Shown here: one piece after another, positions 1 to 64,000 of the stretch
Numbering within the stretch: the stretch's first letter is position 1
Layout of the letters: each line of letters begins with the position of its first letter
Origin: Acidobacteriota bacterium
GTDB taxonomy: Bacteria; Acidobacteriota; Terriglobia; Bryobacterales; Bryobacteraceae
NCBI GenBank assembly: GCA_016213775.1
Contig: JACQZR010000087.1
Location: 1 to 64,000, forward strand
DNA length: 64,000 nucleotides
Direction: 5' to 3'
The notes under the pieces: model-generated
What the model was told of the DNA's origin: nothing
Database searches by the model: none
What the model saw: the letters and a program-made list of their open reading frames with translations, nothing else
Translations under genes and position numbers: made by a program

Positions 1-57
1 CGGAGGCTGGGAGGCAGCAACAACTCCTCGTCCGGGTAGTAGGGCCGGTAGCTTTTT

Positions 58-75
58 CCCATAAAACATTATGGG
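58..75. repeat. Short perfect hairpin downstream of the first gene
   Basis: Seven-base perfect arms (58-64 and 69-75) enclose a 4-nt loop, just past the stop of the leftmost minus-strand gene. On the minus strand it is followed by an A-run, not a T-run, so it does not fit a standard intrinsic terminator. It may still act as a 3' end structure. Confidence 0.4.
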
Positions 76-86
76 CCGGTTCTGTT

Positions 87-1049
87 TCAGATGCCAGCGG
101 AAAAGGCGAGGTCAGGGCAAATTCTCGGACAGGCTCCTAGGCCTGTCGGATCTAGCCGCAGTGAGTACTGTAAGCCGGAGGGCTCACTGGCGTTGAGCCA
201 GGAAACGGGATTCTGCACGCTGTAAGTCACCCCTGGAGCTAAGCCCGTCATGCTGATGACCTGCATCGGGGCAGGGTCGTCGACGGTGTAATCCCAGAAG
301 ATTGCCCCCGGCGTGGCCAGGACCGGAGAGAGAACCGTGAAGGTTACAGGTATATCTATAGCTGAGCCCACCGGCCGCGTCAATGTGAGAACTGCCGAGT
401 AAGTGCCTGGGTTGAGACTGCCCTGACTCACAGAAACCTGGTATACGGTTTGTGTCTCGGAGGTCTGCAACCGCGCCGCTAAAAGCCATGCTTGACTGTT
501 TCCCGCATATCGAATGCTTGCGGACATAGAGACCGCAGCGGTAGTGGTCACGGTGAGGGTTTGCGCAGTCGGAGAGGACCTCAGCGTGTTGAAGTTCATC
601 GTGGTGGGTGCGAATGAGAGGATCTGTCCGGCGGCTGTAACACTTAAGGAAACTGGGATCACGAGGTTGGGAAGAATCCCTGACACATCCGTAATTTCGA
701 TACCGACGGAGTAAGTTCCCTGGGCCAGTTGAGTAGTCTCCACTCTAACGCTGAGTATCGCTGGCGTCGCATTGCCAGCGACAGCGGAGGCGGATAACCA
801 GTTAACTGAGCCCTGGACGCCGATTGTAAATGGCGTGCTGCCCGGATTCACCGACCCGAGGAATAGGGATGCCACGTTGGGGTTAGATGGAGAACTGGGG
901 TTTGGGAAGGAAAGGCTGCTGGGAGAGGCGACAAACTGTGCGCAGGCCGGCGTCACGATGCCCAGGCCCAGCAAGACGGCCAATATCTTGGAGCAAAACA
1001 CAGATGACATCCCCGGGCCGCCGTTGCCCTTCCGCGAAGATCGATCCAT
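87..1049 (-). CDS. Secreted beta-sandwich repeat protein, probably 3'-truncated
   Basis: The start at 1049 is chosen because GGAGGG lies 8 nt upstream; an upstream in-frame start lacks this. A hydrophobic signal segment ends in ACAQ. The exported part holds about 2.5 tandem Ig/BACON-like repeats of 90-100 residues, each with an NWLSAS/SWLNAS-like strand and an LxxGTYS-like turn (visible). Such repeats are usually carbohydrate- or surface-associated (family knowledge). The third repeat breaks off after its LDPTGL segment, near nt 138, and is followed by 16 unrelated residues before the stop. An inverted repeat sits exactly at that junction. The gene may therefore be disrupted rather than intact. 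No catalytic residues are seen and no specific function can be given. Confidence 0.6.
   Translation of the reverse strand: MDRSSRKGNGGPGMSSVFCSKILAVLLGLGIVTPACAQFVASPSSLSFPNPSSPSNPNVASLFLGSVNPGSTPFTIGVQGSVNWLSASAVAGNATPAILSVRVETTQLAQGTYSVGIEITDVSGILPNLVIPVSLSVTAAGQILSFAPTTMNFNTLRSSPTAQTLTVTTTAAVSMSASIRYAGNSQAWLLAARLQTSETQTVYQVSVSQGSLNPGTYSAVLTLTRPVGSAIDIPVTFTVLSPVLATPGAIFWDYTVDDPAPMQVISMTGLAPGVTYSVQNPVSWLNASEPSGLQYSLRLDPTGLGACPRICPDLAFSAGI
128..147. repeat. Inverted repeat at the broken end of the first gene
   Basis: GACAGGC at 128-134 is matched by GCCTGTC at 141-147. It lies where the third repeat of the neighbouring secreted protein loses its expected continuation. It could be the end of an insertion element lying to the left, but no transposase is in the window. 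Confidence 0.35.
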
Positions 1050-1507
1050 CTGATCATCCCTCCATTGCCTGCAGCGCGGCGTGCTCGTCAATGGGGATCC
1101 CGACTCTCGCCATAGCTGACTATTTTACCTAATCCGTCGGTGAGCCCCCACCAGATCTCAGGTACGGAATAAGCCCGAAGCGGCCACAACTGTTCCTGTC
1201 CCGCTTGTAGGAGACACCAGGACTACCCGCATCGATTGCCATGTCCCATTGCAAAATTGAGCCTCCGCATCCGCTGCCCGACGGGGACACTTGAATCCCA
1301 CGAAAATCGCCGATGCGGTTGGACCGCCGGCATCGGACTGGGGTGACGCATCGCAAAATCGATCCCGGCAAAATCTCTCATCGCACAACCCAGACAGCTT
1401 GCTCCAAGACCGACTCCCTTCTTCCGTCCCGGCGGTTCTGCGTCCAATCTGGCGGAAGCTGAACCGCTGTTCGGCAGACCGCGTCCAGCCAGTACAATAG
1501 GATCTTC
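1050..1507. other. Divergent intergenic region
   Basis: About 460 nt between divergent genes. Only short overlapping ORFs without convincing features are present. On the plus strand TACAAT at 1493-1498 fits a -10 box; the predicted start of transcription falls within a few bases of the ATG at 1508, so the downstream operon may be transcribed with almost no leader. An AGGA at 1499-1502 is a weak ribosome site. Confidence 0.4.
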
Positions 1508-4270
1508 ATGCGCACCGCCGCACTCCTGATCGCACTGTTTGCGCTCCAACCAGCACCTACGCCGGAGGACCGTCTCTGGCATCATCGCAATCTGGGGAAA
1601 GCCTTCTACGAGAACCCCACCACGCAGGCCCAGGCCGTGGAGGAGTTCCGCAAGGCACTCGCGCTCGCTCCCGACTCCACCCGCGAACAGCTCAACTACT
1701 CATTGGCATTACTCCGCGCAGGCAAGCAAGCGGAAGCCGTGCCGATCCTGCAGAAGGTCCAACAACTCGACCCCAAGCTGCCCCACACCTACTTCAACCT
1801 CGGCATCACCTACAAGAAGGAAGGCGAGTTCGACAAGGCAACCGCGCAGTTTGAGAAGATGCTGAAGCTCACGCCCAATGAGCCCATCGCACACTACAAC
1901 CTCGGCGTCCTCTACAAAGCCGCTGACCGCATGCCCGACGCGATCCGTGAATTCCAGGCCGCCGCCCGCCTCAATCCCAACCTCGCAGCCCCGCACTTCC
2001 AGCTCTACAACGCCTTTCGCACTTCGCAACGCGCCGCCGATGCTGCGCGCGAATTGGCCGAGTTCCAGCGCCTCAAGAAACTCCAGGAAGGCGCGTCGAT
2101 CCCTGAGGATGTGGAATGGTGCGACTACGCCGAAGTCTACGATCCTGTCACCGCGCTCCCTCCGCAAACCGCCGCAACCCCGCGCTACACCGAGCAGCCC
2201 GCAGCCCGCCCCCCCGGCACCGCGGCCCTGCGCGAGTGGAAATCCGTTGCCCCCGGCGACTTCAATAACGACGGCCTTCTGGACCTCGCCGTGATCACCG
2301 GCACGGGTGCGCATCTTTGTCGCAACAACAAAGGTTCCTATGCCTGCAACGTACTCGCGCAGGGCAGCTACCATGCCGCCCTGTGGATCGACTACGATCA
2401 CGATTACGACCTCGACTTGATCCTCACCGGCCCGCAGTCGAAGCTCTTCCGCAATCAGGGCACGGCTGGATTTCAGGATCACACCGCCGACTTCCCCTTC
2501 GCCGCCGGCGCGTCCACACGGATCTATCTCACTCGCGTAGATCCCGACAGCAAGGCCTTCGACGTGGTGATTCATCACGACAGCCGCGCGCTGCTGTATC
2601 GCGATCTGCTCAACGGCCGCTACCGCCTCGATACCGCGGCCACCGCTCCGACCACGCAAGCTGACCCTTTGGCCGAATCCATCGCCTACGATGCATCTGG
2701 CGCAGCCAGGCGCCGCATCCCGCAGCGGCCCGCCTCATGGATCACCGTCCAACTCACAGGAGTGAAGAACCTCAAACTCGCGCAGGGATCATTGGTGGAA
2801 GTCCGCGCCGGTCTGCTACACGAAACGAAGTTCTATCACGGTGTTCCGCTGCTGTTTGACCTGCGTGGCTACAAGGAAGCCGACACCGTCCGCATCACCT
2901 GGCCCAACGGCCTCATCCAGAATGAAATTCATCAGGCCGCCAACAAGGCCTACCAATACAAAGAGGCGCAGCGGCTCTCCGGCTCCTGCCCAATGATCTG
3001 GACATGGAATGGCCGTGAGTTTCAGTTCCTCACCGATGTTCTCGGTGTCGCCCCGTTGGGCGCATCTTCCGGCGACGGATCGTACTTCCCCGTCGATCAC
3101 GACGAGTACGTCATCGTCCCGCACGGCGCACTCTCAGCCATAGACGGCAAGCTGGAGATCCGTGTCACAGAAGAGCTCAGCGAAGTCACCTACCTCGACG
3201 AGTTCAAGCTCCTCGCCGTCGATGCGCCATCCAAAACCGAGCTGTTTCTCAACGAAAAGTGGAAGTCCCCGCCATTTGCCGATTTCCGGTTCTTCGGCGT
3301 GAAGCGGCGCGTATATCCCGTGAGCGCCCGCTCCGGCAATGCTGACGCACTCGCCCTCATCCGCAAACTGGACCAGCGCTATCCCGTCAACTTCAAGCGC
3401 ACCGAAGCCGGCGTTGCGGAGATGCACACACTCACGCTCGACTTCGGCCGCGCCGCCAAAGACAACCGCGCCGTTCTCATCCTGAACGGATGGGTGGATT
3501 GGGCCGACGGCTCCACCTTCCGCTCAGCCTCGCAAGAGAGCAAGGACGGCCTCGTGCCGCCCTACCTGCAAGTGCGCAATCATAAGGGAGATTGGCAGAC
3601 CGTGATTGAGGACATGGGCCTGCCCGACGGCAAACCAAAAACAATCGCCGTCAACCTGACTGGGAAGTTTCTCTCGGGGGCAAGAGAGGTTCGAATCGTG
3701 ACCAACATGAGTGTCTACTGGGACGAGATCTTCCTGTCGGAATCCAGTGATGCGCCGGACGTGCGTCAAACCGGCATGCCCGCAATCTCCGCCGCCCTGC
3801 AGTTCCGGGGATTCTCCAAAGCCGAAATCCATCCGCTACGCCAGCAACCGGAACGGTTCAGCTACGCCAACCCATCGCCAGTGAGCTTCTGGAATCCGAC
3901 TCCCGGCATGTACACACGCTACGGCGACGTACTGCCGTTGCTTCACTCGCCCGACGACCGATTCGTCATCATGGGTTCCGGCGACGAACTGCGCGTGCGA
4001 TTCGATGCATCGCAACTTCCTCTGGTTCCGCAAGGTTGGTCGCGACAGTACATGATCAAAGTGGATGGCTGGGCCAAGGACCGTGATGCCAACACCGCGC
4101 ACTCGCAGACCGTCGAGCCGCTCCCGTTCCATGGCATGTCGCGCTATCCCTACGGCGCCAACGAACACTTTCCGGACGACGAATCTCATCGTGAATACAG
4201 GCGGCAATACAACACCCGGCCAGCGTTGCGCTTGCTTCGGCCGCTATCGCAGCGAGGTAAGCCGCAATGA
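1508..4270 (+). CDS. Secreted TPR / FG-GAP / ASPIC-UnbV protein
   Basis: A 920-residue protein with an N-terminal signal segment (MRTAALLIALFALQ). About four TPR repeats span residues 25-190, with the YFNLG and HYNLG signatures. FG-GAP/VCBS-type calcium-loop repeats follow (GDFNNDGLLDLAV and WIDYDHDYDLDLI, about 245-310). Then comes an ASPIC/UnbV-like segment ending in an RITWPNG motif (about 400-480), and a long beta-rich C-terminal half of unknown fold. FG-GAP repeats build propellers and TPRs bind protein partners (family knowledge); a periplasmic or surface scaffold is inferred. It is the first gene of a four-gene operon and its stop overlaps the next start by 4 nt. Linkage to a multiheme cytochrome suggests a respiratory or substrate-oxidation complex, but no reaction can be assigned. 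Confidence 0.8.
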   Translation: MRTAALLIALFALQPAPTPEDRLWHHRNLGKAFYENPTTQAQAVEEFRKALALAPDSTREQLNYSLALLRAGKQAEAVPILQKVQQLDPKLPHTYFNLGITYKKEGEFDKATAQFEKMLKLTPNEPIAHYNLGVLYKAADRMPDAIREFQAAARLNPNLAAPHFQLYNAFRTSQRAADAARELAEFQRLKKLQEGASIPEDVEWCDYAEVYDPVTALPPQTAATPRYTEQPAARPPGTAALREWKSVAPGDFNNDGLLDLAVITGTGAHLCRNNKGSYACNVLAQGSYHAALWIDYDHDYDLDLILTGPQSKLFRNQGTAGFQDHTADFPFAAGASTRIYLTRVDPDSKAFDVVIHHDSRALLYRDLLNGRYRLDTAATAPTTQADPLAESIAYDASGAARRRIPQRPASWITVQLTGVKNLKLAQGSLVEVRAGLLHETKFYHGVPLLFDLRGYKEADTVRITWPNGLIQNEIHQAANKAYQYKEAQRLSGSCPMIWTWNGREFQFLTDVLGVAPLGASSGDGSYFPVDHDEYVIVPHGALSAIDGKLEIRVTEELSEVTYLDEFKLLAVDAPSKTELFLNEKWKSPPFADFRFFGVKRRVYPVSARSGNADALALIRKLDQRYPVNFKRTEAGVAEMHTLTLDFGRAAKDNRAVLILNGWVDWADGSTFRSASQESKDGLVPPYLQVRNHKGDWQTVIEDMGLPDGKPKTIAVNLTGKFLSGAREVRIVTNMSVYWDEIFLSESSDAPDVRQTGMPAISAALQFRGFSKAEIHPLRQQPERFSYANPSPVSFWNPTPGMYTRYGDVLPLLHSPDDRFVIMGSGDELRVRFDASQLPLVPQGWSRQYMIKVDGWAKDRDANTAHSQTVEPLPFHGMSRYPYGANEHFPDDESHREYRRQYNTRPALRLLRPLSQRGKPQ

Positions 4271-6870
4271 GGAACCGCTGGATCACTGTGCTGGCTGCCG
4301 CATTCCTGGTGAACACCGGGTACGTCGCCGCATTCGCCACCCCATCGTTGTTCTATATGGGCAACGTTGTGTTGCACCTCGTGCTGGGTCTGCTGCTCAC
4401 GGCAATTGTGGTCGCCGCCTTCCGCAAACATCGTGCTCTCACGCTAGCCCTGGTGCTCTCCGCCATCGCCGGACTGGTGCTGGTGAAACTCGGCAACACG
4501 CAACCCAACCGCCCGCTGCTGATCGCGCACATCGCACTCGGCCTTGTCGCGGTAGCATTCGCCATGCGCTGGCGTCCGCTCCGGTATGCTGCCGTGGCCG
4601 CGCTATTGTTGCAGGGCGTTCGCTTCGCCGCGCCGCAGCCGCGCATTGAAAATACTCACCGTGTGCCCACTTCCATGGAGGAAGAAGGCGCGGGTCCGCA
4701 ATCGCCATTCTGGCCCTCATCCGCCAATACCGATACCGGAAAAATCATTCCCGCCAGCTTTTTCATGGATTCCAAACTGTGCGCCGAATGCCACAAAGAC
4801 ATCTACGATCAGTGGGAAGGCTCGGCTCACCACTTCGCGTCGTTCAACAACCAGTTCTATCGCAAGAGCATCGAGTTCATGCAGGATGCAGCCGGCACAA
4901 AACCCACCAAGTGGTGCGCCGGTTGTCACGATCATGCGGTGTTCTTCAATGGCCGATTCGACAAGCCCATCAAAGAGCAAATCGACACGCCGGAAGCGCA
5001 GAATGGCCTCGGCTGTTTGAGTTGTCACTCCATCGTTTCCGTCGATGGCTCGATGGGCAACGGTGGATTCGTGATCGAATACCCGGCGCTGCACGATCTC
5101 GCCGCGAGCCGTAATCCATGGATCCGCAAGGTGGACCGGTTTCTCACCTACCTCAATCCGAAGCCGCACAAAGCCGCGATGCTGAAACCGTTCATGCGCG
5201 AGCAATCGGCCGAGTATTGTTCCACCTGCCACAAGGTTCATCTCGATGTTCCGGTGAACGAGTACCGGTGGATTCGCGGCTTTAACGATTACGACAACTG
5301 GCAGGCCAGTGGCATCTCCGGCCAGGGCGCGCGGTCGTTCTACTACCCTCCCCAATCGCAGACATGCATTGATTGCCACATGCCGATGACGCCCTCCGGC
5401 GACGCCGGTTCGCACAGCGGCAAGGTTCACTCGCACCGTTTCCCGGCGGCCAATACCGCCATCGCTGTCGCCAATCAGGATCAGACGCAACTCGCCGAAA
5501 CCGAGAAGTTCCTCAAGTCGGGATTCATCACCGTCGACATTTTCGCGGCCTCTCCTGTGGAAGAAACCAAAGGCCAGCCGGAAATGCGCCGCCGTTCCGC
5601 CGATGCACAAACGCTGAGTTCCACGTTCGCCGTGGGTGAGGAAGCGGAGCAATCCGGCGCCGTGATGCTGCGCGAAGTGGGTAAGCTGGCCGCCCCTTTG
5701 GACACCTCGCAGGCGAAGTTTGCGCCAGGCTCCACCATCCGCCTCGACACCGTTGTACGCACCCGCAAGATCGGCCACTTCTTCCCCGGCGGCACTGTGG
5801 ATGCCTTCGATGTCTGGCTGGAATTGCAGGCCAGGGACGCCACCGGCAAAGTCATCTACTGGAGCGGCAAAGTGGAGGACAACGGCCGTGGACCCGTCGA
5901 GCCCGGCGCCCACTTCTACCGCTCCTACCAGTTGGACGGCGAGGGCAACATGATCAACAAGCGGAATGCGTTTCAAACAAGAAGTGTGCTTTATGTTCGA
6001 TTGATTCCGCCTGGCGCAGCCGATGTCGCTCACTTCCGGCTGCAAATCCCCAAGGATGTCCAGGGCCCCATCTCCGTCGAAGCCAAACTGAACTACCGCA
6101 AATTCGCCCACTTCTACACCAACTTCGTGTACGAAAACCGCCCCAACGTCTCTGGAAAAATTCGAGACCGTGTGCCCGACATTCCCATCGTCACCATCGC
6201 CAAAGCCAACGCCACTCTCGGCATCGGCGAGACCTCCTGGACCCCCGTCGTGCAGAAGAAGGATCGCGAGCGTTGGAACGATTGGGGCATTGGTCTCCTG
6301 CTGCAAGGCGATCTCAAGGCCGCCGAATACGCATTCAAGAAGGTGACAGAAGCCGAGCCCGAATACGCCGACGGCTGGCTGAATGTTGCCCGCGCACTCG
6401 TGCAGGAAGGCGAGACCGATGCCGCCAAGCCTTTCCTTCAAGAGGCGCTGAAACGCAACAGCGCCCTTGGCAGAATCCACTTCTTCCAGGCTCTGGTGCA
6501 AAAAGCGGACGGAGACTACGACGCCGCTCTCACCTCGCTGCGCACCGTTACCGGCAAATACCCACGCGACCGCGTCGTGTGGAATCAGACTGGACGCATC
6601 CTCTTTCTTCAGCGCAAATATGCCGAAGCCGTTGCCGCGTTGCAGAACGTGCTGCGTGTGGATCCCGAGGATGTGCAGGCTCATTACACGCTCATGCTGG
6701 CCTATCGCGGTCTTGGCAAAACAGCGGACGCCGAGCGCGAGGAAAAACTCTTCCGCCGGTTCAAGGCCGACGAGTCCTCCCAGGCGCTCACCGCCAAAAT
6801 GCGCATGCTCAGTGCCGAAGACAACAACGAGCGCCAGATGATTCACGATCACGAAGGAGTGCGCCAGTGA
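4267..6870 (+). CDS. Membrane-anchored pentaheme cytochrome c with C-terminal TPRs
   Basis: An 867-residue protein. The first 120 residues contain about four hydrophobic segments. A periplasmic cytochrome domain follows with five CxxCH heme sites at residues 172, 217, 250, 318 and 367 (CAECH, CAGCH, CLSCH, CSTCH, CIDCH). It resembles the cytochrome c554/multiheme family. The C-terminal third (about 655-850) holds TPR-like repeats. The start overlaps the upstream gene by ATGA and the stop overlaps the downstream GTG start by GTGA, so translation is probably coupled across the operon. Electron transfer across or outside the inner membrane is the likely role; donor and acceptor are unknown. A TPR tail on a multiheme cytochrome suggests docking to the co-encoded TPR/ASPIC proteins (inference). 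Confidence 0.88.
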   Translation: MRNRWITVLAAAFLVNTGYVAAFATPSLFYMGNVVLHLVLGLLLTAIVVAAFRKHRALTLALVLSAIAGLVLVKLGNTQPNRPLLIAHIALGLVAVAFAMRWRPLRYAAVAALLLQGVRFAAPQPRIENTHRVPTSMEEEGAGPQSPFWPSSANTDTGKIIPASFFMDSKLCAECHKDIYDQWEGSAHHFASFNNQFYRKSIEFMQDAAGTKPTKWCAGCHDHAVFFNGRFDKPIKEQIDTPEAQNGLGCLSCHSIVSVDGSMGNGGFVIEYPALHDLAASRNPWIRKVDRFLTYLNPKPHKAAMLKPFMREQSAEYCSTCHKVHLDVPVNEYRWIRGFNDYDNWQASGISGQGARSFYYPPQSQTCIDCHMPMTPSGDAGSHSGKVHSHRFPAANTAIAVANQDQTQLAETEKFLKSGFITVDIFAASPVEETKGQPEMRRRSADAQTLSSTFAVGEEAEQSGAVMLREVGKLAAPLDTSQAKFAPGSTIRLDTVVRTRKIGHFFPGGTVDAFDVWLELQARDATGKVIYWSGKVEDNGRGPVEPGAHFYRSYQLDGEGNMINKRNAFQTRSVLYVRLIPPGAADVAHFRLQIPKDVQGPISVEAKLNYRKFAHFYTNFVYENRPNVSGKIRDRVPDIPIVTIAKANATLGIGETSWTPVVQKKDRERWNDWGIGLLLQGDLKAAEYAFKKVTEAEPEYADGWLNVARALVQEGETDAAKPFLQEALKRNSALGRIHFFQALVQKADGDYDAALTSLRTVTGKYPRDRVVWNQTGRILFLQRKYAEAVAALQNVLRVDPEDVQAHYTLMLAYRGLGKTADAEREEKLFRRFKADESSQALTAKMRMLSAEDNNERQMIHDHEGVRQ

Positions 6871-8486
6871 CGTTTGCCGCGCTCGCATTGCTCGCCACCT
6901 TGGCCGAGGCGCAGGTCAAGTTCATCGACATCACGCAGCCCTCCGGAATCCGCTTCACGCACAACGCAGGCAAGGCGGGCAAGAAGTTCCTTCCCGAGAC
7001 CATGGGCGCCGGACTCGCCTGGCTCGACATCGATGGCGACGGCTTTCAGGACCTTCTCTTCGTCAATTCGCGCGACTGGTCCCCGCGCAACCGCCGCTCC
7101 ACCGCCGCGCTCTATCGCAACGACACCAAAGGTGGATTCACCGACGTGACGCGCGGCTTCGGACTCGACATCGAACTCTACGGCATGGGCGCCGCGATTG
7201 CCGATTACGACAACGACGGCCGCGACGACATCTACATCACCGCGCTTGAAGGCGATCGCCTCTTCCACAACGAAGGCAACGGCAAATTCCGCGATATGAC
7301 CGCCGCCGCGGGTATCACTAACGCAGCCTTCGGCACCAGCGCCGCCTGGGTCGATTACGATCGCGATGGCCGCGTCGATCTGGTGGTGGCCAACTATGTG
7401 CAGTGGTCGCAGAAGGGCGACCTGTGGTGTTCCCTCGACGGCGCTACGAAATCCTACTGCACACCGGAATCTTACAAAGGCCAGGTCTCGCGCCTCTATC
7501 GCAATCTCGGCGGCGGCCGCTTTGAGGACGCCACTCGCAAAGCCGGCCTCGCCGATGCCTCCAGCAAATCACTCGGCATCACCGTGCTTGATCTCGATTC
7601 CGATGGCTGGCCCGACCTGTTCATCGCCAACGACACGCAGCCCAACAAGCTCTACCGCAACAATCGTAATGGTACGTTTTCCGAGATCGCAGTTTCGGCC
7701 GGTGTCGCCTTTGGCGAAGACGGCGTCGCCCGCGGCGCTATGGGTGTCGATGCCGCTGACTACGACCGTAGCGGGCGGCCTCATCTGCTCGTCGGCAACT
7801 TCTCCAATCAGATGCTCGGCCTCTACCACAACGAAGGCAACGCGTTGTTCGTCGATGAAGCGCCGCGCTCCACCGTGGGCCGCGCATCGTTGCTCTCCCT
7901 CACATTCGGGCTCTTCTTCTTTGACTACGACCTCGACGGACACCTCGACATCTACGCTGCCAACGGGCACATCGATGAGGAGATCGGCCGTGTGCAACCG
8001 AAGATCCAATACAAGCAGTCGCCGCTACTGTTTCGCAATCTTGGCAAAGGCAAGTTCGCCGACGATACCAAACAGCAGTCCGCCGGGTTCCTCACGCCGC
8101 GAGTGGCGCGCGGTGCGGCCTACGCTGATTTCGATCATGACGGCGACCTCGACATCGCGGTTTCCACCAACAACGGACCGGCTGTGTTATTCCGCAACGA
8201 CGGAGGCAACCGCAATCAGTGGCTGCACCTCCGGCTGGCCGGCGCAAAGAGCAATCGCAGTGCGATTGGCGCCGTTGTGCGCGTGGACTCCGCCGGGGGC
8301 CGCCAAACCCAAACCGTCCGCAGTGGTTCCAGTTACTGCTCGCAAAGCGAACTCGGTCTCACCTTCGGACTCGGACGAGACACCAAAGTCACAGCCATTG
8401 AAATTGACTGGCCCAGCGGCAGCAAACAACGCCTCACCGATGTCGCCCCGGGCCAGTACCTCCAGATAACCGAGCCGCGACCGTGA
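6867..8486 (+). CDS. Secreted ASPIC/UnbV (CRTAC1-like) FG-GAP protein
   Basis: The GTG start at 6867 is chosen because it overlaps the previous stop by 4 nt, has GAAGGAG upstream, and begins a signal peptide (TFAALALLATLAEAQ). A longer upstream open frame is a shadow of the cytochrome gene. The 539-residue protein carries repeated FG-GAP/VCBS calcium loops (LDIDGDGFQDLLFVN, ADYDNDGRDDIYI, VDYDRDGRVDLVV, LDSDGWPDLFI, DYDLDGHLDIYAANGH, DFDHDGDLDIAV), predicting a propeller. The C-terminal ASPIC/UnbV domain has the IEIDWPSG signature. The family is abundant in Acidobacteriota and Planctomycetes and is of unknown catalytic role. Its stop overlaps the next start by 4 nt. It is a paralogue of the next gene. 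Confidence 0.85.
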   Translation: MTFAALALLATLAEAQVKFIDITQPSGIRFTHNAGKAGKKFLPETMGAGLAWLDIDGDGFQDLLFVNSRDWSPRNRRSTAALYRNDTKGGFTDVTRGFGLDIELYGMGAAIADYDNDGRDDIYITALEGDRLFHNEGNGKFRDMTAAAGITNAAFGTSAAWVDYDRDGRVDLVVANYVQWSQKGDLWCSLDGATKSYCTPESYKGQVSRLYRNLGGGRFEDATRKAGLADASSKSLGITVLDLDSDGWPDLFIANDTQPNKLYRNNRNGTFSEIAVSAGVAFGEDGVARGAMGVDAADYDRSGRPHLLVGNFSNQMLGLYHNEGNALFVDEAPRSTVGRASLLSLTFGLFFFDYDLDGHLDIYAANGHIDEEIGRVQPKIQYKQSPLLFRNLGKGKFADDTKQQSAGFLTPRVARGAAYADFDHDGDLDIAVSTNNGPAVLFRNDGGNRNQWLHLRLAGAKSNRSAIGAVVRVDSAGGRQTQTVRSGSSYCSQSELGLTFGLGRDTKVTAIEIDWPSGSKQRLTDVAPGQYLQITEPRP

Positions 8487-10219
8487 GGGATCGGTCACTT
8501 CAACTTGTGGGGCGGGCAATCCTGCCCGCGGCCGGCTTTTCCAAGTCGGCCAATCGCCATCTGATACCCCGCCTTGCTCTTCCGTGCCTCCTCGCCTCCT
8601 TACTCGCGCAACCCCCCAAACCTCTATTCGAGGAAATCCCCGCCGCTGACAGCGGAATCCGCTGGGTTCATGACGCCGGCCTTTCCACGGAGCACTACCT
8701 GCCGGAATCCCTCGGCCCCGGCGTCGCATTCACCGATTTCGATAACGATGGCTGGGTGGACGTCTTTCTTGTCAACAGCGGCCCCGCCGACTTCTACAAA
8801 CCACCGCGCCCTCGCAGCCACGCCCTCTATCGCAACACCGGCAAAGGCACATTCGTTGACATAACCGCGAAGTCCGGCATCGTCCCGGCAAAGTCTTTTG
8901 GCATGGGCGTGGCAGTGGCCGACTACGACAACGACGGCGCAGCCGACATCTTCATCACCGCCTACGGCGCGCCCACCTTGTACCGCAACAACGGCAACGG
9001 CGCGTTCTCCGACGTCACCGTAAAGGCCGGCATCGCCCCAACTTCTTGGACCACCAGCGCCGTCTGGTTCGATTACAACGGCGACGGCCTGCTGGACCTC
9101 TTCGTTTGCAGCTTCGTCCAATACACGCGGGATTCGCAGAAGTTGTGCATCGCCGAGCGTGGCGGCAAACCCGGCTACTGCATCCCGCGCATGTTCAGGC
9201 CTACACCAAGCCTTCTCTACAAGAACAACGGCGACGGCACTTTCCGCGACGTCAGCAAGGAGACCAACATCGCGCAGCGGCTCGGCAAAGGGCTTGGCGT
9301 CGTGGCCACCGACGTCAACAACGACGCCTACATGGACCTCTTCGTTGGCAACGACACCGTGGAAAACTTCCTCTTCCTCAACCGCGGCGGCAAGACTTTT
9401 GAAGACACCGGCTTCGCAGCAATGGTGGGTCTCGGCCCGGATGGTTCGGCGCGCTCCGGAATGGGCGTCGATTCGGCCGACATCAACAACGACGGCCGGC
9501 AGGATCTGTTCGTCTCCAACCTCGACAAGGAGATGTTCTCGCTCTATCGCAACACCGGCTTCGGAATGTTCGACGACCTCTCCTTCGCCTCCGAACTGGG
9601 CCGCGCGACATATTACCTCAGCGGGTGGGGCGCGAAATTTCTGGACATCGACAACGATGGCGCAGTCGATCTTCTGATGGCGAACGGCCACCCTGACGAC
9701 ATGGTTTCGCAGCGGAATCCCCGTGTGAGATTCCGCCAGCCGATGCTGCTCTTCCGCCTGTCAGAAAAGCAGGTCCTGAATCTCAGCGCCCAGGCGGGAC
9801 CCGTGTTTCAGCAGGACTTCGCGGCGCGCGGGCTCGCCGTTGGCGACTTCAATAACGACGGCCTCCCCGATGCTCTCATCGGCATCAACAATTCTGCTCC
9901 TGTATTGCTTCGAAACACTTCTCCGGCGCGCAATCACTGGATCGGCGTCCAGTTGCGAGGCGTCAAATCCAATCGCGATGGAATCGGCGCGCGCATCACC
10001 TGGTCCGCCGGCGGCGTCAAGCGTTCCCGCCTCAAAACGTCCGGCGGAAGCTACCTGTCGGCACACGACTCCCGTGAGATCCTCGGCCTTGCGAACTCCA
10101 CCAAACTGGATTGGATTGAGGTCCGCTGGCCGAGACCATCTTCACGAGTGGAGCGATTCACCCCGCTGCGCATCGACCAGTACATCGTGCTGCAAGAGGG
10201 CGAGGGCCGCGCGAACTAA
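8483..10219 (+). CDS. Second ASPIC/UnbV (CRTAC1-like) FG-GAP protein
   Basis: The GTG at 8483 overlaps the preceding stop by 4 nt, giving 578 residues. FG-GAP loops recur (TDFDNDGWVDVFLVN, ADYDNDGAADIFI, FDYNGDGLLDLFV, ADINNDGRQDLFV, LDIDNDGAVDLLMANGH, GDFNNDGLPDALI), followed by a C-terminal ASPIC/UnbV segment with IEVRWPRP. The first 30 or so residues are odd: they are translated from two adjacent hairpins that look like an intergenic REP-type repeat (8512-8551). The hydrophobic export signal (LALPCLLASLLAQ) comes only after them. Either translation starts further in, or a repeat has been captured at the 5' end. The gene closes the operon, and its stop overlaps the convergent gene's stop. 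Confidence 0.82.
   Translation: MRDRSLQLVGRAILPAAGFSKSANRHLIPRLALPCLLASLLAQPPKPLFEEIPAADSGIRWVHDAGLSTEHYLPESLGPGVAFTDFDNDGWVDVFLVNSGPADFYKPPRPRSHALYRNTGKGTFVDITAKSGIVPAKSFGMGVAVADYDNDGAADIFITAYGAPTLYRNNGNGAFSDVTVKAGIAPTSWTTSAVWFDYNGDGLLDLFVCSFVQYTRDSQKLCIAERGGKPGYCIPRMFRPTPSLLYKNNGDGTFRDVSKETNIAQRLGKGLGVVATDVNNDAYMDLFVGNDTVENFLFLNRGGKTFEDTGFAAMVGLGPDGSARSGMGVDSADINNDGRQDLFVSNLDKEMFSLYRNTGFGMFDDLSFASELGRATYYLSGWGAKFLDIDNDGAVDLLMANGHPDDMVSQRNPRVRFRQPMLLFRLSEKQVLNLSAQAGPVFQQDFAARGLAVGDFNNDGLPDALIGINNSAPVLLRNTSPARNHWIGVQLRGVKSNRDGIGARITWSAGGVKRSRLKTSGGSYLSAHDSREILGLANSTKLDWIEVRWPRPSSRVERFTPLRIDQYIVLQEGEGRAN
8512..8551. repeat. Twin-hairpin REP-like element at the operon's last gene start
   Basis: GCGGGCA (8512-8518) and TGCCCGC (8523-8529) form a perfect 7-bp stem with a 4-nt loop. 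A second stem follows directly, GGCCG (8530-8534) with CGGCC (8547-8551). The pair looks like an extragenic palindrome but lies in frame inside the annotated N-terminus. Confidence 0.55.
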
Positions 10220-10683
10220 AGGCCCCGAACCCAGATCTTCGCCACTCCCTGTACGGACACTTTGGTTTCTCCGTTGTCATCCACAACCGCCATTGAGGAG
10301 ATCAGTGCATTGGTCGGGCTGACCCAGTCGGACGCAGCGCCGTCTCCGCGCGCCAGGCCGACAATGTGACCCTTGCCCTGATAGGCCGCGCACTCGCCCC
10401 CGCCCGACGGAAGCGACAACTGCGTGTTGCCGGAAACTTCACCCGTGGAGAGGTTGCGGAAATGAACAGTTGCCTGCAAGGCACCCTCCCCAAGAAAGGA
10501 AGCGCAGAGTTCCACATGCTGCCCCTCAGCCACATATAGCGGGCCGAAGAGCATACCGGGCGTGAGATTTGGCGGTGTTTGCGCGGCTGTTTTCCACTGA
10601 GTGCCGGTGGCCACAGCGAGCAATGCCGTTGCGAGTGCGACGCCAAACTGCCCGCGCCGCGTACGAAAGATCGAGAGCTTCAT
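10216..10683 (-). CDS. Small secreted protein of unknown function
   Basis: The start at 10683 is preferred because AAGGGG lies about 6 nt upstream and the protein then begins with a basic n-region and hydrophobic core ending in TAAQ. The roughly 140-residue mature part has a beta-rich pattern (QHVELCASFLGEG, ATVHFRNLSTGEV) and ends KVSVQGVAKIWVRGL. No catalytic motif or named family is recognised. It converges on the ASPIC operon with overlapping stops. Confidence 0.6.
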   Translation of the reverse strand: MKLSIFRTRRGQFGVALATALLAVATGTQWKTAAQTPPNLTPGMLFGPLYVAEGQHVELCASFLGEGALQATVHFRNLSTGEVSGNTQLSLPSGGGECAAYQGKGHIVGLARGDGAASDWVSPTNALISSMAVVDDNGETKVSVQGVAKIWVRGL

Positions 10684-10817
10684 AGTGAGCCCCTTCCATG
10701 CATGTTGATACCCAGGTGACTTGATCAACGTGCGAATGGCTCAATGGTAGACCACGCCGCGCCTCGTTGGCAAATCACCCTGACGAGCTATGCTGGAATA
10801 AGAACTCCTTCCCTTCA

Positions 10818-12974
10818 ATGAAGCATCACGCCGAATACCGCATTCAAGGATTAGACTGCTCCGAAGAAGTGTCCCTGCTCAAGCAGGAGCTGGGACCCAT
10901 CGATGGAATTCAAGACCTGCGCTTCGATGTCATGAAAGCGAAGATGACGGTTGAATTCGATCCGCGCAAGCTCACTGACGGCGGTATCCGCAAAGCGGTG
11001 GCGCGAACAGGAATGAAAGCGTCTCCGTTTGCCGAGAAGCCCGCCGAGAAATCATGGATGATCCGGAATGGACGAGGACTCTTGACGCTCATCAGCGGCT
11101 TGGCACTGCTGGCCGGCGCCATCGCGTTATCGTCGTCGGCAAGCGAGTTCATCCGGTCACTGCTCGTGCATGAACACGCGCACGAGTCTTTTTCTCCCCT
11201 ATCCATTGCGTTCTTCTTCATCGCGATGGTTTGCGGCATGTACTACGCCGCGCCCAAAGCTTGGCAGGCGCTACGCCACTTCAGCCCGGAGATGAACGCG
11301 CTCGTAGCGGTCTCAATTGTAGGCGCGATGGTTCTGCACGAATGGCTGGAAGGGGCAACCCTGGCGTTCCTGTTCTCGCTCGCCGGACTGCTGGAAAGCT
11401 GGAGCATGACAAGGGCGCGCAATGCTGTTTCCAAGCTGCTCGCAGTGACGCCGTCGGAAGCGACTGTGATTCACGACAGTCATGATCACCGCATGCCCGC
11501 CGATCAGGTCAAGGTCGGCGAGATGGTGCGCATCCGCCCCGGCGAGCGCGTCCCTTGCGATGGCGCCATCACCACTGGCGATTCCCTGGTCAACCAGGCG
11601 CTGATTACAGGTGAGTCCGTTCCCGTACGAAAAGCGCCCGGTGACACCGTCTACGCGGGAACCATCAACGGCGACGGCACTCTCGAAGTGAAGGTGTCCA
11701 AGCCTCATGAAGACACCCTGCTCTCCCGCATGTTGCGCATGCTGGAAGGCGCGCAACACAGCCGCGCGCAGAGCGAACAATTCGTCGAGCGCTTTTCACG
11801 CATCTACACGCCGGTGATGTTTCTGCTCGCAATGCTGGTGGCGACGATTCCTCCGCTTTTCCGCGGCGCGGATTGGGGCGCATCGGCCTATCAGGGAATG
11901 GTGATCCTTCTCATTTCCTGCCCCTGCGCGCTTGTCATTTCCACACCCGTCACTGTTGTCGCGGCGCTCGCCAGCGCTGCTCGCCGTGGTGTCCTCATCA
12001 AGGGCGGCGTGTTTCTGGAAGAGGCCGCGAAGCTAAAGGCAGTGGCGTTCGACAAGACGGGAGTGTTGACCATGGGACAGCCGGAAGTCCAGACCCTACG
12101 CACGCTCGACGGTCTTACGGAGACCGAAGCCTTGCGCCGCCTTGTTGCGTTGGAACAACGTAGTGAACACCCTGTCGGCCACGCCATCGTTCGCTATGCG
12201 GCCGGCCGCGGTCTGCAAGGCGAAACGGTCTCCGACTTCCGTGCGCTGCAAGGGCGCGGCGCTGAAGCCGTCATCGCCAATGAGCGGTTCTGGGCCGGAA
12301 GCCATCGCTTCCTCCACGAGAAAGGTCTCGAGCACAATTGGATCTGCAACGACGTTGACGTGATGGAAGACGATGGTCACACGGCCTTTCTCTGCGGCAC
12401 GGAGCGTGAAGTGTGGGCTGTTGTTGGACTCGCTGATCCCATTCGCCCCGAGGCGGCCGAAGCTCTCGAAGGCCTGCGCCGCAACGGCGTGTCGCGGCTC
12501 ATCATGGTCACCGGTGATAACAAGCCGACAGCCACTGCCGTCAGCAGGCGCCTCGGCATCGATGACGTTCGCGCGGAGATGCTGCCGGAGGAAAAAGCCC
12601 AGGCCGTCCAGCAATTGCGCGCCGAGCATGGCCATATCGCGATGGTTGGCGATGGCATCAACGACGCCCAGGCGCTCGCCAGCGCGTCGGTCGGCATTGC
12701 TCTCGGCAAACGCTCCACCGATGTCGCGCTGGAAACCGCGGACGTTGTTCTCATGAACGACGACCTCCGCAGCCTCTCATTCCTCCTTCGTCATTCGCGC
12801 CGCGCGCTGGCGGTCATCAAACAGAACGTCATGGTGGCCCTGGGGTTGAAAGCCATCTTTCTCGTGCTCGCTTTCGGCGGCGTCGCCACTCTCTGGATGG
12901 CGATTGCGGCCGACATGGGCGGCACGCTTCTCGTCACATTCAACGGACTCCGCCTGCTGCGTGCCACCCGCTGA
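10818..12974 (+). CDS. Heavy-metal translocating P1B-type ATPase (Zn/Cd/Pb type)
   Basis: A P-type ATPase with an N-terminal HMA-like domain (about 1-70), paired membrane helices, the TGES actuator motif (ITGESVPV), the SCPCALVIS metal-site helix, the phosphorylation motif DKTGVLTMG, the SEHPVGHA nucleotide site and the hinge GDGINDAQAL. CPC in helix 6 places it in the P1B family, probably ZntA/CadA-like metal efflux at the inner membrane (family knowledge). The HMA motif is GLDCSEEV, so only the first cysteine of CxxC remains. The ATG at 10818 is chosen over an upstream TTG, though neither has a strong ribosome site. The gene stands alone, with no adjacent metal regulator. Confidence 0.86.
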   Translation: MKHHAEYRIQGLDCSEEVSLLKQELGPIDGIQDLRFDVMKAKMTVEFDPRKLTDGGIRKAVARTGMKASPFAEKPAEKSWMIRNGRGLLTLISGLALLAGAIALSSSASEFIRSLLVHEHAHESFSPLSIAFFFIAMVCGMYYAAPKAWQALRHFSPEMNALVAVSIVGAMVLHEWLEGATLAFLFSLAGLLESWSMTRARNAVSKLLAVTPSEATVIHDSHDHRMPADQVKVGEMVRIRPGERVPCDGAITTGDSLVNQALITGESVPVRKAPGDTVYAGTINGDGTLEVKVSKPHEDTLLSRMLRMLEGAQHSRAQSEQFVERFSRIYTPVMFLLAMLVATIPPLFRGADWGASAYQGMVILLISCPCALVISTPVTVVAALASAARRGVLIKGGVFLEEAAKLKAVAFDKTGVLTMGQPEVQTLRTLDGLTETEALRRLVALEQRSEHPVGHAIVRYAAGRGLQGETVSDFRALQGRGAEAVIANERFWAGSHRFLHEKGLEHNWICNDVDVMEDDGHTAFLCGTEREVWAVVGLADPIRPEAAEALEGLRRNGVSRLIMVTGDNKPTATAVSRRLGIDDVRAEMLPEEKAQAVQQLRAEHGHIAMVGDGINDAQALASASVGIALGKRSTDVALETADVVLMNDDLRSLSFLLRHSRRALAVIKQNVMVALGLKAIFLVLAFGGVATLWMAIAADMGGTLLVTFNGLRLLRATR

Positions 12975-13004
12975 CTCGTGCCTGTGATCGCGACTTCGCT
13001 CTTG

Positions 13005-13044
13005 TATACTTGATCCCTGAACGCGTAACGGAACGAGGGGTTCT
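13005..13044 (+). promoter_or_regulatory. Candidate promoter and ribosome site for the first Oar-like receptor
   Basis: TATACT at 13005-13010 fits a -10 box. A GAGGGG lies 4 nt before the ATG at 13045. The -35 region is weak. The second receptor gene uses the same TATACT hexamer. Confidence 0.4.
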
Positions 13045-16000
13045 ATGTGCAGAGCGATCTTCTGTCTATTGGCGTCCTTGGCGCTGTGGGGACAGGGCCA
13101 GTACGCCACGATATCCGGTGTCGTCAAGGATTCCACTGGCGCCGTGGCGCCCGGCGTAGCAGTCCACGCCGTCAACATCGCAACAGGGGAAAGACTTGCG
13201 GGATTAAGTAACGGCGACGGCAATTATGTGCTGCCGCTATTGAAGCCTGGCAAGTACCGAGTGGAAGCTGAGAAGACGGGCTTCAAACGCTACCAAGCCA
13301 CCGGCATTGAACTGGAAACCGGAACTCCAGTTCGCATCGACATCAACCTCGATCTCGGCACTGTTGCCGACAGCGTCACCGTTGAAGCCGCCGCCCCATT
13401 GCTGCAATCGGAAACCTCTTCCGTCGCGGCTGTCATTGACAACCGCACCATCGCCAACATGCCGCTGGTGGATCGCCGCGCGGCTCAACTGGTGCGCCTC
13501 ACGGGCTTCGTTGTCTCCAACGGCACCGCCGGGCAGTTCTCAGTTGCGGGCGGACGCGGCAACAACGCCATGTGGATGATGGATGGCGGGAACGCGCAGA
13601 ACATCGGGCTGGGGACGCAAACCCTGAACGTCGACCCTCCCGTGGAAGCGCTCCAGGAATTCAACGTCGCTGTGAGTAACTACGCCGCCGAACTCGGCCG
13701 CACCGGCGGCGGCGTCATTCAGATGACCACCAAGAGCGGCACCAACACCTTCCACGGCTCGGCCTATGAATACGTGCGCAACGATGCATTCGACGCCCGC
13801 AGTTTCTTCTCCGTCAATAAAGCGGTTCTCCGCTACAACCTGTTCGGCGCGAGCATCGGCGGCCCGGTCCTCAAGAACAGAACGTTCTTCTTCTACAGTT
13901 TCGAGGGCAAGCGGAGCACGGAAGAGTCGCCATTGTTTCGCAACATTCCCACGCAAGCCGAGGGGAAAGGTGATTTTTCGCAGAACCGCACCGTCATCCG
14001 CGACCCCGCGGCCGCCGGACGCGCGCCGTTCCCCGGAAACATTATTCCCACTTCACGTTTCGACCCCGTTGGCGCTCAACTGGCCGCCTTCTATCCCGCT
14101 CCCAACGTTGAGGGCCGCGCCAGCGGCAGCAACAACTTCTACGCCCTCCAGCGCAATCGTACGCCGATCAACACACACATCACACGCATCGACCAGAATT
14201 TCTCCGAGAACAACCGGGTTTACGGCCGGTTCCTGGCGAACACCAACTCAAGCTCGTTCGATCAAATCTATCCGGTACTCGGTAGCGACGACATTGCTCG
14301 CTTCCAGCCACAGACTTATTACAACGTCACCAGCACGTGGTTTCACAACTTCGCTCCAACGCTCATCAACGAAGTTCGCGGGACCTATGACTATCGCACC
14401 AACGAGAACCGCCGCGCCGGCGTCGGCACCGGGATCGCGGGAAACCTCGGCATCCCTGGCGTCGATCCCACGGACTTCCCCCGCGTGAACGTCACCGGCT
14501 ATGGCGCGCTGGGCCAAGGCGCATTCCGGCAACAGTTCCCTATCCACGGCGCGCAGCTTGTCGATCACGTCACAAAGATCCGCGGCAATCACACTATCAA
14601 GGCAGGCGTTGAATACCGTTTCTCGCAGAACGACGATTTGAACCGGCCCTCCGCCGGCGGCTTATTCAGCTTCAACAATCAGGCCACCGGCAACGCCATC
14701 GCCGCTCTGCTGTTAGGATGGACGCAGCGCGGGCAGCGTCAGGAAACGCTCCTGCTACAGACTCGCTCGGACACCTACGGCGCCTTTCTTCAGGACGATT
14801 GGAAGGTCACCCCGAGGCTCACCATCAACATCGGTCTTCGCTACGACCTCGATCAGCCGCGATGGGAGAAGAGCGACAATCGCCAGAACTCCTTCGATCG
14901 CGCGGCAATCAATCCCGTATCCGGCACGCCAGGCGTGGTGACGTTTTCGGGACGCAACGGCCTCACCAAATACGCCAACAATTGGGACCGCAACAACTTC
15001 GGTCCGCGCTTCGGATTCGCGTGGCGCGCCGCCGATCGCTGGGTAATCCGCGGAGGCAGTGCCATCGTCTTCACAGGCCAGTACGATCAGGCCACGCCGA
15101 ACATCGCCAGTCTCGGCTTCAATCTCAACTCCGACATCATCTCACCCGACAGCGGACTCACTCCCGCGTTCCTGCTGCGCAACGGCTTGCCTCCTCTCAG
15201 GACGCCTACTGATCAGGACCGCACGCCGGGCTTCGGCGCCGTACGCTTTGGCTCGACGCCGACCAACAGTGTCGATTTCATCGAACCCACGGGCCGCCGC
15301 ATCGGCTACCTGGAGACCTTCAATTTCAACATCGAGCATCAACTGAGGAAAGACCTTTTGCTGGAGGTCGGCTACCTCGCAACGCTCGGCCACAAATTGT
15401 CAGTAGCCGGCGCGATGACCATCAACCAGGTTCGCCCGGAGCTGATGGGCGCCGGCAACGCGCAGGTTCGCCGCCCGTTCGCGCAGTTCAGCGACGTTCA
15501 GGTGCAGGCCGCCGCGCTCGGCAATTCCAACTACCATGGCTTGAATATCAAGGTCGATAAACGCCCCTCGCACGGGTTGCATTTCCAGGCCAACTACACC
15601 TGGTCGCGTATGATCGACGACGTCGAATCGCGTAACGAGCCCGGCGGGTCGGCCGGCAACGGGTTCTCCAATTTCTACGACCGCACGCAGGACCGCGGGC
15701 TCTCCGGCTGGAGCCTCAAGCACCGCTTCGTGTTCAGCTCCGTCTGGCAACTGCCCGTTGGCAAAGGCGGCACGCTCGATGCCGGCAACCGCGTCCTCAA
15801 CACCGTCATTGGCGGATGGTCCGCCGGCTACATCGCCGAGCTGCGCACCGGATTCCCTTACGGCGTGATCGAGCAAACCAATACCACCAACGCCTTCTCC
15901 GCCTCGCAACGTCCGAATGTCGTCGGCAATCCCGTGCTCTCCACCAGCCGGCCGAAAGCCGCGCAGTTGGAGCAGTGGTTCAATGTCGCAGCCTTCACCG

Positions 16001-16269
16001 CGCCGGCCCAGTTCACCTTCGGCAACGCCGGCCGCACCAACGGCCACGGCCCCGGCGGCGTCTCCATGGACCTGTCGATCCTCAAGGATTTCCCCATCCG
16101 CGAGGCCCACCGCATTCAGTTCCGCGCGGAGATCCTCAATTTCATCAACCACGCCAATTTCGGACTTCCCGATCTGAGCCGGGGCTCCACCACGTTCGGC
16201 CGCATCTCCACTTTGGCGGGCGGCAACGACAATCGTATCGTGCAGTTGGGCCTGCACTACCGTTTCTGA
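13045..16269 (+). CDS. Oar-like TonB-dependent outer-membrane receptor
   Basis: A 1074-residue protein with a signal peptide and an N-terminal carboxypeptidase-regulatory-like domain (about 20-110, GVVKDSTGAVAPGVAVHAVN). A plug-like region follows (SVAAVIDNRTIANMPL, FSVAGGRGNNAMWMMDGG), then a long 22-strand-type barrel ending in aromatic F (LGLHYRF), typical of outer-membrane insertion. Members take up large substrates or act as adhesin-like OMPs (family knowledge); the substrate here is unknown. GAGGGG four nt upstream supports the start. No SusD partner, TonB or ExbB gene is nearby. It is a paralogue of the receptor at 29.4 kb. Confidence 0.87.
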   Translation: MCRAIFCLLASLALWGQGQYATISGVVKDSTGAVAPGVAVHAVNIATGERLAGLSNGDGNYVLPLLKPGKYRVEAEKTGFKRYQATGIELETGTPVRIDINLDLGTVADSVTVEAAAPLLQSETSSVAAVIDNRTIANMPLVDRRAAQLVRLTGFVVSNGTAGQFSVAGGRGNNAMWMMDGGNAQNIGLGTQTLNVDPPVEALQEFNVAVSNYAAELGRTGGGVIQMTTKSGTNTFHGSAYEYVRNDAFDARSFFSVNKAVLRYNLFGASIGGPVLKNRTFFFYSFEGKRSTEESPLFRNIPTQAEGKGDFSQNRTVIRDPAAAGRAPFPGNIIPTSRFDPVGAQLAAFYPAPNVEGRASGSNNFYALQRNRTPINTHITRIDQNFSENNRVYGRFLANTNSSSFDQIYPVLGSDDIARFQPQTYYNVTSTWFHNFAPTLINEVRGTYDYRTNENRRAGVGTGIAGNLGIPGVDPTDFPRVNVTGYGALGQGAFRQQFPIHGAQLVDHVTKIRGNHTIKAGVEYRFSQNDDLNRPSAGGLFSFNNQATGNAIAALLLGWTQRGQRQETLLLQTRSDTYGAFLQDDWKVTPRLTINIGLRYDLDQPRWEKSDNRQNSFDRAAINPVSGTPGVVTFSGRNGLTKYANNWDRNNFGPRFGFAWRAADRWVIRGGSAIVFTGQYDQATPNIASLGFNLNSDIISPDSGLTPAFLLRNGLPPLRTPTDQDRTPGFGAVRFGSTPTNSVDFIEPTGRRIGYLETFNFNIEHQLRKDLLLEVGYLATLGHKLSVAGAMTINQVRPELMGAGNAQVRRPFAQFSDVQVQAAALGNSNYHGLNIKVDKRPSHGLHFQANYTWSRMIDDVESRNEPGGSAGNGFSNFYDRTQDRGLSGWSLKHRFVFSSVWQLPVGKGGTLDAGNRVLNTVIGGWSAGYIAELRTGFPYGVIEQTNTTNAFSASQRPNVVGNPVLSTSRPKAAQLEQWFNVAAFTAPAQFTFGNAGRTNGHGPGGVSMDLSILKDFPIREAHRIQFRAEILNFINHANFGLPDLSRGSTTFGRISTLAGGNDNRIVQLGLHYRF

Positions 16270-16291
16270 CGGCCCTCGGCCGCCGCGCGGG

Positions 16292-16705
16292 TTAGTTCGC
16301 TGTTATTGTCCGTACGCTCATTTCCGTGAATCGGAAAATGGGCGAGGTGGGGCGCTCCGATGTAATGAACTCAGTGCAGCCGGCCTTCCTGGCGGCAACC
16401 AGATGCAGCGCATCGAAAGCGGACAGACCCAAACGGCACGCAAGATCGTAGGCGGATCTACCGTCCTCCGCGGCGAATGGTAGTCTGATCACTGCCTTGT
16501 TAAGGTATGCCTCGTACAACCTGATCTCTTCAATCGACTTGTGGAATCGTGCCTTCGGCATGACTTCCAACTCTACATAGTCGCTGGCAGCGAACTCCCG
16601 GCTTGAGTCATCGAGCACCGCCAGCGCGCGTGCTCCAAGTGCCGACATCGACCTCGCCGCCGCGATCAACACCCCCGCGTCGACGTACGTTCGAATCAGG
16701 CCCAC
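16292..16705 (-). CDS. PIN-domain toxin (VapC-like)
   Basis: A 137-residue PIN-fold protein. It has the N-terminal acidic site (TYVDAGVLIAA), a central acidic residue (SDYVELEVMP), and the conserved helix with Asp (LSAFDALHLVAARKAGC) followed by the FITSER strand. PIN toxins are Mg-dependent RNases (family knowledge). The usual last Asp region reads SERP, so the fourth acidic position may be Glu. The GTG start overlaps the upstream antitoxin stop by 10 nt, which is typical of coupled toxin-antitoxin translation. Confidence 0.82.
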   Translation of the reverse strand: MGLIRTYVDAGVLIAAARSMSALGARALAVLDDSSREFAASDYVELEVMPKARFHKSIEEIRLYEAYLNKAVIRLPFAAEDGRSAYDLACRLGLSAFDALHLVAARKAGCTEFITSERPTSPIFRFTEMSVRTITAN

Positions 16706-16932
16706 GTCCCGCGCCGCTCCCGGACTTCCTCTCGAAGCTCCTCATCCGTCAGCATCTTCACGCCGGCTCGCTCAATCTCTTCTCGCAATCGATGGAACTC
16801 GCCCTTCGCCTGTCCGATTCCAAGAAAATCCCGGATGGCTGCCTCCACAACTTCCTGGGCGCTGTGAAATCGTCCGCTCCTTACAACGGCTTCGATTCTC
16901 GCCTCAACCTCCGCGGAAAGTTCGATCGACAT
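16696..16932 (-). CDS. Antitoxin of the PIN toxin, ParD/CopG-like ribbon-helix-helix
   Basis: A 78-residue protein beginning MSIELSAEVEARIEAVV, with the pattern of a ribbon-helix-helix antitoxin followed by a partner-binding tail rich in charged residues. GGAGG lies 5 nt before the ATG. It probably binds and neutralises the downstream PIN RNase and autoregulates the operon (family knowledge). It is divergent from the direct-repeat segment that starts at 16984. Confidence 0.78.
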   Translation of the reverse strand: MSIELSAEVEARIEAVVRSGRFHSAQEVVEAAIRDFLGIGQAKGEFHRLREEIERAGVKMLTDEELREEVRERRGTWA

Positions 16933-16983
16933 TCAAGCCTCCACTATTCATCATACTGCCGGCGTGTCCTGCATTAGAAATTC

Positions 16984-17011
16984 GTGCCCTCCTCAACCCA
17001 TGTGATACGGT
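16984..17011. repeat. 28-bp direct repeat, left copy
   Basis: These 28 bases recur without mismatch at 18373-18400. The two copies bound a 1.4-kb segment holding a frameshifted gene. The copy is upstream of the toxin-antitoxin pair on its divergent side. Confidence 0.75.
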
Positions 17012-17203
17012 GCTACTACAAACCTCTGCAGCCGTCATCCGTGACTTTCGGGCTCATCTCGCATTGGAACGAAAGGTCGTTCAGGCTCATTCTTATTGAT
17101 TAGAAAATGCTAGTACGCGCTGACAATCAAGAACAACGCGCGTTTGCTGGTAGGCGCATACATCACCTTACATCACCGCCGCCACCTGTACCGGCAGAGA
17201 TAA

Positions 17204-17839
17204 TTACTTCCATTTGAAGCCTTCCACGTCGAACTCAAGAACCTGAGCACCCTGCCGGTAGAACGTGGGCTCGATCACGACCTTCTTAGCGCTTCGCAAC
17301 TGGGAAATGAACCTGGACGCTCCTTCGATGAAGAGGACTGTGGTGCTGTGGTCGGTTGTCCCGCCAGCTTGGTACCGCTGAAGTGCTCCTTCGTCGAAGC
17401 GCACATTGACAGTACAGCCTGAGAACTCGCAAACAAACTGCCCCTTTTCTATGCGTAGGATCACTTCATTGCCTTGCGCTGCTGTCTTTCGAATTGTCAG
17501 GAGGCCGTGTTGGGGACCTTGATAAGGAAACGAAAAACTCAGAGCGTTGGAAGATTGAAGGATCGCGAATTTAACTATGCGCCCCATCTTGTCTTCATTA
17601 TCACTATACGACCACAGTGAGACTGGCTCAGAATTCTTGACTACTTCACTTGGGGGTGGAATGGGCTTAGATTCCGGCATCTTCTTCGCTGCAATTCTCT
17701 CTCTTCTATCCTCCCGCGCCCTTTGTTCTGCTTCTTTGCGGTCGATGACCTCTTTGGCATAGGCTGGGTCGGCCTTGATTCGTCTCGCTTCCACAGAATT
17801 TTGCAGTCTGCCCAAAAAGGAGAGGACGGAGGAGAGCAT
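17204..17839 (-). CDS. Hypothetical protein, probably the 3' part of a frameshifted gene
   Basis: A 211-residue frame with a charged helix (about 20-55, KEVIDRKEAEQRAREDR), a proline linker, and a C-terminal domain with the pattern NVRFDEGALQRY ... TTVLFIEGASRFISQLRSAK ... LEFDVEGFKW. This C-terminal pattern is common in small hypothetical, often phage- or plasmid-borne, proteins; its function is unknown. The ATG at 17839 has no ribosome site. A second frame starting at a GTG (17972) with a strong GAGGAGG supplies a membrane helix and overlaps this frame by 134 nt, so the ancestral gene probably ran 17972 to 17204. By eye the base composition is less GC-rich than the neighbours, and the gene lies between direct repeats. 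Confidence 0.6.
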   Translation of the reverse strand: MLSSVLSFLGRLQNSVEARRIKADPAYAKEVIDRKEAEQRAREDRRERIAAKKMPESKPIPPPSEVVKNSEPVSLWSYSDNEDKMGRIVKFAILQSSNALSFSFPYQGPQHGLLTIRKTAAQGNEVILRIEKGQFVCEFSGCTVNVRFDEGALQRYQAGGTTDHSTTVLFIEGASRFISQLRSAKKVVIEPTFYRQGAQVLEFDVEGFKWK

Positions 17840-17972
17840 AGAAGACGAATCCCTTCAACTTCGTGGGGGCGACTGTGGAAGGTAGAGTCCGTCGTGGCTC
17901 CCAAAGTGACACGAACATCAGGGCACCACATACAAGCACGAGGAGATTGAGAACACTCTGAATAGCGGCCAC
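17706..17972 (-). pseudogene. 5' part of the frameshifted gene: membrane segment
   Basis: The GTG at 17972 follows GAGGAGG by about 8 nt, the best ribosome site in the segment. The frame encodes a membrane helix (VLNLLVLVCGALMFVSLW) and then runs out of sense after FVFYALL. At that point the other frame, starting at 17839, takes over with LSSVLSFLG. A 1-nt insertion or 2-nt deletion near 17800-17845 would explain both. Programmed frameshifting or a sequencing error are alternatives. Confidence 0.5.
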
Positions 17973-18372
17973 TTGGGCTCCCTCCTCAAGACCCTATCAC
18001 ACTCGTGCTTGGAATGAAGGTGTCTGTTCGTTCTCGTCCTCCGTTGAGCAGCATGATGGTCTCGACGTAACGACTGGCGTGTCGCCCGCGGGGCCATCTG
18101 CTCTGGCAGCGTCATCAACAAACCGCGAACAAGAGATAGATGCTCTCGTGAACCGGCGAGCCAAGTCCGCCCCGAGGTAGCGGCTCGTCTTGGACTACCC
18201 GGTCGGAACTTGGCGCCGAAGCCAACCAGACGGAACTGAGTAATCGGGAATCCGCCATTCCATCGGGGCGCGCAGTAGCGGTCAGGGGGCCGCATCTCCC
18301 ACTCGAAAAAGGAAACTGCGGCTACTGATCATGAGGAACGCACCCATCCACATTCAGTCGTCAGCGGGCATT
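17973..18372. other. Intergenic part of the direct-repeat segment
   Basis: About 400 nt with no convincing gene. A minus-strand frame with a [14 protein letters not shown] stretch (ATG at 18295) has no ribosome site and an improbable tail. I see no tRNA or clear terminator. Confidence 0.4.
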
Positions 18373-18400
18373 GTGCCCTCCTCAACCCATGTGATACGGT
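18373..18400. repeat. 28-bp direct repeat, right copy
   Basis: Identical to 16984-17011. It lies 41 nt before the shell-protein ATG and contains a TGTGATAC stretch that could be a weak extended -10 box, so it may belong to the shell gene's native promoter region. Confidence 0.7.
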
Positions 18401-18441
18401 TGAAGATTCGATACTTCTTGAGAACCCGGAGACCCTACCTA

Positions 18442-18726
18442 ATGGAAGCCCTCGGAATGGTGGAAACCAAAGGTTTGATCGGCGCGATTGAAGCGTCCGA
18501 CGCCATGGTGAAGACCGCGAACGTCATCCTCACTGGCAAGGAATTCATCGGCGCCGGATATGTCACCGTCACGGTTCGTGGCGATGTCGGCGCTGTGAAG
18601 GCCGCCACTGACGCCGGTGCCGCCGCCGCCCGCCGCGTTGGCGAACTGATCGCTGTGCACGTCATCCCCAACCCGCACGAGGAAGTCGAAAAAATTCTCC
18701 CCGGCGCGAAGAAGAACGGAATCTAA
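18442..18726 (+). CDS. Bacterial microcompartment hexameric shell protein (BMC-H)
   Basis: The ATG at 18442 is preferred over an upstream in-frame ATG (18331), because the upstream translation carries no BMC sequence and a GGAG lies 10 nt before 18442. The 94-residue product is a single BMC domain: [46 protein letters not shown], and the terminal [16 protein letters not shown] typical of PduA/CcmK/EutM-type hexamers (family knowledge). It lies 18 nt before an acylating aldehyde dehydrogenase, the signature cargo of a metabolosome. No pentamer, trimer, phosphotransacylase or alcohol dehydrogenase is nearby, so this is a satellite or minimal locus. Confidence 0.9.
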
Positions 18727-18744
18727 CCACCAGAGGGGCCGGCC

Positions 18745-20568
18745 ATGCTACAGGATTCGGACCTCGTATCGGTACAGGAAGTCCGCACCAAAGTGGACAA
18801 GGCCCATGCGGCCTTCCAACTCTACCGTGGGTTCTCTCAGGAAAAAGTTGACGCCATCGTCGAAGCGATGGCTGCCGCCGCCCGCGCGCAAGCCCGTCCG
18901 CTGGCCGAGATGGCCGTGCAGGAAACGGGCATGGGCACCGTTGATGGTAAGGTCGCGAAAAACCTCCTTTGCGCCGACCTGCTGCCTCGCCGCATCCGCG
19001 GCATGAAGACCGTCGGCATTCTGCGTGAGCTCAAGGAAGAGCGCGTGATTGAAATTGCCGAACCGGTCGGCGTTGTCGCTGCGGTTCTGCCTACCACCAA
19101 TCCCACCTCCACTGCCATCTACAAGACCATCGTTTCGCTCAAGTCCGGAAATGCAGTCGTGCACAGTCCGCATCCGCGCGCCAAGGGCTGCACCTGCGCC
19201 ACCATTGACATCATGCATCGTGCCGCGGTTGAGGCCGGCGCCCCGCCCGATCTCATTCAGTGCATCAACAACGCCACCATGGAAGGCACAAACGCGTTGA
19301 TGCGGCATCCGCGCACGAGCGTCATTCTGGCCACTGGCGGGAGCGGCATGGTGCGCGCGGCGTACTCCAGCGGCAAGCCTGCTTTCGGCGTCGGACCAGG
19401 CAACGTCCCCGTCCTTATTGACGAGTCCGCCGATCTCACCGAAGCTGTTGCCAAAGTGGTCGAAGGCAAGTCCTTCGATCATGGAACAGTCTGCTCCAGC
19501 GAACAGACTATGGTTGCTCCCGTCTCGTTGCGCGATCGCATCCTCAACGAGCTCAAGGCTCGCAAAGCATATCTTTGTTCCCCCGATCAGGGCAGGATTC
19601 TCGCCCGCATTCTTCTCAACGACAAACTGATCGTCAACGCCGATTGCGTTGGCCAGTCACCCGAATCCATCGCCCGCAAGGCAGGCTTCGACGTCCCGGC
19701 CGGCACCAGCATTCTGGTGGTCGAGATCGGCGGGGTCGGTAAGGAACACCCCCTTTCGGCGGAGAAACTCTCGCCGGTTCTCGCGGTCCACTTCGTCGCC
19801 GACTTCGCCGCCGGCGTGAATGCCTGCGAAGGCATCCTGCGCTTCGGCGGGCTGGGCCACACCTGCTGCATCTACGCTAAGGACGACGCGCGCATTCTCG
19901 AATACGGCCGCCGCATGCCGGCGTTCCGCGTCCTGGTGAACACGCCCACGCCGCAAGGCTCCACGGGCATCACCACCAACGTTCAGCCATCCATGACGCT
20001 GGGCTGCGGCGCGATGGCCGGCAACATCACATCGGACAACGTCGGCCCGCAACATCTCTACAACATCAAACGCATCGCCTATGCGGTGCGAACTCCGCAG
20101 GAGGCGTTTCCCGATTCGGCGAATACGCAGCCTGCCGCGGGTTCCGTGGACCACACAGCGGTCGCGTCTGCGGTGGAACGCTTCCTCGCCTCCCGTGGCA
20201 TCACCGTTGCATCGGCGCCTGGGCCGCCGCCCGTCGCCAAGCCCGCGCCTCGCATTGACACGTACTCAATTGCGGCGAGCGTGGTCGATCGCTTCCTCGG
20301 TGCCAAGCCCGCGCCCACACCGCCGGTGCCATCCACCTGCGGCTGTTCGCTACCGAAGCCGGCAGCTCCGCCTCCCGTGGTTGCCGCGCCCCCACCTCCA
20401 CCGCCTCCTGCCGCCATCGCCATCACTGACTTCGTTTGCGAAGCCGATGTTCGCATGGCAATGCGCGAGAAGCGCAAGATCTTCATCGGACCCAAGAGCA
20501 TCGTCACTCCGTCCGCCCGTGAAGTGGCCGCCCAACACGATATCCTGGTTCTGGCCCAACGTTCATGA
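18745..20568 (+). CDS. Microcompartment acylating aldehyde dehydrogenase with C-terminal targeting extension
   Basis: Residues 1-455 match CoA-acylating aldehyde dehydrogenases of the EutE/PduP type, with the catalytic Cys250 in FDHGTVCSSEQ and the PTTNPTSTAIYK and GVGPGNVP motifs. The reaction is aldehyde + CoA + NAD+ to acyl-CoA + NADH (family knowledge). The 150-residue extension is unusual. Two short amphipathic helices (about 468-485 DHTAVASAVERFLASRGI and 504-520 TYSIAASVVDRFLGAKP) look like encapsulation peptides, separated by Pro/Ala linkers and a CGC stretch. A terminal segment (558-605) contains EADVRMAM and IVTPSAREVA, resembling the ITPSAR motif of EutT-type cargo. GAGGGG precedes the ATG. 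Confidence 0.88.
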   Translation: MLQDSDLVSVQEVRTKVDKAHAAFQLYRGFSQEKVDAIVEAMAAAARAQARPLAEMAVQETGMGTVDGKVAKNLLCADLLPRRIRGMKTVGILRELKEERVIEIAEPVGVVAAVLPTTNPTSTAIYKTIVSLKSGNAVVHSPHPRAKGCTCATIDIMHRAAVEAGAPPDLIQCINNATMEGTNALMRHPRTSVILATGGSGMVRAAYSSGKPAFGVGPGNVPVLIDESADLTEAVAKVVEGKSFDHGTVCSSEQTMVAPVSLRDRILNELKARKAYLCSPDQGRILARILLNDKLIVNADCVGQSPESIARKAGFDVPAGTSILVVEIGGVGKEHPLSAEKLSPVLAVHFVADFAAGVNACEGILRFGGLGHTCCIYAKDDARILEYGRRMPAFRVLVNTPTPQGSTGITTNVQPSMTLGCGAMAGNITSDNVGPQHLYNIKRIAYAVRTPQEAFPDSANTQPAAGSVDHTAVASAVERFLASRGITVASAPGPPPVAKPAPRIDTYSIAASVVDRFLGAKPAPTPPVPSTCGCSLPKPAAPPPVVAAPPPPPPPAAIAITDFVCEADVRMAMREKRKIFIGPKSIVTPSAREVAAQHDILVLAQRS

Positions 20569-21074
20569 AAAATAACCTAGACGCTCTGACGACAGAGATT
20601 CCCGAGTACCTCCAATCCAAAGGGCTGGCCGTATTCCAAGGCGTTGTCAACGAACTCCACGAACAACGCCTCGTGTTCTGGGACATCGACCGTACCCAGG
20701 ACTACCGCGCCTTCGTCGATTGCGCCATCTCCGCGGGCGTCAAACTGATCATCTTCAACTACCGCCACTTTGAAAAGGCCATGGCCGAGGATGCTCTCGA
20801 ACGGCTCGAAGAAACGGATCTTCCGCGCGAGGAACAGCGCACCCTTTCCCGCCGCATCAAAGAACTGGTCCACTACCACGGCTTCACCTGCCTGGTGGAG
20901 CTGATCTTCGAAATCAACAACCGCTTCTACGTCTTCGACCTTCGCACCGACTGGTACGCCGAACTGCTCGACCTGATGGACTCCATCGACATGGCAGGTC
21001 CTGGCGACGACGACGGCCCTTCCGACGATGAACCGCTCGGAGGCGGCAGCAGCAGCTTCTTCTCTCGCAACTGA
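20565..21074 (+). CDS. Unknown cytoplasmic protein between aldehyde dehydrogenase and RecJ
   Basis: A 169-residue acidic protein that overlaps the previous gene by ATGA and shares one base (TGATG) with recJ, so it is in the same transcription unit. Visible features are an alpha/beta core (VKLIIFNYRHF, FTCLVELIFEINNRFYVFDLR) and a low-complexity acidic Gly/Ser-rich tail (GPGDDDGPSDDEPLGGGSSS). No signal peptide or family is recognised. Its position suggests either a cargo-related protein or a RecJ-linked factor, and the sequence does not decide between them. Confidence 0.65.
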   Translation: MKNNLDALTTEIPEYLQSKGLAVFQGVVNELHEQRLVFWDIDRTQDYRAFVDCAISAGVKLIIFNYRHFEKAMAEDALERLEETDLPREEQRTLSRRIKELVHYHGFTCLVELIFEINNRFYVFDLRTDWYAELLDLMDSIDMAGPGDDDGPSDDEPLGGGSSSFFSRN

Positions 21075-22867
21075 TGCGCAAGCCGGCCCTCTGGCACATT
21101 CCGAAACCTGACGACCCAGCAATCGCCGCGTTGTCTCGCGGGCTTGGTATCCAAGCGCCGGCCGCGCGAGTGCTGGTGCGGCGTGGCTACACGGACACCG
21201 AATCGGCGCGCCGCTTTCTGCGGCCGTCTATTGACGACCTGATCAATCCTTACGAGCTCGCGGGCATGAACGAAGCGGCCGCGCGGCTCAAGCTGGCCAT
21301 CGAGCGGAAGGAAACTGTGCTGCTCTACGGCGACTACGACGTGGACGGCACCTGTTCGGTGGTCACGCTCACCAAGGCGATTGAACTCGCAGGCGGACGT
21401 TCGCGGTTCTACATTCCCCACCGCCTCAAGGACGGATACGGCATGCGTGCCGACGTCATGGACCAAGCCGTGAGCCAAGGCATCTCGCTCGTCATCAGCG
21501 TCGATACAGGCATTCGCGCCGCCGATGTCGTTAAGCATGCGGCGACGCTTGGTCTGGATGTCATCATCACCGATCACCACCTTCCGGAAGAGGAGCTGCC
21601 GCCCGCGCTTGCTGTTCTGAACCCAAACCGCCCCGATTGCCCCTATCCCGATAAGAACCTGTGCGGAGCGGGCGTCACCTTCAAACTCGTCCAGGCTCTG
21701 ATGAGCCAGCTCGGCTGGCCGCAACAGAGAGTCCGGCGCATTGAGGAATCGTTCCTCAAGATCGTCGCACTGGCCACCGTGGCCGATGTCGTTCCGCTCT
21801 CCGGCGAGAACCGCATCATCGTCAAACACGGCCTCGCCGGCTTTCGCAAACTCAACAACACGGGGCTGCGTGCGCTGATGCAAGTCTCCGGCTTCGAGGA
21901 CGGCAAAGTCCCCAGCGCCGGCGATATCGCATTTCGTGTCGCCCCGCGGATCAACGCCGCAGGGCGCATGGCGGAAGCCAACGACGTCATCCGCCTGTTT
22001 CTCACAGCCGACGACACTGAGGCCAAGACCATTGCCACGCGCCTGCACGGCCTCAATCAGGAGCGGCAGGAGACCGAAGCCGAAATCGTCGCGGCGATTC
22101 TCGAAGAATGCCAGCGCGTCCCCATCACCGATGACCAGGCCGCTCTCGTCTTTTGCGGCGAAGGCTGGCACCGCGGCGTGCTCGGCATCGTGGCCAGCCG
22201 GCTGGTGGAACGCTTTTGCCGGCCCGCTTTCGTCCTCGGCCAGGAGGACGGCAAGGCGCAAGGCTCCGGCCGCAGCATCGCTCCGTTTCATCTGCTCGAC
22301 GCGCTCGATTCGATGCGCGACGTATTCCTGCGCTACGGAGGCCACGCCATGGCTGCGGGACTCACTGTTGACAAGCACCGCGTTACGGAATTCCGCGATC
22401 GTTTCAACCAGTACGCCCTCCAGCGGCTCACGCCGGAAGACTTCCGGCCGCATGTCGATATCGACGCCGTGGTCTCGTTCCACGAAGTGAACGATGACAG
22501 CGTGGCGGAGATTCTGGCCCTTGCGCCGTTCGGTGCGGGAAACCCGTCTCCGCTGTTCGCCGTCCTCGACGCCACAGTCTGCGAAGAGCCCGTGGTCTTC
22601 AAAGAGAAGCACCTGCGGTTGCGGCTGCGCAGCAACGGCCGCGCCCTTACGCTGAAGGCCTGGAACTTCGCCGAGCGGTTGGAGGAACTGCGGCCCGGCG
22701 CTCGCGTGGATGCTGTTGTTTCATTTGATGAGGACCTCTACTCGCTGTCCCGCGGCTATTCGCCCTGGAGCGTGCAGCTCAAGGACGTGCGGCCGGCGGC
22801 AGCTATGGAAACAGCGCCATCAATGCATCCGCGAACAATGCGTGCCCCAGCATGTTTGGATGGTTGA
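21074..22867 (+). CDS. recJ: Single-stranded-DNA-specific exonuclease RecJ
   Basis: A 597-residue DHH-superfamily nuclease with motif I GDYDVDGT (residues 86-93), SVDTGIRAAD, the DHH triad TDHHLPEEELP (167-169) and DHHA1 motifs GSGRSIAPFHLLDAL and GGHAMAAGLTV, then a C-terminal OB-like region. RecJ degrades 5'-3' single-stranded DNA in RecF recombination and mismatch or base-excision repair (family knowledge). The ATG shares a base with the upstream stop. The last 21 codons overlap the convergent SGNH hydrolase gene (22803-22867), an unusually long convergent overlap. The tail beyond QLKDVRPAA is probably non-conserved. Confidence 0.93.
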   Translation: MRKPALWHIPKPDDPAIAALSRGLGIQAPAARVLVRRGYTDTESARRFLRPSIDDLINPYELAGMNEAAARLKLAIERKETVLLYGDYDVDGTCSVVTLTKAIELAGGRSRFYIPHRLKDGYGMRADVMDQAVSQGISLVISVDTGIRAADVVKHAATLGLDVIITDHHLPEEELPPALAVLNPNRPDCPYPDKNLCGAGVTFKLVQALMSQLGWPQQRVRRIEESFLKIVALATVADVVPLSGENRIIVKHGLAGFRKLNNTGLRALMQVSGFEDGKVPSAGDIAFRVAPRINAAGRMAEANDVIRLFLTADDTEAKTIATRLHGLNQERQETEAEIVAAILEECQRVPITDDQAALVFCGEGWHRGVLGIVASRLVERFCRPAFVLGQEDGKAQGSGRSIAPFHLLDALDSMRDVFLRYGGHAMAAGLTVDKHRVTEFRDRFNQYALQRLTPEDFRPHVDIDAVVSFHEVNDDSVAEILALAPFGAGNPSPLFAVLDATVCEEPVVFKEKHLRLRLRSNGRALTLKAWNFAERLEELRPGARVDAVVSFDEDLYSLSRGYSPWSVQLKDVRPAAAMETAPSMHPRTMRAPACLDG

Positions 22868-24071
22868 TGTTGTTCTCCATCAACGTCAGATAAGGGATGC
22901 CCTGCCTCCATAAACGCCCGTAACGCAACGATGCGTCGGCGAGTGCGACAGGGTTCTTTTCCGCGAACAATCGCAGTCCTTTCACATACGGGCGCGGGTC
23001 ATCGTCGATGTCCCGCTGCCGTGTCAATTTCATCCAATCGGGCCGGACATAATGCGGCGTGAGGACGATCCACTCCGCTCCGATCTTCTGAAAGTCAGCC
23101 AGCAATTGACTGTACCGTTGCTCCACCTGCTGTTCATTCAAGCCGGCGTCGTTCACGAACTCGGAGATGATCAGGTCGGGCTGCGGCGCCAGCACCTTTT
23201 CCTGATAGTTGTGCACGCTGCCGGGCGGTTCCTTCAAATAGCTGCCGGTGTTGCGGCCGCCCCAGGCCTCAGTGATCAGTTCGATATTGGCTTGCGGGAA
23301 TCGCGCCTTCAGCCTGTTGACGAACATCACCTGCCATCGCTGGAAAGTCGTCACGCTGTCACCCCATGCGAGGATCTTCAGCCGTTCGCCGCTCCGTAAT
23401 TTGCGCAGCGCATTCGGCAGGCGCGCTTCGGCATCGGTTGCGGCGCTTCGCGTCCTCTCCGGGTAAGCGCCTTCGAGGATGGGAAAGAGGTTGTCCTCAG
23501 TCAGCGCGCTCAGTCTGCCGGACAGGAAGACATTGGCTAACCGCTCCCCGTTCACCGCAGGCGGTTCGGGCAACACGGCATGCGATGCCCCCATTTGCAG
23601 TGCCACCTTCCCATCAGCAGTAACGACGATGGAATCGATGCGCTGCCTGACGTACTTGTAGCTCATCCACACCGGCTGATCCGCTTTGATTGCTCCGCCG
23701 GGAAGACGCCCTACGGTGCCGGCATCGAGATCCGCTTCGTAGTCCACGCCCTTGCGCAAGGCCCTTCCCGCGAAGCCGCGCACCACCAGGCTTGCGGGAT
23801 CGAGCGAGCCTTGCATCGTGCACTCTTCCGCGATCACGCCGGCGAGTCGCGTGCCTCTTCGCCACGGCGCGGCCTTCGCGTCGAACTCCATCAACGTGGC
23901 ATAACGTTCTTCGGTCACCGTCACGATTTCGGGCCGCGGGACCGGCACCACGGCTTGGATGTCCCCGGCCTTCACGGACACCGCCCAGTCGCCGGCCAAT
24001 CGGATCTCCGCACGTGGTGCGGCGGCAGCGACCACCGCGGCGCACGCCATCAAGATCCAGGCGCGTGTCAT
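22803..24071 (-). CDS. Secreted SGNH/GDSL-type hydrolase
   Basis: A 422-residue protein with a signal peptide (ILMACAAVVAAAAPRAE). The second half is an SGNH fold: ILAWGDSVTTF (block I Ser), AWGGRNTG (block II Gly), ISEFVNDAGLN (block III Asn) and NHPNMLGHALFADAL (block V His). Such enzymes are esterases or acetylhydrolases of polysaccharides and lipids (family knowledge). The N-terminal half is beta-rich and unassigned. The ATG overlaps the upstream DUF1552 stop by 4 nt, making this the last gene of a three-gene operon. Substrate unknown. Confidence 0.8.
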   Translation of the reverse strand: MTRAWILMACAAVVAAAAPRAEIRLAGDWAVSVKAGDIQAVVPVPRPEIVTVTEERYATLMEFDAKAAPWRRGTRLAGVIAEECTMQGSLDPASLVVRGFAGRALRKGVDYEADLDAGTVGRLPGGAIKADQPVWMSYKYVRQRIDSIVVTADGKVALQMGASHAVLPEPPAVNGERLANVFLSGRLSALTEDNLFPILEGAYPERTRSAATDAEARLPNALRKLRSGERLKILAWGDSVTTFQRWQVMFVNRLKARFPQANIELITEAWGGRNTGSYLKEPPGSVHNYQEKVLAPQPDLIISEFVNDAGLNEQQVEQRYSQLLADFQKIGAEWIVLTPHYVRPDWMKLTRQRDIDDDPRPYVKGLRLFAEKNPVALADASLRYGRLWRQGIPYLTLMENNINHPNMLGHALFADALMALFP

Positions 24072-25375
24072 GCGAACTCCAACCCGGGAACAGTGCCGCT
24101 ACTGCTGGCGAAGGCGCTCGCTTCGATGCCCATACGCTGCAGCATGACCACGAACAAATTGCATAGCGGAAGATTGTTGTCTCGCTTGAACATCAAATGC
24201 TGGCCGTGTTGGAAGCCGCCGCCGGCGAGGATGATCGGCAGATTGGTGTTGTCGTGAATATTGGCGTCGCCCATGTTGCTGCCATAGAGGACCATGGTGC
24301 GATCGAGCATGCGCGTGCCGTTCTCTCGCTTGGCCGCCAGCCGTCCGATGAGCTTGTTGAGAAGCGCCATCTGACGGCGATCGACTGCCTGTAGCTGGCT
24401 CACCTTCGATTCGGCCTGCCCGTGATGCGAGAGCCCGTGATAGCCGTCGGTGGAGGTCTGCTGCGCGGTCAACTGGAAGACCGGCGTGAAGAAGGCATCC
24501 ACCATCAGCGTGACGATTCGCGTCGAATCGGACTCCATCGCCAACTCGGCCATCTCGATCATCAAATCGAATTTTTCGAAGAACAGTTTGCGATCGGTCA
24601 ACTCCGGCGGCGCTGGCTGTGCCGGCTGCGGCTTGGGCCGTGTCTCCCAGGCGCGTGCGATTCGCAGACGCTCTTCCACCTCCCGCACCGACGTCACATA
24701 TTGATCGAGCCGGGCCTTGTCCTCCGAGGTCAGCTTGCTGCTGAAGCGGCGCGTCTCGTCCATCAAGGTGTCCAGGATGCTCCCCCGCCCTTCCAGCCTG
24801 TGAATCTGACGCGCAACCGCTTCCTTGTCGCCCTGCACGAACATTCGCTCGTAGAGTCGTGGGGCACTGTCTTCCGCGGGAAGCAGGACACCATCGCGTG
24901 TGAAGGACAAGCTGCGGTTGCCTTTGTCGACGTTCACGCCGAGGTTCAGCGAGGAGAAGCGCGTCACCTGCCCGAGTTTCTCGGCGGCGAACTGATCGAG
25001 TGAAATCGAATTACGGAAGCCGCTCTTGAACGCGCCCCGGGCCGCGGTGAGAAAGCAATTGTCGGTGCTGTGGCCGCCGCTCACACCCGGATGCGATAGG
25101 CCCGTGAACACCGTGAACTCTTTGCGATTCTCCGCAAGTCCCGTGAGGTAGGGCGACAGTTCATAGTCGCGCCCGGCGGTAGAGGGGAAAAAATACTTCG
25201 GCAGTACGCCGAGATTGTTGGCGATGATCAGCATACGGCGCGGTGGTTCGGCCGCGGCTCGTACCAAGGCAGGCGTCATGCATTCCAGCAACGGCAATCC
25301 GAGGGCGACACCCGCCCCGCGCAACATCTCTCTGCGCGACACCATCAACCGCCGGCATACGTATGGTCCAGTCAT
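24068..25375 (-). CDS. DUF1552 family Tat-exported protein
   Basis: The start at 25375 is chosen because GGGAGGG lies 8 nt upstream and the ATG overlaps the DUF1592 stop by 4 nt; a longer frame continues far into the upstream gene. The N-terminus has a twin-arginine signal (SRREMLRGAGVALGLPLLE). The body matches DUF1552: RRMLIIANNLGVLPKYFFPS, TVFTGLSHPGVSGGHSTDNCFLT and VLYGSNMGDANIHDNTNLP. DUF1552 proteins resemble the sulfatase/DUF1501 alkaline-phosphatase fold and are nearly always paired with DUF1592 cytochromes in Planctomycetes and Acidobacteriota (family knowledge). Function is unknown. Confidence 0.88.
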   Translation of the reverse strand: MTGPYVCRRLMVSRREMLRGAGVALGLPLLECMTPALVRAAAEPPRRMLIIANNLGVLPKYFFPSTAGRDYELSPYLTGLAENRKEFTVFTGLSHPGVSGGHSTDNCFLTAARGAFKSGFRNSISLDQFAAEKLGQVTRFSSLNLGVNVDKGNRSLSFTRDGVLLPAEDSAPRLYERMFVQGDKEAVARQIHRLEGRGSILDTLMDETRRFSSKLTSEDKARLDQYVTSVREVEERLRIARAWETRPKPQPAQPAPPELTDRKLFFEKFDLMIEMAELAMESDSTRIVTLMVDAFFTPVFQLTAQQTSTDGYHGLSHHGQAESKVSQLQAVDRRQMALLNKLIGRLAAKRENGTRMLDRTMVLYGSNMGDANIHDNTNLPIILAGGGFQHGQHLMFKRDNNLPLCNLFVVMLQRMGIEASAFASSSGTVPGLEFA

Positions 25376-27870
25376 TTTGATTGCCCTCCCAAAAAGATCC
25401 TGCTTTGCGTGAGCGTGTGCAGCAGATCGCCAACGCGATAGTCTCCAGGTGCGCACTTGTCCAGCATTGCTTCTATTTCCGGCCGGTCTGAAAATCGCAC
25501 CGGAGTTCCCGTGGCATAGACAGTGAACTGATGTAGTAGATTGCGCGCCAGCACGCGTGGTCTGGCCGCGAGCGCCTTCTTCAAATCGCGCACATCCTGG
25601 AATGGCCGTCCGTCGGCGAATGCGCCATGTGCGTCCACTGCGCCGGCGATCGTGTACGCGTAGTCGTGACCAGTGTGGTCGATGCCGCTGACCCGCTCGC
25701 CTTCGGCAACGCCGCGATAGCGAGTCCGCCACGCCCCCAGGATGTCGAAGTTTTCCAGCGCCAGCCCCGCGGGATCGAACTTCGCATGGCACGACGCGCA
25801 GGCCTCCGATTTCGTGTGCAGCGCCAGTTGATCGCGAATGGTCTTGGCGCCTCGAATGTCCGGCTCAACCGCGGGCACACCGGGCGGAGGTGGTGGCGGC
25901 GGCTCCCCTACGATGCGGTCCATGATCCATGCCCCGCGCAAGACCGGCGAGGACGACGTGCCGTTCGCGGTGATCTTCAAAATGGCGCCTTGGCCAAGCA
26001 GGCCACCACGCGGACTGTCCTTGGGGACAGTGATCCGGCGCAATGCCGATCCTGTGATTTCGCCCAGCCCGTAGTGTCGCGCCAGCCGGTCGTTGACGAA
26101 CACGAAGCCGGCATCCACGAGGTTGCGCACAGGCAGGTTCTCGCGGATCATCGCGGTCACGAACGCCAATGTCTCGCGCTCCATCGAATCGACGAGATAC
26201 TCATCCAGCCGGTATTCCGGATAGAGCCGGATGTCGGGATCGTCGCGGCGAAGCTGACGCAGGTTGAGCCAGTAGCCGGCGAAGCTGTCCACAAAACGCT
26301 CGAACGAAGTGGAAGCGATGAGGCGTTCGGTTTCGGCGCGCAGTGTCTTCGGTTGACGGAGCCGGCCCCCGCGCGCCTGTTCCATCAATGCCGCGTCCGG
26401 CTTCGAATTCGCAAGCAAGTGCGAGAGACGCTGGGCAACGGCGTAATCGTCGCGCGGTTCCGGCAAATAGAGGAACAAACCCGAGCAAAGAAATGCCTGA
26501 TAGCCGGCGAGCATCGCTTCGGCGAACGGTTCTTTGTTGTCGAGCCGCGCTTCGACGAGGTGTTCGAATTTCTTCACTGCCGCATCGGGCACTGGACCGC
26601 GAGCCGCCCCCTCAATGAATCGTCGCAGCAATCGCCGCGCTTCGGCCTTTACATTCGCGGGCTCGGGCTTCACACCCAACTCGTCGAACAGGACACGATG
26701 ACTGGCGGGCGGCCACGTCCCGGTTGTGAACGGTCCTTCGATTTCCAGCCAGCGCATGGCGATGCCTGGCTGACCGCCGGGCGGAAACGGAGGATAGCGA
26801 TAGCTCCCCGGCTGGCTCGGAATGGCATCCACTTGCGGGACCGGAAGGCCGAGCAGTCCATACTCAACGGTCTGTCCTTTCTCCAGCCGCACGGTGGTCT
26901 CATAGACGTGCGAGCCTGGTTGAATTTCCAGGATGCCCCCGACGGATTTCACGTCTTCTGCAATGTCGTGATTGGTGGGACGCCGCGAGCGGAATGTCAT
27001 CGGCACAGCTTTCCCGGCCTTGGTCACCGTGAAGCCAGGATGCTGGAGCACGGCGCGCGCTTCGAATCGCACGCGGTAGTCACCGGCACGCGGAGCGGAG
27101 AAGCCACGAGGAAACGCTCCATAGGGCCAGCCCGGGGAACGGAACAAACCCATTTCGATGGTGGGGTCCTGCTCTTCTTCCTTAGTGACTGGATTGGCGC
27201 GTTCGCGCGCGACGTTGATCCCTGTGTCGCCGCGAAGGAAGAACATCGACTCTCGACCGCCAGTGCTCCGAAGGCCCGGAAACAGACGGTATCCCGAAGT
27301 GCGGAATTTGATCACCGCGGGCGGCGCCGCTTCGGTCACCATCGCTTGACGGAGAGCAGCTTCAGTAGCATCGAGGTAGGCGGTCAACTGCACACGCGAC
27401 ATGTCGAGCGATTCCGAGACTTTGTTGAAGTGGTGCGCCTCGCGATCTTCGGGCAGCATGTCGCGGATGTCGAGATGCGGCAGGTGCAGAATGTCGCGGA
27501 GGTTCTGCTCGTACTCGTCGCGATTCAAACGCCGCATCGGCCCGCGGCCGTGTCTGTCGACGTCGGCGCGGTCGGCTTGCAGGAGTGGAGTTCGTAGTTC
27601 GCGCAGAAGAGACTCGCGCGCGGCGGCTGGCATCGCTACGCCTTTGGGAGGCATTTCGTGCTTTTCCACGCGGTCGTGCACACGGATCCAGCGTTCGCGA
27701 TTGGATCGGTCTTCCAGCCGCCAGGGGAGCGCGCGCAGATCAAGACCGGCCTTGGCTGCTTTGCCTGCGTGGCAGCCGATGCAGGACTTCTCCAGTAGTG
27801 GTTGCAGGGACGCCGGCGTTTGCGCTGACGACACAACACTCGCGGTGATCCATACGCTCAACAGAATCAT
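25372..27870 (-). CDS. DUF1592-type periplasmic cytochrome c (DUF1587/1592/1588/1585)
   Basis: An exported protein of about 830 residues starting MILLSVWITASVVSSAQ; the GTG four codons earlier overlaps the GGAGG itself, so 27870 is preferred. A first heme site CIGCH lies near the mature N-terminus (PSCyt-type). DUF1587 (RRLNRDEYEQNLRDIL), DUF1592/1588 (AGYWLNLRQLRRDDPD, YGLGEITGSALRRI) and a second heme motif CASCH (ACASCHAKFDPAGLALENFD) follow, then DUF1585. It is probably a periplasmic redox enzyme acting on a polymeric or complex substrate together with the DUF1552 partner (inference from conserved pairing). Confidence 0.9.
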   Translation of the reverse strand: MILLSVWITASVVSSAQTPASLQPLLEKSCIGCHAGKAAKAGLDLRALPWRLEDRSNRERWIRVHDRVEKHEMPPKGVAMPAAARESLLRELRTPLLQADRADVDRHGRGPMRRLNRDEYEQNLRDILHLPHLDIRDMLPEDREAHHFNKVSESLDMSRVQLTAYLDATEAALRQAMVTEAAPPAVIKFRTSGYRLFPGLRSTGGRESMFFLRGDTGINVARERANPVTKEEEQDPTIEMGLFRSPGWPYGAFPRGFSAPRAGDYRVRFEARAVLQHPGFTVTKAGKAVPMTFRSRRPTNHDIAEDVKSVGGILEIQPGSHVYETTVRLEKGQTVEYGLLGLPVPQVDAIPSQPGSYRYPPFPPGGQPGIAMRWLEIEGPFTTGTWPPASHRVLFDELGVKPEPANVKAEARRLLRRFIEGAARGPVPDAAVKKFEHLVEARLDNKEPFAEAMLAGYQAFLCSGLFLYLPEPRDDYAVAQRLSHLLANSKPDAALMEQARGGRLRQPKTLRAETERLIASTSFERFVDSFAGYWLNLRQLRRDDPDIRLYPEYRLDEYLVDSMERETLAFVTAMIRENLPVRNLVDAGFVFVNDRLARHYGLGEITGSALRRITVPKDSPRGGLLGQGAILKITANGTSSSPVLRGAWIMDRIVGEPPPPPPPGVPAVEPDIRGAKTIRDQLALHTKSEACASCHAKFDPAGLALENFDILGAWRTRYRGVAEGERVSGIDHTGHDYAYTIAGAVDAHGAFADGRPFQDVRDLKKALAARPRVLARNLLHQFTVYATGTPVRFSDRPEIEAMLDKCAPGDYRVGDLLHTLTQSRIFLGGQSK

Positions 27871-27908
27871 TCGACGAAACACCTCCGTATTCTATCAATC
27901 AAATCAAA

Positions 27909-29264
27909 ATGTCCATCGTGCCCTCCGCCCATGCTAAATTAGGACAATCGCCAGGGCGAACAAATAGGGAAGTGGATACCATCCTCTCACGGCAACAGCA
28001 ACTCGAAATCCTTCGCCGCCGCATGGCTCGCATCGACCGCAAGTACGAGCCCACGCCCGGCCAACCGTCACCCCACACTCCCGTCACGCCCGCTTCCGAA
28101 CGCCCCAAACGCGAGCGCCTCTACGTGGAAGAATGGCTCTCCGGCGAAGCGGTCACCACCAACTCCGGCGTCCACTACCAGACGTTCCGCTTCTGGGAAC
28201 GGCACCGCCGCCACGGCAGCATGGATATCTCGACGCTCGCCGAACTCCCCGAAGACCTGCTGGATGAAGTCTCCGAACAAACCGTGCCCGCCGCGCATCC
28301 GCTGCGCTGGGTCTACCTCGATACCGAAACCACGGGACTCGCCGGCGGCACCGGCACCTACGCGTTCCTCATCGGCATCGGCTATGCCACCCCGCAAGGC
28401 TTCCGAGTCAAACAGTATTTCCTCCGCGAGCCCGGTGAAGAAGCAAGCGCGCTGGAAGCACTATGCCAGGACCTGGAGCCGTTCGACGTCCTGGTGACCT
28501 ACAACGGCAAGGCGTTCGATCAACCGCTGCTCGAAACCCGTTTCCGCATGTCGCGCATGAAGCCGCCCTTTGAGCGCATGGCCCACCTCGACCTGCTATA
28601 CGGCGCGCGCCGCCTTTGGAAACTGCGCCTCGATTCCTGCCGCCTCATCGAACTGGAAAACCAGATCCTCGGCGTGGAACGCGACGGCGACGTGCCCGGC
28701 GAGATTATTCCGTACATCTACTTCGACTATCTGCGCAAAGGCGAGATCGACCGCCTGGTTCCGGTGTTTCATCACAACGCGATCGACATTCTGACGCTCG
28801 CTTGCCTGACGGCGATTGTGCCGCATGCCTTCAGGGACCCCGCTTCCGCGCGCCTCGTGCATGGCGCGGAGATGATCGGCATCGCGCGCTGGATGCGAAA
28901 GGCCGAACGGCACGAAGACGCGCTCGGCTGGATGCGTGAGGCGATCACGCGCCGTCTCAACGACGAACTGCTGTATCGGACCATGTGGGACATCGCACAG
29001 CTCGAACGCAAAGTCGGGCGTGAGGCTGGTGCCGTGGCCATGTATTCCGAACTGGCGCAGATTCGCAATCCGCACCGCATCGCGGCGCTGGAAGAACTGG
29101 CCAAGTATTACGAACACCGGGAGCGCAATTACACAATGGCGCTCGAGTTCACGCGCGAAGCCTTGCGGCACGCCGCTACTCCGGAGTTGCAGCACCGCGC
29201 GGGCCGGTTGGAACGGAAGGCTGCGGCGCAGATGGTGGCGCGGGCGATACCGCGGCTCGTGTGA
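27909..29264 (+). CDS. YprB-type ribonuclease H-like exonuclease with TPR-like tail
   Basis: A 451-residue protein. The central DEDD-type domain has WVYLDTETTGLAGGTGTYAFLIG (Exo I), VTYNGKAFDQPLLETRF (Exo II) and HHNAIDILTLACL (Exo III), matching the YprB RNase H-like family. The C-terminal 120 residues form helical repeats (ALGWMREAITRRL, ALEELAKYYEHRERNYTMALEFTREAL), TPR-like. Likely a 3'-5' nuclease on DNA or RNA; the substrate is unknown. The start is uncertain: the ATG at 27909 lacks a ribosome site and the GTG at 27972 is an alternative. It is divergent from the DUF1592 gene with only 38 nt between starts. Confidence 0.78.
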   Translation: MSIVPSAHAKLGQSPGRTNREVDTILSRQQQLEILRRRMARIDRKYEPTPGQPSPHTPVTPASERPKRERLYVEEWLSGEAVTTNSGVHYQTFRFWERHRRHGSMDISTLAELPEDLLDEVSEQTVPAAHPLRWVYLDTETTGLAGGTGTYAFLIGIGYATPQGFRVKQYFLREPGEEASALEALCQDLEPFDVLVTYNGKAFDQPLLETRFRMSRMKPPFERMAHLDLLYGARRLWKLRLDSCRLIELENQILGVERDGDVPGEIIPYIYFDYLRKGEIDRLVPVFHHNAIDILTLACLTAIVPHAFRDPASARLVHGAEMIGIARWMRKAERHEDALGWMREAITRRLNDELLYRTMWDIAQLERKVGREAGAVAMYSELAQIRNPHRIAALEELAKYYEHRERNYTMALEFTREALRHAATPELQHRAGRLERKAAAQMVARAIPRLV

Positions 29265-29382
29265 ATCTCCGCCACCCGCCTCTGAATCATCTCCGTCAAC
29301 CGCGCATTGTTTCCCCCCGACGCCGCGGCCAGCGCACGCAGTCGTGCGAGCTTCAGTGTAGCGCGACACCTCCATCTGCCAT

Positions 29383-29409
29383 ACAGTAATCGTTACTGTT
29401 CAACAGTAA
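29383..29409. promoter_or_regulatory. Three-half-site palindromic operator
   Basis: The 7-mer ACAGTAA at 29383-29389 is followed by its exact reverse complement TTACTGT at 29393-29399 and by ACAGTAA again at 29403-29409, each 10 nt apart. This gives two overlapping perfect palindromes one helical turn apart, the second overlapping the -35 region of the receptor gene. It is a strong candidate repressor operator. The repressor is not encoded in the window. Confidence 0.75.
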
Positions 29410-29432
29410 AAAATAGGACTATACTGCTGGCC
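29397..29432 (+). promoter_or_regulatory. Candidate promoter of the second Oar-like receptor
   Basis: TATACT at 29420-29425 is a good -10 box. A weak -35 (TGTTCA at 29397-29402) lies 17 nt upstream, inside the operator. Transcription would start at about 29432, at the ATG, implying a leaderless message; no Shine-Dalgarno is visible. Confidence 0.5.
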
Positions 29433-32400
29433 ATGAGGAACAATCGCTGTCTCGCTACGGCAGGAGTCCTCTTCCTGCTACTAGCCTTAACTGCCCTCGG
29501 GCAATCCATAAGCGGAGTCATCACCGGCACAATCGTCGATTCCACCGGCTCAGTGATTCCAGGCGCTCAAATCATACTTACCAATCAGGAGACTCGCGCG
29601 GCCCAGACAATCCGGTCGAACGAGTCCGGAGTCTTTGTCTTTTCCAGCGTGCTTCCGGGCACGTATTCCGTGGATGTGTCCTCCGCGGGCTTCCGGACCT
29701 ACCAGGTGAAGAACGTCAGCCTGACCATGAGCGAACGTCGCACCTTGGGCGACGTCGTCATGCAGGTCGGCCAGGTGACCGAACGGCTCGAGGTGATGGC
29801 TGAAATCACCCCTGTGCAGACAATCTCCAGCGAGCGATCCGGCCTCGTCTCCGGCACGCAGTTGCAGAACACCGCCATCCGCGGACGCGACTTCGTAGCG
29901 TTGCTGGCCACACTGCCGGGCATCTATGACGCCAACATGCAGTCGCGCGACGTATCCAAAGGATCGGGCGGCGGCGGCCTGCACATCAACGGTGGCCGCG
30001 ACACCTCCATCAACTTCGCGCTCGACGGAGTGCAGAACACCGACACCGGCTCCAATGGCGGCTCACACGTGCAGCCCAACATGGATGCCGTGGCGGAAGT
30101 AAAGGTGCTGACCAGCAACTATCAGGCCGAGTATGGCCGCAGCGCCGCCGGTACCATCAACGTCACGGTCAAGAGCGGCACGCAGCAGTTCCACGGCAGC
30201 AGCTACTGGTACTACCGTCACGAAAGCCTCTATGCCAACAGCTTCTTCCGCAACCGCACCAACACCGTGCGGCCGGTGGAGCGCATTCAGAACTTCGGCT
30301 ACACCATCGGCGGACCGATCTACTTGAAGAGTTTCAACCGCAATAAGGACAAGCTGTTCTTCTTCTGGTCGCAGGAATTCGTGCGCCGCCGCAGTTACCC
30401 CGGCACGCAGTTCGTCACTACGCCCACCAGCCTGGAACGCAGCGGCGACTTCTCCCAAACCCGCGACGTGAACGGCGCGGTCATCGCCATCAAGGACCCG
30501 ACTACAGCGCTCCAATTCCCCGGAAACCTGATCCCGGCGTCGCGCATCAACAAAACCGGCCTTGCGGTTCTCAACTTCTTCCCGCTCCCCAACTATACGG
30601 AAGCGGATCCGGCGCTGCGCTACTCGCGCAACTACCGGTCGAATGTGAGCGGGGCATTCCCTCGCCGCGAAGACCTGTTCCGCATCGACTACAACATCAG
30701 CCCCACGCTGAATGCCTACTTCCGCGGGACTCAGGATAACGACGATGAGAACTGGCCCTATAACAACTGGACCGCCGGCAGCCACAACTTCGACATGTAC
30801 AACACCTACCGCTGGCAGCACGGCCGCGGGGTTCTGCTGCACATCGCCAAGACGTTCAGCCCGACGCTGGTGAACGAATTCACCATGGGGGTGAGCACAC
30901 GAGGGCAGGCGTTCAATCCGAGCGATCCGAGCCTGATCGCCCGTAGCAAGATGGCAAACATCGGGCAGTGGTTTCCATCCGGAAACGAGTCCGGGGCGAT
31001 TCCGAACGTCACTTTCGGCGGCGTCGCCAGCGCCATCAACGGCGGCATCGGCAACATTCCCTATCACAACGAGAACCCGGTATTCTCGTGGGTCTACAAC
31101 CTCACCAAGGTGCAGGCGACTCACACGCTCAAGGGCGGCATCTACATCGAGCGGATGCGCAAGGACGAAGTGGGCGGCGGCAATACCCGCGGCGCCTTCG
31201 ACTTCGGGCGCAACACCAACAACCCGTTCGATTCCAACTATGCCTTCTCCAACGCGCTGCTGGGCAACTTCAACAGTTACTCGGAGGCCAGCCTGCGCAC
31301 CTACTCGCTGTACCGCTACACGCAGGCGGAGTTCTATGCGCAGGATTCGTGGAAAGTGTCCAAGCGGCTCACGCTTGAGTTGGGGCTTCGTTTCTACTCG
31401 GCTCCCGCGACGCATGATATCCGCCAGTTCCTCACCACGTTCATCCCCTCCACCTTCGACACCAGGACGGCGGCGGTGATGTACCGGCCCGGCCTTGACG
31501 CGAACAAGAAGCGCGTCGCCATTGACCCGCGCAACGGGGCGATCGCACCGGTCACCTACATCGGACTGTTTGTACCGGGCTCGGGCAACTACGCGCCGGG
31601 CATGGCCATCGGAGGCAAAGGCGCACCGGACGGACTGTACACCACGTCGCTATCACTGGCGCCGCGGTTCGGCTTTGCCTACGACCCGATGGGGAACGGC
31701 AAGATGGCCATTCGCGGCGGCTTCGGCATGTTCTACGACCGGCCGCAAGGCAACGTCTACTCGGGCACCGTGGGTCAACCGCCGGTCTCCTACAACCCGA
31801 CGGTGTCGTTCGGCAACCTGGATACGTTCCTGCAATCCACCGGCGTTGTCGGACCCCCCGGCGTCACCGTTGTGGAGAGCGCCAATCAGCCGTTGCCCAC
31901 CACGATGAACTTCAGCTTCGGTGTGCAGCGCGAGATCGGATTCCATTCGGTGCTGGACGTATCCTACGTCGGCAGCATGGCGCGGCATCTGATCGAACAA
32001 CGCAACATCAACTCCATCCCGATGTACGGCCACTTCGACCCGAAGTACGTCGACACAACCACAGGCAGTCCACTGCCGGACAACTACCTGCGGCCCTACC
32101 TGGGCATGGGCGTCGTGAACATGCGGACCTTCGACGGCACCTCCAACTATCACGGCCTGCAAGTGGCGGCCAACCGCCGCATGTCGCGCGGCATCCAATA
32201 CGGCGTCTCTTACACATGGTCGAAGACGCTGGGTGTCTCCGACGGCGACTTCGGCGGTTTGAGTTTTTACTTCCCCGCCCGCCAGCGCAATTACGGACCG
32301 CTCGGCTACGACATCCGCCATATGATGGCGATCAACTACACGTGGGATTTGCCGGGCTTCGGCAAGAAGCACAACAACAAGATGCTCGAGGTGCTGATCG

Positions 32401-32876
32401 ACAACTGGCAACTCTCGGGCATCTCTACATTCATGACCGGCACACCGTTCACTCCGGGCTTCAGCACGTCGGACGGCCAGGACATCACGGGCTCGCAGGA
32501 AGGCGCCCGCATCGATGTAGTGGGCGATCCGAACCTGCCGAAGGACCAGCGGTCATTCACGAAAAACTTCAACACGGCGGCCTTCACACGGCCTGCGCAG
32601 CGCACCTTCGGGACCGCCGGTATCGGCATCCTGCGCAACCCGGCCTGGAATAACTGGGACATCAGCGTCTCCAAGCGCATCCCATGGAAGGGCGAAGGGC
32701 GCTACTTCCAACTCCGGGGCGAGTTCTACAACGCGTGGAACCACTCCCAATTCAACGGCTACGATACGACGGCCCGCTTCAACCCGGCGGGTCAACAGAT
32801 CAACGCCAACTTCGGAGCGCTCACCGGAACCCGCGATCCGCGCAAGGTGCAGCTCTCCTTACGGCTGATGTTCTGA
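29433..32876 (+). CDS. Oar-like TonB-dependent outer-membrane receptor, operator-controlled
   Basis: The start at 29433 gives a clean signal peptide (LFLLLALTALGQ); the open frame extends upstream only through the operator. The 1147-residue protein has a carboxypeptidase-regulatory-like domain (GTIVDSTGSVIPGAQIILTNQ), a plug (SGLVSGTQLQNTAIRGRDF, GGLHINGGRDTSINFALDG) and a long barrel ending QLSLRLMF. It is a paralogue of the receptor at 13 kb. Import of, or adhesion to, large substrates at the outer membrane is the family role; the ligand is unknown. Control by the overlapping palindromes directly upstream is inferred, and suggests induction by a specific signal. Confidence 0.87.
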   Translation: MRNNRCLATAGVLFLLLALTALGQSISGVITGTIVDSTGSVIPGAQIILTNQETRAAQTIRSNESGVFVFSSVLPGTYSVDVSSAGFRTYQVKNVSLTMSERRTLGDVVMQVGQVTERLEVMAEITPVQTISSERSGLVSGTQLQNTAIRGRDFVALLATLPGIYDANMQSRDVSKGSGGGGLHINGGRDTSINFALDGVQNTDTGSNGGSHVQPNMDAVAEVKVLTSNYQAEYGRSAAGTINVTVKSGTQQFHGSSYWYYRHESLYANSFFRNRTNTVRPVERIQNFGYTIGGPIYLKSFNRNKDKLFFFWSQEFVRRRSYPGTQFVTTPTSLERSGDFSQTRDVNGAVIAIKDPTTALQFPGNLIPASRINKTGLAVLNFFPLPNYTEADPALRYSRNYRSNVSGAFPRREDLFRIDYNISPTLNAYFRGTQDNDDENWPYNNWTAGSHNFDMYNTYRWQHGRGVLLHIAKTFSPTLVNEFTMGVSTRGQAFNPSDPSLIARSKMANIGQWFPSGNESGAIPNVTFGGVASAINGGIGNIPYHNENPVFSWVYNLTKVQATHTLKGGIYIERMRKDEVGGGNTRGAFDFGRNTNNPFDSNYAFSNALLGNFNSYSEASLRTYSLYRYTQAEFYAQDSWKVSKRLTLELGLRFYSAPATHDIRQFLTTFIPSTFDTRTAAVMYRPGLDANKKRVAIDPRNGAIAPVTYIGLFVPGSGNYAPGMAIGGKGAPDGLYTTSLSLAPRFGFAYDPMGNGKMAIRGGFGMFYDRPQGNVYSGTVGQPPVSYNPTVSFGNLDTFLQSTGVVGPPGVTVVESANQPLPTTMNFSFGVQREIGFHSVLDVSYVGSMARHLIEQRNINSIPMYGHFDPKYVDTTTGSPLPDNYLRPYLGMGVVNMRTFDGTSNYHGLQVAANRRMSRGIQYGVSYTWSKTLGVSDGDFGGLSFYFPARQRNYGPLGYDIRHMMAINYTWDLPGFGKKHNNKMLEVLIDNWQLSGISTFMTGTPFTPGFSTSDGQDITGSQEGARIDVVGDPNLPKDQRSFTKNFNTAAFTRPAQRTFGTAGIGILRNPAWNNWDISVSKRIPWKGEGRYFQLRGEFYNAWNHSQFNGYDTTARFNPAGQQINANFGALTGTRDPRKVQLSLRLMF

Positions 32877-32889
32877 GCTGCGTCACGGA

Positions 32890-34566
32890 CTATCGCGATT
32901 GGCGAATGTGATTGGCGATCGCGTCAAGGAAATCGTTGATGAACGTGGCGCCGTTCCCCAACAGATTCTCCTTCGTCATGTAGTCGTTCTGAATATCCGG
33001 CCGCACCCCGGCGTTCTCGATGTATTGGGACGCCGGGAATCCCTCGATAGCGCGCACATTGGGACGGACCTGCAAGGCAATAGTCATCCCCACGGAGGCT
33101 TCCGAATAGGCGCCTGCGTCAAAGCCTGTGTTGTTGCCGCCGGCGCCGTTGGACCGCATGCCAAACAGAACCGCGCGCCCGGAATCCTGCATCATCCCGG
33201 CAAAGGAATCCGCCGTGGATGTCGAAAAATCGTCAATGATCACCAGCACCGGCTTGCTGTAGGCACTGATGTTTCCATCATTGCCGATGTATGGAGTGCG
33301 CATCAGGCTGCTGGAGCAGATGGGCACCGGTTTGGTAAGCGTGCGCCCTTCCTGAGCTGCCGACAGCAACTCGTTGTATAGGAGTTCGTACTGCTCGATC
33401 ACCTCAATCGGGCCACCGGCAGTTTTGCTATTCACAAGTGCTTGATAGAAACTCCGCACGCGGTTCCAAAACGGCCTCGCCGCGAAGCCGGTCGCCTGGA
33501 AGGGATAGGGGGTCAACCGCCGCGCGAGATCTTCGCCAAAGCAGAGGTTGCCACCGGTGTTGCGCATCTCGTCTACCACCAGGCCATCCGTATTCGCGTT
33601 GAAGAAATCCACCTCCGCCTGAAACACGGCCGACGCGGCGGCAGTGGATGCCGGCGAGTAGTTCGGAATGCGGATGTAGCCAATGCGAAGACCGTCTCTT
33701 TGAAACACGCCGGAGTAGAAGAAATCCGCCGCTGCTCCGCCCAGCCGCCGCGTGAATGTTGCGGGAAGCGCGGAAACATAGATCGGATTGCGTGCCCCGT
33801 ATCCGTTCACTCCGAGTAAATCCGCATCGGTTATCCCGGACCATTGCAGCTCTTCCAGAGGGTCGGGCGACACCACCGCCGATCGGGCACCAGTGGCGCG
33901 CCGCGGCGAGGGCACCGGACCAACCGACAGCGGCGTACCCGTCTTAATCCACGGCAGCGTGTAAGTCTCAACCGCGCCATTTTGCCGTTGAATCACTACC
34001 TCCGCCGATTCTCCCAAATCCACGGCATGCGGAAACCGCGACTGCGCCCGCGAAGTAATCCGAGACGCGCCTTGCCGCAACGAGGCGCGCGGATTGCCCT
34101 GCGGCGAATAGATAGCCAGCTTCCGCGCCACTTCGAGCGCGCTTTCTCCGTCGATGGAAATGAGCTCGTCGCCAATCCCAAAGGGATAGGTGGCCACAGG
34201 CAGCGTCGTCCGGTTGATCGTGTCGATCAGCAACACTCCGTCGTACAGATCGACGCCGAACCCGAGGGTGGCGTTGAAATTCGATGGGAGCGTATAGTTC
34301 ACGTGGGTATCGTTCAGAGCTTGTATGTACTGCGCGCACACCTCGTAGAAGTCCAGGTCCGTGGTAGTCCGTGCCACTTTGTCCAGCCACGGCTTGAGAT
34401 TCAGCATATCCACCTGGAAGAGGGTATTCTTCCAATCAATGGGCGCGTAGTAAGTCGCGTACAGGCTCACCATATAGCGGAAATCCGCGTCCTTCTGCGC
34501 CGGCGTCAGTTTCTGGGCGGCTGCGGAGGCTGCCCAAATCATCAAGCATGCGATTAGCTTCTTCAT
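32890..34566 (-). CDS. Secreted S41-family (tail-specific protease-like) peptidase, copy A
   Basis: A 558-residue protein with a signal peptide (KLIACLMIWAASAAAQ). A PDZ-like segment (GDELISIDGESALEVARKL) precedes an S41/IRBP core with RIGYIRIPNYSP, DGLVVDEMRNTGGNLCFGEDLA and the catalytic Ser region DDFSTSTADSFAGMMQDSG, then LFGMRSNGAGGN. S41 peptidases use a Ser/Lys pair (family knowledge). GGAGG precedes the ATG. It lies 12 nt downstream of a close paralogue, clearly a tandem duplication. Substrate unknown. Confidence 0.82.
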   Translation of the reverse strand: MKKLIACLMIWAASAAAQKLTPAQKDADFRYMVSLYATYYAPIDWKNTLFQVDMLNLKPWLDKVARTTTDLDFYEVCAQYIQALNDTHVNYTLPSNFNATLGFGVDLYDGVLLIDTINRTTLPVATYPFGIGDELISIDGESALEVARKLAIYSPQGNPRASLRQGASRITSRAQSRFPHAVDLGESAEVVIQRQNGAVETYTLPWIKTGTPLSVGPVPSPRRATGARSAVVSPDPLEELQWSGITDADLLGVNGYGARNPIYVSALPATFTRRLGGAAADFFYSGVFQRDGLRIGYIRIPNYSPASTAAASAVFQAEVDFFNANTDGLVVDEMRNTGGNLCFGEDLARRLTPYPFQATGFAARPFWNRVRSFYQALVNSKTAGGPIEVIEQYELLYNELLSAAQEGRTLTKPVPICSSSLMRTPYIGNDGNISAYSKPVLVIIDDFSTSTADSFAGMMQDSGRAVLFGMRSNGAGGNNTGFDAGAYSEASVGMTIALQVRPNVRAIEGFPASQYIENAGVRPDIQNDYMTKENLLGNGATFINDFLDAIANHIRQSR

Positions 34567-34578
34567 GGGGTCCTCCTT

Positions 34579-36246
34579 CTATTGCCTGCTGGCGCTGATA
34601 TGTTGGTAGATTGCCAATAGCATGGCATCCACAAAGGCGCCTCCCTGCCGGCGAAGGTTCTCGATGGTCATGTAGTCGTACTCGATATCGGGCCGGACAC
34701 CGACGTTCTCCACATAACGTGTCACAGCGAAGTCCGGGGTCACCACATCCGTGCTTCGAACCATCAAGCTCTGCGTCACCGTCATCGAGCCTTGTGAATA
34801 ACTACCGCCTGCCCAACTAATCACGTTTCCGCCCGCCCCCATTGTTCGCATTCCAAACAACGGTCCACGCTGGTTGTCCTGAATCGTGGCGGCAAACATG
34901 TCCGCCGCCGACGCCGACGTTTCGTCAATCAGCACCAGAATCGGCTTGGTGTAGGCGAGCACCGAACCGCTGTTGTCTTTCGCCGGCTCGCGGTCGAGCG
35001 TCGCGGTATCGAGCGCGATCGGACGAGTGGTGCCGCGCATCTGCTCGTTCGCCGACACAATCTCATCCATCAGCGCCTGAAACTGGGCGATGAGACTCGC
35101 GGGAGCATTGCCTGCTTTTAGTTGCTCCAATGCCGACGATATGGCCACCACCCAGAACGATGTCGCACGTACCTCAAAGCCAACCGCCGTCCAGTTCGTG
35201 GGCATCAGGAAACTGAGGAGTCTATTGGCATAACCGGCGTTACCCCCGGGATTTCGCATGACATCGACAATCAGCCCATCCGTGTTCGCCTGGAAGTATG
35301 CTATCTCGCGCTGGAATGCCGCAATGGCCGCGGTAGGGCCCGAGAAGTTGGGAATACGGATGTAGCCCACGTTGTAGATCCCCAGATTGAACACACCCGA
35401 GTAAAAGAAGTCCTGGGCGGATAAGCCCATTCGCGGTGTATAGCCCACACTGATAGCCGTGCTGAAAACCGGGGCCACCGATCCGTAGTTGTTTACCGCC
35501 TTGTCGGGCAGCAGGCAGTTCTGCAATTGGCCGAGCACAGTCTCCGGGTCCATCGCTGCGGCCGCATCCCGGGGCGATACCGGAGACGGCAGTTTGCCAA
35601 CGCTCACCAGGGGCAGGCCCGACTTGGTCCAGGGAATCCGATAGGTCTCGAGTTTACCGTCCGTACGGCGGAACACCACAGTCGATATCTCCGGAACGTT
35701 GGCGGCGTCCGGAATCGCGGACTGCGATCGCGACGTGATGAGCTGGGCGGCAAGCCGTCTCGTACTCCGTTCATTGGCAGCGATGCCATAGCGCAACAGC
35801 CGCTCGAGAATCCTCCGCGCATCCACGCCGTCGATGGAGACCAGTTCGTAGCCGATCGAGGCACCGAACTCCAAAGCCGGCAAACGAGTCCGGTTAATGG
35901 AGTCGACAATCAACTTATCATCATAGATATCAACCGTGAAGTTCAATCGGGCCACATAGCTTGTTGGTAGAAAGTAACTATCGTGGGCATCATTCAGACT
36001 CGCCACGTATTCCGAAAGCAAATCGTAGAACTCCAGATCCGTCTTCGTGGCGCTCACTCGGGCCAGCCATGGGCCGATGTTCAACATATCGAACTTCTGG
36101 GTTACGACCTTCCATTCGTAAGGTCCATAGTTCTTTGCGTATACACTGGCAACGTATTGGAAGTCAGATAGTTTCTGCTCCAAGGTTAGCTCCGCCTGCA
36201 ATAAGCAAGGCATAATGAGCACGACGAACAGCCGGATAGCGTTCAT
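34579..36246 (-). CDS. Secreted S41-family peptidase, copy B
   Basis: The start at 36246 is chosen because GAGAGGG lies upstream and a signal peptide follows (LFVVLIMPCLLQAE); the open frame extends 59 codons further without sense. The 555-residue protein matches its downstream paralogue over its whole length: a PDZ-like GYELVSIDGVDARRIL, NVGYIRIPNFSGP, TDGLIVDVMRNPGGNAGY, the nucleophile region DETSASAADMFAATIQDN and GMRTMGAGGNV. It is probably co-transcribed with copy A. The hairpin at 36274-36300 separates it from the upstream NUDIX gene. Confidence 0.82.
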   Translation of the reverse strand: MNAIRLFVVLIMPCLLQAELTLEQKLSDFQYVASVYAKNYGPYEWKVVTQKFDMLNIGPWLARVSATKTDLEFYDLLSEYVASLNDAHDSYFLPTSYVARLNFTVDIYDDKLIVDSINRTRLPALEFGASIGYELVSIDGVDARRILERLLRYGIAANERSTRRLAAQLITSRSQSAIPDAANVPEISTVVFRRTDGKLETYRIPWTKSGLPLVSVGKLPSPVSPRDAAAAMDPETVLGQLQNCLLPDKAVNNYGSVAPVFSTAISVGYTPRMGLSAQDFFYSGVFNLGIYNVGYIRIPNFSGPTAAIAAFQREIAYFQANTDGLIVDVMRNPGGNAGYANRLLSFLMPTNWTAVGFEVRATSFWVVAISSALEQLKAGNAPASLIAQFQALMDEIVSANEQMRGTTRPIALDTATLDREPAKDNSGSVLAYTKPILVLIDETSASAADMFAATIQDNQRGPLFGMRTMGAGGNVISWAGGSYSQGSMTVTQSLMVRSTDVVTPDFAVTRYVENVGVRPDIEYDYMTIENLRRQGGAFVDAMLLAIYQHISASRQ

Positions 36247-36272
36247 TGATAGCCCTCTCTTTAGGCGAAATA

Positions 36273-36301
36273 TAGCACACCCGCCTGCGCCGGGTGTGCT
36301 A
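36273..36301 (-). terminator. Strong hairpin after the NUDIX gene
   Basis: Ten-base perfect arms (36274-36283 and 36291-36300, extended by a T-A pair) enclose a 7-nt loop. The hairpin overlaps the NUDIX stop codon. On the minus strand a short AT-rich stretch follows, so it probably terminates or attenuates the M16-NUDIX transcript ahead of the S41 genes. Confidence 0.7.
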
Positions 36302-36820
36302 AGTCGCGTTGCGCCAGAGGCACATGCCGATGATGGTCTTGGCGTCGAAGATCTTGCCCCGGCGGATCTGCTGCTCCACCCATGCAACGGAGAACCACTT
36401 GATTTCGAGGTGCTCGTCTTCAATCACCTCGCGCTCACCGGCAACGAGGTTTTCGGCGAGGAAGATGGACATCCACTCGCCGTGGAAGCCGGGGCTCGGA
36501 TAGAAGGTGGTGAGCTTCTTCCAGCGTTTTGCGCGATAGCCGGTCTCCTCGATCAACTCGCGTTTGGCGGCTTGCAGGGCAGATTCCCCCGGGTCGATCT
36601 TGCCGGCGGGCAGTTCCCACATGTAGGCGCGGGCCGGGAAGCGGTACTGCCTGACGAGCAGCACGTTGCCGTTGCCATCGGTGGGCAGCGCCACGGTGGA
36701 GCCTTGATGCTCCACCAGGATGCGGTCGATCTTGTGACCGGCGGGGTCGATGAGCCGGTTCTCCGAGACAGTGAAGAGGCGGTTCTCATGCAGCACCGTG
36801 CGTTTGAGCAGCTTCTTCAT
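36299..36820 (-). CDS. NUDIX hydrolase (ADP-ribose pyrophosphatase-like)
   Basis: A 173-residue protein with a complete NUDIX box, GKIDPGESALQAAKRELIEETGY (Gx5Ex7REUxEExGU), preceded by MWELPAG, the pattern of NudF/ADP-ribose pyrophosphatases. It likely hydrolyses ADP-ribose or a related nucleoside diphosphate in the cytoplasm (family knowledge). The ATG overlaps the stop of the upstream M16 gene by 4 nt, so it is co-translated with the peptidase pair. Its stop lies in the terminator hairpin. Confidence 0.88.
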   Translation of the reverse strand: MKKLLKRTVLHENRLFTVSENRLIDPAGHKIDRILVEHQGSTVALPTDGNGNVLLVRQYRFPARAYMWELPAGKIDPGESALQAAKRELIEETGYRAKRWKKLTTFYPSPGFHGEWMSIFLAENLVAGEREVIEDEHLEIKWFSVAWVEQQIRRGKIFDAKTIIGMCLWRNAT

Positions 36821-38211
36821 TGCGCCTTTTCACCGGTCACTTTGCCGAACTTACCGAGGGCCGGTCCGATCTTGTTGCCGTCACCTACCACCACCACCGT
36901 GAGGTTGGAGGGTGAGAAGTACTTCGCTGCCACGCGCTGAATCTGATCGGGCTCCACCGAGCGGATGCGAGTGACGTACTGTTCCAGGAAGGAGAACGGC
37001 AGCCCGTTCACCTTCATGCCGGCCAGTTGGCTGGCCACGCCGCCCTGGCTGGTAAGGCCCATCACGAAGATGCCGTTGAGGTAGTTCTTCATGTTGGACA
37101 GCTCCTGCGGGGTGACGGGCTCCTTGCCCATCTTTTCGAGCTCGGCAATGACGGCTTTCAGGGCGGGTTCGAGGACTTCATCGCGGACCTGTGTGGAGAC
37201 ACTCACAATCGCCGTGTCCTTGTAGGCCATTTGATGCGCGCTGGCGTCGTAGGCGTAGCCCTGCTTTTCGCGGATGTTCACGAAAAGACGCGAGCTCGCA
37301 CCGCCGCCGAGGATGGTGGTGGCGACGACGAGCGGCATGTAATCGGGATGCAGGCGGTTGACGGTGTGGCGTCCGATCTGGATATCGGCTTGCGCGGAGC
37401 CGGCACGGTCAATCAACGTGATGGACTTCGCGGGCGCGGGGATATCGCCGCCCGGCAGCGCGGGCACCGGCTTGGCGGCCCAACTATCGAAGCTCTGTTT
37501 GATCATTGCGAGGGTCTGGGCTTCCGATGGGATGGCGCCAACGAGTACCAGCGTGGCATTGCCCGGCACGAGCACTTTGTCGCGGTAGGCGAGGAGGTCT
37601 TTGCGTTGTATGGAAGAGATGGCAGCGGGCGTCGGCAGCGTCTGCGCGTAGGGGTGCTTGCCGAAGACGAGCTTGCTCAGCTTCTCGTTGGCGAGCGTGG
37701 CGGATTGCGAACGCTGCATGGCGAGCTCCTGCACGCGGTTCCCTTTGCGGAGGTCGATCTCCTCCTGCGGGAAGCTGGCATTGCGAGCGACATCGGCGGC
37801 CATGGCGAGCAGCTTCGCCAGGTGCTCGGACAACGTGTTGCCGGAGATGTTCATCGAGTCAGCGCCGGCGCCTGCGTCGAGCGACGCGCCGATGTCGGCG
37901 AGCTCTTCCGCCAACTGCCGCGACGAGCGTGTGGCCGTGCCTTCCTTGAGCAGCGATGCCACGGTTTCGGCGAGGCCTGGCTGCGCCGGTGGATCGAAGC
38001 GGTCGCCACCGTTGAAGACCAGGCGCAGGGTGACGAGCGGGATGCGCTTATCTTCCACCATGAGAACCGTGAGGCCGTTGGCGAGCTTTGACTCTTTCAC
38101 CGCGGGCAACTTGAACGGAGAGAGCGGCGGCGTTTCCGGGGGCTTGGTGCGGTCGATGGTTTGGGCATGCGCCAGCGCCATTGCGGCAGTGAATAAGATT
38201 ACGGCTTTCAT
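36817..38211 (-). CDS. M16-family peptidase homologue, non-catalytic subunit
   Basis: The start at 38211 has GGAG upstream and gives a signal peptide (VILFTAAMALAHAQ). The 464-residue protein has the two-lobed M16 pattern (KLANGLTVLMVEDKRIPLVTL, GGGASSRLFVNIREKQGYAYD). At the zinc site, where HxxEH is expected, it reads GLAETVASLLKEGT, so it lacks the metal ligands. Such proteins pair with an active M16 partner, here the gene 13 nt upstream, to form a heterodimeric periplasmic peptidase (family knowledge). Confidence 0.87.
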   Translation of the reverse strand: MKAVILFTAAMALAHAQTIDRTKPPETPPLSPFKLPAVKESKLANGLTVLMVEDKRIPLVTLRLVFNGGDRFDPPAQPGLAETVASLLKEGTATRSSRQLAEELADIGASLDAGAGADSMNISGNTLSEHLAKLLAMAADVARNASFPQEEIDLRKGNRVQELAMQRSQSATLANEKLSKLVFGKHPYAQTLPTPAAISSIQRKDLLAYRDKVLVPGNATLVLVGAIPSEAQTLAMIKQSFDSWAAKPVPALPGGDIPAPAKSITLIDRAGSAQADIQIGRHTVNRLHPDYMPLVVATTILGGGASSRLFVNIREKQGYAYDASAHQMAYKDTAIVSVSTQVRDEVLEPALKAVIAELEKMGKEPVTPQELSNMKNYLNGIFVMGLTSQGGVASQLAGMKVNGLPFSFLEQYVTRIRSVEPDQIQRVAAKYFSPSNLTVVVVGDGNKIGPALGKFGKVTGEKAQ

Positions 38212-38224
38212 CTCTGGTTCTCCT

Positions 38225-39583
38225 TTACAGCGCCGGTTTGGCGGGCTTCGCTTCAGCGGGCGCGGGCTGCACTTCGAGCACCGATTGTCTTTTGGCCACG
38301 AGAAACTTCTTCGCGGCGGCCTGAATCTGCTGTGGGGTGACCGCGAGGTAGGCATCGAGCTCAGTGTTCAGCATTTCGGGGTTGCCATCGAACAGCTCGT
38401 ACTGGGCTAGAAGCTGCGCGCGGGTCATGGTGGACTGCAGACTGCGGATGCGAGTGGCCCGCATGGTGGCGCGGGCGCGGTTCAGTTCCTTCTCACTGAC
38501 GGGGGTGGTTTCGAGCGAGGTCAACTCCTGCTGGAACTGCTCGAGAATCTGCTTGGAACTGAACGATGGATTGTAGGTGAGGTTGAAGCCGTAGATGCCG
38601 GGGTGCATGTAATCGGTGTTGCTGGCGAAGGGCCAGCCGAGGTTGGACTCGTAACCAAGCAGTGACTTTTTGCCTTTGACCAGATTCAGATACAGGCGCG
38701 ATGACTCGCCGGCGGTCAACACGACATCGAGCATGTTGAGCGCGTAGAAGTCCGGAGATCGGCGTTTGGGGCCGGGATAAGCGATGCAGAGGACCGGCAC
38801 TTTGGCGAGCGCATCCTTATAAGACTGGCGGCGCGGCGCGGTCTGCTCGGGCTCGGTCATGTCCGGGTGCTTGGGCTGCGGCTGCGAGGCGATGTCGGCG
38901 AAGTACTGCTCGATGAGCTTTTTGGTTGCGGGCACCTGGAAGTCACCGACGATAGCGAGCACCGCGTTGTTCGGCGCGTAGTAGGTCTTGAAGAATTTGG
39001 AGACGTCATCGACGGTCGCTGCGTTCAGGTCGTCGAAAGAGCCGATAATGGAGTGGGAGTTCGACCAGTTCTTGAAGGCGAGCGTAGGGAAGATGTCGAC
39101 GATCGCGGTGGCATAGGGCTGATTGTCGAAGCTGAGGCGGCGCTCCTGCTTGACCGCTTCCTTCTGGTTATCGAGGTTCTCTTTAGTGATGGCGAGCGAG
39201 CGCATGCGATCGGATTCGAGCCAGAGGGCGACGGCGAGTTTGTTCGATGGCAGCACCTCAAAGTAGTCCGTGTAATCGGGGTGCGTGCTGCCGTTGAGGT
39301 TGCCGCCGTTGGCCTCGACACTCTGGAAGTGAACGCCCTTGGGGGCATTGGCCGAGCCCTGGAACATCATATGTTCAAACAGGTGCGCGAAGCCGCTGCG
39401 GCCTTTCTCTTCAGAGCGCGCGCCGACGCCGTAGAGGACGTAGACCGTCACAACGGGTGTAGCGCTATCGCGCGAGAGGATGACGCGCAGTCCGTTGGCG
39501 AGCTTGTATTTCTCGAACGGGATCTGGACATCGGCGGCCATCAGGGGTAGCGACAGCAGCAGTGGAAGTAAGATTCGTTTCAT
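38225..39583 (-). CDS. M16-family zinc metallopeptidase, catalytic subunit
   Basis: The start at 39583 gives a signal peptide (ILLPLLLSLPLMAAD). The 452-residue protein has the inverted zinc motif HLFEH in GFAHLFEHMMFQGS, the downstream Glu region (DNQKEAVKQERR), and the second-lobe GESSRLYLNLVKGKKSL motif. It is the active half of the M16 pair and lies between its inactive partner and the family X polymerase gene. It probably degrades peptides in the periplasm. No ribosome site is evident before the ATG. Confidence 0.88.
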   Translation of the reverse strand: MKRILLPLLLSLPLMAADVQIPFEKYKLANGLRVILSRDSATPVVTVYVLYGVGARSEEKGRSGFAHLFEHMMFQGSANAPKGVHFQSVEANGGNLNGSTHPDYTDYFEVLPSNKLAVALWLESDRMRSLAITKENLDNQKEAVKQERRLSFDNQPYATAIVDIFPTLAFKNWSNSHSIIGSFDDLNAATVDDVSKFFKTYYAPNNAVLAIVGDFQVPATKKLIEQYFADIASQPQPKHPDMTEPEQTAPRRQSYKDALAKVPVLCIAYPGPKRRSPDFYALNMLDVVLTAGESSRLYLNLVKGKKSLLGYESNLGWPFASNTDYMHPGIYGFNLTYNPSFSSKQILEQFQQELTSLETTPVSEKELNRARATMRATRIRSLQSTMTRAQLLAQYELFDGNPEMLNTELDAYLAVTPQQIQAAAKKFLVAKRQSVLEVQPAPAEAKPAKPAL

Positions 39584-39593
39584 GTGTGTGGTT

Positions 39594-41318
39594 TTAGTTG
39601 CTGAGTGTTTTTTGCAGCTTTGCGAGCGAGTAAGTGTTGAGCACGTCATCGGCGGTGAGCCAGCCGCGGCGGGCCATGGCGACGCCATACGGCATGTTGT
39701 GCAGATGCTTGGGGTGATGGGCATCGGTGGAGATGACGAAACGGATGCCGTGCGATTTGGCTAACCGGATGAACGGCGCGGACAGGTCGAGGCGTTCGGG
39801 GCTGGCGTTGATCTCCATGCAGACTTTGCGTCGGGCGGCTTCCCTGGCGACACGCTCGAAGTCGAATGGGAAGCCTTCGCGATGCATTAGAATGCGGCCG
39901 GTGGGGTGACCGAAGACCCGCACGTGCGGGCATTCGAGGGCGGCCAGCAGGCGGTCAGTCATTTCGGCGGCTTCAAGATTCATGTGGCTGTGGACGCTGG
40001 CGACAACGAAGTCGAGCTCGGCGAGGGCGTCGTTGGCGAGGTCCATGGTGCCGTCGCGTTTGATGTCGCATTCCAGGCCCGACAGGATATGGATGCCGAT
40101 GCCGCGCTTGTTGATGTCGCGGACACGTTTGGCGAAGTCCACGGCACGCTGCTCATCGAGGCCATTGGCCATGGCGAGCGCTTTGGAATGATCCGTGATC
40201 GCGATGTATTCGTAACCCAGAGCCCGGGCCGATTCGGCCATCTCTTCTAGAGACGCGCGGCCATCGGTTTCGGTTGTATGCATGTGGAGGTCGCCGCGGA
40301 TCTGGCTGGCCTCGATGAGCTTGGGGAGACGGTGTTCGGCGGCGGCTTCAATCTCGCCCTGGTTCTCGCGCAGTTCGGGAGGGATCCAATCGAGGCCGAG
40401 GGCGGCGTAGATGGACTCTTCGGTTTCAGAGGCAACGAGCTCGTTGTTATCGAGGCGGAAGAGGCCGTATTCATTGAGCGTCATGCCCATCTTGAGCGCC
40501 CGGCTGCGAAGGACGATACTGTGCTCCTTGGAGCCGGTGAAGTACTGCAAGGCTGCACCGTAGTTGTGTTTGGGCAAGGCGCGGAGATCCACCTGGATAC
40601 CTTCGAGCCCGACCTTGACACTGGCCTTGTTTTCACCCTTGACGAGCACTTCATGCACGCTCGGATGCTTGACGAACGCTTCGAGCGCGGCGTCGGCATT
40701 GGGTCCGGTGACCAACAGATCGACGTCGCCGACGGTCTCTTTGCCGCGGCGTCCGCTGCCGGCTTGGGTTGCCTGATCGATACCGTCCATGGCGCGGAAA
40801 AAGCCGATGAACTCGTTGGCGATTTGGGTGGCGAAGCTCAGCAGGAAGCGGCCGGAGCGCTGGCGGTATTGAGCGATGGAGCGGAGTACCTTTTCTTCCA
40901 GTTTGCCGCCCATGCGAGGCAAAGTCTGAAGCTTCTGTTCGCGGCAGAGGCGCTCGAGACCATCGATGGTGGAGACGCGGAAATGCTCCCAGATGAGAGC
41001 AATACTCTTAGGGCCGAGGCCTTGGATTTTGAGGAGTTCCAGGGCTGTCGGCGGGTAGCGTTCGAGCATCTGGTCGCGGCGTTCAAAGGAACCGCGTTCG
41101 GAGATCTCCTTGAGGACGGAGGCGAGGCCTTTGCCGATTCCCGCGATCTCGGTAACCTTGCGGGCGGGGTTCTTGAGGATGTCCTCGATGCGCTCGGGGA
41201 GACCCTCGATTGCGGACGCACCATTCCTATAGCTGCGGATGCGGAAGCCGTCTTCGCCGGCGATCTCCATGAGGTCGGCAGTTTCAGAGAGTAGTTGTGC
41301 GATTTCGCGGTTTTCCAT
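39594..41318 (-). CDS. polX: DNA polymerase/3'-5' exonuclease PolX
   Basis: The start at 41318 ([10 protein letters not shown]) matches family N-termini; the open frame extends 22 codons upstream into the dispersed repeat. The 574-residue protein has N-terminal helix-hairpin-helix domains ([15 protein letters not shown]), a family X nucleotidyltransferase centre ([14 protein letters not shown], with the second acidic pair in VDLRA) and a C-terminal PHP domain ([39 protein letters not shown]). It acts in base-excision and gap repair (family knowledge). Its first 100 or so codons and upstream sequence are duplicated 10 kb away at 51279-51755. Confidence 0.9.
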
Positions 41319-41484
41319 CGGGAGGGTTACCTCAATTAAAGCAGATCTAATAGCCACGGATGAAAGCGGGAAGGCATTTGTCATTCTGGGTTCGTGTCGT
41401 AGGTGTGGATTCGTGTCGTAGGTCTGGCGGGTGCGTTGTCCGGGGTGGCGTTATCGGTCACGGATAAACCCGGATGAACTCGGA
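41011..41484. repeat. Left copy of the polX 5'/upstream duplication
   Basis: About 474 nt covering the first 100 codons of polX and its upstream region recur at about 51279-51755, nearly identical by eye with scattered substitutions. The right copy then joins GxxExxY gene sequence directly, skipping everything between 41485 and 44323, including the terminase module. Confidence 0.85.
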
Positions 41485-41496
41485 TGAACTCGGATT
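41391..41496. repeat. Dispersed island repeat, copy 1
   Basis: The unit has a TTCGTGTCGTAGGT core (here doubled), a GTTATCGGTCACGGAT segment, and degenerate 10-12-nt steps of the GGATGAACTC type. Related copies lie at 43951-44076, 46735-46860, 51661-51755 and 52239-52332. Its reverse complement translates to the ...RVHPxSSV... strings often mis-annotated in environmental genomes. Confidence 0.8.
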
Positions 41497-41511
41497 GTGG
41501 GAACGCGTTTG

Positions 41512-42132
41512 TCATTTTGATTCCTTGTGTAGGCGGTGGACCTTGTTTGCCTGCCAGGCGGCGAGGCTGATGGCGATTGCGAGGTCGTCGTGCGGGGCGG
41601 TGCTGTGGCCTGTGAGGTCGAGGGCAGTAATCTCGTTGATGGCCTCCTGGGCGGATGGGAGCTTTGGGTTTATCATTAGTGACCTTGTCTGGAAAAGTGT
41701 CGCGAGGTTGTTTAGCAGAATCGTTCTCGATACGTAGTGGAACCCGCTGGATTCGGTTGGCGTGCCGGATGCGGTGATGACCAGTTTCACGAGCGACGCT
41801 TCGATGGAGTTCGCGGTGAAGAAATCGAGGAATGGAAGACCGGGACCGGTGGCGTCCACGATGAGCGTTGGGCGCGATTGGAACTCCGAGTTGCGGAGGG
41901 TGGCGCGCACGATGTTGGCGATGGCCGGGTAACTGGAGCCGAGCGGGATGCGTGTGAGGTGGCGGATCCGCAAGACGGCGTGGTAACGGTTCTGATAGGT
42001 AGCGTGGTCGCGGCCGGTGGGACGCGGGTAGTACTGGACGATGGCGATGGCCGCGGGGTCGGAGCGCTGGCCGAGGTCGAGACCGATGTAGAAGCGCGAG
42101 TCGGGCGCCGGGGACGTGGAAGGTAAGAACAT
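41512..42132 (-). CDS. Terminase large-subunit nuclease domain as a separate protein
   Basis: A 206-residue protein with an RNase H-like terminase nuclease pattern: FYIGLDLGQRSDPAAIAIV (first Asp), PTLIVDATGPGLPFLDFF (second Asp) and STAPHDDLAIAISLAAWQ (last Asp). In phages this domain is fused to the terminase ATPase and cuts concatemeric DNA (family knowledge). Here it is its own gene, 6 nt after the stop of the ATPase gene, so the large terminase is split. It is the last gene of a four-gene operon. No portal, capsid or tail genes are nearby. Confidence 0.8.
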   Translation of the reverse strand: MFLPSTSPAPDSRFYIGLDLGQRSDPAAIAIVQYYPRPTGRDHATYQNRYHAVLRIRHLTRIPLGSSYPAIANIVRATLRNSEFQSRPTLIVDATGPGLPFLDFFTANSIEASLVKLVITASGTPTESSGFHYVSRTILLNNLATLFQTRSLMINPKLPSAQEAINEITALDLTGHSTAPHDDLAIAISLAAWQANKVHRLHKESK

Positions 42133-42138
42133 GATGTT

Positions 42139-42909
42139 TCAATTGCTCCATTGGGGAATGTCAAGGTCGTAGCAGGCTTCGATGTCGCTGACCGGTATTA
42201 GCGAATTCTGAGACGAGTGGAAGGCGCAGAGGTACTCCTGCTCATAGAGGTGGAGCGGCAGGCGGGCGCGCTCCTGTGCGAGGAAATCGGGCTTGATGCG
42301 CGGGCAAGCGGTGGCGGGGACGGACAGGCGGAAGAAGCCGTTGTCATGATCAATCCATTCGTTGTGGAAGAAGCCGTGTTTGCCATTGGGGGTGGAGAGC
42401 AGCCAGAGGCGGCCAGCGGGGGAAGCGGCGAGCATGGGCAGGATGTCGAAGTAGAGTGAATCGGGGACTCGCGCCGCCTCGTCGATGATGATGAGGGAAG
42501 GCGCAGAGAAGCCGCGAATATTGTCGCCGTTGTTGGGCAGCGCGATGATGCGTGCCCGGTTGGGCAGCAGCAGGGACGCGCGGTTGAGGCCGTCGCCGCG
42601 GCGGCTGAAATTGAGCCTGGCGAGGAAGGAGGCACACTTGTGGAGTAGCAGCCCGGACTGGCGCGCGGACGGGGCCGCGATGAGGATGAGGGCATCGGGC
42701 TGGCGAACGGCGTGATAGACGGCCATGGCGGCGACGGTGGTGGACTTACCCCACTGACGCGTGCAACAGAGAATGCCACGGCTGTGCGCGGCGGAAAGAA
42801 CACTGGCCTGTTGGGGGTCAGGGGAAAAGCCGAGTGCTTCGATGGCGAATTGAACCGGATCGGCGGAGAAGCCGGACGGTATCACGTCGCCCCCCCAAGT
42901 GTCGATCAT
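42139..42909 (-). CDS. Terminase large-subunit ATPase domain as a separate protein
   Basis: The ATG at 42909 is chosen: GGGGAG lies 7 nt upstream and the ATG overlaps the previous stop by 4 nt. The 256-residue protein has a terminase-type Walker A (CTRQWGKST), Walker B with catalytic Glu (SLIIIDEAARV) and the coupling motif LLSTPNGKHGFFHNEW. These define the ATP-driven DNA translocase domain of TerL proteins (family knowledge). The nuclease domain follows as a separate gene. Whether the two subunits assemble is unknown. Confidence 0.85.
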   Translation of the reverse strand: MIDTWGGDVIPSGFSADPVQFAIEALGFSPDPQQASVLSAAHSRGILCCTRQWGKSTTVAAMAVYHAVRQPDALILIAAPSARQSGLLLHKCASFLARLNFSRRGDGLNRASLLLPNRARIIALPNNGDNIRGFSAPSLIIIDEAARVPDSLYFDILPMLAASPAGRLWLLSTPNGKHGFFHNEWIDHDNGFFRLSVPATACPRIKPDFLAQERARLPLHLYEQEYLCAFHSSQNSLIPVSDIEACYDLDIPQWSN

Positions 42910-43229
42910 ACAAATCTCCCCTTCCAACCTATTTCCTGTAAGGGTTTGAGGAAATGACAGTTGGCGTTGTAAATGATATCGCGAACCATGGCTGCTATTT
43001 CGGAATATGGTTCTAAGACGCGGCGCAATTGGAGGGCGAAGTCATTCCAGACCTTGAAATGGAGTTCGTGCACTTCGCGCGCGGCGGCGTGTATTTCTTT
43101 TTTCGCAGCGGGTTTTTCCGAGCGGGGAGGCGGCGCGGGCTCGTACGGCGGCGCATCGGGCAGGCGATGATAGCGTGCCGGGAAGACATCGGCAAGAATG
43201 ACTAACTGGGACCAGAAATCGAATGGCAT
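42906..43229 (-). CDS. Small helical protein of the terminase module
   Basis: A 107-residue protein with a Pro-rich stretch (PPYEPAPPPRSEKPAAKK) and a helical C-terminus (VHELHFKVWNDFALQLRRVL). No family is recognised. It overlaps the ATPase gene by ATGA and starts 4 nt after the upstream gene, so translation is coupled. It could be an adaptor or DNA-recognition subunit (inference from position only). Confidence 0.65.
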   Translation of the reverse strand: MPFDFWSQLVILADVFPARYHRLPDAPPYEPAPPPRSEKPAAKKEIHAAAREVHELHFKVWNDFALQLRRVLEPYSEIAAMVRDIIYNANCHFLKPLQEIGWKGRFV

Positions 43230-43233
43230 GGAA

Positions 43234-43803
43234 TTATCGATGCTCCTTAGTGCGTGAGGCGGCGTTATCGATTTCCGATTCTGGCTTGGATGTTATTGGA
43301 ATCACTGGAGATACGCCGGGTGTTGGTGTTTCAGAACAATTATCTTCGAAGCGGCGGGCGCGCATGTCGGTAAAGTTGGAGTAAGTCCTGGTATATTGCC
43401 GGTTGAGGCGGTTGATATGCAAATCCAAGCGATGGTGCGCCGGGGTATTATCTTCGAGGGAACGGTAGGCAATGGCCCAGACAGCGGGACGGTCCAGGGA
43501 CTTGTAAGTGGAGGTAATGTTTTTGGCGCAGTTATCGGCTTCGAGACCGAGGAGGGCCTCCTGCATGGCGCCAGCACGGAGGATTTGCCACTGGAGGGTG
43601 GCCATCTGGTGGACGAGTAACTGCTCGACGTGGCCCCGCGGGTCGAAGGTTTCCAGGAAGGCTGCCAGGTGATTATTGAATTCGTCCTGCGAGTCGGCGG
43701 GCAGGAGATAATGCGAAGCCGTGTGGGCCACGGATCGCTTGTTTGCCTGAGCAATGTTCCAACGGGCCTGCATGGCTTTTCTGTTTTGTTCGGTCGGCTT
43801 CAT
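43234..43803 (-). CDS. Possible small-terminase-like or DNA-binding protein opening the module
   Basis: A 189-residue protein. Its first 110 residues (NRKAMQARWNIAQANKRS, HYLLPADSQDEFNNHLAAFL, EQLLVHQMATLQWQILRA) resemble a large family of acidobacterial and planctomycete proteins with an NAxRHGL-type N-terminus followed by a helical EDxxEFxxL...WRLxRA region. That family has no established function. AGGGGA lies upstream of the ATG. As first gene of a terminase operon it occupies the place of a small terminase (inference). Confidence 0.6.
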   Translation of the reverse strand: MKPTEQNRKAMQARWNIAQANKRSVAHTASHYLLPADSQDEFNNHLAAFLETFDPRGHVEQLLVHQMATLQWQILRAGAMQEALLGLEADNCAKNITSTYKSLDRPAVWAIAYRSLEDNTPAHHRLDLHINRLNRQYTRTYSNFTDMRARRFEDNCSETPTPGVSPVIPITSKPESEIDNAASRTKEHR

Positions 43804-43950
43804 ATACGAGTTCCCCTGATTTGTTTTTAGCAGGCGCCTCGGATGAACCTACTGGAGCGAGCAGGTGGGGGTCTCGCTATGGTGCTGATTTTGTGGGGGA
43901 TACTGGTTTTTAAAATATTTTCTTTGACTGTGATCGGTTTTTTGGGGTGG

Positions 43951-44076
43951 TTTCGTGTCGTAGGTCGGCGGGGTCCTTTGGGCGAGAATGACGTTATTGG
44001 TCACGGATGAACCGGGATGAACTTGGATGAACGCGGATTTATTGAATGGAGGTGGTCTGTTGGATGAACCGGGATT
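43951..44076. repeat. Dispersed island repeat, copy 2
   Basis: A TTTCGTGTCGTAGGTCGG start, the GTTATTGGTCACGGAT segment, three GGATGAAC steps and a 3' extension that runs into the GxxExxY gene end. It is nearly identical to copy 3 at 46735-46860, which also abuts a GxxExxY gene. Confidence 0.8.
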
Positions 44077-44078
44077 CC

Positions 44079-44456
44079 TCAGCGGACGAGGCGCTTCCAT
44101 TCGAGCTTTGGGCGCTCGAAGTTGATGAGGAGGCAGATGTGGAGGTCGGCTACGCGGAGGTAGTTGAGACACTGCGCGATGTGCTGCTTGGCGAAGGCGT
44201 CCGCGCATTTTAGCTCGATGAGGAGTTGGTGGTTCACGATGATGTCTGCGGTGTAGTCTCCGAGGCGGCGGCCTTTGTAGAAGACCGGCTTGGTGACTTG
44301 GGATTCGGCGGGGATGCCGCGAAGTTCCAGTTCGATCATGAGGGCGCGTTCGTAGACTTTTTCGAGAAAGCCGGCGCCGAGGGTGTTGGCGACTTCGAAG
44401 GCGGCGGCGAGGACTTGTTCGATGAGTGCGTCGAGTTGGGGAGTATCTTGCTGCAT
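44079..44456 (-). CDS. GxxExxY family protein, PD-(D/E)xK nuclease-like, full copy
   Basis: A 125-residue protein with the family signature GFLEKVY (29-35) and a PD-(D/E)xK-like core (Asp71 in YTADIIV, then Glu81-x-Lys83 in LLIELKC). GxxExxY proteins are multicopy in many environmental genomes and of unknown role; the core suggests a nuclease (family knowledge). Its 3' side is fused to dispersed repeat copy 2. Two deleted copies lie at 46863 (internal deletion) and 51756-51888 (3' deletion), so the gene plus repeat behaves as a spreading unit here. Confidence 0.88.
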   Translation of the reverse strand: MQQDTPQLDALIEQVLAAAFEVANTLGAGFLEKVYERALMIELELRGIPAESQVTKPVFYKGRRLGDYTADIIVNHQLLIELKCADAFAKQHIAQCLNYLRVADLHICLLINFERPKLEWKRLVR

Positions 44457-44546
44457 ATTGGGTTCTACTGAAATGGTGGGATCAGCGGCTGGTTTGTCTC
44501 ATCCTATCTTGTGGAATTGTGAAGAGGCTGCCAACCGTTCTTTGCC

Positions 44547-44689
44547 TGCCATTCCCCATAGACGGAGTCCGGCGCATTCCCGACAGGACCCGTCAAGGCC
44601 GAGCGCAGCTCGCCCGGAAGGTTAGCCTTGACGAGTGGCGGGAATGCCAAACGATGAATTGAGGGGGAATGGCAGGCTACCGTACTGCC
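44547..44689. mobile_element. 143-bp hairpin element (miniature insertion)
   Basis: The spacer between the GxxExxY and SEC-C genes is present twice in the window. This copy has about 143 extra bases, flanked by TGCC, that the copy at 51984 lacks. The insert is a long stem: 13-bp perfect outer arms (44545-44557 and 44664-44676), then 9-bp (44574-44582 and 44639-44647) and 8-bp (44592-44599 and 44625-44632) nested perfect arms. It has no ORF. The filled/empty-site comparison supports recent mobility, by a transposase in trans or a REP-like mechanism. Confidence 0.72.
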
Positions 44690-44802
44690 GGGGTCGGTGT
44701 TGCGGCGCCGGTATCGGAGCATGCGCCTCAACAGATGAGTAGGGAGTGAAATTTGCACTGGATCGCTTGCAAACGATCGAGGGTGGATGTTGTCATATCG
44801 GG

Positions 44803-46644
44803 ATGAAGCGAGTGGGGCGAAATGAGCCTTGCCCTTGCCTTAGCGGGCTCAAATTCAAGAAGTGCTGCGGGCGTGTCTCCGGCGCTGCACTTGCCTTAAT
44901 GCCGAAGCGCTTTGGAGGAGAGTTGCGAGAGATCCTGAACGACAACGGGCCCGTACTTCAGAAACTAATGCGGGCAAGAGCGCGACAGGCTCTCAAGCGC
45001 CTTGACAGCCTGCAAAGCACTACGCCTCCCGAGGGGGACTTCCAGAGGTGCCTCGCACAGTTGTCCCAAATCGCGCAATTCGTAAGTGAGACGATTCCGT
45101 CCGGGCAGCGAAGCAGACACTACTGGTATCCCTTGGTCCGCCGTTGTGTTCCGGTGCTGCTGGACTGGCTCTATTGGGAAGGCGACTCCGTGAGCGTTGA
45201 GAAATCCATGGTCTGTGTTGCAGCCGGGAGACTGACTGCTCTGTCGACAGAGTGTGCGGCAGGGGAGGCTTGGGCGGGCAGCGGCATGCGGTATCGCATC
45301 AACGAGGAGGTGCTTGGGGTAGTCGCCAAAATCGCCGCACTCTCACGACTGTATTTCGATCTGCAGGGCAACCTGCGTCTAGCCGGCAAAGGCGTCCCGC
45401 TGAAGGACGCCTCCGTTACCGACCGCCTCACTCTGGACTCCATCAGCGACTATCAAGAGAGGCGTGACAAGTTCGACACGTTCACGGGCAGTTGCGGACT
45501 TTGGTGCGACCTGCCCGTGGATCGGGATCCGCCCCAAGACATTACCTACTTTCCTGGGGCTGCGAGCGCAAAAAAAGCAAGAGAACTTCCAGTACGCTGC
45601 GGACTGGATGCCGGCTTTCTTTCTCGATGGGTGTTGTCTGGCGCAACCGACGGGCCGGGAGAAAAGCACCTGGTTCCCTGGCGCAGGCTACTTGATTACA
45701 TGAGCGCAGCCGCATCGCAGTGGATCGGGGTTCCGACGAAGACGCTTGACGCGTTTCTCTATTCGTTGGGCGGGCTCACCGCGAGTATATCCGGCTTCAG
45801 CTACGGTGAATTCCGGGACGGAGGCCGGGAGTTTGAGATTCAGTGGCCGGAGGAGATGCCACAGAGAGAACGGGACCTGAGATGGAACTTCAGCAGGGAG
45901 ATTGGCGAGTTGGCTCTGGTCCGCGAATCCCCGCAACATTGGGTCCAGCGGCTTGTGGAGATTTCTGAGGTATTTGCTTCCGGAGAAGCGTCCATTTCGG
46001 CACTGACGAGCGACGAAGCCGAGGGTCTGATACGGCGGTTTTCGTTCGGCAACAAGGAGGACAATCCGCGGGAGTCCCTAGCTCTCTTCGTCCCGCTCTC
46101 GGAGAATGGGCTGGCCTTGGATCTGCTGGTTGCCGGGGACTTCCTGCACAATCTGCTGGTGGGTTGTGCGCGGAGGACAGAAAATGTTGGCGCCTGGTTA
46201 GAGAAGCAGGCAGCGAGCTTTTTTCAACGTGAGCTTGGGCTTGAGCGGGAGAGGATGATTGTGGGCCGAAGGATCGCGGGCGGCTCGCGAGAGGTGGATC
46301 TTGCATTCGTATACGAGAGAACTTTGTTTGTGATTGACTGCAAGGCCAAGGCGAAGGACGCCGTGTACCTTGCCGGATACCAGAGCCCTATCCAGAGCCG
46401 GAGGGATGATTTTGCGAAGGAACTAACATCTAAACTGCCGGCGAGGGCCCAACTGATTGACGAAGGGCACGGGCAACCCGCGATTCGCAGGGAGGATTAC
46501 GACAGCACGGTGGTATTGGTTTGCACGAGTAGTGTTGAGTACGTCCGGTTGGACGATGACGTGTTACGCGGAGACGGCAAGCTGCTGGTGGGCACACCGC
46601 GAGAGTTGTTGGTTTTGATACGTGGGCTGGCGAATGGTGGCTGA
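44803..46644 (+). CDS. SEC-C zinc-motif protein with C-terminal PD-(D/E)xK-like domain
   Basis: The ATG at 44803 places a SEC-C motif at the N-terminus (GRNEPCPCLSGLKFKKCCG), as usual for the family; a GTG at 44746 is an alternative start 19 codons earlier. The 613-residue protein has a long unassigned middle. Near the C-terminus VGRRIAGGSREVDLAFVYERTLFVIDCKAK fits a PD-(D/E)xK nuclease core (Asp about 499, Asp512-x-Lys514), followed by more alpha/beta sequence. SEC-C binds zinc and marks factors attached to diverse effectors (family knowledge). A nuclease in a defence-like island is inferred. A deleted copy of its 5' end lies at 51990-52238. Confidence 0.75.
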   Translation: MKRVGRNEPCPCLSGLKFKKCCGRVSGAALALMPKRFGGELREILNDNGPVLQKLMRARARQALKRLDSLQSTTPPEGDFQRCLAQLSQIAQFVSETIPSGQRSRHYWYPLVRRCVPVLLDWLYWEGDSVSVEKSMVCVAAGRLTALSTECAAGEAWAGSGMRYRINEEVLGVVAKIAALSRLYFDLQGNLRLAGKGVPLKDASVTDRLTLDSISDYQERRDKFDTFTGSCGLWCDLPVDRDPPQDITYFPGAASAKKARELPVRCGLDAGFLSRWVLSGATDGPGEKHLVPWRRLLDYMSAAASQWIGVPTKTLDAFLYSLGGLTASISGFSYGEFRDGGREFEIQWPEEMPQRERDLRWNFSREIGELALVRESPQHWVQRLVEISEVFASGEASISALTSDEAEGLIRRFSFGNKEDNPRESLALFVPLSENGLALDLLVAGDFLHNLLVGCARRTENVGAWLEKQAASFFQRELGLERERMIVGRRIAGGSREVDLAFVYERTLFVIDCKAKAKDAVYLAGYQSPIQSRRDDFAKELTSKLPARAQLIDEGHGQPAIRREDYDSTVVLVCTSSVEYVRLDDDVLRGDGKLLVGTPRELLVLIRGLANGG

Positions 46645-46734
46645 TGCCGGTTCCAAGTAGAAGGACTCGCGCATTGCTTGCTGGATCCTTTGGTCGGGTG
46701 TGAGGTTTGTTGCCACGGATGTTTTTGGGGGTGG

Positions 46735-46860
46735 TTTCGTGTCGTAGGTCGGCGGGATCCTTTGGGCGAGAATGGCGTTATTGGTCACGGATGAATTGGG
46801 ATGAACTCGGATGAACGCGGATTTATTGAATGGAGGTGGTCTGTTGGATGAACCGGGATT
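46735..46860. repeat. Dispersed island repeat, copy 3
   Basis: Near-identical to copy 2 (43951-44076) over its whole length, with the same 3' extension into a GxxExxY gene end. It follows the SEC-C gene. Confidence 0.8.
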
Positions 46861-46862
46861 GC

Positions 46863-47051
46863 TCAGCGGACGAGGCGCTTCCATTCGAGCTTTGGGCGCT
46901 CGAAGTTGATGAGGAGGCAGATGTGGAGGCCGGCTACGCGGAGGTAGTTTAGGCACTGGGAGATGTGTTGTTTGGCGAAGGCGTCAGCGCATTTGAGCTC
47001 GATGAGGAGCCGGTGGTTTGCGGCATCGAGTTCCGGTGGGTCTTGCTGCAT
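46863..47051 (-). pseudogene. GxxExxY copy with internal deletion
   Basis: A 62-codon frame keeping the first 10 and last about 50 residues of the 125-residue protein (MQQDPPELDA then NHRLLIELKCADAFAKQHI). The deletion removes the GxxExxY signature and the first acidic residue but stays in frame. A ribosome site (AGGAG) remains. It lies just downstream of the TIR-CHAT gene. Probably non-functional. Confidence 0.75.
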
Positions 47052-47069
47052 GGTGGTCTCCTGTAATGC

Positions 47070-50000
47070 TCAGCCGGGGGGTTTTTCGAGGGCGAGGAGG
47101 ATTTCGGCGGCCATGCGGTAGGGGGTCTCCGGGTCGTCTACGGAGGCGCGGGCGGCGGCAGGGTCCTGGTTGATGATGGGGATCAGTTTGGTGGTGTCGA
47201 TTTCGGGAGCGCCTCCGTCGCGGCGGTAGGCGAGATAGGCTTCGAGGGCTTGTTTGCGGGCGGCGACGGCGGCGGGTTGGTTGCCGACGGCGCGTTCGAG
47301 GTCGGTGAGGATGTCGAAGGTTTTCCAAGGGTGGGCGGTGTGGCCGAAAGGTTTGTTGCACTCGATGGCGCGATTCAGTTCGATGCGGGCTTCGTCGTGG
47401 CGATGGAGTTTGATCAACTTGTCTGCTAGGTTACCGCGAGCAAAGCCTTCTGAGCGGAGGTCCCCCGCGCTCACGAAGATGTCGACTGTCTGGCGGTACA
47501 ACCGGACTGCGTCCTCGATACGACCCGAACTGGCGTAAAGGTTCCCGAGTTGGCCGAGCGTCGTAGCCTGGCCGCTGGTGTTGCCTCGTTGCACCTGGAG
47601 GTTCAAGGAATTCTGATAGGCGTGCTCGGCGGCTTCCGGGTGTCCAGCGCTTTCGTGGACCCTCCCGATCTGGTGCCAAGCAACCGCCACCATAGGAGGC
47701 TCATTCAGACGCTCGAACGTTTCGCGAGCCTCCTGATGTAGGCGAAGGGCTTCTTTCCACTCTTGTTGAAGCATGCGAACTGTGGCAAGATTGCCCTGAC
47801 TAACGGCCCTTGCACGCGGGTCGCCAGTTTCCTTCGAAATGGCGATCGCCTGCTCATACGCAACAGCCGCTTCGTTGTGGCGCCCAAGGTCCCCAAAGCA
47901 ATCTGCCTTACCTGCGATCGCGACACCCGCCATTCGCAATTCACCCATCGCATTAAATCGCAGGCGAGCCTCTTCCAAGTGTGAAAGTGCTTGTTGTGCG
48001 TTGCCGCTGCGGGACAGTGACTTGCCTGCCAGGTTCTCCGCCATCGCGTGGTCGAAGTCTGCTGCGTCGTATGCGTTATCGCCAACGGCACTCGCTTTGG
48101 CGAGCAATGTCCCGGCTGCGCGCACCGCTTCCGCGTGGTGGCCTCGATCTATCAGGCGTTCGATCTCAACTTGCTCCACTTGAAATCCTGCATGACTCCA
48201 GCCACCTAAGTTCTTGGTTGCGGCGAGGCGGACCGCAATGATTCGGGCCAGAGCTTTTGGACGGTTGAGCGATGCAACCAACTGTTCCAGGCTGGTGGCG
48301 AGATCGACAACGCGTTCCGGGGGTTCCCTTGTTGCCATGTGCTCCAGAGCGGCAAGGGAATTTGGCAATTCGAGGTCCGTCAGGTTGCGGGCGAGGACGG
48401 GATCCTCAAAAAGCTGCCCGTACAGGAACTGGATCTCCGCCGCAATGCCGCTGGCCCATGCGACTACGGCTGCGGTCCGCTCATCGGGTGAGAGGTCTGC
48501 TCCCATAAAGGCCGGATCGAAGCGGAGGTATTGCGGCTCGACGTACTCGGCCAACCCAACTTCAATGAGGGCACGGGCGAGGGCATTGAGTCCTGCCTGA
48601 TCCAGTTTCAAGGCCGGTGCAATTGCGTGGCCGCCTCCTCCGCCGTGGAACACACTCAACGGCCGAATCAACTCGCGGGTCCCGGGAGGCAGGCGGCGCA
48701 GGGAGAGTTCGGCGCTTGCGAGGAGGGAGTTCTCTCTCTGTCCGGGATGTTTGGCTTCGAGTTCCTTCATGATTTGCAGAAGGTTTTCGGTGGCGTGGCG
48801 GACTCCAGCGGCTCCTACTTCGCGGGCGATGAGGACCAAGCTGCGGGCGTGGCAGTCGACGGCGTCCACTAGTTTCTTGATGTCTTCGTCGTGGCCGCTG
48901 AAATCTGGCGTTTTGTGAAGAACGTTGCCGACAAGGCGGATGGCGCTTTGCCGATCGAGGCGACCGATGGAGAGTACGTTTTCGTTGAACGGGGACGGAA
49001 GGGCTTCGCGAGTGGTGAAGATGATCTTCGCGGGAAGCTTGCTGCAGAGGTCGAGGATTTCGTGGAGGCCGTCAAGATCTAGCAGCGACTCCATGTTGTC
49101 GATGACGAGGAGCGTCGGATGTTCCCGAAAGGCACGATCGAGGAGTTGACGGCCGAGTTCGTCGTCCGTTCCGGCTTGTGCTGCGAAGTTGGGTACGAGT
49201 TGCGCGCCGAGGGAGAAGAGGACTTGCCGGCGTTCGGTGATTTGTTCGACGGAACAAAATGCCGCGCGATGGAAACGGCGGGTTGCGACGAGCCAGCGGG
49301 CGAGTTCGGCGGCAAACGTGGTTTTGCCTTCGCCTCCTGCGCCCTTCACTACGAGATATGGCTTCTGATCGAGGATGCGCTCGCCTTTGAGGAGATCGCG
49401 GCTGCGGCCGAGGAATTGGTGCGGAGGTTCCGGGGGGAGATCGCCGAGCGCGCGGTTCTGTTGCTCCTTGAGGACCGGCTCCACTTGCTTCGCCGGTAGT
49501 TTGTGGATGAGTTGCGGGTCCTGCTCTTCCTGGAAGAGGACGGGGACAAACCAGTCATGGAGGTGCACTTCGCCTTGGAAGGTTTTCCCTCGCAGCGTGT
49601 CGGATTGGAGGGTACGTTGGCCGGCGAGCATGGCTTGTCCGACTCGCTTGCCGCTGAGCAGCTCCTGATAGAACACCGTGATGAAGAGGCGGGCGGTTTC
49701 GACCAGGACGGAGTGCGTCATCGCGGCAACGGACGAGACTCCGCTTTCGAGCAGTTTTCCGGCGACGGAGGCGGAGGGATCGGTGTCGGTTTTGGCGGAC
49801 TGGCAGGCTTCGAGGAAGAAGAGGGGAACGCGGTGGTCGCGGACGATGGCGGCGATGTCGGCGGCATCGATCAGTTTGCTGCCGCGCTTTTCCAATTTGT
49901 GTTGATCGGCGGGGTCTTCAAAGCAGAGCATGCCGAGGCCGTGCTTATGGTCGTAGACGCCGTGGCCGTCGAAGTGGACGACGTGGTAGGGTTCGCCGGC

Positions 50001-51191
50001 TTCGGCGGCGCGGATGAGCTCGTTCTGGAGCGCGGGGAAGGTGGCTGGGGTGAGGAGGTGGAAGTGGGCGAGGTCGTCGAGTTGGGAGAATGCTTCGACT
50101 AAGGGACGGGCGCTGATGCGGTGGTCAATGTAGGTGGCGGATTTGTCTTCCGGGCGTGGGCTTATGAGGAGGACGCGGATGGGCGGGTCCGTGGTGAGGG
50201 CGGGTTGTTTGTGTCGATTGGGGAGGCTCCGGCGGACACGCACGCCGCGCTTTCCTTGTGACAGGAAGGTGCGCTCGTCGTGGAGGAGTTCCCAGGGGAG
50301 GCCGAGCAGGAGGGTTGCCGCTTCGTTGGCGTCCTGCTGCTGGGCAGGGGGCGTTCCGGCGATTAACTCGTGATCCACTTTGATAGTGAAGCGGCGGTCG
50401 GCTGTGGCGGATTTCCAGGCTTCGAGGGCTGTGCGGGCGGTGTCGTTGTTGAGGGTGTCGTAGAGCAGGCGGCCCCATTGCGGGAGGGATTGGACGACGG
50501 TGGCGGCGCGGGTTTGGAAGTAGCCGGTGGGCCAGTTGATGTAGCGTTCGAGATACCAGGAAAGCTCTTCGGCTTCGATGGGTCCGATGGGGGCGGTGAA
50601 ACGGAAGCGGGGGCTTTCCACTTTGGGGCTGGCGTCGGGGGGAGTGTAGGTGAGGGTGGCGGTGGCGGTGGCGCGGCGCTTGCCTTCCTCCTGGTGGATG
50701 GCGGGGTCAGTGAGGGTGAGGACGAGGTCGGCTAGTGGGGGGGGTGGGGCGATGGTGGGTTGGATGGTCTCAGTGGGGAGTTGGAGGCCGAGGGCGGCCC
50801 GGATGGCGGGGAGTGCTTCGGCGATTGCGGATGGGCCGGTGCCGAGCGTGATTCCCAGGGTGTCCACGCCGATGAGTCGTTTGAGGATTTGGGGGCCGAT
50901 GTCCGGCTGCTTGATGGGGATGATTTTGTAGCCAGGTTTGGTGACGGTTTTGGCGTGTTCGATTTCGTGATCGACCCATTGGGAGTTGAGGGAGTTGATG
51001 GTGACGAGGACTACGAATGAGCCGGCGGTTTCGATGGCGGTTTTGATTTTGTGGTCGAGTTTGTCGCCGGCGGTGAGGCGTTCGGAGTCGGTCCAGACTT
51101 CGATGTCGAGGGCTTCGAGGGATTGGCGGAGTTGGCGGACGAGGGGGTCGTCTTTTTCGGAGTGGGAAAAGAAGACGGATTTCGAGGGCAT
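47070..51191 (-). CDS. TIR-CHAT-STAND(NB-ARC-like)-TPR protein
   Basis: A 1373-residue single polypeptide. Residues 1-135 form a TIR domain (KSVFFSHSEKDDPLVRQL; SQWVDHEIEHA with candidate catalytic Glu76). A linker of the type found before CHAT domains (LSWYLERYINWP, 210-220) follows. Residues about 290-545 form a CHAT caspase-like protease with His410 (HFDGHG) and Cys463 (FLEACQSA). Residues about 590-840 are a STAND NTPase with Walker A GAGGEGKTT (617-625), Walker B LLVIDN (694-699) and TTRE (726-729). TPR repeats fill about 1040-1320. TIR domains cleave NAD and CHAT domains cleave proteins in cell-death immunity; STAND/TPR modules sense a trigger (family knowledge). Two effector domains under one sensor is unusual. 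It sits between duplicated island fragments. Confidence 0.92.
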   Translation of the reverse strand: MPSKSVFFSHSEKDDPLVRQLRQSLEALDIEVWTDSERLTAGDKLDHKIKTAIETAGSFVVLVTINSLNSQWVDHEIEHAKTVTKPGYKIIPIKQPDIGPQILKRLIGVDTLGITLGTGPSAIAEALPAIRAALGLQLPTETIQPTIAPPPPLADLVLTLTDPAIHQEEGKRRATATATLTYTPPDASPKVESPRFRFTAPIGPIEAEELSWYLERYINWPTGYFQTRAATVVQSLPQWGRLLYDTLNNDTARTALEAWKSATADRRFTIKVDHELIAGTPPAQQQDANEAATLLLGLPWELLHDERTFLSQGKRGVRVRRSLPNRHKQPALTTDPPIRVLLISPRPEDKSATYIDHRISARPLVEAFSQLDDLAHFHLLTPATFPALQNELIRAAEAGEPYHVVHFDGHGVYDHKHGLGMLCFEDPADQHKLEKRGSKLIDAADIAAIVRDHRVPLFFLEACQSAKTDTDPSASVAGKLLESGVSSVAAMTHSVLVETARLFITVFYQELLSGKRVGQAMLAGQRTLQSDTLRGKTFQGEVHLHDWFVPVLFQEEQDPQLIHKLPAKQVEPVLKEQQNRALGDLPPEPPHQFLGRSRDLLKGERILDQKPYLVVKGAGGEGKTTFAAELARWLVATRRFHRAAFCSVEQITERRQVLFSLGAQLVPNFAAQAGTDDELGRQLLDRAFREHPTLLVIDNMESLLDLDGLHEILDLCSKLPAKIIFTTREALPSPFNENVLSIGRLDRQSAIRLVGNVLHKTPDFSGHDEDIKKLVDAVDCHARSLVLIAREVGAAGVRHATENLLQIMKELEAKHPGQRENSLLASAELSLRRLPPGTRELIRPLSVFHGGGGGHAIAPALKLDQAGLNALARALIEVGLAEYVEPQYLRFDPAFMGADLSPDERTAAVVAWASGIAAEIQFLYGQLFEDPVLARNLTDLELPNSLAALEHMATREPPERVVDLATSLEQLVASLNRPKALARIIAVRLAATKNLGGWSHAGFQVEQVEIERLIDRGHHAEAVRAAGTLLAKASAVGDNAYDAADFDHAMAENLAGKSLSRSGNAQQALSHLEEARLRFNAMGELRMAGVAIAGKADCFGDLGRHNEAAVAYEQAIAISKETGDPRARAVSQGNLATVRMLQQEWKEALRLHQEARETFERLNEPPMVAVAWHQIGRVHESAGHPEAAEHAYQNSLNLQVQRGNTSGQATTLGQLGNLYASSGRIEDAVRLYRQTVDIFVSAGDLRSEGFARGNLADKLIKLHRHDEARIELNRAIECNKPFGHTAHPWKTFDILTDLERAVGNQPAAVAARKQALEAYLAYRRDGGAPEIDTTKLIPIINQDPAAARASVDDPETPYRMAAEILLALEKPPG

Positions 51192-51278
51192 GGCGGTGTG
51201 GTGATGGGAATTATGGCATATTCCGGGCCGCTATCCTGTTTCGCGCACACCGGTGCGCAGTCGTGGAGGAGTAATGGT

Positions 51279-51755
51279 GTGGCCCGAGGCCATGGATTTT
51301 GAGGAGGTCCAGGGCTGTGGGCGGGTAGCGTTCGAGCATCTGGTCGCGGCGTTCAAAGGAGCCGCGTTCGGCGATCTCCTTGAGGACGGAGGCGAGGCCC
51401 TTGCCGATTCCCGCGATTTCGGTGACGTTGCGGGCGGGGTTGTTGAGGATGTCCTCGATGCGCTCGGGGAGACCTGCGATCGCGGACGCACCATTCCTAT
51501 AGCTGCGGATGCGGAAGCTGTCTTCGCCGGCGATCTCCATGAGGTCGGCGGTTTCAGAGAGTAGTTGTGCGATTTCGCGGTTTTCCATCGGGAGGGTTAC
51601 CTCAATTAGAACAGATCTAATAGCCACGGATGAAAGCGGGAAGGCATTTGTCATCTTGGGTTCGTGTCGTAGGTGTGGATTCGTGTCGTAGGTCTGGCGG
51701 GTGCGTTGTCCGGGAGTGGCGTTATCGGTCACGGATAAACCCGGATGAACTCGGA
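51279..51755. repeat. Right copy of the polX 5'/upstream duplication
   Basis: Matches 41011-41484 nearly base for base, ending at the same dispersed repeat. At 51755/51756 it jumps to GxxExxY gene sequence that corresponds to 44324 in the left copy. Confidence 0.85.
51661..51755. repeat. Dispersed island repeat, copy 4
   Basis: The same doubled GTGTCGTAGGT start as copy 1 (41391-41496), but cut after one GGATGAAC step where the GxxExxY remnant begins. Confidence 0.8.
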
Positions 51756-51989
51756 GTTCCAGTTCGACCATGAGGGCGCGTTCGTAGACTTTTTCGAGAA
51801 AGCCGGCGCCGAGAGTGTTGGCGACTTCGAAGGCGGCGGCGAGGACTTGTTCGATGAGGGCGTCGAGTTCGGGTGGGTCTTGCTGCATATTGGGTTCTGC
51901 TGAAATGGTGGGATCAACGGCGGGTTTGTCTCATCCTATCTTGTGGAATTGTGAAGAGGGCGCCAACCGTTCTTTGCCGGGGATCGGTG

Positions 51990-52238
51990 TTGCCGCGCCC
52001 TTGCCATAGCGGGCTCAAATTCAAGAAGTGCCGCGGGGGTGTCTCCGGCGCTGCACTTGCCTTAACGCCGAAGCGTTTTGGGGATGAGTTCCGAGAGATC
52101 CTGAACGACAACGGGTCCGAACTTCAGAAACTCATGCGGGCAACAGCGCGACGGGCTCTCAAGCGCCTGGACAGCTTGCAAAGCACCACGCTTCCCGAGG
52201 GGGACTTCCCAAATTGCGCAATTCGTAAGTGAGACGAT
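51990..52238 (+). pseudogene. Remnant of the SEC-C gene 5' end
   Basis: Matches the left SEC-C gene from just inside its zinc motif (CHSGLKFKKCRG in translation, with the second CC lost) to about codon 100, with a 22-nt internal deletion near 52207. It then breaks into the dispersed repeat at 52239. Start codon, PCPC and nuclease domain are missing. The preceding spacer (51889-51983) also matches the left copy but lacks its 143-bp hairpin. Confidence 0.75.
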
Positions 52239-52332
52239 TTTGTGTCGTAGGTCGGCGGGGTCCTTTGGGTGAGAATGACGTTATTGGTCACGGATGAACT
52301 CGGATGAACTTGGATGAACACTGATACGGACG
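52239..52332. repeat. Dispersed island repeat, copy 5
   Basis: A TGTGTCGTAGGTCGG core, GTTATTGGTCACGGAT and three GGATGAAC steps, ending in CTGATACGGACG. It marks the right edge of the accessory island; ordinary single-copy sequence resumes after it. Confidence 0.78.
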
Positions 52333-52440
52333 AATAAGGGAGCTTGCTGTCGTCAGATCAACTTTGAGGGAGCGGCTCGGATACGGGAGTAGCGGCGGAC
52401 ATGTCGCATCTGATAGAACCTCTGTTGCCGAGGTGATTCC

Positions 52441-54003
52441 ATGCAGCTTCCGCGAAGGGCGTTGATCCCTTTATTCCTGGCCGCGCTCGGGTGGGCACAG
52501 TTTCGCGAATCAGGCGACGCAGCACTCGCCGCGCAACTCCAGTTGGTGACGGCGCCGCAAATGCCGGTGCGCATCTACCTATTCAAAGACGGCCGCCCAT
52601 TCCGGCTCAGTCCCGTGGATGCCATGCTTCCCCTACGGGCCGACCTCTTCTATCGCGAGCGCGTGTGGCGCCGGGCCGCGGACCCTTCGGTTCTCGAAGT
52701 GACCTGTAATGACCAATCACATTTCTTCCTCTTGAAGGGCAAGGCGGAGTTTGCGCTGCCGGCGGGGAATTACGTGGTAGAGGCCTATCGCGGTCTGTTC
52801 TACAAACCGTTCCGCACGGAGTTTCGCCTGGAGGCAGGCAAGTCGCAGCGCATCGAATTGAAGATGGAAGATTGGACAGGCGGCGAATCGTCGCAATGGC
52901 TGTCAGCCGATGACCATATTCATCTCGTGCGCGCGCCCGAGGATAACGCGATCTTCCTCAGTTGGATGGATGCCGAGGATCTCAGCGTCGGGAACTTCCT
53001 TCAATTGCAGCGGCAGATGGATGCGGCGGCGCAATACGGATTCGGCCCTAAGGCGGAGGCGAAGAGTGCAGGGAGGTCGATCCGGTCCGGGCACGAATCG
53101 CGGTCGGAGTTTTTCGGGCACGTGAACCTGTTGGGAGGCCGCGAAATGATCCGGCCATTGAGCCTGGGCCGCGTGTACGCCAACGGCCCCGAAACATTTC
53201 CCTATCCCTACGTTCTGTTTGGAATGGGAAAGAAAGCGGGGGCGCTCACCGGATTCGCCCACTTCGACGGATCGCAGAAGCATTCGTCGCTGTTGATGGA
53301 TCTGGCCTTGGGCGCGCTCGACTTCGTGGAAGTGCTGCAATTCGGCCGGCTGCGCACCGAGGAATGGTACCAACTGCTGAACGCCGGGTTTCGTGTCACT
53401 GGTGTGGCCGGCAGCGACTTTCCAGTCTCGTTGAGCAACGTTACCAGGCAGCCCAAGTGGACGCGCTGGACTCCGCTGCTCGGTCCGGAACGCATGCTGG
53501 TGCGGCGTCGCGCGGGTTCCTCGGCTTATGAAGCATGGGCGGATGCCGTGCGTCAGGGCGACGGATTGGTCACCAACGGTCCGTTGGTGACGCTGGAGGT
53601 TTCCGGCGAAAGGGTCACGGCGCACGGAAGATTTCACCGTCCTCTGTCGAAGTTGGAAATCGTGGCGAACGGGAAAGTGATCGGCGCGGCGGCAAACGGA
53701 GCATCGTTGTCCGTTCAGGCAGCGCTCCCGGCGGTGCGGCCGCTATGGGTTGCCGCACGCGCATCGGCGGAGGCGGATCCTGTGGGAACCGTCGAATTGC
53801 AGGCGCACACCAACCCGCGCTACGTCGGCTGGAACGGGTCTGCGCCGGAGCCGGGTGCTCGGCAGGCGCTTGCCGAAAAATGGGAGAAAGAGATCGATTA
53901 CTATCGAACCGCGGAGTTGGTCTTCCCTTCCCCGGAGGAAAAAGCCCGGTTCTTTGCTCATTGCGAGCGTGCCTTGCAGATTATTCGTACCGGGCGGGAA
54001 TAA
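52441..54003 (+). CDS. Secreted CehA/McbA-like (PHP-type) metallohydrolase
   Basis: A 520-residue protein with a signal peptide (ALIPLFLAALGWAQ). An N-terminal beta domain (IYLFKDGRPFRLS) is followed by a PHP/CehA-type core with SADDHIHLVRAP (metal His ligands), GALTGFAHFDG, and VAGSDFPVS near the end of the barrel. CehA/McbA-family enzymes hydrolyse carbamates or phosphoesters with bound metals (family knowledge); the natural substrate is unknown. GAGG lies about 7 nt before the ATG. It is the first gene beyond the accessory island and lies 29 nt before the selenoprotein gene. Confidence 0.75.
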   Translation: MQLPRRALIPLFLAALGWAQFRESGDAALAAQLQLVTAPQMPVRIYLFKDGRPFRLSPVDAMLPLRADLFYRERVWRRAADPSVLEVTCNDQSHFFLLKGKAEFALPAGNYVVEAYRGLFYKPFRTEFRLEAGKSQRIELKMEDWTGGESSQWLSADDHIHLVRAPEDNAIFLSWMDAEDLSVGNFLQLQRQMDAAAQYGFGPKAEAKSAGRSIRSGHESRSEFFGHVNLLGGREMIRPLSLGRVYANGPETFPYPYVLFGMGKKAGALTGFAHFDGSQKHSSLLMDLALGALDFVEVLQFGRLRTEEWYQLLNAGFRVTGVAGSDFPVSLSNVTRQPKWTRWTPLLGPERMLVRRRAGSSAYEAWADAVRQGDGLVTNGPLVTLEVSGERVTAHGRFHRPLSKLEIVANGKVIGAAANGASLSVQAALPAVRPLWVAARASAEADPVGTVELQAHTNPRYVGWNGSAPEPGARQALAEKWEKEIDYYRTAELVFPSPEEKARFFAHCERALQIIRTGRE

Positions 54004-54032
54004 ACCAGCCTGGTAGTGCGATTCTAGTGCTT

Positions 54033-55082
54033 ATGAGAAGACTCTTTGGCGCCTTGCTCTCCTGTGCAGGGTTGCTCCTGGCCCAACCTGTTCCCAGCGA
54101 CCCTGGCGTAAAGAAAGGCTCCGCCATTCCGGCGTTCACTTTGCAGGATCAGACGGGCAATCCGCAAAGCATCCAGTCATTGATGGGCGATAGGGGCCTG
54201 ATGCTCGTCTTCGTCCGCTCCGCCGACTGGTGACCCTACTGCAAAACCCAACTGGTCGAGTTGGAACAAAACAAAGAGGGGCTGAAGAAACAGGGATTGG
54301 GATTGGCCGCGGTCAGTTACGATTCGCCGGCGATCCTGAAGAATTTCGCCGACCGGCGGGCGATCCATTATCCGCTCCTGTCCGACCCCGATTCCGCGGT
54401 GATTCGCGCCTTCGGCATCCTGAACGAGAGTGTGCCGAAGAGTTCGCCGTTTTTCGGTATCCCACACCCGGTGACATTCCTCATCAGCCGGGACGGAAAG
54501 GTGTCAGCGAAGTACTTTGAAGAGGATTACAAAGAGCGGCAAACGTTGGCCGGCCTTTTGGCGAAGGATTACGGCATCGAAGCAGGCGCCGCGCGCGCTA
54601 CGCCCAAGGCCAAACATGTCCGCATCACCACCGCAGCCAGCACCGCCACTGTCGCCGGCGGCCAAAGGATTCTGCTAAGCGTGTCCGTGGAGATGGACAA
54701 AGAGATACACGTCTATGCGCCTGGCGTGGAGGGATATCACGCGGTGGAATGGAAGATGGTGGAGTCACCCGTGGGCAAGGCGCACGAAGTGGTTTTCCCG
54801 AAAGCGAAGATCCTGTTCCTGCCCGCGATTCAGGAGAAGGTTCCGGTATATGAAGGGAAGCTGATGCTGCTGCGCGACATCACCTTGGCGCAGGAGAAAG
54901 CCTTGCGTCCCATGGTGGATGCCAAGGGCACGCTACGAATCCAAGGGACGCTGAAGTATCAGGCCTGCAGCGACCGGCTGTGCTATCCGCCGGAGACGGT
55001 GCCGCTGGAGTGGACCGTGCAACTGACGAAGCTCGATTCAGAGCGGGCGCCGGCGGAGTTGCGGAAGAAGAGCGGCTTGTAG
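54033..55082 (+). CDS. Selenocysteine-containing redoxin fused to a DsbD-alpha-like domain
   Basis: A single frame of 349 residues is recovered if TGA at 54231-54233 is read as selenocysteine (Sec67). The product has a signal peptide (LFGALLSCAGLLLAQ) and an AhpC/TSA-type redoxin domain with FVRSADW-U-PYCKTQLVELE, a UxxC active site where paralogues have CxxC. The redoxin continues to PHPVTFLISRDGKV. A C-terminal domain (about 195-335) resembles the alpha domain of DsbD, including YQACSDRLCYPPETVPLEW with its Cys pair. Both halves stay in frame and conserved in sense, which argues against a nonsense mutation. A bSECIS-like hairpin follows the TGA. The role is probably periplasmic thiol/peroxide redox chemistry (inference). 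Confidence 0.85.
54231..54264 (+). promoter_or_regulatory. bSECIS-like hairpin after the in-frame TGA
   Basis: CCAACT (54248-54253) and AGTTGG (54259-54264) form a perfect 6-bp stem with a GGTCG loop. The apical GG is 23 nt downstream of the UGA, within the range known for bacterial SECIS elements that bind SelB. It sits inside the coding sequence, as bacterial elements do. Confidence 0.72.
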
Positions 55083-55088
55083 GGGTCG

Positions 55089-55982
55089 CTATAGCGAGAA
55101 TGCCTTGCGGATGCGGTTGAGGAAATTAACCACTTTCTCCGCCGGATCGCCAGGGCCAAGGGCTTCAAAGGGGATGTAGCCGCGATAGCCGGAGCGGTCA
55201 ATTACGGCTTTGAGCTTGGCGAGATCCACCGCTTCTTCGACACCGTTGCGGCCCACCTTTTCCTTGATCTGCCAGGAGACGGCGAAGGGGACGAGCTTTT
55301 CGATTTCGGTGTAGGGGTCGGACTGGCGCAGGCTGCCGATATCGAGAATGCAGCCGAACCATTCGGAACCGACGGAGTCGATGAGGCGGATGGTCTCATC
55401 CGCGGTCTTGAGGAAGTCGTCATGCTGCTGCACCGCGACAACGACGCCGTGTTGTTTGCCGAAAGCGGCGCACTCCTTCATATCGGCCACCATCCAGCGG
55501 AAGGCATTTTCGAAGCTGTGATCCTTGGGACGCGTGCGGCCGGAGAAGACGCGAATGACGGGCGCGCCGAGTTTGCTCGCGACCACGATCCAATCCTTCA
55601 CCAGTTGGACGTCCTTGGCGCGAGCAGCGCGGTCGGCGACGGCGAACTCGTTGCGGACACCAGTGCCGCTGATGGCGACTCCGTTCACAAACCCGGCGCG
55701 TTTCAGGTTGTAGATGTACTCATCGCTCGGGACGTTGGGGTAGCCGGGGAAATAGTAACCCGTTGCATCCAGGCCATCGACGCCGTGTTTGGCGCAGAAC
55801 TGGATGGCGTCGTGGAGCGTCATGCGGCCGTCGCGCAGAGGTTTGTCGAAGGAGTAGGCGTTGAGACCGAGTTTGAGCTTCACGCCGGCGGCGCGGTTGA
55901 CCTTCGCTTCGGCGGGGAAGGCGGTGGCAGCGGCGAGGGCCGCGGAGTGGGCAAAAAAACTGCGGCGAGAAGAGGATGGCAT
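55089..55982 (-). CDS. Exported sugar phosphate isomerase/epimerase-like TIM barrel
   Basis: The start at 55982 gives an export signal with a twin-Arg-like SRRSFFAHSAALAAATA; an upstream frame start adds 12 unlikely residues. The 297-residue protein matches the AP-endonuclease-2/xylose isomerase-like family: LGLNAYSFDKPLRDG, GVDGLDATGYYFPGYP, APVIRVFSGRTRP, GCILDIGSLRQSDPY and RGYIPFEALGPGD with its terminal Glu metal ligand. Such proteins isomerise sugars or inositols (family knowledge); the substrate is unknown. It converges on the selenoprotein gene with a 6-nt gap. Confidence 0.82.
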   Translation of the reverse strand: MPSSSRRSFFAHSAALAAATAFPAEAKVNRAAGVKLKLGLNAYSFDKPLRDGRMTLHDAIQFCAKHGVDGLDATGYYFPGYPNVPSDEYIYNLKRAGFVNGVAISGTGVRNEFAVADRAARAKDVQLVKDWIVVASKLGAPVIRVFSGRTRPKDHSFENAFRWMVADMKECAAFGKQHGVVVAVQQHDDFLKTADETIRLIDSVGSEWFGCILDIGSLRQSDPYTEIEKLVPFAVSWQIKEKVGRNGVEEAVDLAKLKAVIDRSGYRGYIPFEALGPGDPAEKVVNFLNRIRKAFSL

Positions 55983-56078
55983 AGCGATCTCTATGCTATC
56001 GCAACAACCAGGCACCACTCAAAAGTGGTTGCATAGTGCGGCCAGCTTTGCTATCAAGGAATCAAAGGGATTCCGAGG

Positions 56079-57017
56079 ATGCCCCGAACCGCAGGGACTA
56101 CCGAAACCTCCAGCCGCGGGTTGACCACCGGCAGCGCCCCGTTCATTGAGCAGGCGCGGTCGCGTGGAGAGTTGTTCATCGAGCAACCCTGCCATCTTTA
56201 CTCGCAGGCGAATCATGACTCGTGGCGGCTACTCCATGAACGGATTCGGCCGCGATGGGAGCGTTACGCCAACCGGCACTTCCTCAAGGGAATCGAGACC
56301 CTTCAACTTCCCTATGACCAGATCCCTGGCCTGGACCGGATCAACCGGATTCTCCGGCCAATGACCGGATTTCAAGCCAAGGGGGTGAGCGGGTACGTGC
56401 CGGCGTTTCTTTTCTTTGATTGTCTCCGGCGGCGCGAGTTTCCCACCACCATTACGATACGTCCGGCGGACCAACTGGACTATCTGTCCGAGCCTGACAT
56501 ATTCCACGATGTTGCCGGGCACGTACCAATGCATACGGAGACAGCGTTTGCGGAGGCCCTGGTGCGGTTCGGCGATTGTGCCCATACGGCGGTGGAGATT
56601 ACAGGATCGATCCGGGACGAACAGGAACGTGCGCGGCGCTTGACGAGCATCATTCGGGCGATGTCAAGATTCTTTTGGTTCACGGTGGAATTCGGATTGA
56701 TGCGCGGGCCGCGGGGCATTTACGCCTACGGGAGCGGCTTACTTAGTTCTTACGGGGAGCTGGAGCATGCGCTTGAATCCAGCCAGGTCGGCCGCTACCC
56801 GATTCAAATGGAATGGGTGATCAACCAGGCGTTCGAGATAGACCATTATCAGCCGCTGCTTTTCTCTGTGGATTCATTCGACCATCTCTTCGATCTGGTG
56901 GAGCAACTCGAGCGCTGGATGAGAGACGGAAGGCTCAACAATGTAGCGCCGGGTGAGCCGCACATTGACGAACGGGACCTGCGGAGTTTTCTCGAAGCTG
57001 GTGATTTTGGGCGGTGA
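56079..57017 (+). CDS. phhA: Phenylalanine 4-monooxygenase
   Basis: A 312-residue aromatic amino acid hydroxylase. Iron ligands are visible as the two His in DIFHDVAGHVPMH and the Glu in FFWFTVEFGL; pterin/substrate-site motifs include VSGYVPAFLFFDCL and GRYPIQMEW. It converts phenylalanine to tyrosine with tetrahydropterin and O2 (family knowledge). The length fits bacterial enzymes. The start is not certain: GAGG abuts the ATG at 56079. No pterin dehydratase (phhB) lies nearby, so the cofactor-recycling partner must be elsewhere. Confidence 0.88.
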   Translation: MPRTAGTTETSSRGLTTGSAPFIEQARSRGELFIEQPCHLYSQANHDSWRLLHERIRPRWERYANRHFLKGIETLQLPYDQIPGLDRINRILRPMTGFQAKGVSGYVPAFLFFDCLRRREFPTTITIRPADQLDYLSEPDIFHDVAGHVPMHTETAFAEALVRFGDCAHTAVEITGSIRDEQERARRLTSIIRAMSRFFWFTVEFGLMRGPRGIYAYGSGLLSSYGELEHALESSQVGRYPIQMEWVINQAFEIDHYQPLLFSVDSFDHLFDLVEQLERWMRDGRLNNVAPGEPHIDERDLRSFLEAGDFGR

Positions 57018-57122
57018 TGCGTCCGCTCCGGGCTCGTGCCTAAGATTCAGCGGGTAGAAGTCCGTGAAGCGCGTTGCACGCCTTCGCATGCGCAAGCGTC
57101 AACCAAGGCGGGAGGATATCAC

Positions 57123-57851
57123 ATGCGTCTGTTCGCAATCGGGCTACTAACGCTCGCCGGAACTGCGCTCGCTCAGCAGCAGCAAAGCTATACGTTCACA
57201 AACACGTCGAACGAACGCGAGCTAATGGAAGCCGCGACGCTCGCGCGCGCGATCACCGAGATCCGCGAGTTGAAGGCCGATGCCTCGACCAAATCGGTCA
57301 GCGTCAATGCTGCGGAGGAGCAGGTCCGGCTCTTCCTGTGGCTGGCCAGGGAACTGAACCAGCCGCCCAATGCCGATCGCAACGGGCCGATGCAGGCCGT
57401 GCTCGACAAGCGCGAAATCTCGATGGGCGACAACGATCTCGTGCGCGTTTTCTACTTCCCCGCTGGCATTTCCCAGACCGACTTGCAGGAACAGGCCACA
57501 CTCATCCGTGCGATGGGTGAAATGCGACGCCTCTTCATTTATCATCCGCTGCGCCTGATCGCCGTCCGGGGAACGCCGGAACAAATAACGCTGGCTGAAT
57601 GGCTGATCGCCCGATTGAATTCGGGCGACAAGCGGGAGTCCGCCGAGATGCGTCTGGCGGCGCCTGACGACGTGGTGCGGGTGGTCTACGCGAAGCCTTC
57701 CCTAACCCCTGCCGCACTGCAAACCTTGGCGACCCACGCGCGCGGCGAAACGAGAATCCGGCGGATCTTCACATTCAACGCCGGACGCGTGATTGCCGCG
57801 CGCGGCACTCCGGAACAAGTGATGCGAGTCGGCCAAATCGTCGAACAATGA
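57123..57851 (+). CDS. Small secreted protein made of three tandem modules
   Basis: The start at 57123 is supported by GGGAGG 8 nt upstream and a signal peptide (LFAIGLLTLAGTALAQ). The 242-residue protein repeats a module of about 65 residues three times: TFTNTSNERELMEAATLARAI ... QVRLFLWLARELN; VFYFPAGISQTDLQEQATLIRAM ... GTPEQITLAEWLIARLN; VVYAKPSLTPAALQTLATHAR ... GTPEQVMRVGQIVEQ. The RGTPEQ-x-amphipathic helix pattern resembles secretin N-domain or STN-like modules (inference). No enzyme motif is present. It may be a periplasmic interaction protein. Confidence 0.7.
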   Translation: MRLFAIGLLTLAGTALAQQQQSYTFTNTSNERELMEAATLARAITEIRELKADASTKSVSVNAAEEQVRLFLWLARELNQPPNADRNGPMQAVLDKREISMGDNDLVRVFYFPAGISQTDLQEQATLIRAMGEMRRLFIYHPLRLIAVRGTPEQITLAEWLIARLNSGDKRESAEMRLAAPDDVVRVVYAKPSLTPAALQTLATHARGETRIRRIFTFNAGRVIAARGTPEQVMRVGQIVEQ

Positions 57852-57872
57852 TTTGGTTGGTGTACAGGCGGA

Positions 57873-58808
57873 TCATTTGGCGATCACTCCGGGATTCAGC
57901 CCAGCCTTCAGGCTGAACTCCGCACCGACCGCGGCCACCGCTGCCGTCCGCCGCGTCAGCCCTGTCTTGGCGCGCAACAGATAGACGGCTTCGATGCCCG
58001 TGCAATGCGCACCGAGGAAATTCTGCAGCCCAAAATCCTTCAGCTTCGACGCCGTCCAATCGAGCGTCTCATCGGAAGCCGCGAATAAATGCCATCCCCC
58101 GATGGCTGCGTGAATGGGGGCGTTGCGCACGACGCGCCGCGCCTGCTCGAGGGTATTGATGATTCCGGCGTGTCCGCAGCCCGAAATCACCACCAGGCCG
58201 CGATCGGTGTCGAGCACCAGCGACATGTCCTCGGGGAGATTGTCCTCCGTCACCGACCCATCCGGGCGCGTGAGTTTGCCCGTGCCGCTCCAGTTGCGCT
58301 CGGGATAGGTACGCTTCACCGGTCCAGTGAGCCAAGCTCCAGGAAACAGCTCGCGTGGGGCATCATATTCCACAAACGACCCGCCAGTTCCTTCATACTC
58401 GGCGCGGATCTTGCGCAGCAGATTCCCATTAGCGCGGTCGTAGAACGCTCCCTGCCCCACGTGCGCACGCGAGATCGCCTTGGGATTCTTTTTCGCCAGT
58501 TCCCGGCGCAACGTCAGCAACCCACCCGTATGATCCCCGTGGTTGTGACTGAGGATGACATCGGTGATGGACGACAGGTCGAGGTTCATCTCCTGGATGT
58601 TCTTCCAGACGGTGTCAGGACGGGCCCCGGTGTCAAAGAGGATTCGCCGGCCATCGGTTTCGACGAGCGCGGCAAAGCCCCATTCCCCCACACCCTTCGA
58701 GTCGGTGAGCATCGTGGAGAGCACGCGCACACGCACATCCCGGAGGCGCGGAGTGGTCTGAGCCTGGACGGGGAAAACGGCAAGGAGGCTGAGGGCGAGT
58801 AGTCGCAT
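57873..58808 (-). CDS. Secreted MBL-fold metallo-hydrolase
   Basis: A 311-residue protein with a signal peptide (RLLALSLLAVFPVQAQ). The metallo-beta-lactamase fold is shown by the zinc motif VILSHNHGDHTGG, the downstream SGCGHAGIINTLEQA (third His) and IGGWHLFAA. The pattern is closest to the hydrolases related to 7,8-dihydropterin-6-yl-methyl-4-(beta-D-ribofuranosyl)aminobenzene 5'-phosphate synthase, but here exported. The reaction is not determinable. GAGG precedes the ATG. Confidence 0.82.
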   Translation of the reverse strand: MRLLALSLLAVFPVQAQTTPRLRDVRVRVLSTMLTDSKGVGEWGFAALVETDGRRILFDTGARPDTVWKNIQEMNLDLSSITDVILSHNHGDHTGGLLTLRRELAKKNPKAISRAHVGQGAFYDRANGNLLRKIRAEYEGTGGSFVEYDAPRELFPGAWLTGPVKRTYPERNWSGTGKLTRPDGSVTEDNLPEDMSLVLDTDRGLVVISGCGHAGIINTLEQARRVVRNAPIHAAIGGWHLFAASDETLDWTASKLKDFGLQNFLGAHCTGIEAVYLLRAKTGLTRRTAAVAAVGAEFSLKAGLNPGVIAK

Positions 58809-58841
58809 GATCAGCCTCTATTCTACGCCCGGTGAGGGGTG

Positions 58842-59555
58842 CTAATTGCCCTTCTTCTTTTTCTTTTTCTTGGGGGCCGGCTTTGTTGGCGGCGCCCCTC
58901 CGCCGGCGGGCTTGGGATTCCCCTTGGCATCCGTATCAAACGTCTGCGACTGGAACGCGAGGAAGATGGCCTTCCACTTATCGCCAGGATATTCGATAAA
59001 GATGGCTCCGTCCTGGAACACGCCGTTATCTTTAGCGTATTTTCCCGAGTTCCCCTGATTCATATGGATATCGTGAATTCCATTTCCAGGCAGGAACTTG
59101 AAGTACTTGTCCTTCTTCTTCGCTTCCGGCCCCCATTTCTCGCCGAACGCATAGATGACGGACCCATGCAGGTCGACAGCTTTGACAACCGAGTCTTCCA
59201 TGATGTCCTTGAGATCGTTGTTCACGCCGGGCGCATCGGGAGGAACGGGCTTCATGGTGGAAGGTTTCACGATGCCGCCGCGGACGTAATCCTGTGGCAA
59301 TCCGCCTGCCTTTGATGGCAGCTTCTTGTAGCCGGGGGCCAGTGCCCGCAACCCGGTCTTCAGATCGGCCGGGACACTCGTGGTCGATTGAAACAGTAGC
59401 GTCGATGGGGCGTTCGGTGCTGACGATTTCACGTTCACTGCGATGCGGTGCATCGTCCCGCCCGCCTGTACCAGAACCTGATAGTGATCGTCGTCGGCGT
59501 CTCGCAGATGACCAATCACCGTGCCTTTGAGCACTCCGTATTTAACCAGCGGCAT
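58842..59555 (-). CDS. DUF2278 (YukJ-like) protein
   Basis: A 237-residue protein starting MPLVKYGVLKGTVIGHLRD with the DUF2278 pattern: HYQVLVQAGGTMHRIAVNVKSS, an unassigned middle, VIYAFGEKWGPE, then GIHDIHMNQGNSG and the final hydrophobic strand with GAIFIEYPGDKWKAIFLAFQSQ. The C-terminus is a low-complexity PKPAGGGAPP / polylysine tail (KKKKKKKGN). Function of the family is unknown. GAGGAG lies 9 nt before the ATG. Confidence 0.82.
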   Translation of the reverse strand: MPLVKYGVLKGTVIGHLRDADDDHYQVLVQAGGTMHRIAVNVKSSAPNAPSTLLFQSTTSVPADLKTGLRALAPGYKKLPSKAGGLPQDYVRGGIVKPSTMKPVPPDAPGVNNDLKDIMEDSVVKAVDLHGSVIYAFGEKWGPEAKKKDKYFKFLPGNGIHDIHMNQGNSGKYAKDNGVFQDGAIFIEYPGDKWKAIFLAFQSQTFDTDAKGNPKPAGGGAPPTKPAPKKKKKKKGN

Positions 59556-59602
59556 CGTAAATAGCTCCTCGAATAGACTTCATTTCTCCCTCAGCAGTTA
59601 GC

Positions 59603-59608
59603 AGTATA
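59603..59608 (-). promoter_or_regulatory. Candidate -10 box of the DUF2278 gene
   Basis: On the minus strand TGTATACT is an extended -10 (TATACT at 59608-59603), about 48 nt before the start codon at 59555. The -35 is poor. The same hexamer occurs before both Oar-like receptor genes. Confidence 0.4.
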
Positions 59609-59657
59609 CACGAGTTGCTAGTAAAGTTGATCGAAAAACGGAAAATTCGGTACGTGG

Positions 59658-60524
59658 CTACAAACCGGAGTTGGGGACAACTTCCACCGAAACCGAGATC
59701 ACTTGCGATCCGCCCCCGATGGAAACGCCTCTCACCGGAGTGACATCCGAATAATCACGTCCCCACGCAATAGTGACGTGATCGGTGGAGGGGCGGGCAT
59801 TGTTTGTCGGATCAAAGTCCCACCAGCCGAAAATCGGGCAGTAGGCGGAAACCCAGGCATGCGAAGCCTCTGCGCCCACTGATGTTTCGCTGCTTTTGAG
59901 GTATCCGCTGATGTAGCGCGCGGGCAACCCGAGGGACCGCATACAGGCAATCATCAGGTGCGCGAAGTCCTGGCAGACGCCACGGCGTTCTTTCAGCACT
60001 TCCGCTACTGAGGTGGAGACATTGGTGGCCCGCTGATCGTATTTGAAATCGCGATGTATCCGGCGGGACAAGTCGTGCACCCCATCGAGAACCGGCCGGC
60101 CGGAGGGAAATGAAGGAAGCGCATAATCCGCCATCTCTGCACTGGATTGGATCAGTGGCGAATCGAAAACAAACTGGCTGGCATCGAAAGCGTCCGGCAT
60201 TTCGCGCAGCTTGACATACCCGCGCACCTGCTCCCAATCCGTAGATACACCGGAGTCCAGCGGCTCCGCGGGAGTGAGCTTCACCAGACTACGCGACGTC
60301 ACAGTCAGCGTCTCATGCGATTCGTTGATGGAGAAAGACGTCACTTCATTGCCGAAGTAGTCCAAACGCGACTCAGTGAATTCGGGCAGCGGAGAGATGA
60401 GTAGTTCGTGATCGAGCAGCGCCTGCCGGGGATGACTCCGCGGCTTGAGATGCACTTCGGTTTGGCACAGCGAACTCGCTTCGCTGTACATGTACGTCGT
60501 TATGTGCGTGGCGCGTAGTGCCAT
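59658..60524 (-). CDS. Transglutaminase-like protease with bacterial transglutaminase N-domain
   Basis: A 288-residue protein. The N-terminal beta domain (ATHITTYMYSEA ... CQTEVHLKPRSHPRQ) is typical of bacterial transglutaminase-like proteins. The core has the catalytic triad: Cys in RRGVCQDFAHLMIACMRSLGLPARYISGYL, His in ASHAWVSAYCP and Asp in WWDFDPTNN. These proteins are nearly always next to circularly permuted ATP-grasp/alpha-E genes (family knowledge), as here, with 3 nt between. A role in peptide ligation or processing has been proposed for the set; the product is unknown. Confidence 0.88.
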   Translation of the reverse strand: MALRATHITTYMYSEASSLCQTEVHLKPRSHPRQALLDHELLISPLPEFTESRLDYFGNEVTSFSINESHETLTVTSRSLVKLTPAEPLDSGVSTDWEQVRGYVKLREMPDAFDASQFVFDSPLIQSSAEMADYALPSFPSGRPVLDGVHDLSRRIHRDFKYDQRATNVSTSVAEVLKERRGVCQDFAHLMIACMRSLGLPARYISGYLKSSETSVGAEASHAWVSAYCPIFGWWDFDPTNNARPSTDHVTIAWGRDYSDVTPVRGVSIGGGSQVISVSVEVVPNSGL

Positions 60525-60527
60525 AGA

Positions 60528-63065
60528 TTAGAACGTCGTCAGTCTCCGCGTGGCAAGCGCGAGGTTAAAGTACCGGCGCGTGAGCGCCTCGGAAAGCTGC
60601 CGCATTTCCCCACTCAGCCGAGTGAGCATTCCATCCAGCGAACGCAGTTGCCCGTCGGGCGACTCCACGGCCAGTTCCTGCACATCCGCCAGTTGCACCG
60701 AGGTAAGAATCGAAAGCGCGACCCGTGCCTCCGCCGGACGCCGGATGTGCGTCTGGCTCTCCGGCAGTTGCTCCACGTGTTCGTGTAGCCGTGCAAACTG
60801 GAAAGCGAGCGAACGAGGGTTTGCTTCGTCCACCAGTAACAGATCCAGCACGAGATTGGTCTGCAGTGTCGTCAGATAACGCGAACGGTAGGTAAGCGAA
60901 CTGTCGCATATCTCCAGCAGCGCTTCCAAGACACTGGAATCGGCGCCATGCTGCAGCGCCAGCCCGTGCCGCAGCAACTCCGTCACCTGCACGGCGCGCT
61001 CCAGGCGCCGCCCCAGATCGAGAAAGCGCCAGCCGTCGCCGCGGGTCATGCATTCCAGCACGAGCCCCGAGAACGCCGACAAAGTAATCACGGCGTCGTT
61101 CATCAGATCCTGGGCCGCGGCAACGCGCAACGCATCCGATGGCGCCGGCTGAGAAAACTGCTCATCGAGCTGGTTCAGAATGCGCCAGGCATCGGCCGAA
61201 ATGCGATCTCGCAACAACCACGCAACCCGTCGAACCTGATGCAGATTCCAGCCGAGGCTGCCACGCTCCTCCGAATCGTAGATCATGCTCAGCAGTTCGC
61301 GTTCGAGGGAAAGGGTCTTGCGCCCCTTGTCGGATTCCTCCTGCTCCAGGTGCCCGAGCGCCAGCAGTATGTTCACACCCGCCTGCGACCCGGCCGACCG
61401 GTTCCCGTCACTCTCCTGAAATACGCGCGGCAGCAGCGCACGGGCAGTGCGAACGGCGGCCTCCACGCGCTCGGTATAGCGGCCAAGCCAAAACAGATTG
61501 TCGGCAACGCGGCTCGGGAGATCGAACGTGGCGCGGTTGATCTCAACGGGGGCGGCGGATGGCCGAAGGAGGCTCAATTGGGAGGTCGGCCCTTCGGCTA
61601 GAACCCAGGTGTCCTTGCTTCCTCCGCCGCGGTTGACGGATACGACCATGCTGTCGAGCGAAGACGAGGTGCGCGCCAGACCGCCGGGCATCACGAGGTA
61701 TGTTCCATTCGCGGCCACAGCGTAGACACGCATCGCGGCGTGTCTCGGCATCATCCTGTTCTCTTCCCACACGGGCACCGTCGATAGAGAAACCTGCTCC
61801 TGCGCCACGTACCGGCCGGGTGTCGCGCGCATGCGGTCCATCAGTTCCTCGCGATCCTTGGCCGAGAGGCGCTCGCCGAAAATCGGCAGTTGCCCCGGTG
61901 CAGGGAATGCCGGCTTGATCACGAGGTTCTTGAGATGAGTGAGCACATAGCCGAGCGGCGCGTCCTGACCGCACCACCACGTTGCCACCGTCGGCATTTT
62001 GAGTTCCTCGCCGAGGATGTGCCTGCACAGCAGGGGAAGAAACGCCGCGCTGGCCGCGGTTTCCATCAGCCCCGAACCAAGCGCATTCGCAATCACGACA
62101 TTGCCCGAGCGGGCGGCCTGGACCAGCCCTGGGACCCCGAGCATCGATTCGCCGCGCAGTTCCAACGGGTCGCAAAACGAATCGTCCTGGCGGCGCACTA
62201 CCACATCAACGGGCAGCAGTCCTCCGAGTGTCTTGAGAAACACGCGATTCTCACGCACGGTGAGGTCGCCGCCTTCCACCAGAGAGTAGCCCAGATAGCG
62301 CGCCAGAAACGCGTGCTCGAAATACGTCTCGCTGTACGGACCCGGGGTCAGGAGAACAATGCGAGGATTCTCGCGATGCCGGGGCACCAACTGAAGCAGC
62401 GAATTGCGTAGCGTCTGGAAGAATCCCGCGACGCGATGGACATGGAGTCGCGCCGAGACGTCGGGCAACACGCGGTTGATGACGATGCGGTTCTCCAGCG
62501 CATAGCCCGCTCCGGAGGGCGATTGCGCGCGGTCGGCGATTACCCACCACTTGCCATCCGGCGAGCGGGCGAGATCGGCGGCATAAACGTGCAGGTAGAT
62601 ACCGCCAGGAACCGCGATGTTATGACAGGGGCGCAAAAAAGCGGGATTAGCGAGAACAAGCTCGGCCGGAAGGCGGCGGTCCCGTAGCAGCTTCTGCGGA
62701 CCGTAAACGTCGGCCAGTATCGCGTTCAGGAGACTCGCCCGCTGCACCACGGCGGCTTGAATGGCATTCCACTCCCCAGGTTCCATCAGAAGCGGCATCG
62801 GATCGAGCGGCCACGGCCTGTCCGTGCTTCGCGTTCCGCCGTAGACGTTGTAGGTGACGCCGTTCTCGCGGATGAGACGCCGCCCTTCCTGCCACCGGCG
62901 CGCCAGTTCCTCGTGGCCCATCTTAGCGAGCGCCGCCGCGAACTCGCGCCAGTGCGGCCGCAACTGCGACGGCGCCGAAAGGAACTCATCGTAGAAGCCT
63001 TCGGCACTCGCGTACGGCCACGCCGGGTCCAATGTCACAGGTACTTGGGCAGCGGGCGAATCCAT
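60528..63065 (-). CDS. Circularly permuted ATP-grasp type 2 fused to alpha-E domain
   Basis: An 845-residue fusion. Residues 1-480 or so are the circularly permuted ATP-grasp (former DUF404/DUF407): GVTYNVYGGTRSTDRPWPLDPMP, RIVLLTPGPYSETYFEHAFLARYLGYSLVEG, VKPAFPAP-type lysine region, and MRVYAVAANGTYLVMPGGLAR. Residues about 515-845 are the helical alpha-E domain (DUF403): LPSRVADNLFWLGRYTERVEAAVRTARAL. In many genomes these are two genes, here one. With the transglutaminase they form a conserved peptide-bond-forming set of unknown product (family knowledge). No ribosome site is visible before 63065. Confidence 0.9.
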   Translation of the reverse strand: MDSPAAQVPVTLDPAWPYASAEGFYDEFLSAPSQLRPHWREFAAALAKMGHEELARRWQEGRRLIRENGVTYNVYGGTRSTDRPWPLDPMPLLMEPGEWNAIQAAVVQRASLLNAILADVYGPQKLLRDRRLPAELVLANPAFLRPCHNIAVPGGIYLHVYAADLARSPDGKWWVIADRAQSPSGAGYALENRIVINRVLPDVSARLHVHRVAGFFQTLRNSLLQLVPRHRENPRIVLLTPGPYSETYFEHAFLARYLGYSLVEGGDLTVRENRVFLKTLGGLLPVDVVVRRQDDSFCDPLELRGESMLGVPGLVQAARSGNVVIANALGSGLMETAASAAFLPLLCRHILGEELKMPTVATWWCGQDAPLGYVLTHLKNLVIKPAFPAPGQLPIFGERLSAKDREELMDRMRATPGRYVAQEQVSLSTVPVWEENRMMPRHAAMRVYAVAANGTYLVMPGGLARTSSSLDSMVVSVNRGGGSKDTWVLAEGPTSQLSLLRPSAAPVEINRATFDLPSRVADNLFWLGRYTERVEAAVRTARALLPRVFQESDGNRSAGSQAGVNILLALGHLEQEESDKGRKTLSLERELLSMIYDSEERGSLGWNLHQVRRVAWLLRDRISADAWRILNQLDEQFSQPAPSDALRVAAAQDLMNDAVITLSAFSGLVLECMTRGDGWRFLDLGRRLERAVQVTELLRHGLALQHGADSSVLEALLEICDSSLTYRSRYLTTLQTNLVLDLLLVDEANPRSLAFQFARLHEHVEQLPESQTHIRRPAEARVALSILTSVQLADVQELAVESPDGQLRSLDGMLTRLSGEMRQLSEALTRRYFNLALATRRLTTF

Positions 63066-63175
63066 CGTAGAAATAGGCGCTTATAACTCCGCGAAAGTAT
63101 TCTTTGTAGTGTGACACATTCGGATGGAATCGAGCATGTGTCCCGAGGCCACTGAATGATGTGGAAATGCGATCG

Positions 63176-64000
63176 CTACGGATTGAGGGCACGCACAAAG
63201 AAGTCGGTCATCGCCTCTCGCATGTGGCGAGACAGCGGCCCCGTCACTCCGTGCGATTTCTGCGGGTACACCAGCAGTTCAAAATGCTTTCCGGCGCGCT
63301 GCAACGCCATCTGCATCTGCATGTTGTTCTGATAGAGAACATTGTCGTCGCCGAAATTGTGCACTAGCATGAGCTTGCCCTTGAGGTTGGCCGCGAAGTG
63401 GACGGGCGATCCATCACGATAGCCTTTTTCGTTCTCTCCGGGCAGCCCCATGTAGCGCTCCGTGTAGATCGTGTCGTAGTGTCGCCAGTCGGTCACCGGC
63501 GCGCCGGACACTCCGGCCACAAACGTGTCCGGCGCCTGCAGCAGGCACTGCAAAGTCATATACCCGCCATAGGACCATCCATGGACGCCGACGCGATTGG
63601 GATCGACGAATCCCATCGACACCAGGTGCTTGACACCCTCCACTTGATCCTTCACCTCTAACTGACCCAGGTTGCGATTGACCTGCGCCTCCCATTTGTG
63701 GCCGCGGCCCGCGGATCCGCGATTGTCCATCTGCCAGATCACAAAACCGCGATGCGCCAGCACCTGGTCCCACGAAAGTCCGGCATAGGAATCGCGAACC
63801 GTCTGCACGTGCGGACCGCCATAGACCATCACCACGGCCGGGTACTTCCTGCCCGCCTGAAAATTCGCCGGCTTGATCATCCGCGCATAAAATAACGTAC
63901 CGTCGCTGCCTTTGAACTGCACAAACTCGGTGGGCAGGATGTTGTACTCCTGTTGCGGCTTCAAATCCGGTGCGCGTAGCGTGGCGATCGCCTCTCCGCC
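63176..64000 (-). CDS. S9 prolyl oligopeptidase/DPP-IV-like, C-terminal part (runs off the window)
   Basis: The frame is open to the right window edge, so the N-terminal propeller is missing. The visible 274 codons are the alpha/beta-hydrolase domain: AVVMVYGGPHVQTV, WDQVLAHRGFVIWQMDNRGSAGRG, the nucleophile in VHGWSYGGYMTL, the Asp in VHNFGDDNVLYQN and the His in YPQKSHGV. These define the S9B/S9C Ser-Asp-His triad. It probably cleaves peptides in the periplasm (family knowledge). Confidence 0.9.
   Translation of the reverse strand, partial: GGEAIATLRAPDLKPQQEYNILPTEFVQFKGSDGTLFYARMIKPANFQAGRKYPAVVMVYGGPHVQTVRDSYAGLSWDQVLAHRGFVIWQMDNRGSAGRGHKWEAQVNRNLGQLEVKDQVEGVKHLVSMGFVDPNRVGVHGWSYGGYMTLQCLLQAPDTFVAGVSGAPVTDWRHYDTIYTERYMGLPGENEKGYRDGSPVHFAANLKGKLMLVHNFGDDNVLYQNNMQMQMALQRAGKHFELLVYPQKSHGVTGPLSRHMREAMTDFFVRALNP

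Follow-up and report, generated by a model that had tools for sequence, protein, structure and literature searches.

What is the packaging motor of a phage doing, in two pieces, in a bacterial chromosome? The terminase large subunit (TerL) is the engine that fills viral heads. A preliminary description of a 64,000-nucleotide stretch of a Bryobacteraceae genome (Acidobacteriota; hereafter the window) singled out four coupled genes, for a TerL-type ATPase, a separate TerL-type nuclease and two small proteins, as a stand-alone, split, non-prophage module of domesticated appearance. The four open reading frames, with the ATPase and the nuclease on separate genes, are confirmed (Table 1), and since about 100 related copies exist the module is not a chance arrangement. 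Here we ask what these genes are, how far the unit that carries them extends, where the split came from and which function would best explain its retention.

Table 1. Coordinates of the terminase unit and of adjoining features in the window.
Feature	Position	Strand	Basis
TerL-type nuclease, separate gene, 206 aa	41512..42132	-	ORF list, PHROG, profile, fold model
TerL-type packaging ATPase, separate gene, 262 aa	42139..42927	-	Pfam, PHROG, motifs, profile
107-aa protein, TerS-tail-like C-terminus	42906..43229	-	Motif by regular expression
189-aa protein, T family member	43234..43803	-	HMM E=2e-24, alignment, fold
Left end of unit: TCAC (minus strand 43933-43930), then A/T-rich run	43804..43933	-	Copy comparison
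Dispersed ~90-nt repeat of ~10-nt periodic CGGATGAAC units, just outside right end	41405..41496	+	
Second copy of ~90-nt repeat, just outside left end	43947..44039	+	
Neighbour outside unit: GxxExxY-family PD-(D/E)XK protein, 125 aa	44079..44456	-	Pfam/NCBIfam
Neighbour outside unit: 1373-aa protein, N-terminal TIR-like domain and TPR repeats	47070..51191	-	PADLOC TIR/ThsB-like, TPR

A TerL motor, a separate nuclease and two small proteins

The ATPase and nuclease genes are 6 nt apart by their ORF positions in the window, and the 107-aa gene overlaps the start of the ATPase gene by 22 nt. The ATPase matches Pfam Terminase_6N (E=6e-9) and PHROG 7579, a 239-residue family named 'terminase large subunit' (E=2e-42), and a profile of its relatives matches TerL/gp17 structures with E-values down to 1.5e-20. 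Its Walker A (RQWGKST), Walker B (IIIDEAA, containing the DE pair) and coupling (STP) motifs are kept in relatives. The nuclease matches PHROG 27743, an unnamed family of 233 residues (E=2e-23), and its family profile matches the TerL nuclease structures 5m1f, 5m1q and 5tge (E 4e-7 to 9e-7). The top PDB matches of its AlphaFold2 model (pLDDT 91) are the TerL nucleases of G20c, HCMV and SPP1, and the acidic residues of the RNase H-like site (GLDLG, VDATG, HDDL) are conserved across relatives. Motor and nuclease are shown by these comparisons to be TerL homologues with intact active-site motifs; unlike the usual TerL, the window does not have both domains on a single polypeptide.

Neither small protein has a direct match in Pfam, NCBIfam or PHROG. 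The C-terminal stretch of the 107-aa protein resembles the tail of phage TerS (W..i...L.PY.E.....), by pattern in the window copy; seven chromosomal copies (L212, L156, L064, L067, L179, L087 and L063) match a TerS-tail profile at E<1e-10, a level that no decoy reached, and in 9 copies or more the small gene ahead of the ATPase encodes a TerS-like tail. In most copies of the module the canonical DNA-binding part of TerS is missing. The 189-aa protein belongs to a family, here called T, whose HMM it matches although it lay outside the seed (E=2e-24); the window copy has lost part of the family motif, ANGAxSxGPxTPxGKxRSSxNAxxHGL. Canonical members of T have no Pfam or PHROG match, and no open-access paper on the motif was found. 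The protein is predicted to be all-helical (pLDDT 85). Classical TerS was considered as an identity for T and rejected, the T profile having no match to phage TerS and the model no structural match in the PDB.

T is far more numerous than TerL. There are 32 copies in the window's own genome, 45 in a genome with a single weak ATPase match and 18 in a two-contig genome with no ATPase match, and a trace of the ATPase was seen at only 1 of 60 sampled T-only loci. Among the rows of the ATPase tree described below, 29 have T upstream of the ATPase and codirectional with it and 24 have it upstream and divergent; in 46 it was not found nearby, partly owing to contig ends. T is an undescribed, very abundant dispersed family in Bryobacterales (L345-L364, L365-L404), present without TerL in many genomes. 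Both types of small partner recur with the pair, but not always, and T also occurs alone.

A discrete unit repeated at unrelated sites

The window's own genome (10.96 Mb in 314 contigs) contains 10 ATPase and 10 nuclease matches, representing about 10-15 copies, several of which run into contig ends, as repeats are expected to do; the assembly may have collapsed recent copies. ATPase matches are present in 36 of 101 related genomes, with up to 14 per genome (two relatives have 14 and 12). The strong matches among these 101 are confined to the window's own family, and the weak matches outside it probably represent ordinary TerL of phages. Across 297 genomes spread over the phylum, only four others have strong matches. 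In a named collection 199 stretches encode relatives, the best 80 of which come nearly all from Bryobacterales or other Acidobacteria; two of the loci, L063 and L150, are one and the same contig, present both in a genome of the window's genus and in Bryobacterales MAG-244.

Comparison of copies defines the edges. A second four-gene copy, on contig C257 (L050), is 92% identical to the window in DNA over 41522-43920 and shows no similarity outside: the match is lost at the nuclease stop codon on the right and near a TCAC on the left, and other copies in the same genome likewise stop at the nuclease stop codon. A left end of TCAC followed by an A/T-rich run is common to units with T alone, with TerL alone and with both. 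The left part is shared between T-only and TerL-bearing units, and some of the former are 86-91% identical in DNA to the T portion of T+TerL units. Where the members of a pair have unrelated flanks (L347/L348, L351/L352 and L363/L054) the left edge falls at, or at most 2 bases from, the TCAC, and it is likewise at or near TCAC in TerL units without T (L189/L209); the exception is the pair L345/L346, which starts TCAG. Of 108 T units, 68 have TCAC with an A/T-rich run at a distance of 70-260 nt upstream of T (27.6 in shuffles, maximum 40), and 24 of 42 TerL units without T have it as well (10.2 in shuffles, maximum 16), counts that are indicative, as shuffling was in blocks of three and close copies are non-independent. 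TCAC also ranks first of the 256 tetranucleotides upstream of T units. Viral upstream regions show no excess of the motif (26 of 64 against 20.9). On the right, several T-only units end at the stop codon of T or a few bases short of it; in L351, L352, L347-L349, L353 and L354 the T frame reaches or passes the edge, and the stop (TGA, TAG or TAA) comes from the flank. The unit is thus shown to be discrete, running from the TCAC and A/T-rich run to the nuclease stop codon, and it is repeated at unrelated sites of one genome, as mobile elements are. The overlap of the nuclease stop codon with an ATG was considered as coupling to a following gene and discarded; the apparent starts mostly belong to extended frames, and the real genes lie at variable distance.

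Ordinary chromosomal genes flank the copies, with a different set at each. A distance of 8 bp separates the end of the L052 copy from the NadE stop codon, and in 8 of 9 genus relatives this codon overlaps the beginning of a beta-propeller gene; the beta-propeller gene of the window's genome is on another contig than NadE. Because the POLX and NadE loci of the genus relatives contain no ATPase, nuclease or T match, the window's locus and the L052 locus look like lineage-specific insertions, with the reservation that the relatives are distant (flanking-gene orthologues about 65-82% identical in protein, a divergence above strain level) and their flanks rearranged. At L324 (G000:C197) a module lies between NadE and an apparent type I restriction-modification island, and NadE is separated from the beta-propeller gene to which it is coupled in relatives.

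The direct repeats of about 90 nt on either side of the window's unit (Table 1) were considered as its own ends and rejected, as they are not conserved around other modules. Further copies lie in the window at 46731-46829, 51675-51755 and 52238-52325, and about 22 clear copies are present in the genome; 7 of 24 examined copies precede a T gene by 94-354 bp and share one orientation relative to it, which is also that of the copy at 43947..44039. This tie to the 5' side of T is seen in the window's genome only, and periodic motifs near modules are weakly enriched (1.53 against 1.04 per kb). The segment 51253-52325 is a decayed local duplicate in which 41011-41484 is joined to 44320-44546 and parts of 44831-45096; it was discarded as an 'empty site' of the window locus, the junction of 41484 with 44320 being a deletion across the terminase locus.

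IS200/IS605-type and other single-gene elements are short, have no visible terminal repeats or target duplication, and combine a fixed left tetranucleotide with a right edge at the gene end. The unit is like them in its short form, fixed left tetranucleotide and gene-end right edge, but it lacks their HUH/Y1 or DDE transposase. No transposase or recombinase was recognised among its proteins in Pfam, NCBIfam or PHROG, and inspection by eye found no terminal inverted repeat or target-site duplication. One full-length Y1 (HUH) transposase gene lies away from the unit in the same genome (G000:C9:28108-28461, L405); it is a possible, putative trans-acting mobiliser of units with the fixed TCAC left edge.

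The reading that we favour, at somewhat better than even confidence, is that of a dispersed, mobile-type chromosomal cassette in Bryobacterales (Acidobacteriota) with a retained split terminase. It must be weighed against the missing transposase, recombinase, inverted repeats and target duplications, and against genomes that contain many T units but no TerL, in which T has spread without it. A different reading, which we regard as unlikely, makes the terminase pair the transposition engine of a new class of mobile element, by analogy with MuB/MuA or TnsC/TnsB, the T-only units being dependants or relics. Such an engine would fit the pairing of a motor with an RNase H-fold nuclease in discrete units that occur in many copies and have a defined left end, the sharing of that end by TerL-only units, and the close DNA match of some T-only to T+TerL units. 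However, T-only units are under strong selection (dN/dS 0.015-0.066) without TerL, including in the two-contig genome, and we know of no strand-transfer activity in TerL nucleases. As T-only units spread in genomes without TerL, we think that TerL is not strictly needed for spread; it is more likely to be an added function or an alternative engine than the sole engine.

Phage relatives and the origin of the split

Capsid and tail families are absent from the PHROG matches of the 44 window proteins, and the structural and integration genes of a prophage are not found beside the terminase, save for a single weak hit (2.6e-7) to a family whose 'portal protein' label comes from one unidentified member. 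Portal and capsid HMMs made from related phages match none of the bacterial loci, the window included, and no neighbour beyond T, ATPase and nuclease is conserved among the modules. The stand-alone, non-prophage and domesticated-looking character of the module is thereby upheld, and the condition under which the preliminary description would have abandoned it, that homologous modules always lie within complete prophages, does not apply to these loci.

The same pair is, however, found in viruses. Twenty-two IMG/VR loci (L230-L251) strongly resemble the window ATPase, at 33-48% identity, and represent tailed phages with the same two adjacent genes (PHROG 7579 and 27743) and a small protein before them. 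In the inspected loci, two of which were checked against PHROG for gene order, a TerS-like gene, the ATPase and the separate nuclease are followed by portal, scaffold and capsid; split TerL therefore exists in real phages. The chromosomal clade lacks these three structural genes and, unlike the phages, has T, a TerS-like protein in reduced form and a TCAC left end of its own. The split is real, then, but it is not special to the module. The closest ATPase matches among annotated phages (39%) are the TerL proteins of Thermus phage Riverbug and Meiothermus phages MMP7 and MMP17; Riverbug and MMP17 have one fused TerL of about 415 aa, unlike the two genes of the window, and the window nuclease has no match in the same collection.

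In an ATPase tree of 116 sequences, of the 'quick' type in which long branches can be misplaced, the 99 chromosomal ATPases all group in a single clade (SH-aLRT 96). Every one of the 14 scorable viral rows is split; of the 90 scored chromosomal rows, 72 are split and 18 fused, and eight state changes are needed on the tree. These proportions suggest that the split is likely to be the ancestral state and fusion secondary. The rows nearest the window, L050 and L063, are both split, so that the suspicion of frames fused in close relatives is not borne out, and the recent breakage of a fused TerL is rejected by the tree. The wider proposal of decayed prophage remnants or a recently broken single chain is the least probable of those considered here. 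The proteins are phage-derived, and scattered phage-related genes have been reported in Solibacter usitatus Ellin6076 (PMC3174227), which would suit remnants; against this, catalytic residues are conserved, dN/dS is well below 1, the split appears ancestral, and the unit is sharply bounded and repeated, with no other phage genes.

Might the terminase instead serve the heads of another phage, as the preliminary description suggested? Such a capsid-hijacking satellite or gene transfer agent (GTA) component would, like capsid-dependent satellites, have a terminase without a capsid, and the retained TerS-tail-like protein could be counted in its favour. Yet no integrase, replication, regulator or structural gene is conserved around the about 100 copies, and the integrase, regulators and packaging genes that share one island in PICI and cf-PICI satellites are not assembled here. 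The copies, each about 2.4 kb long, are scattered, with as many as 14 matches in one genome, and most of them lack the canonical DNA-binding part of TerS. We consider this reading highly improbable, and the satellite claim is not supported. GTAs retain head and tail genes, and none was found around the terminase modules. They do resemble the unit in having a phage-derived terminase kept by the host; one account derives GTAs from domesticated phages (PMC11841831).

No open-access paper describing comparable split or domesticated terminases was found. The TerL protein itself is already known; neither the databases nor the open-access papers searched contained a dispersed, capsid-less, cassette-borne clade of TerL pairs sharing a left end, and the cassette fits no prophage, satellite, GTA or described defence system.

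Selection, defence genes and possible function

Between the window and C257, dN/dS is 0.09 for the nuclease, 0.16 for the ATPase, 0.15 for the 107-aa protein and 0.26 for the 189-aa protein; other pairs give 0.06-0.54, and T-only pairs 0.015-0.066. These values are well below 1, which indicates that the proteins are kept functional under purifying selection. A benefit to the host could explain the strong purifying selection in every copy equally well, a point that weighs against the cassette reading, and the neighbourhood raises the same issue. Among the families listed for 148 nearest-neighbour proteins of modules are at least three Cas6 and at least two Cas3, together with type I and II methyltransferases, DndB, BrxA, DrmC and SoFic. 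Those listed for 145 proteins from random control regions are only of the Ser/Thr kinase type, and those for 106 neighbours of T-only units include one Cas1 and few others; all such counts, being taken from the families listed, are lower bounds. The modules are thus located among defence genes, those of CRISPR, BREX, DISARM, Dnd and restriction-modification systems being in excess, with a weaker contrast against T-only neighbours. By inspection, a BREX-like ATPase lies beside L051 and a type I restriction-modification system beside L052.

The surroundings contain further genes of this kind. Modules L089, L181 and L206 adjoin genes resembling CRISPR Cas6. The 1373-aa TIR/TPR protein of the window is probably defence-related and a possible effector, and a 632-aa protein beside the module (44746-46644) carries a SEC-C motif at its N-terminus and weakly matches the NERD nuclease-related domain. 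GxxExxY-family genes lie directly upstream of the module in L086 (402-767) and in the window (44079-44456), and relatives of them lie between ATPase and nuclease in L068 (8699-9004) and L085 (2971-3282).

This setting would be expected of an anti-phage defence module, in which phage or plasmid DNA entering the cell would be degraded or mis-processed by the motor-nuclease, for example through competition with the phage packaging motor, and which is kept and duplicated through host protection. Purifying selection, the CRISPR, BREX, modification and TIR neighbours and their absence from the families listed for controls all argue for it, and we hold it as a tentative alternative of lower probability than the cassette. 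The up to 14 matches per genome, spread within genomes and fragments have the look of a mobile element; mobile elements are drawn to defence islands in any case; T-only neighbourhoods differ from those of modules to a modest degree; and PADLOC has no model for any of the four proteins, none of which it matched, placing them outside its described defence families. In practice the cassette, defence and engine readings overlap.

To return to the cassette, its history and workings can be sketched from the comparisons above. The split terminase would go back to a single capture from a phage lineage in which TerL had already become two genes. T and the TerS-tail-like 107-aa protein may bind DNA and recruit the ATPase, which would move along or loop double-stranded DNA and present it to the separate nuclease for cutting. 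The cassette would spread by way of the ends common to T-only, TerL-only and T+TerL units, and TerL may be an alternative engine or a retained cargo acting on foreign or competing DNA. A more specific proposal, which we put forward as possible though doubtful, is that an unrecognised class of mobile elements, characterised by the TCAC and A/T-rich left end and by T, captured a split terminase as machinery for mobility or competition without the virus.

The modules tie together an abundant hypothetical family, T, and the multi-copy units of large Acidobacteria genomes. In them a motor and a cutter, apparently captured once and still active-looking, stand apart from every other viral part and have spread among the chromosomes of a phylum abundant in soil. 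Should the motor prove to work where there is no portal, it would reveal what a packaging ATPase is capable of on naked DNA.
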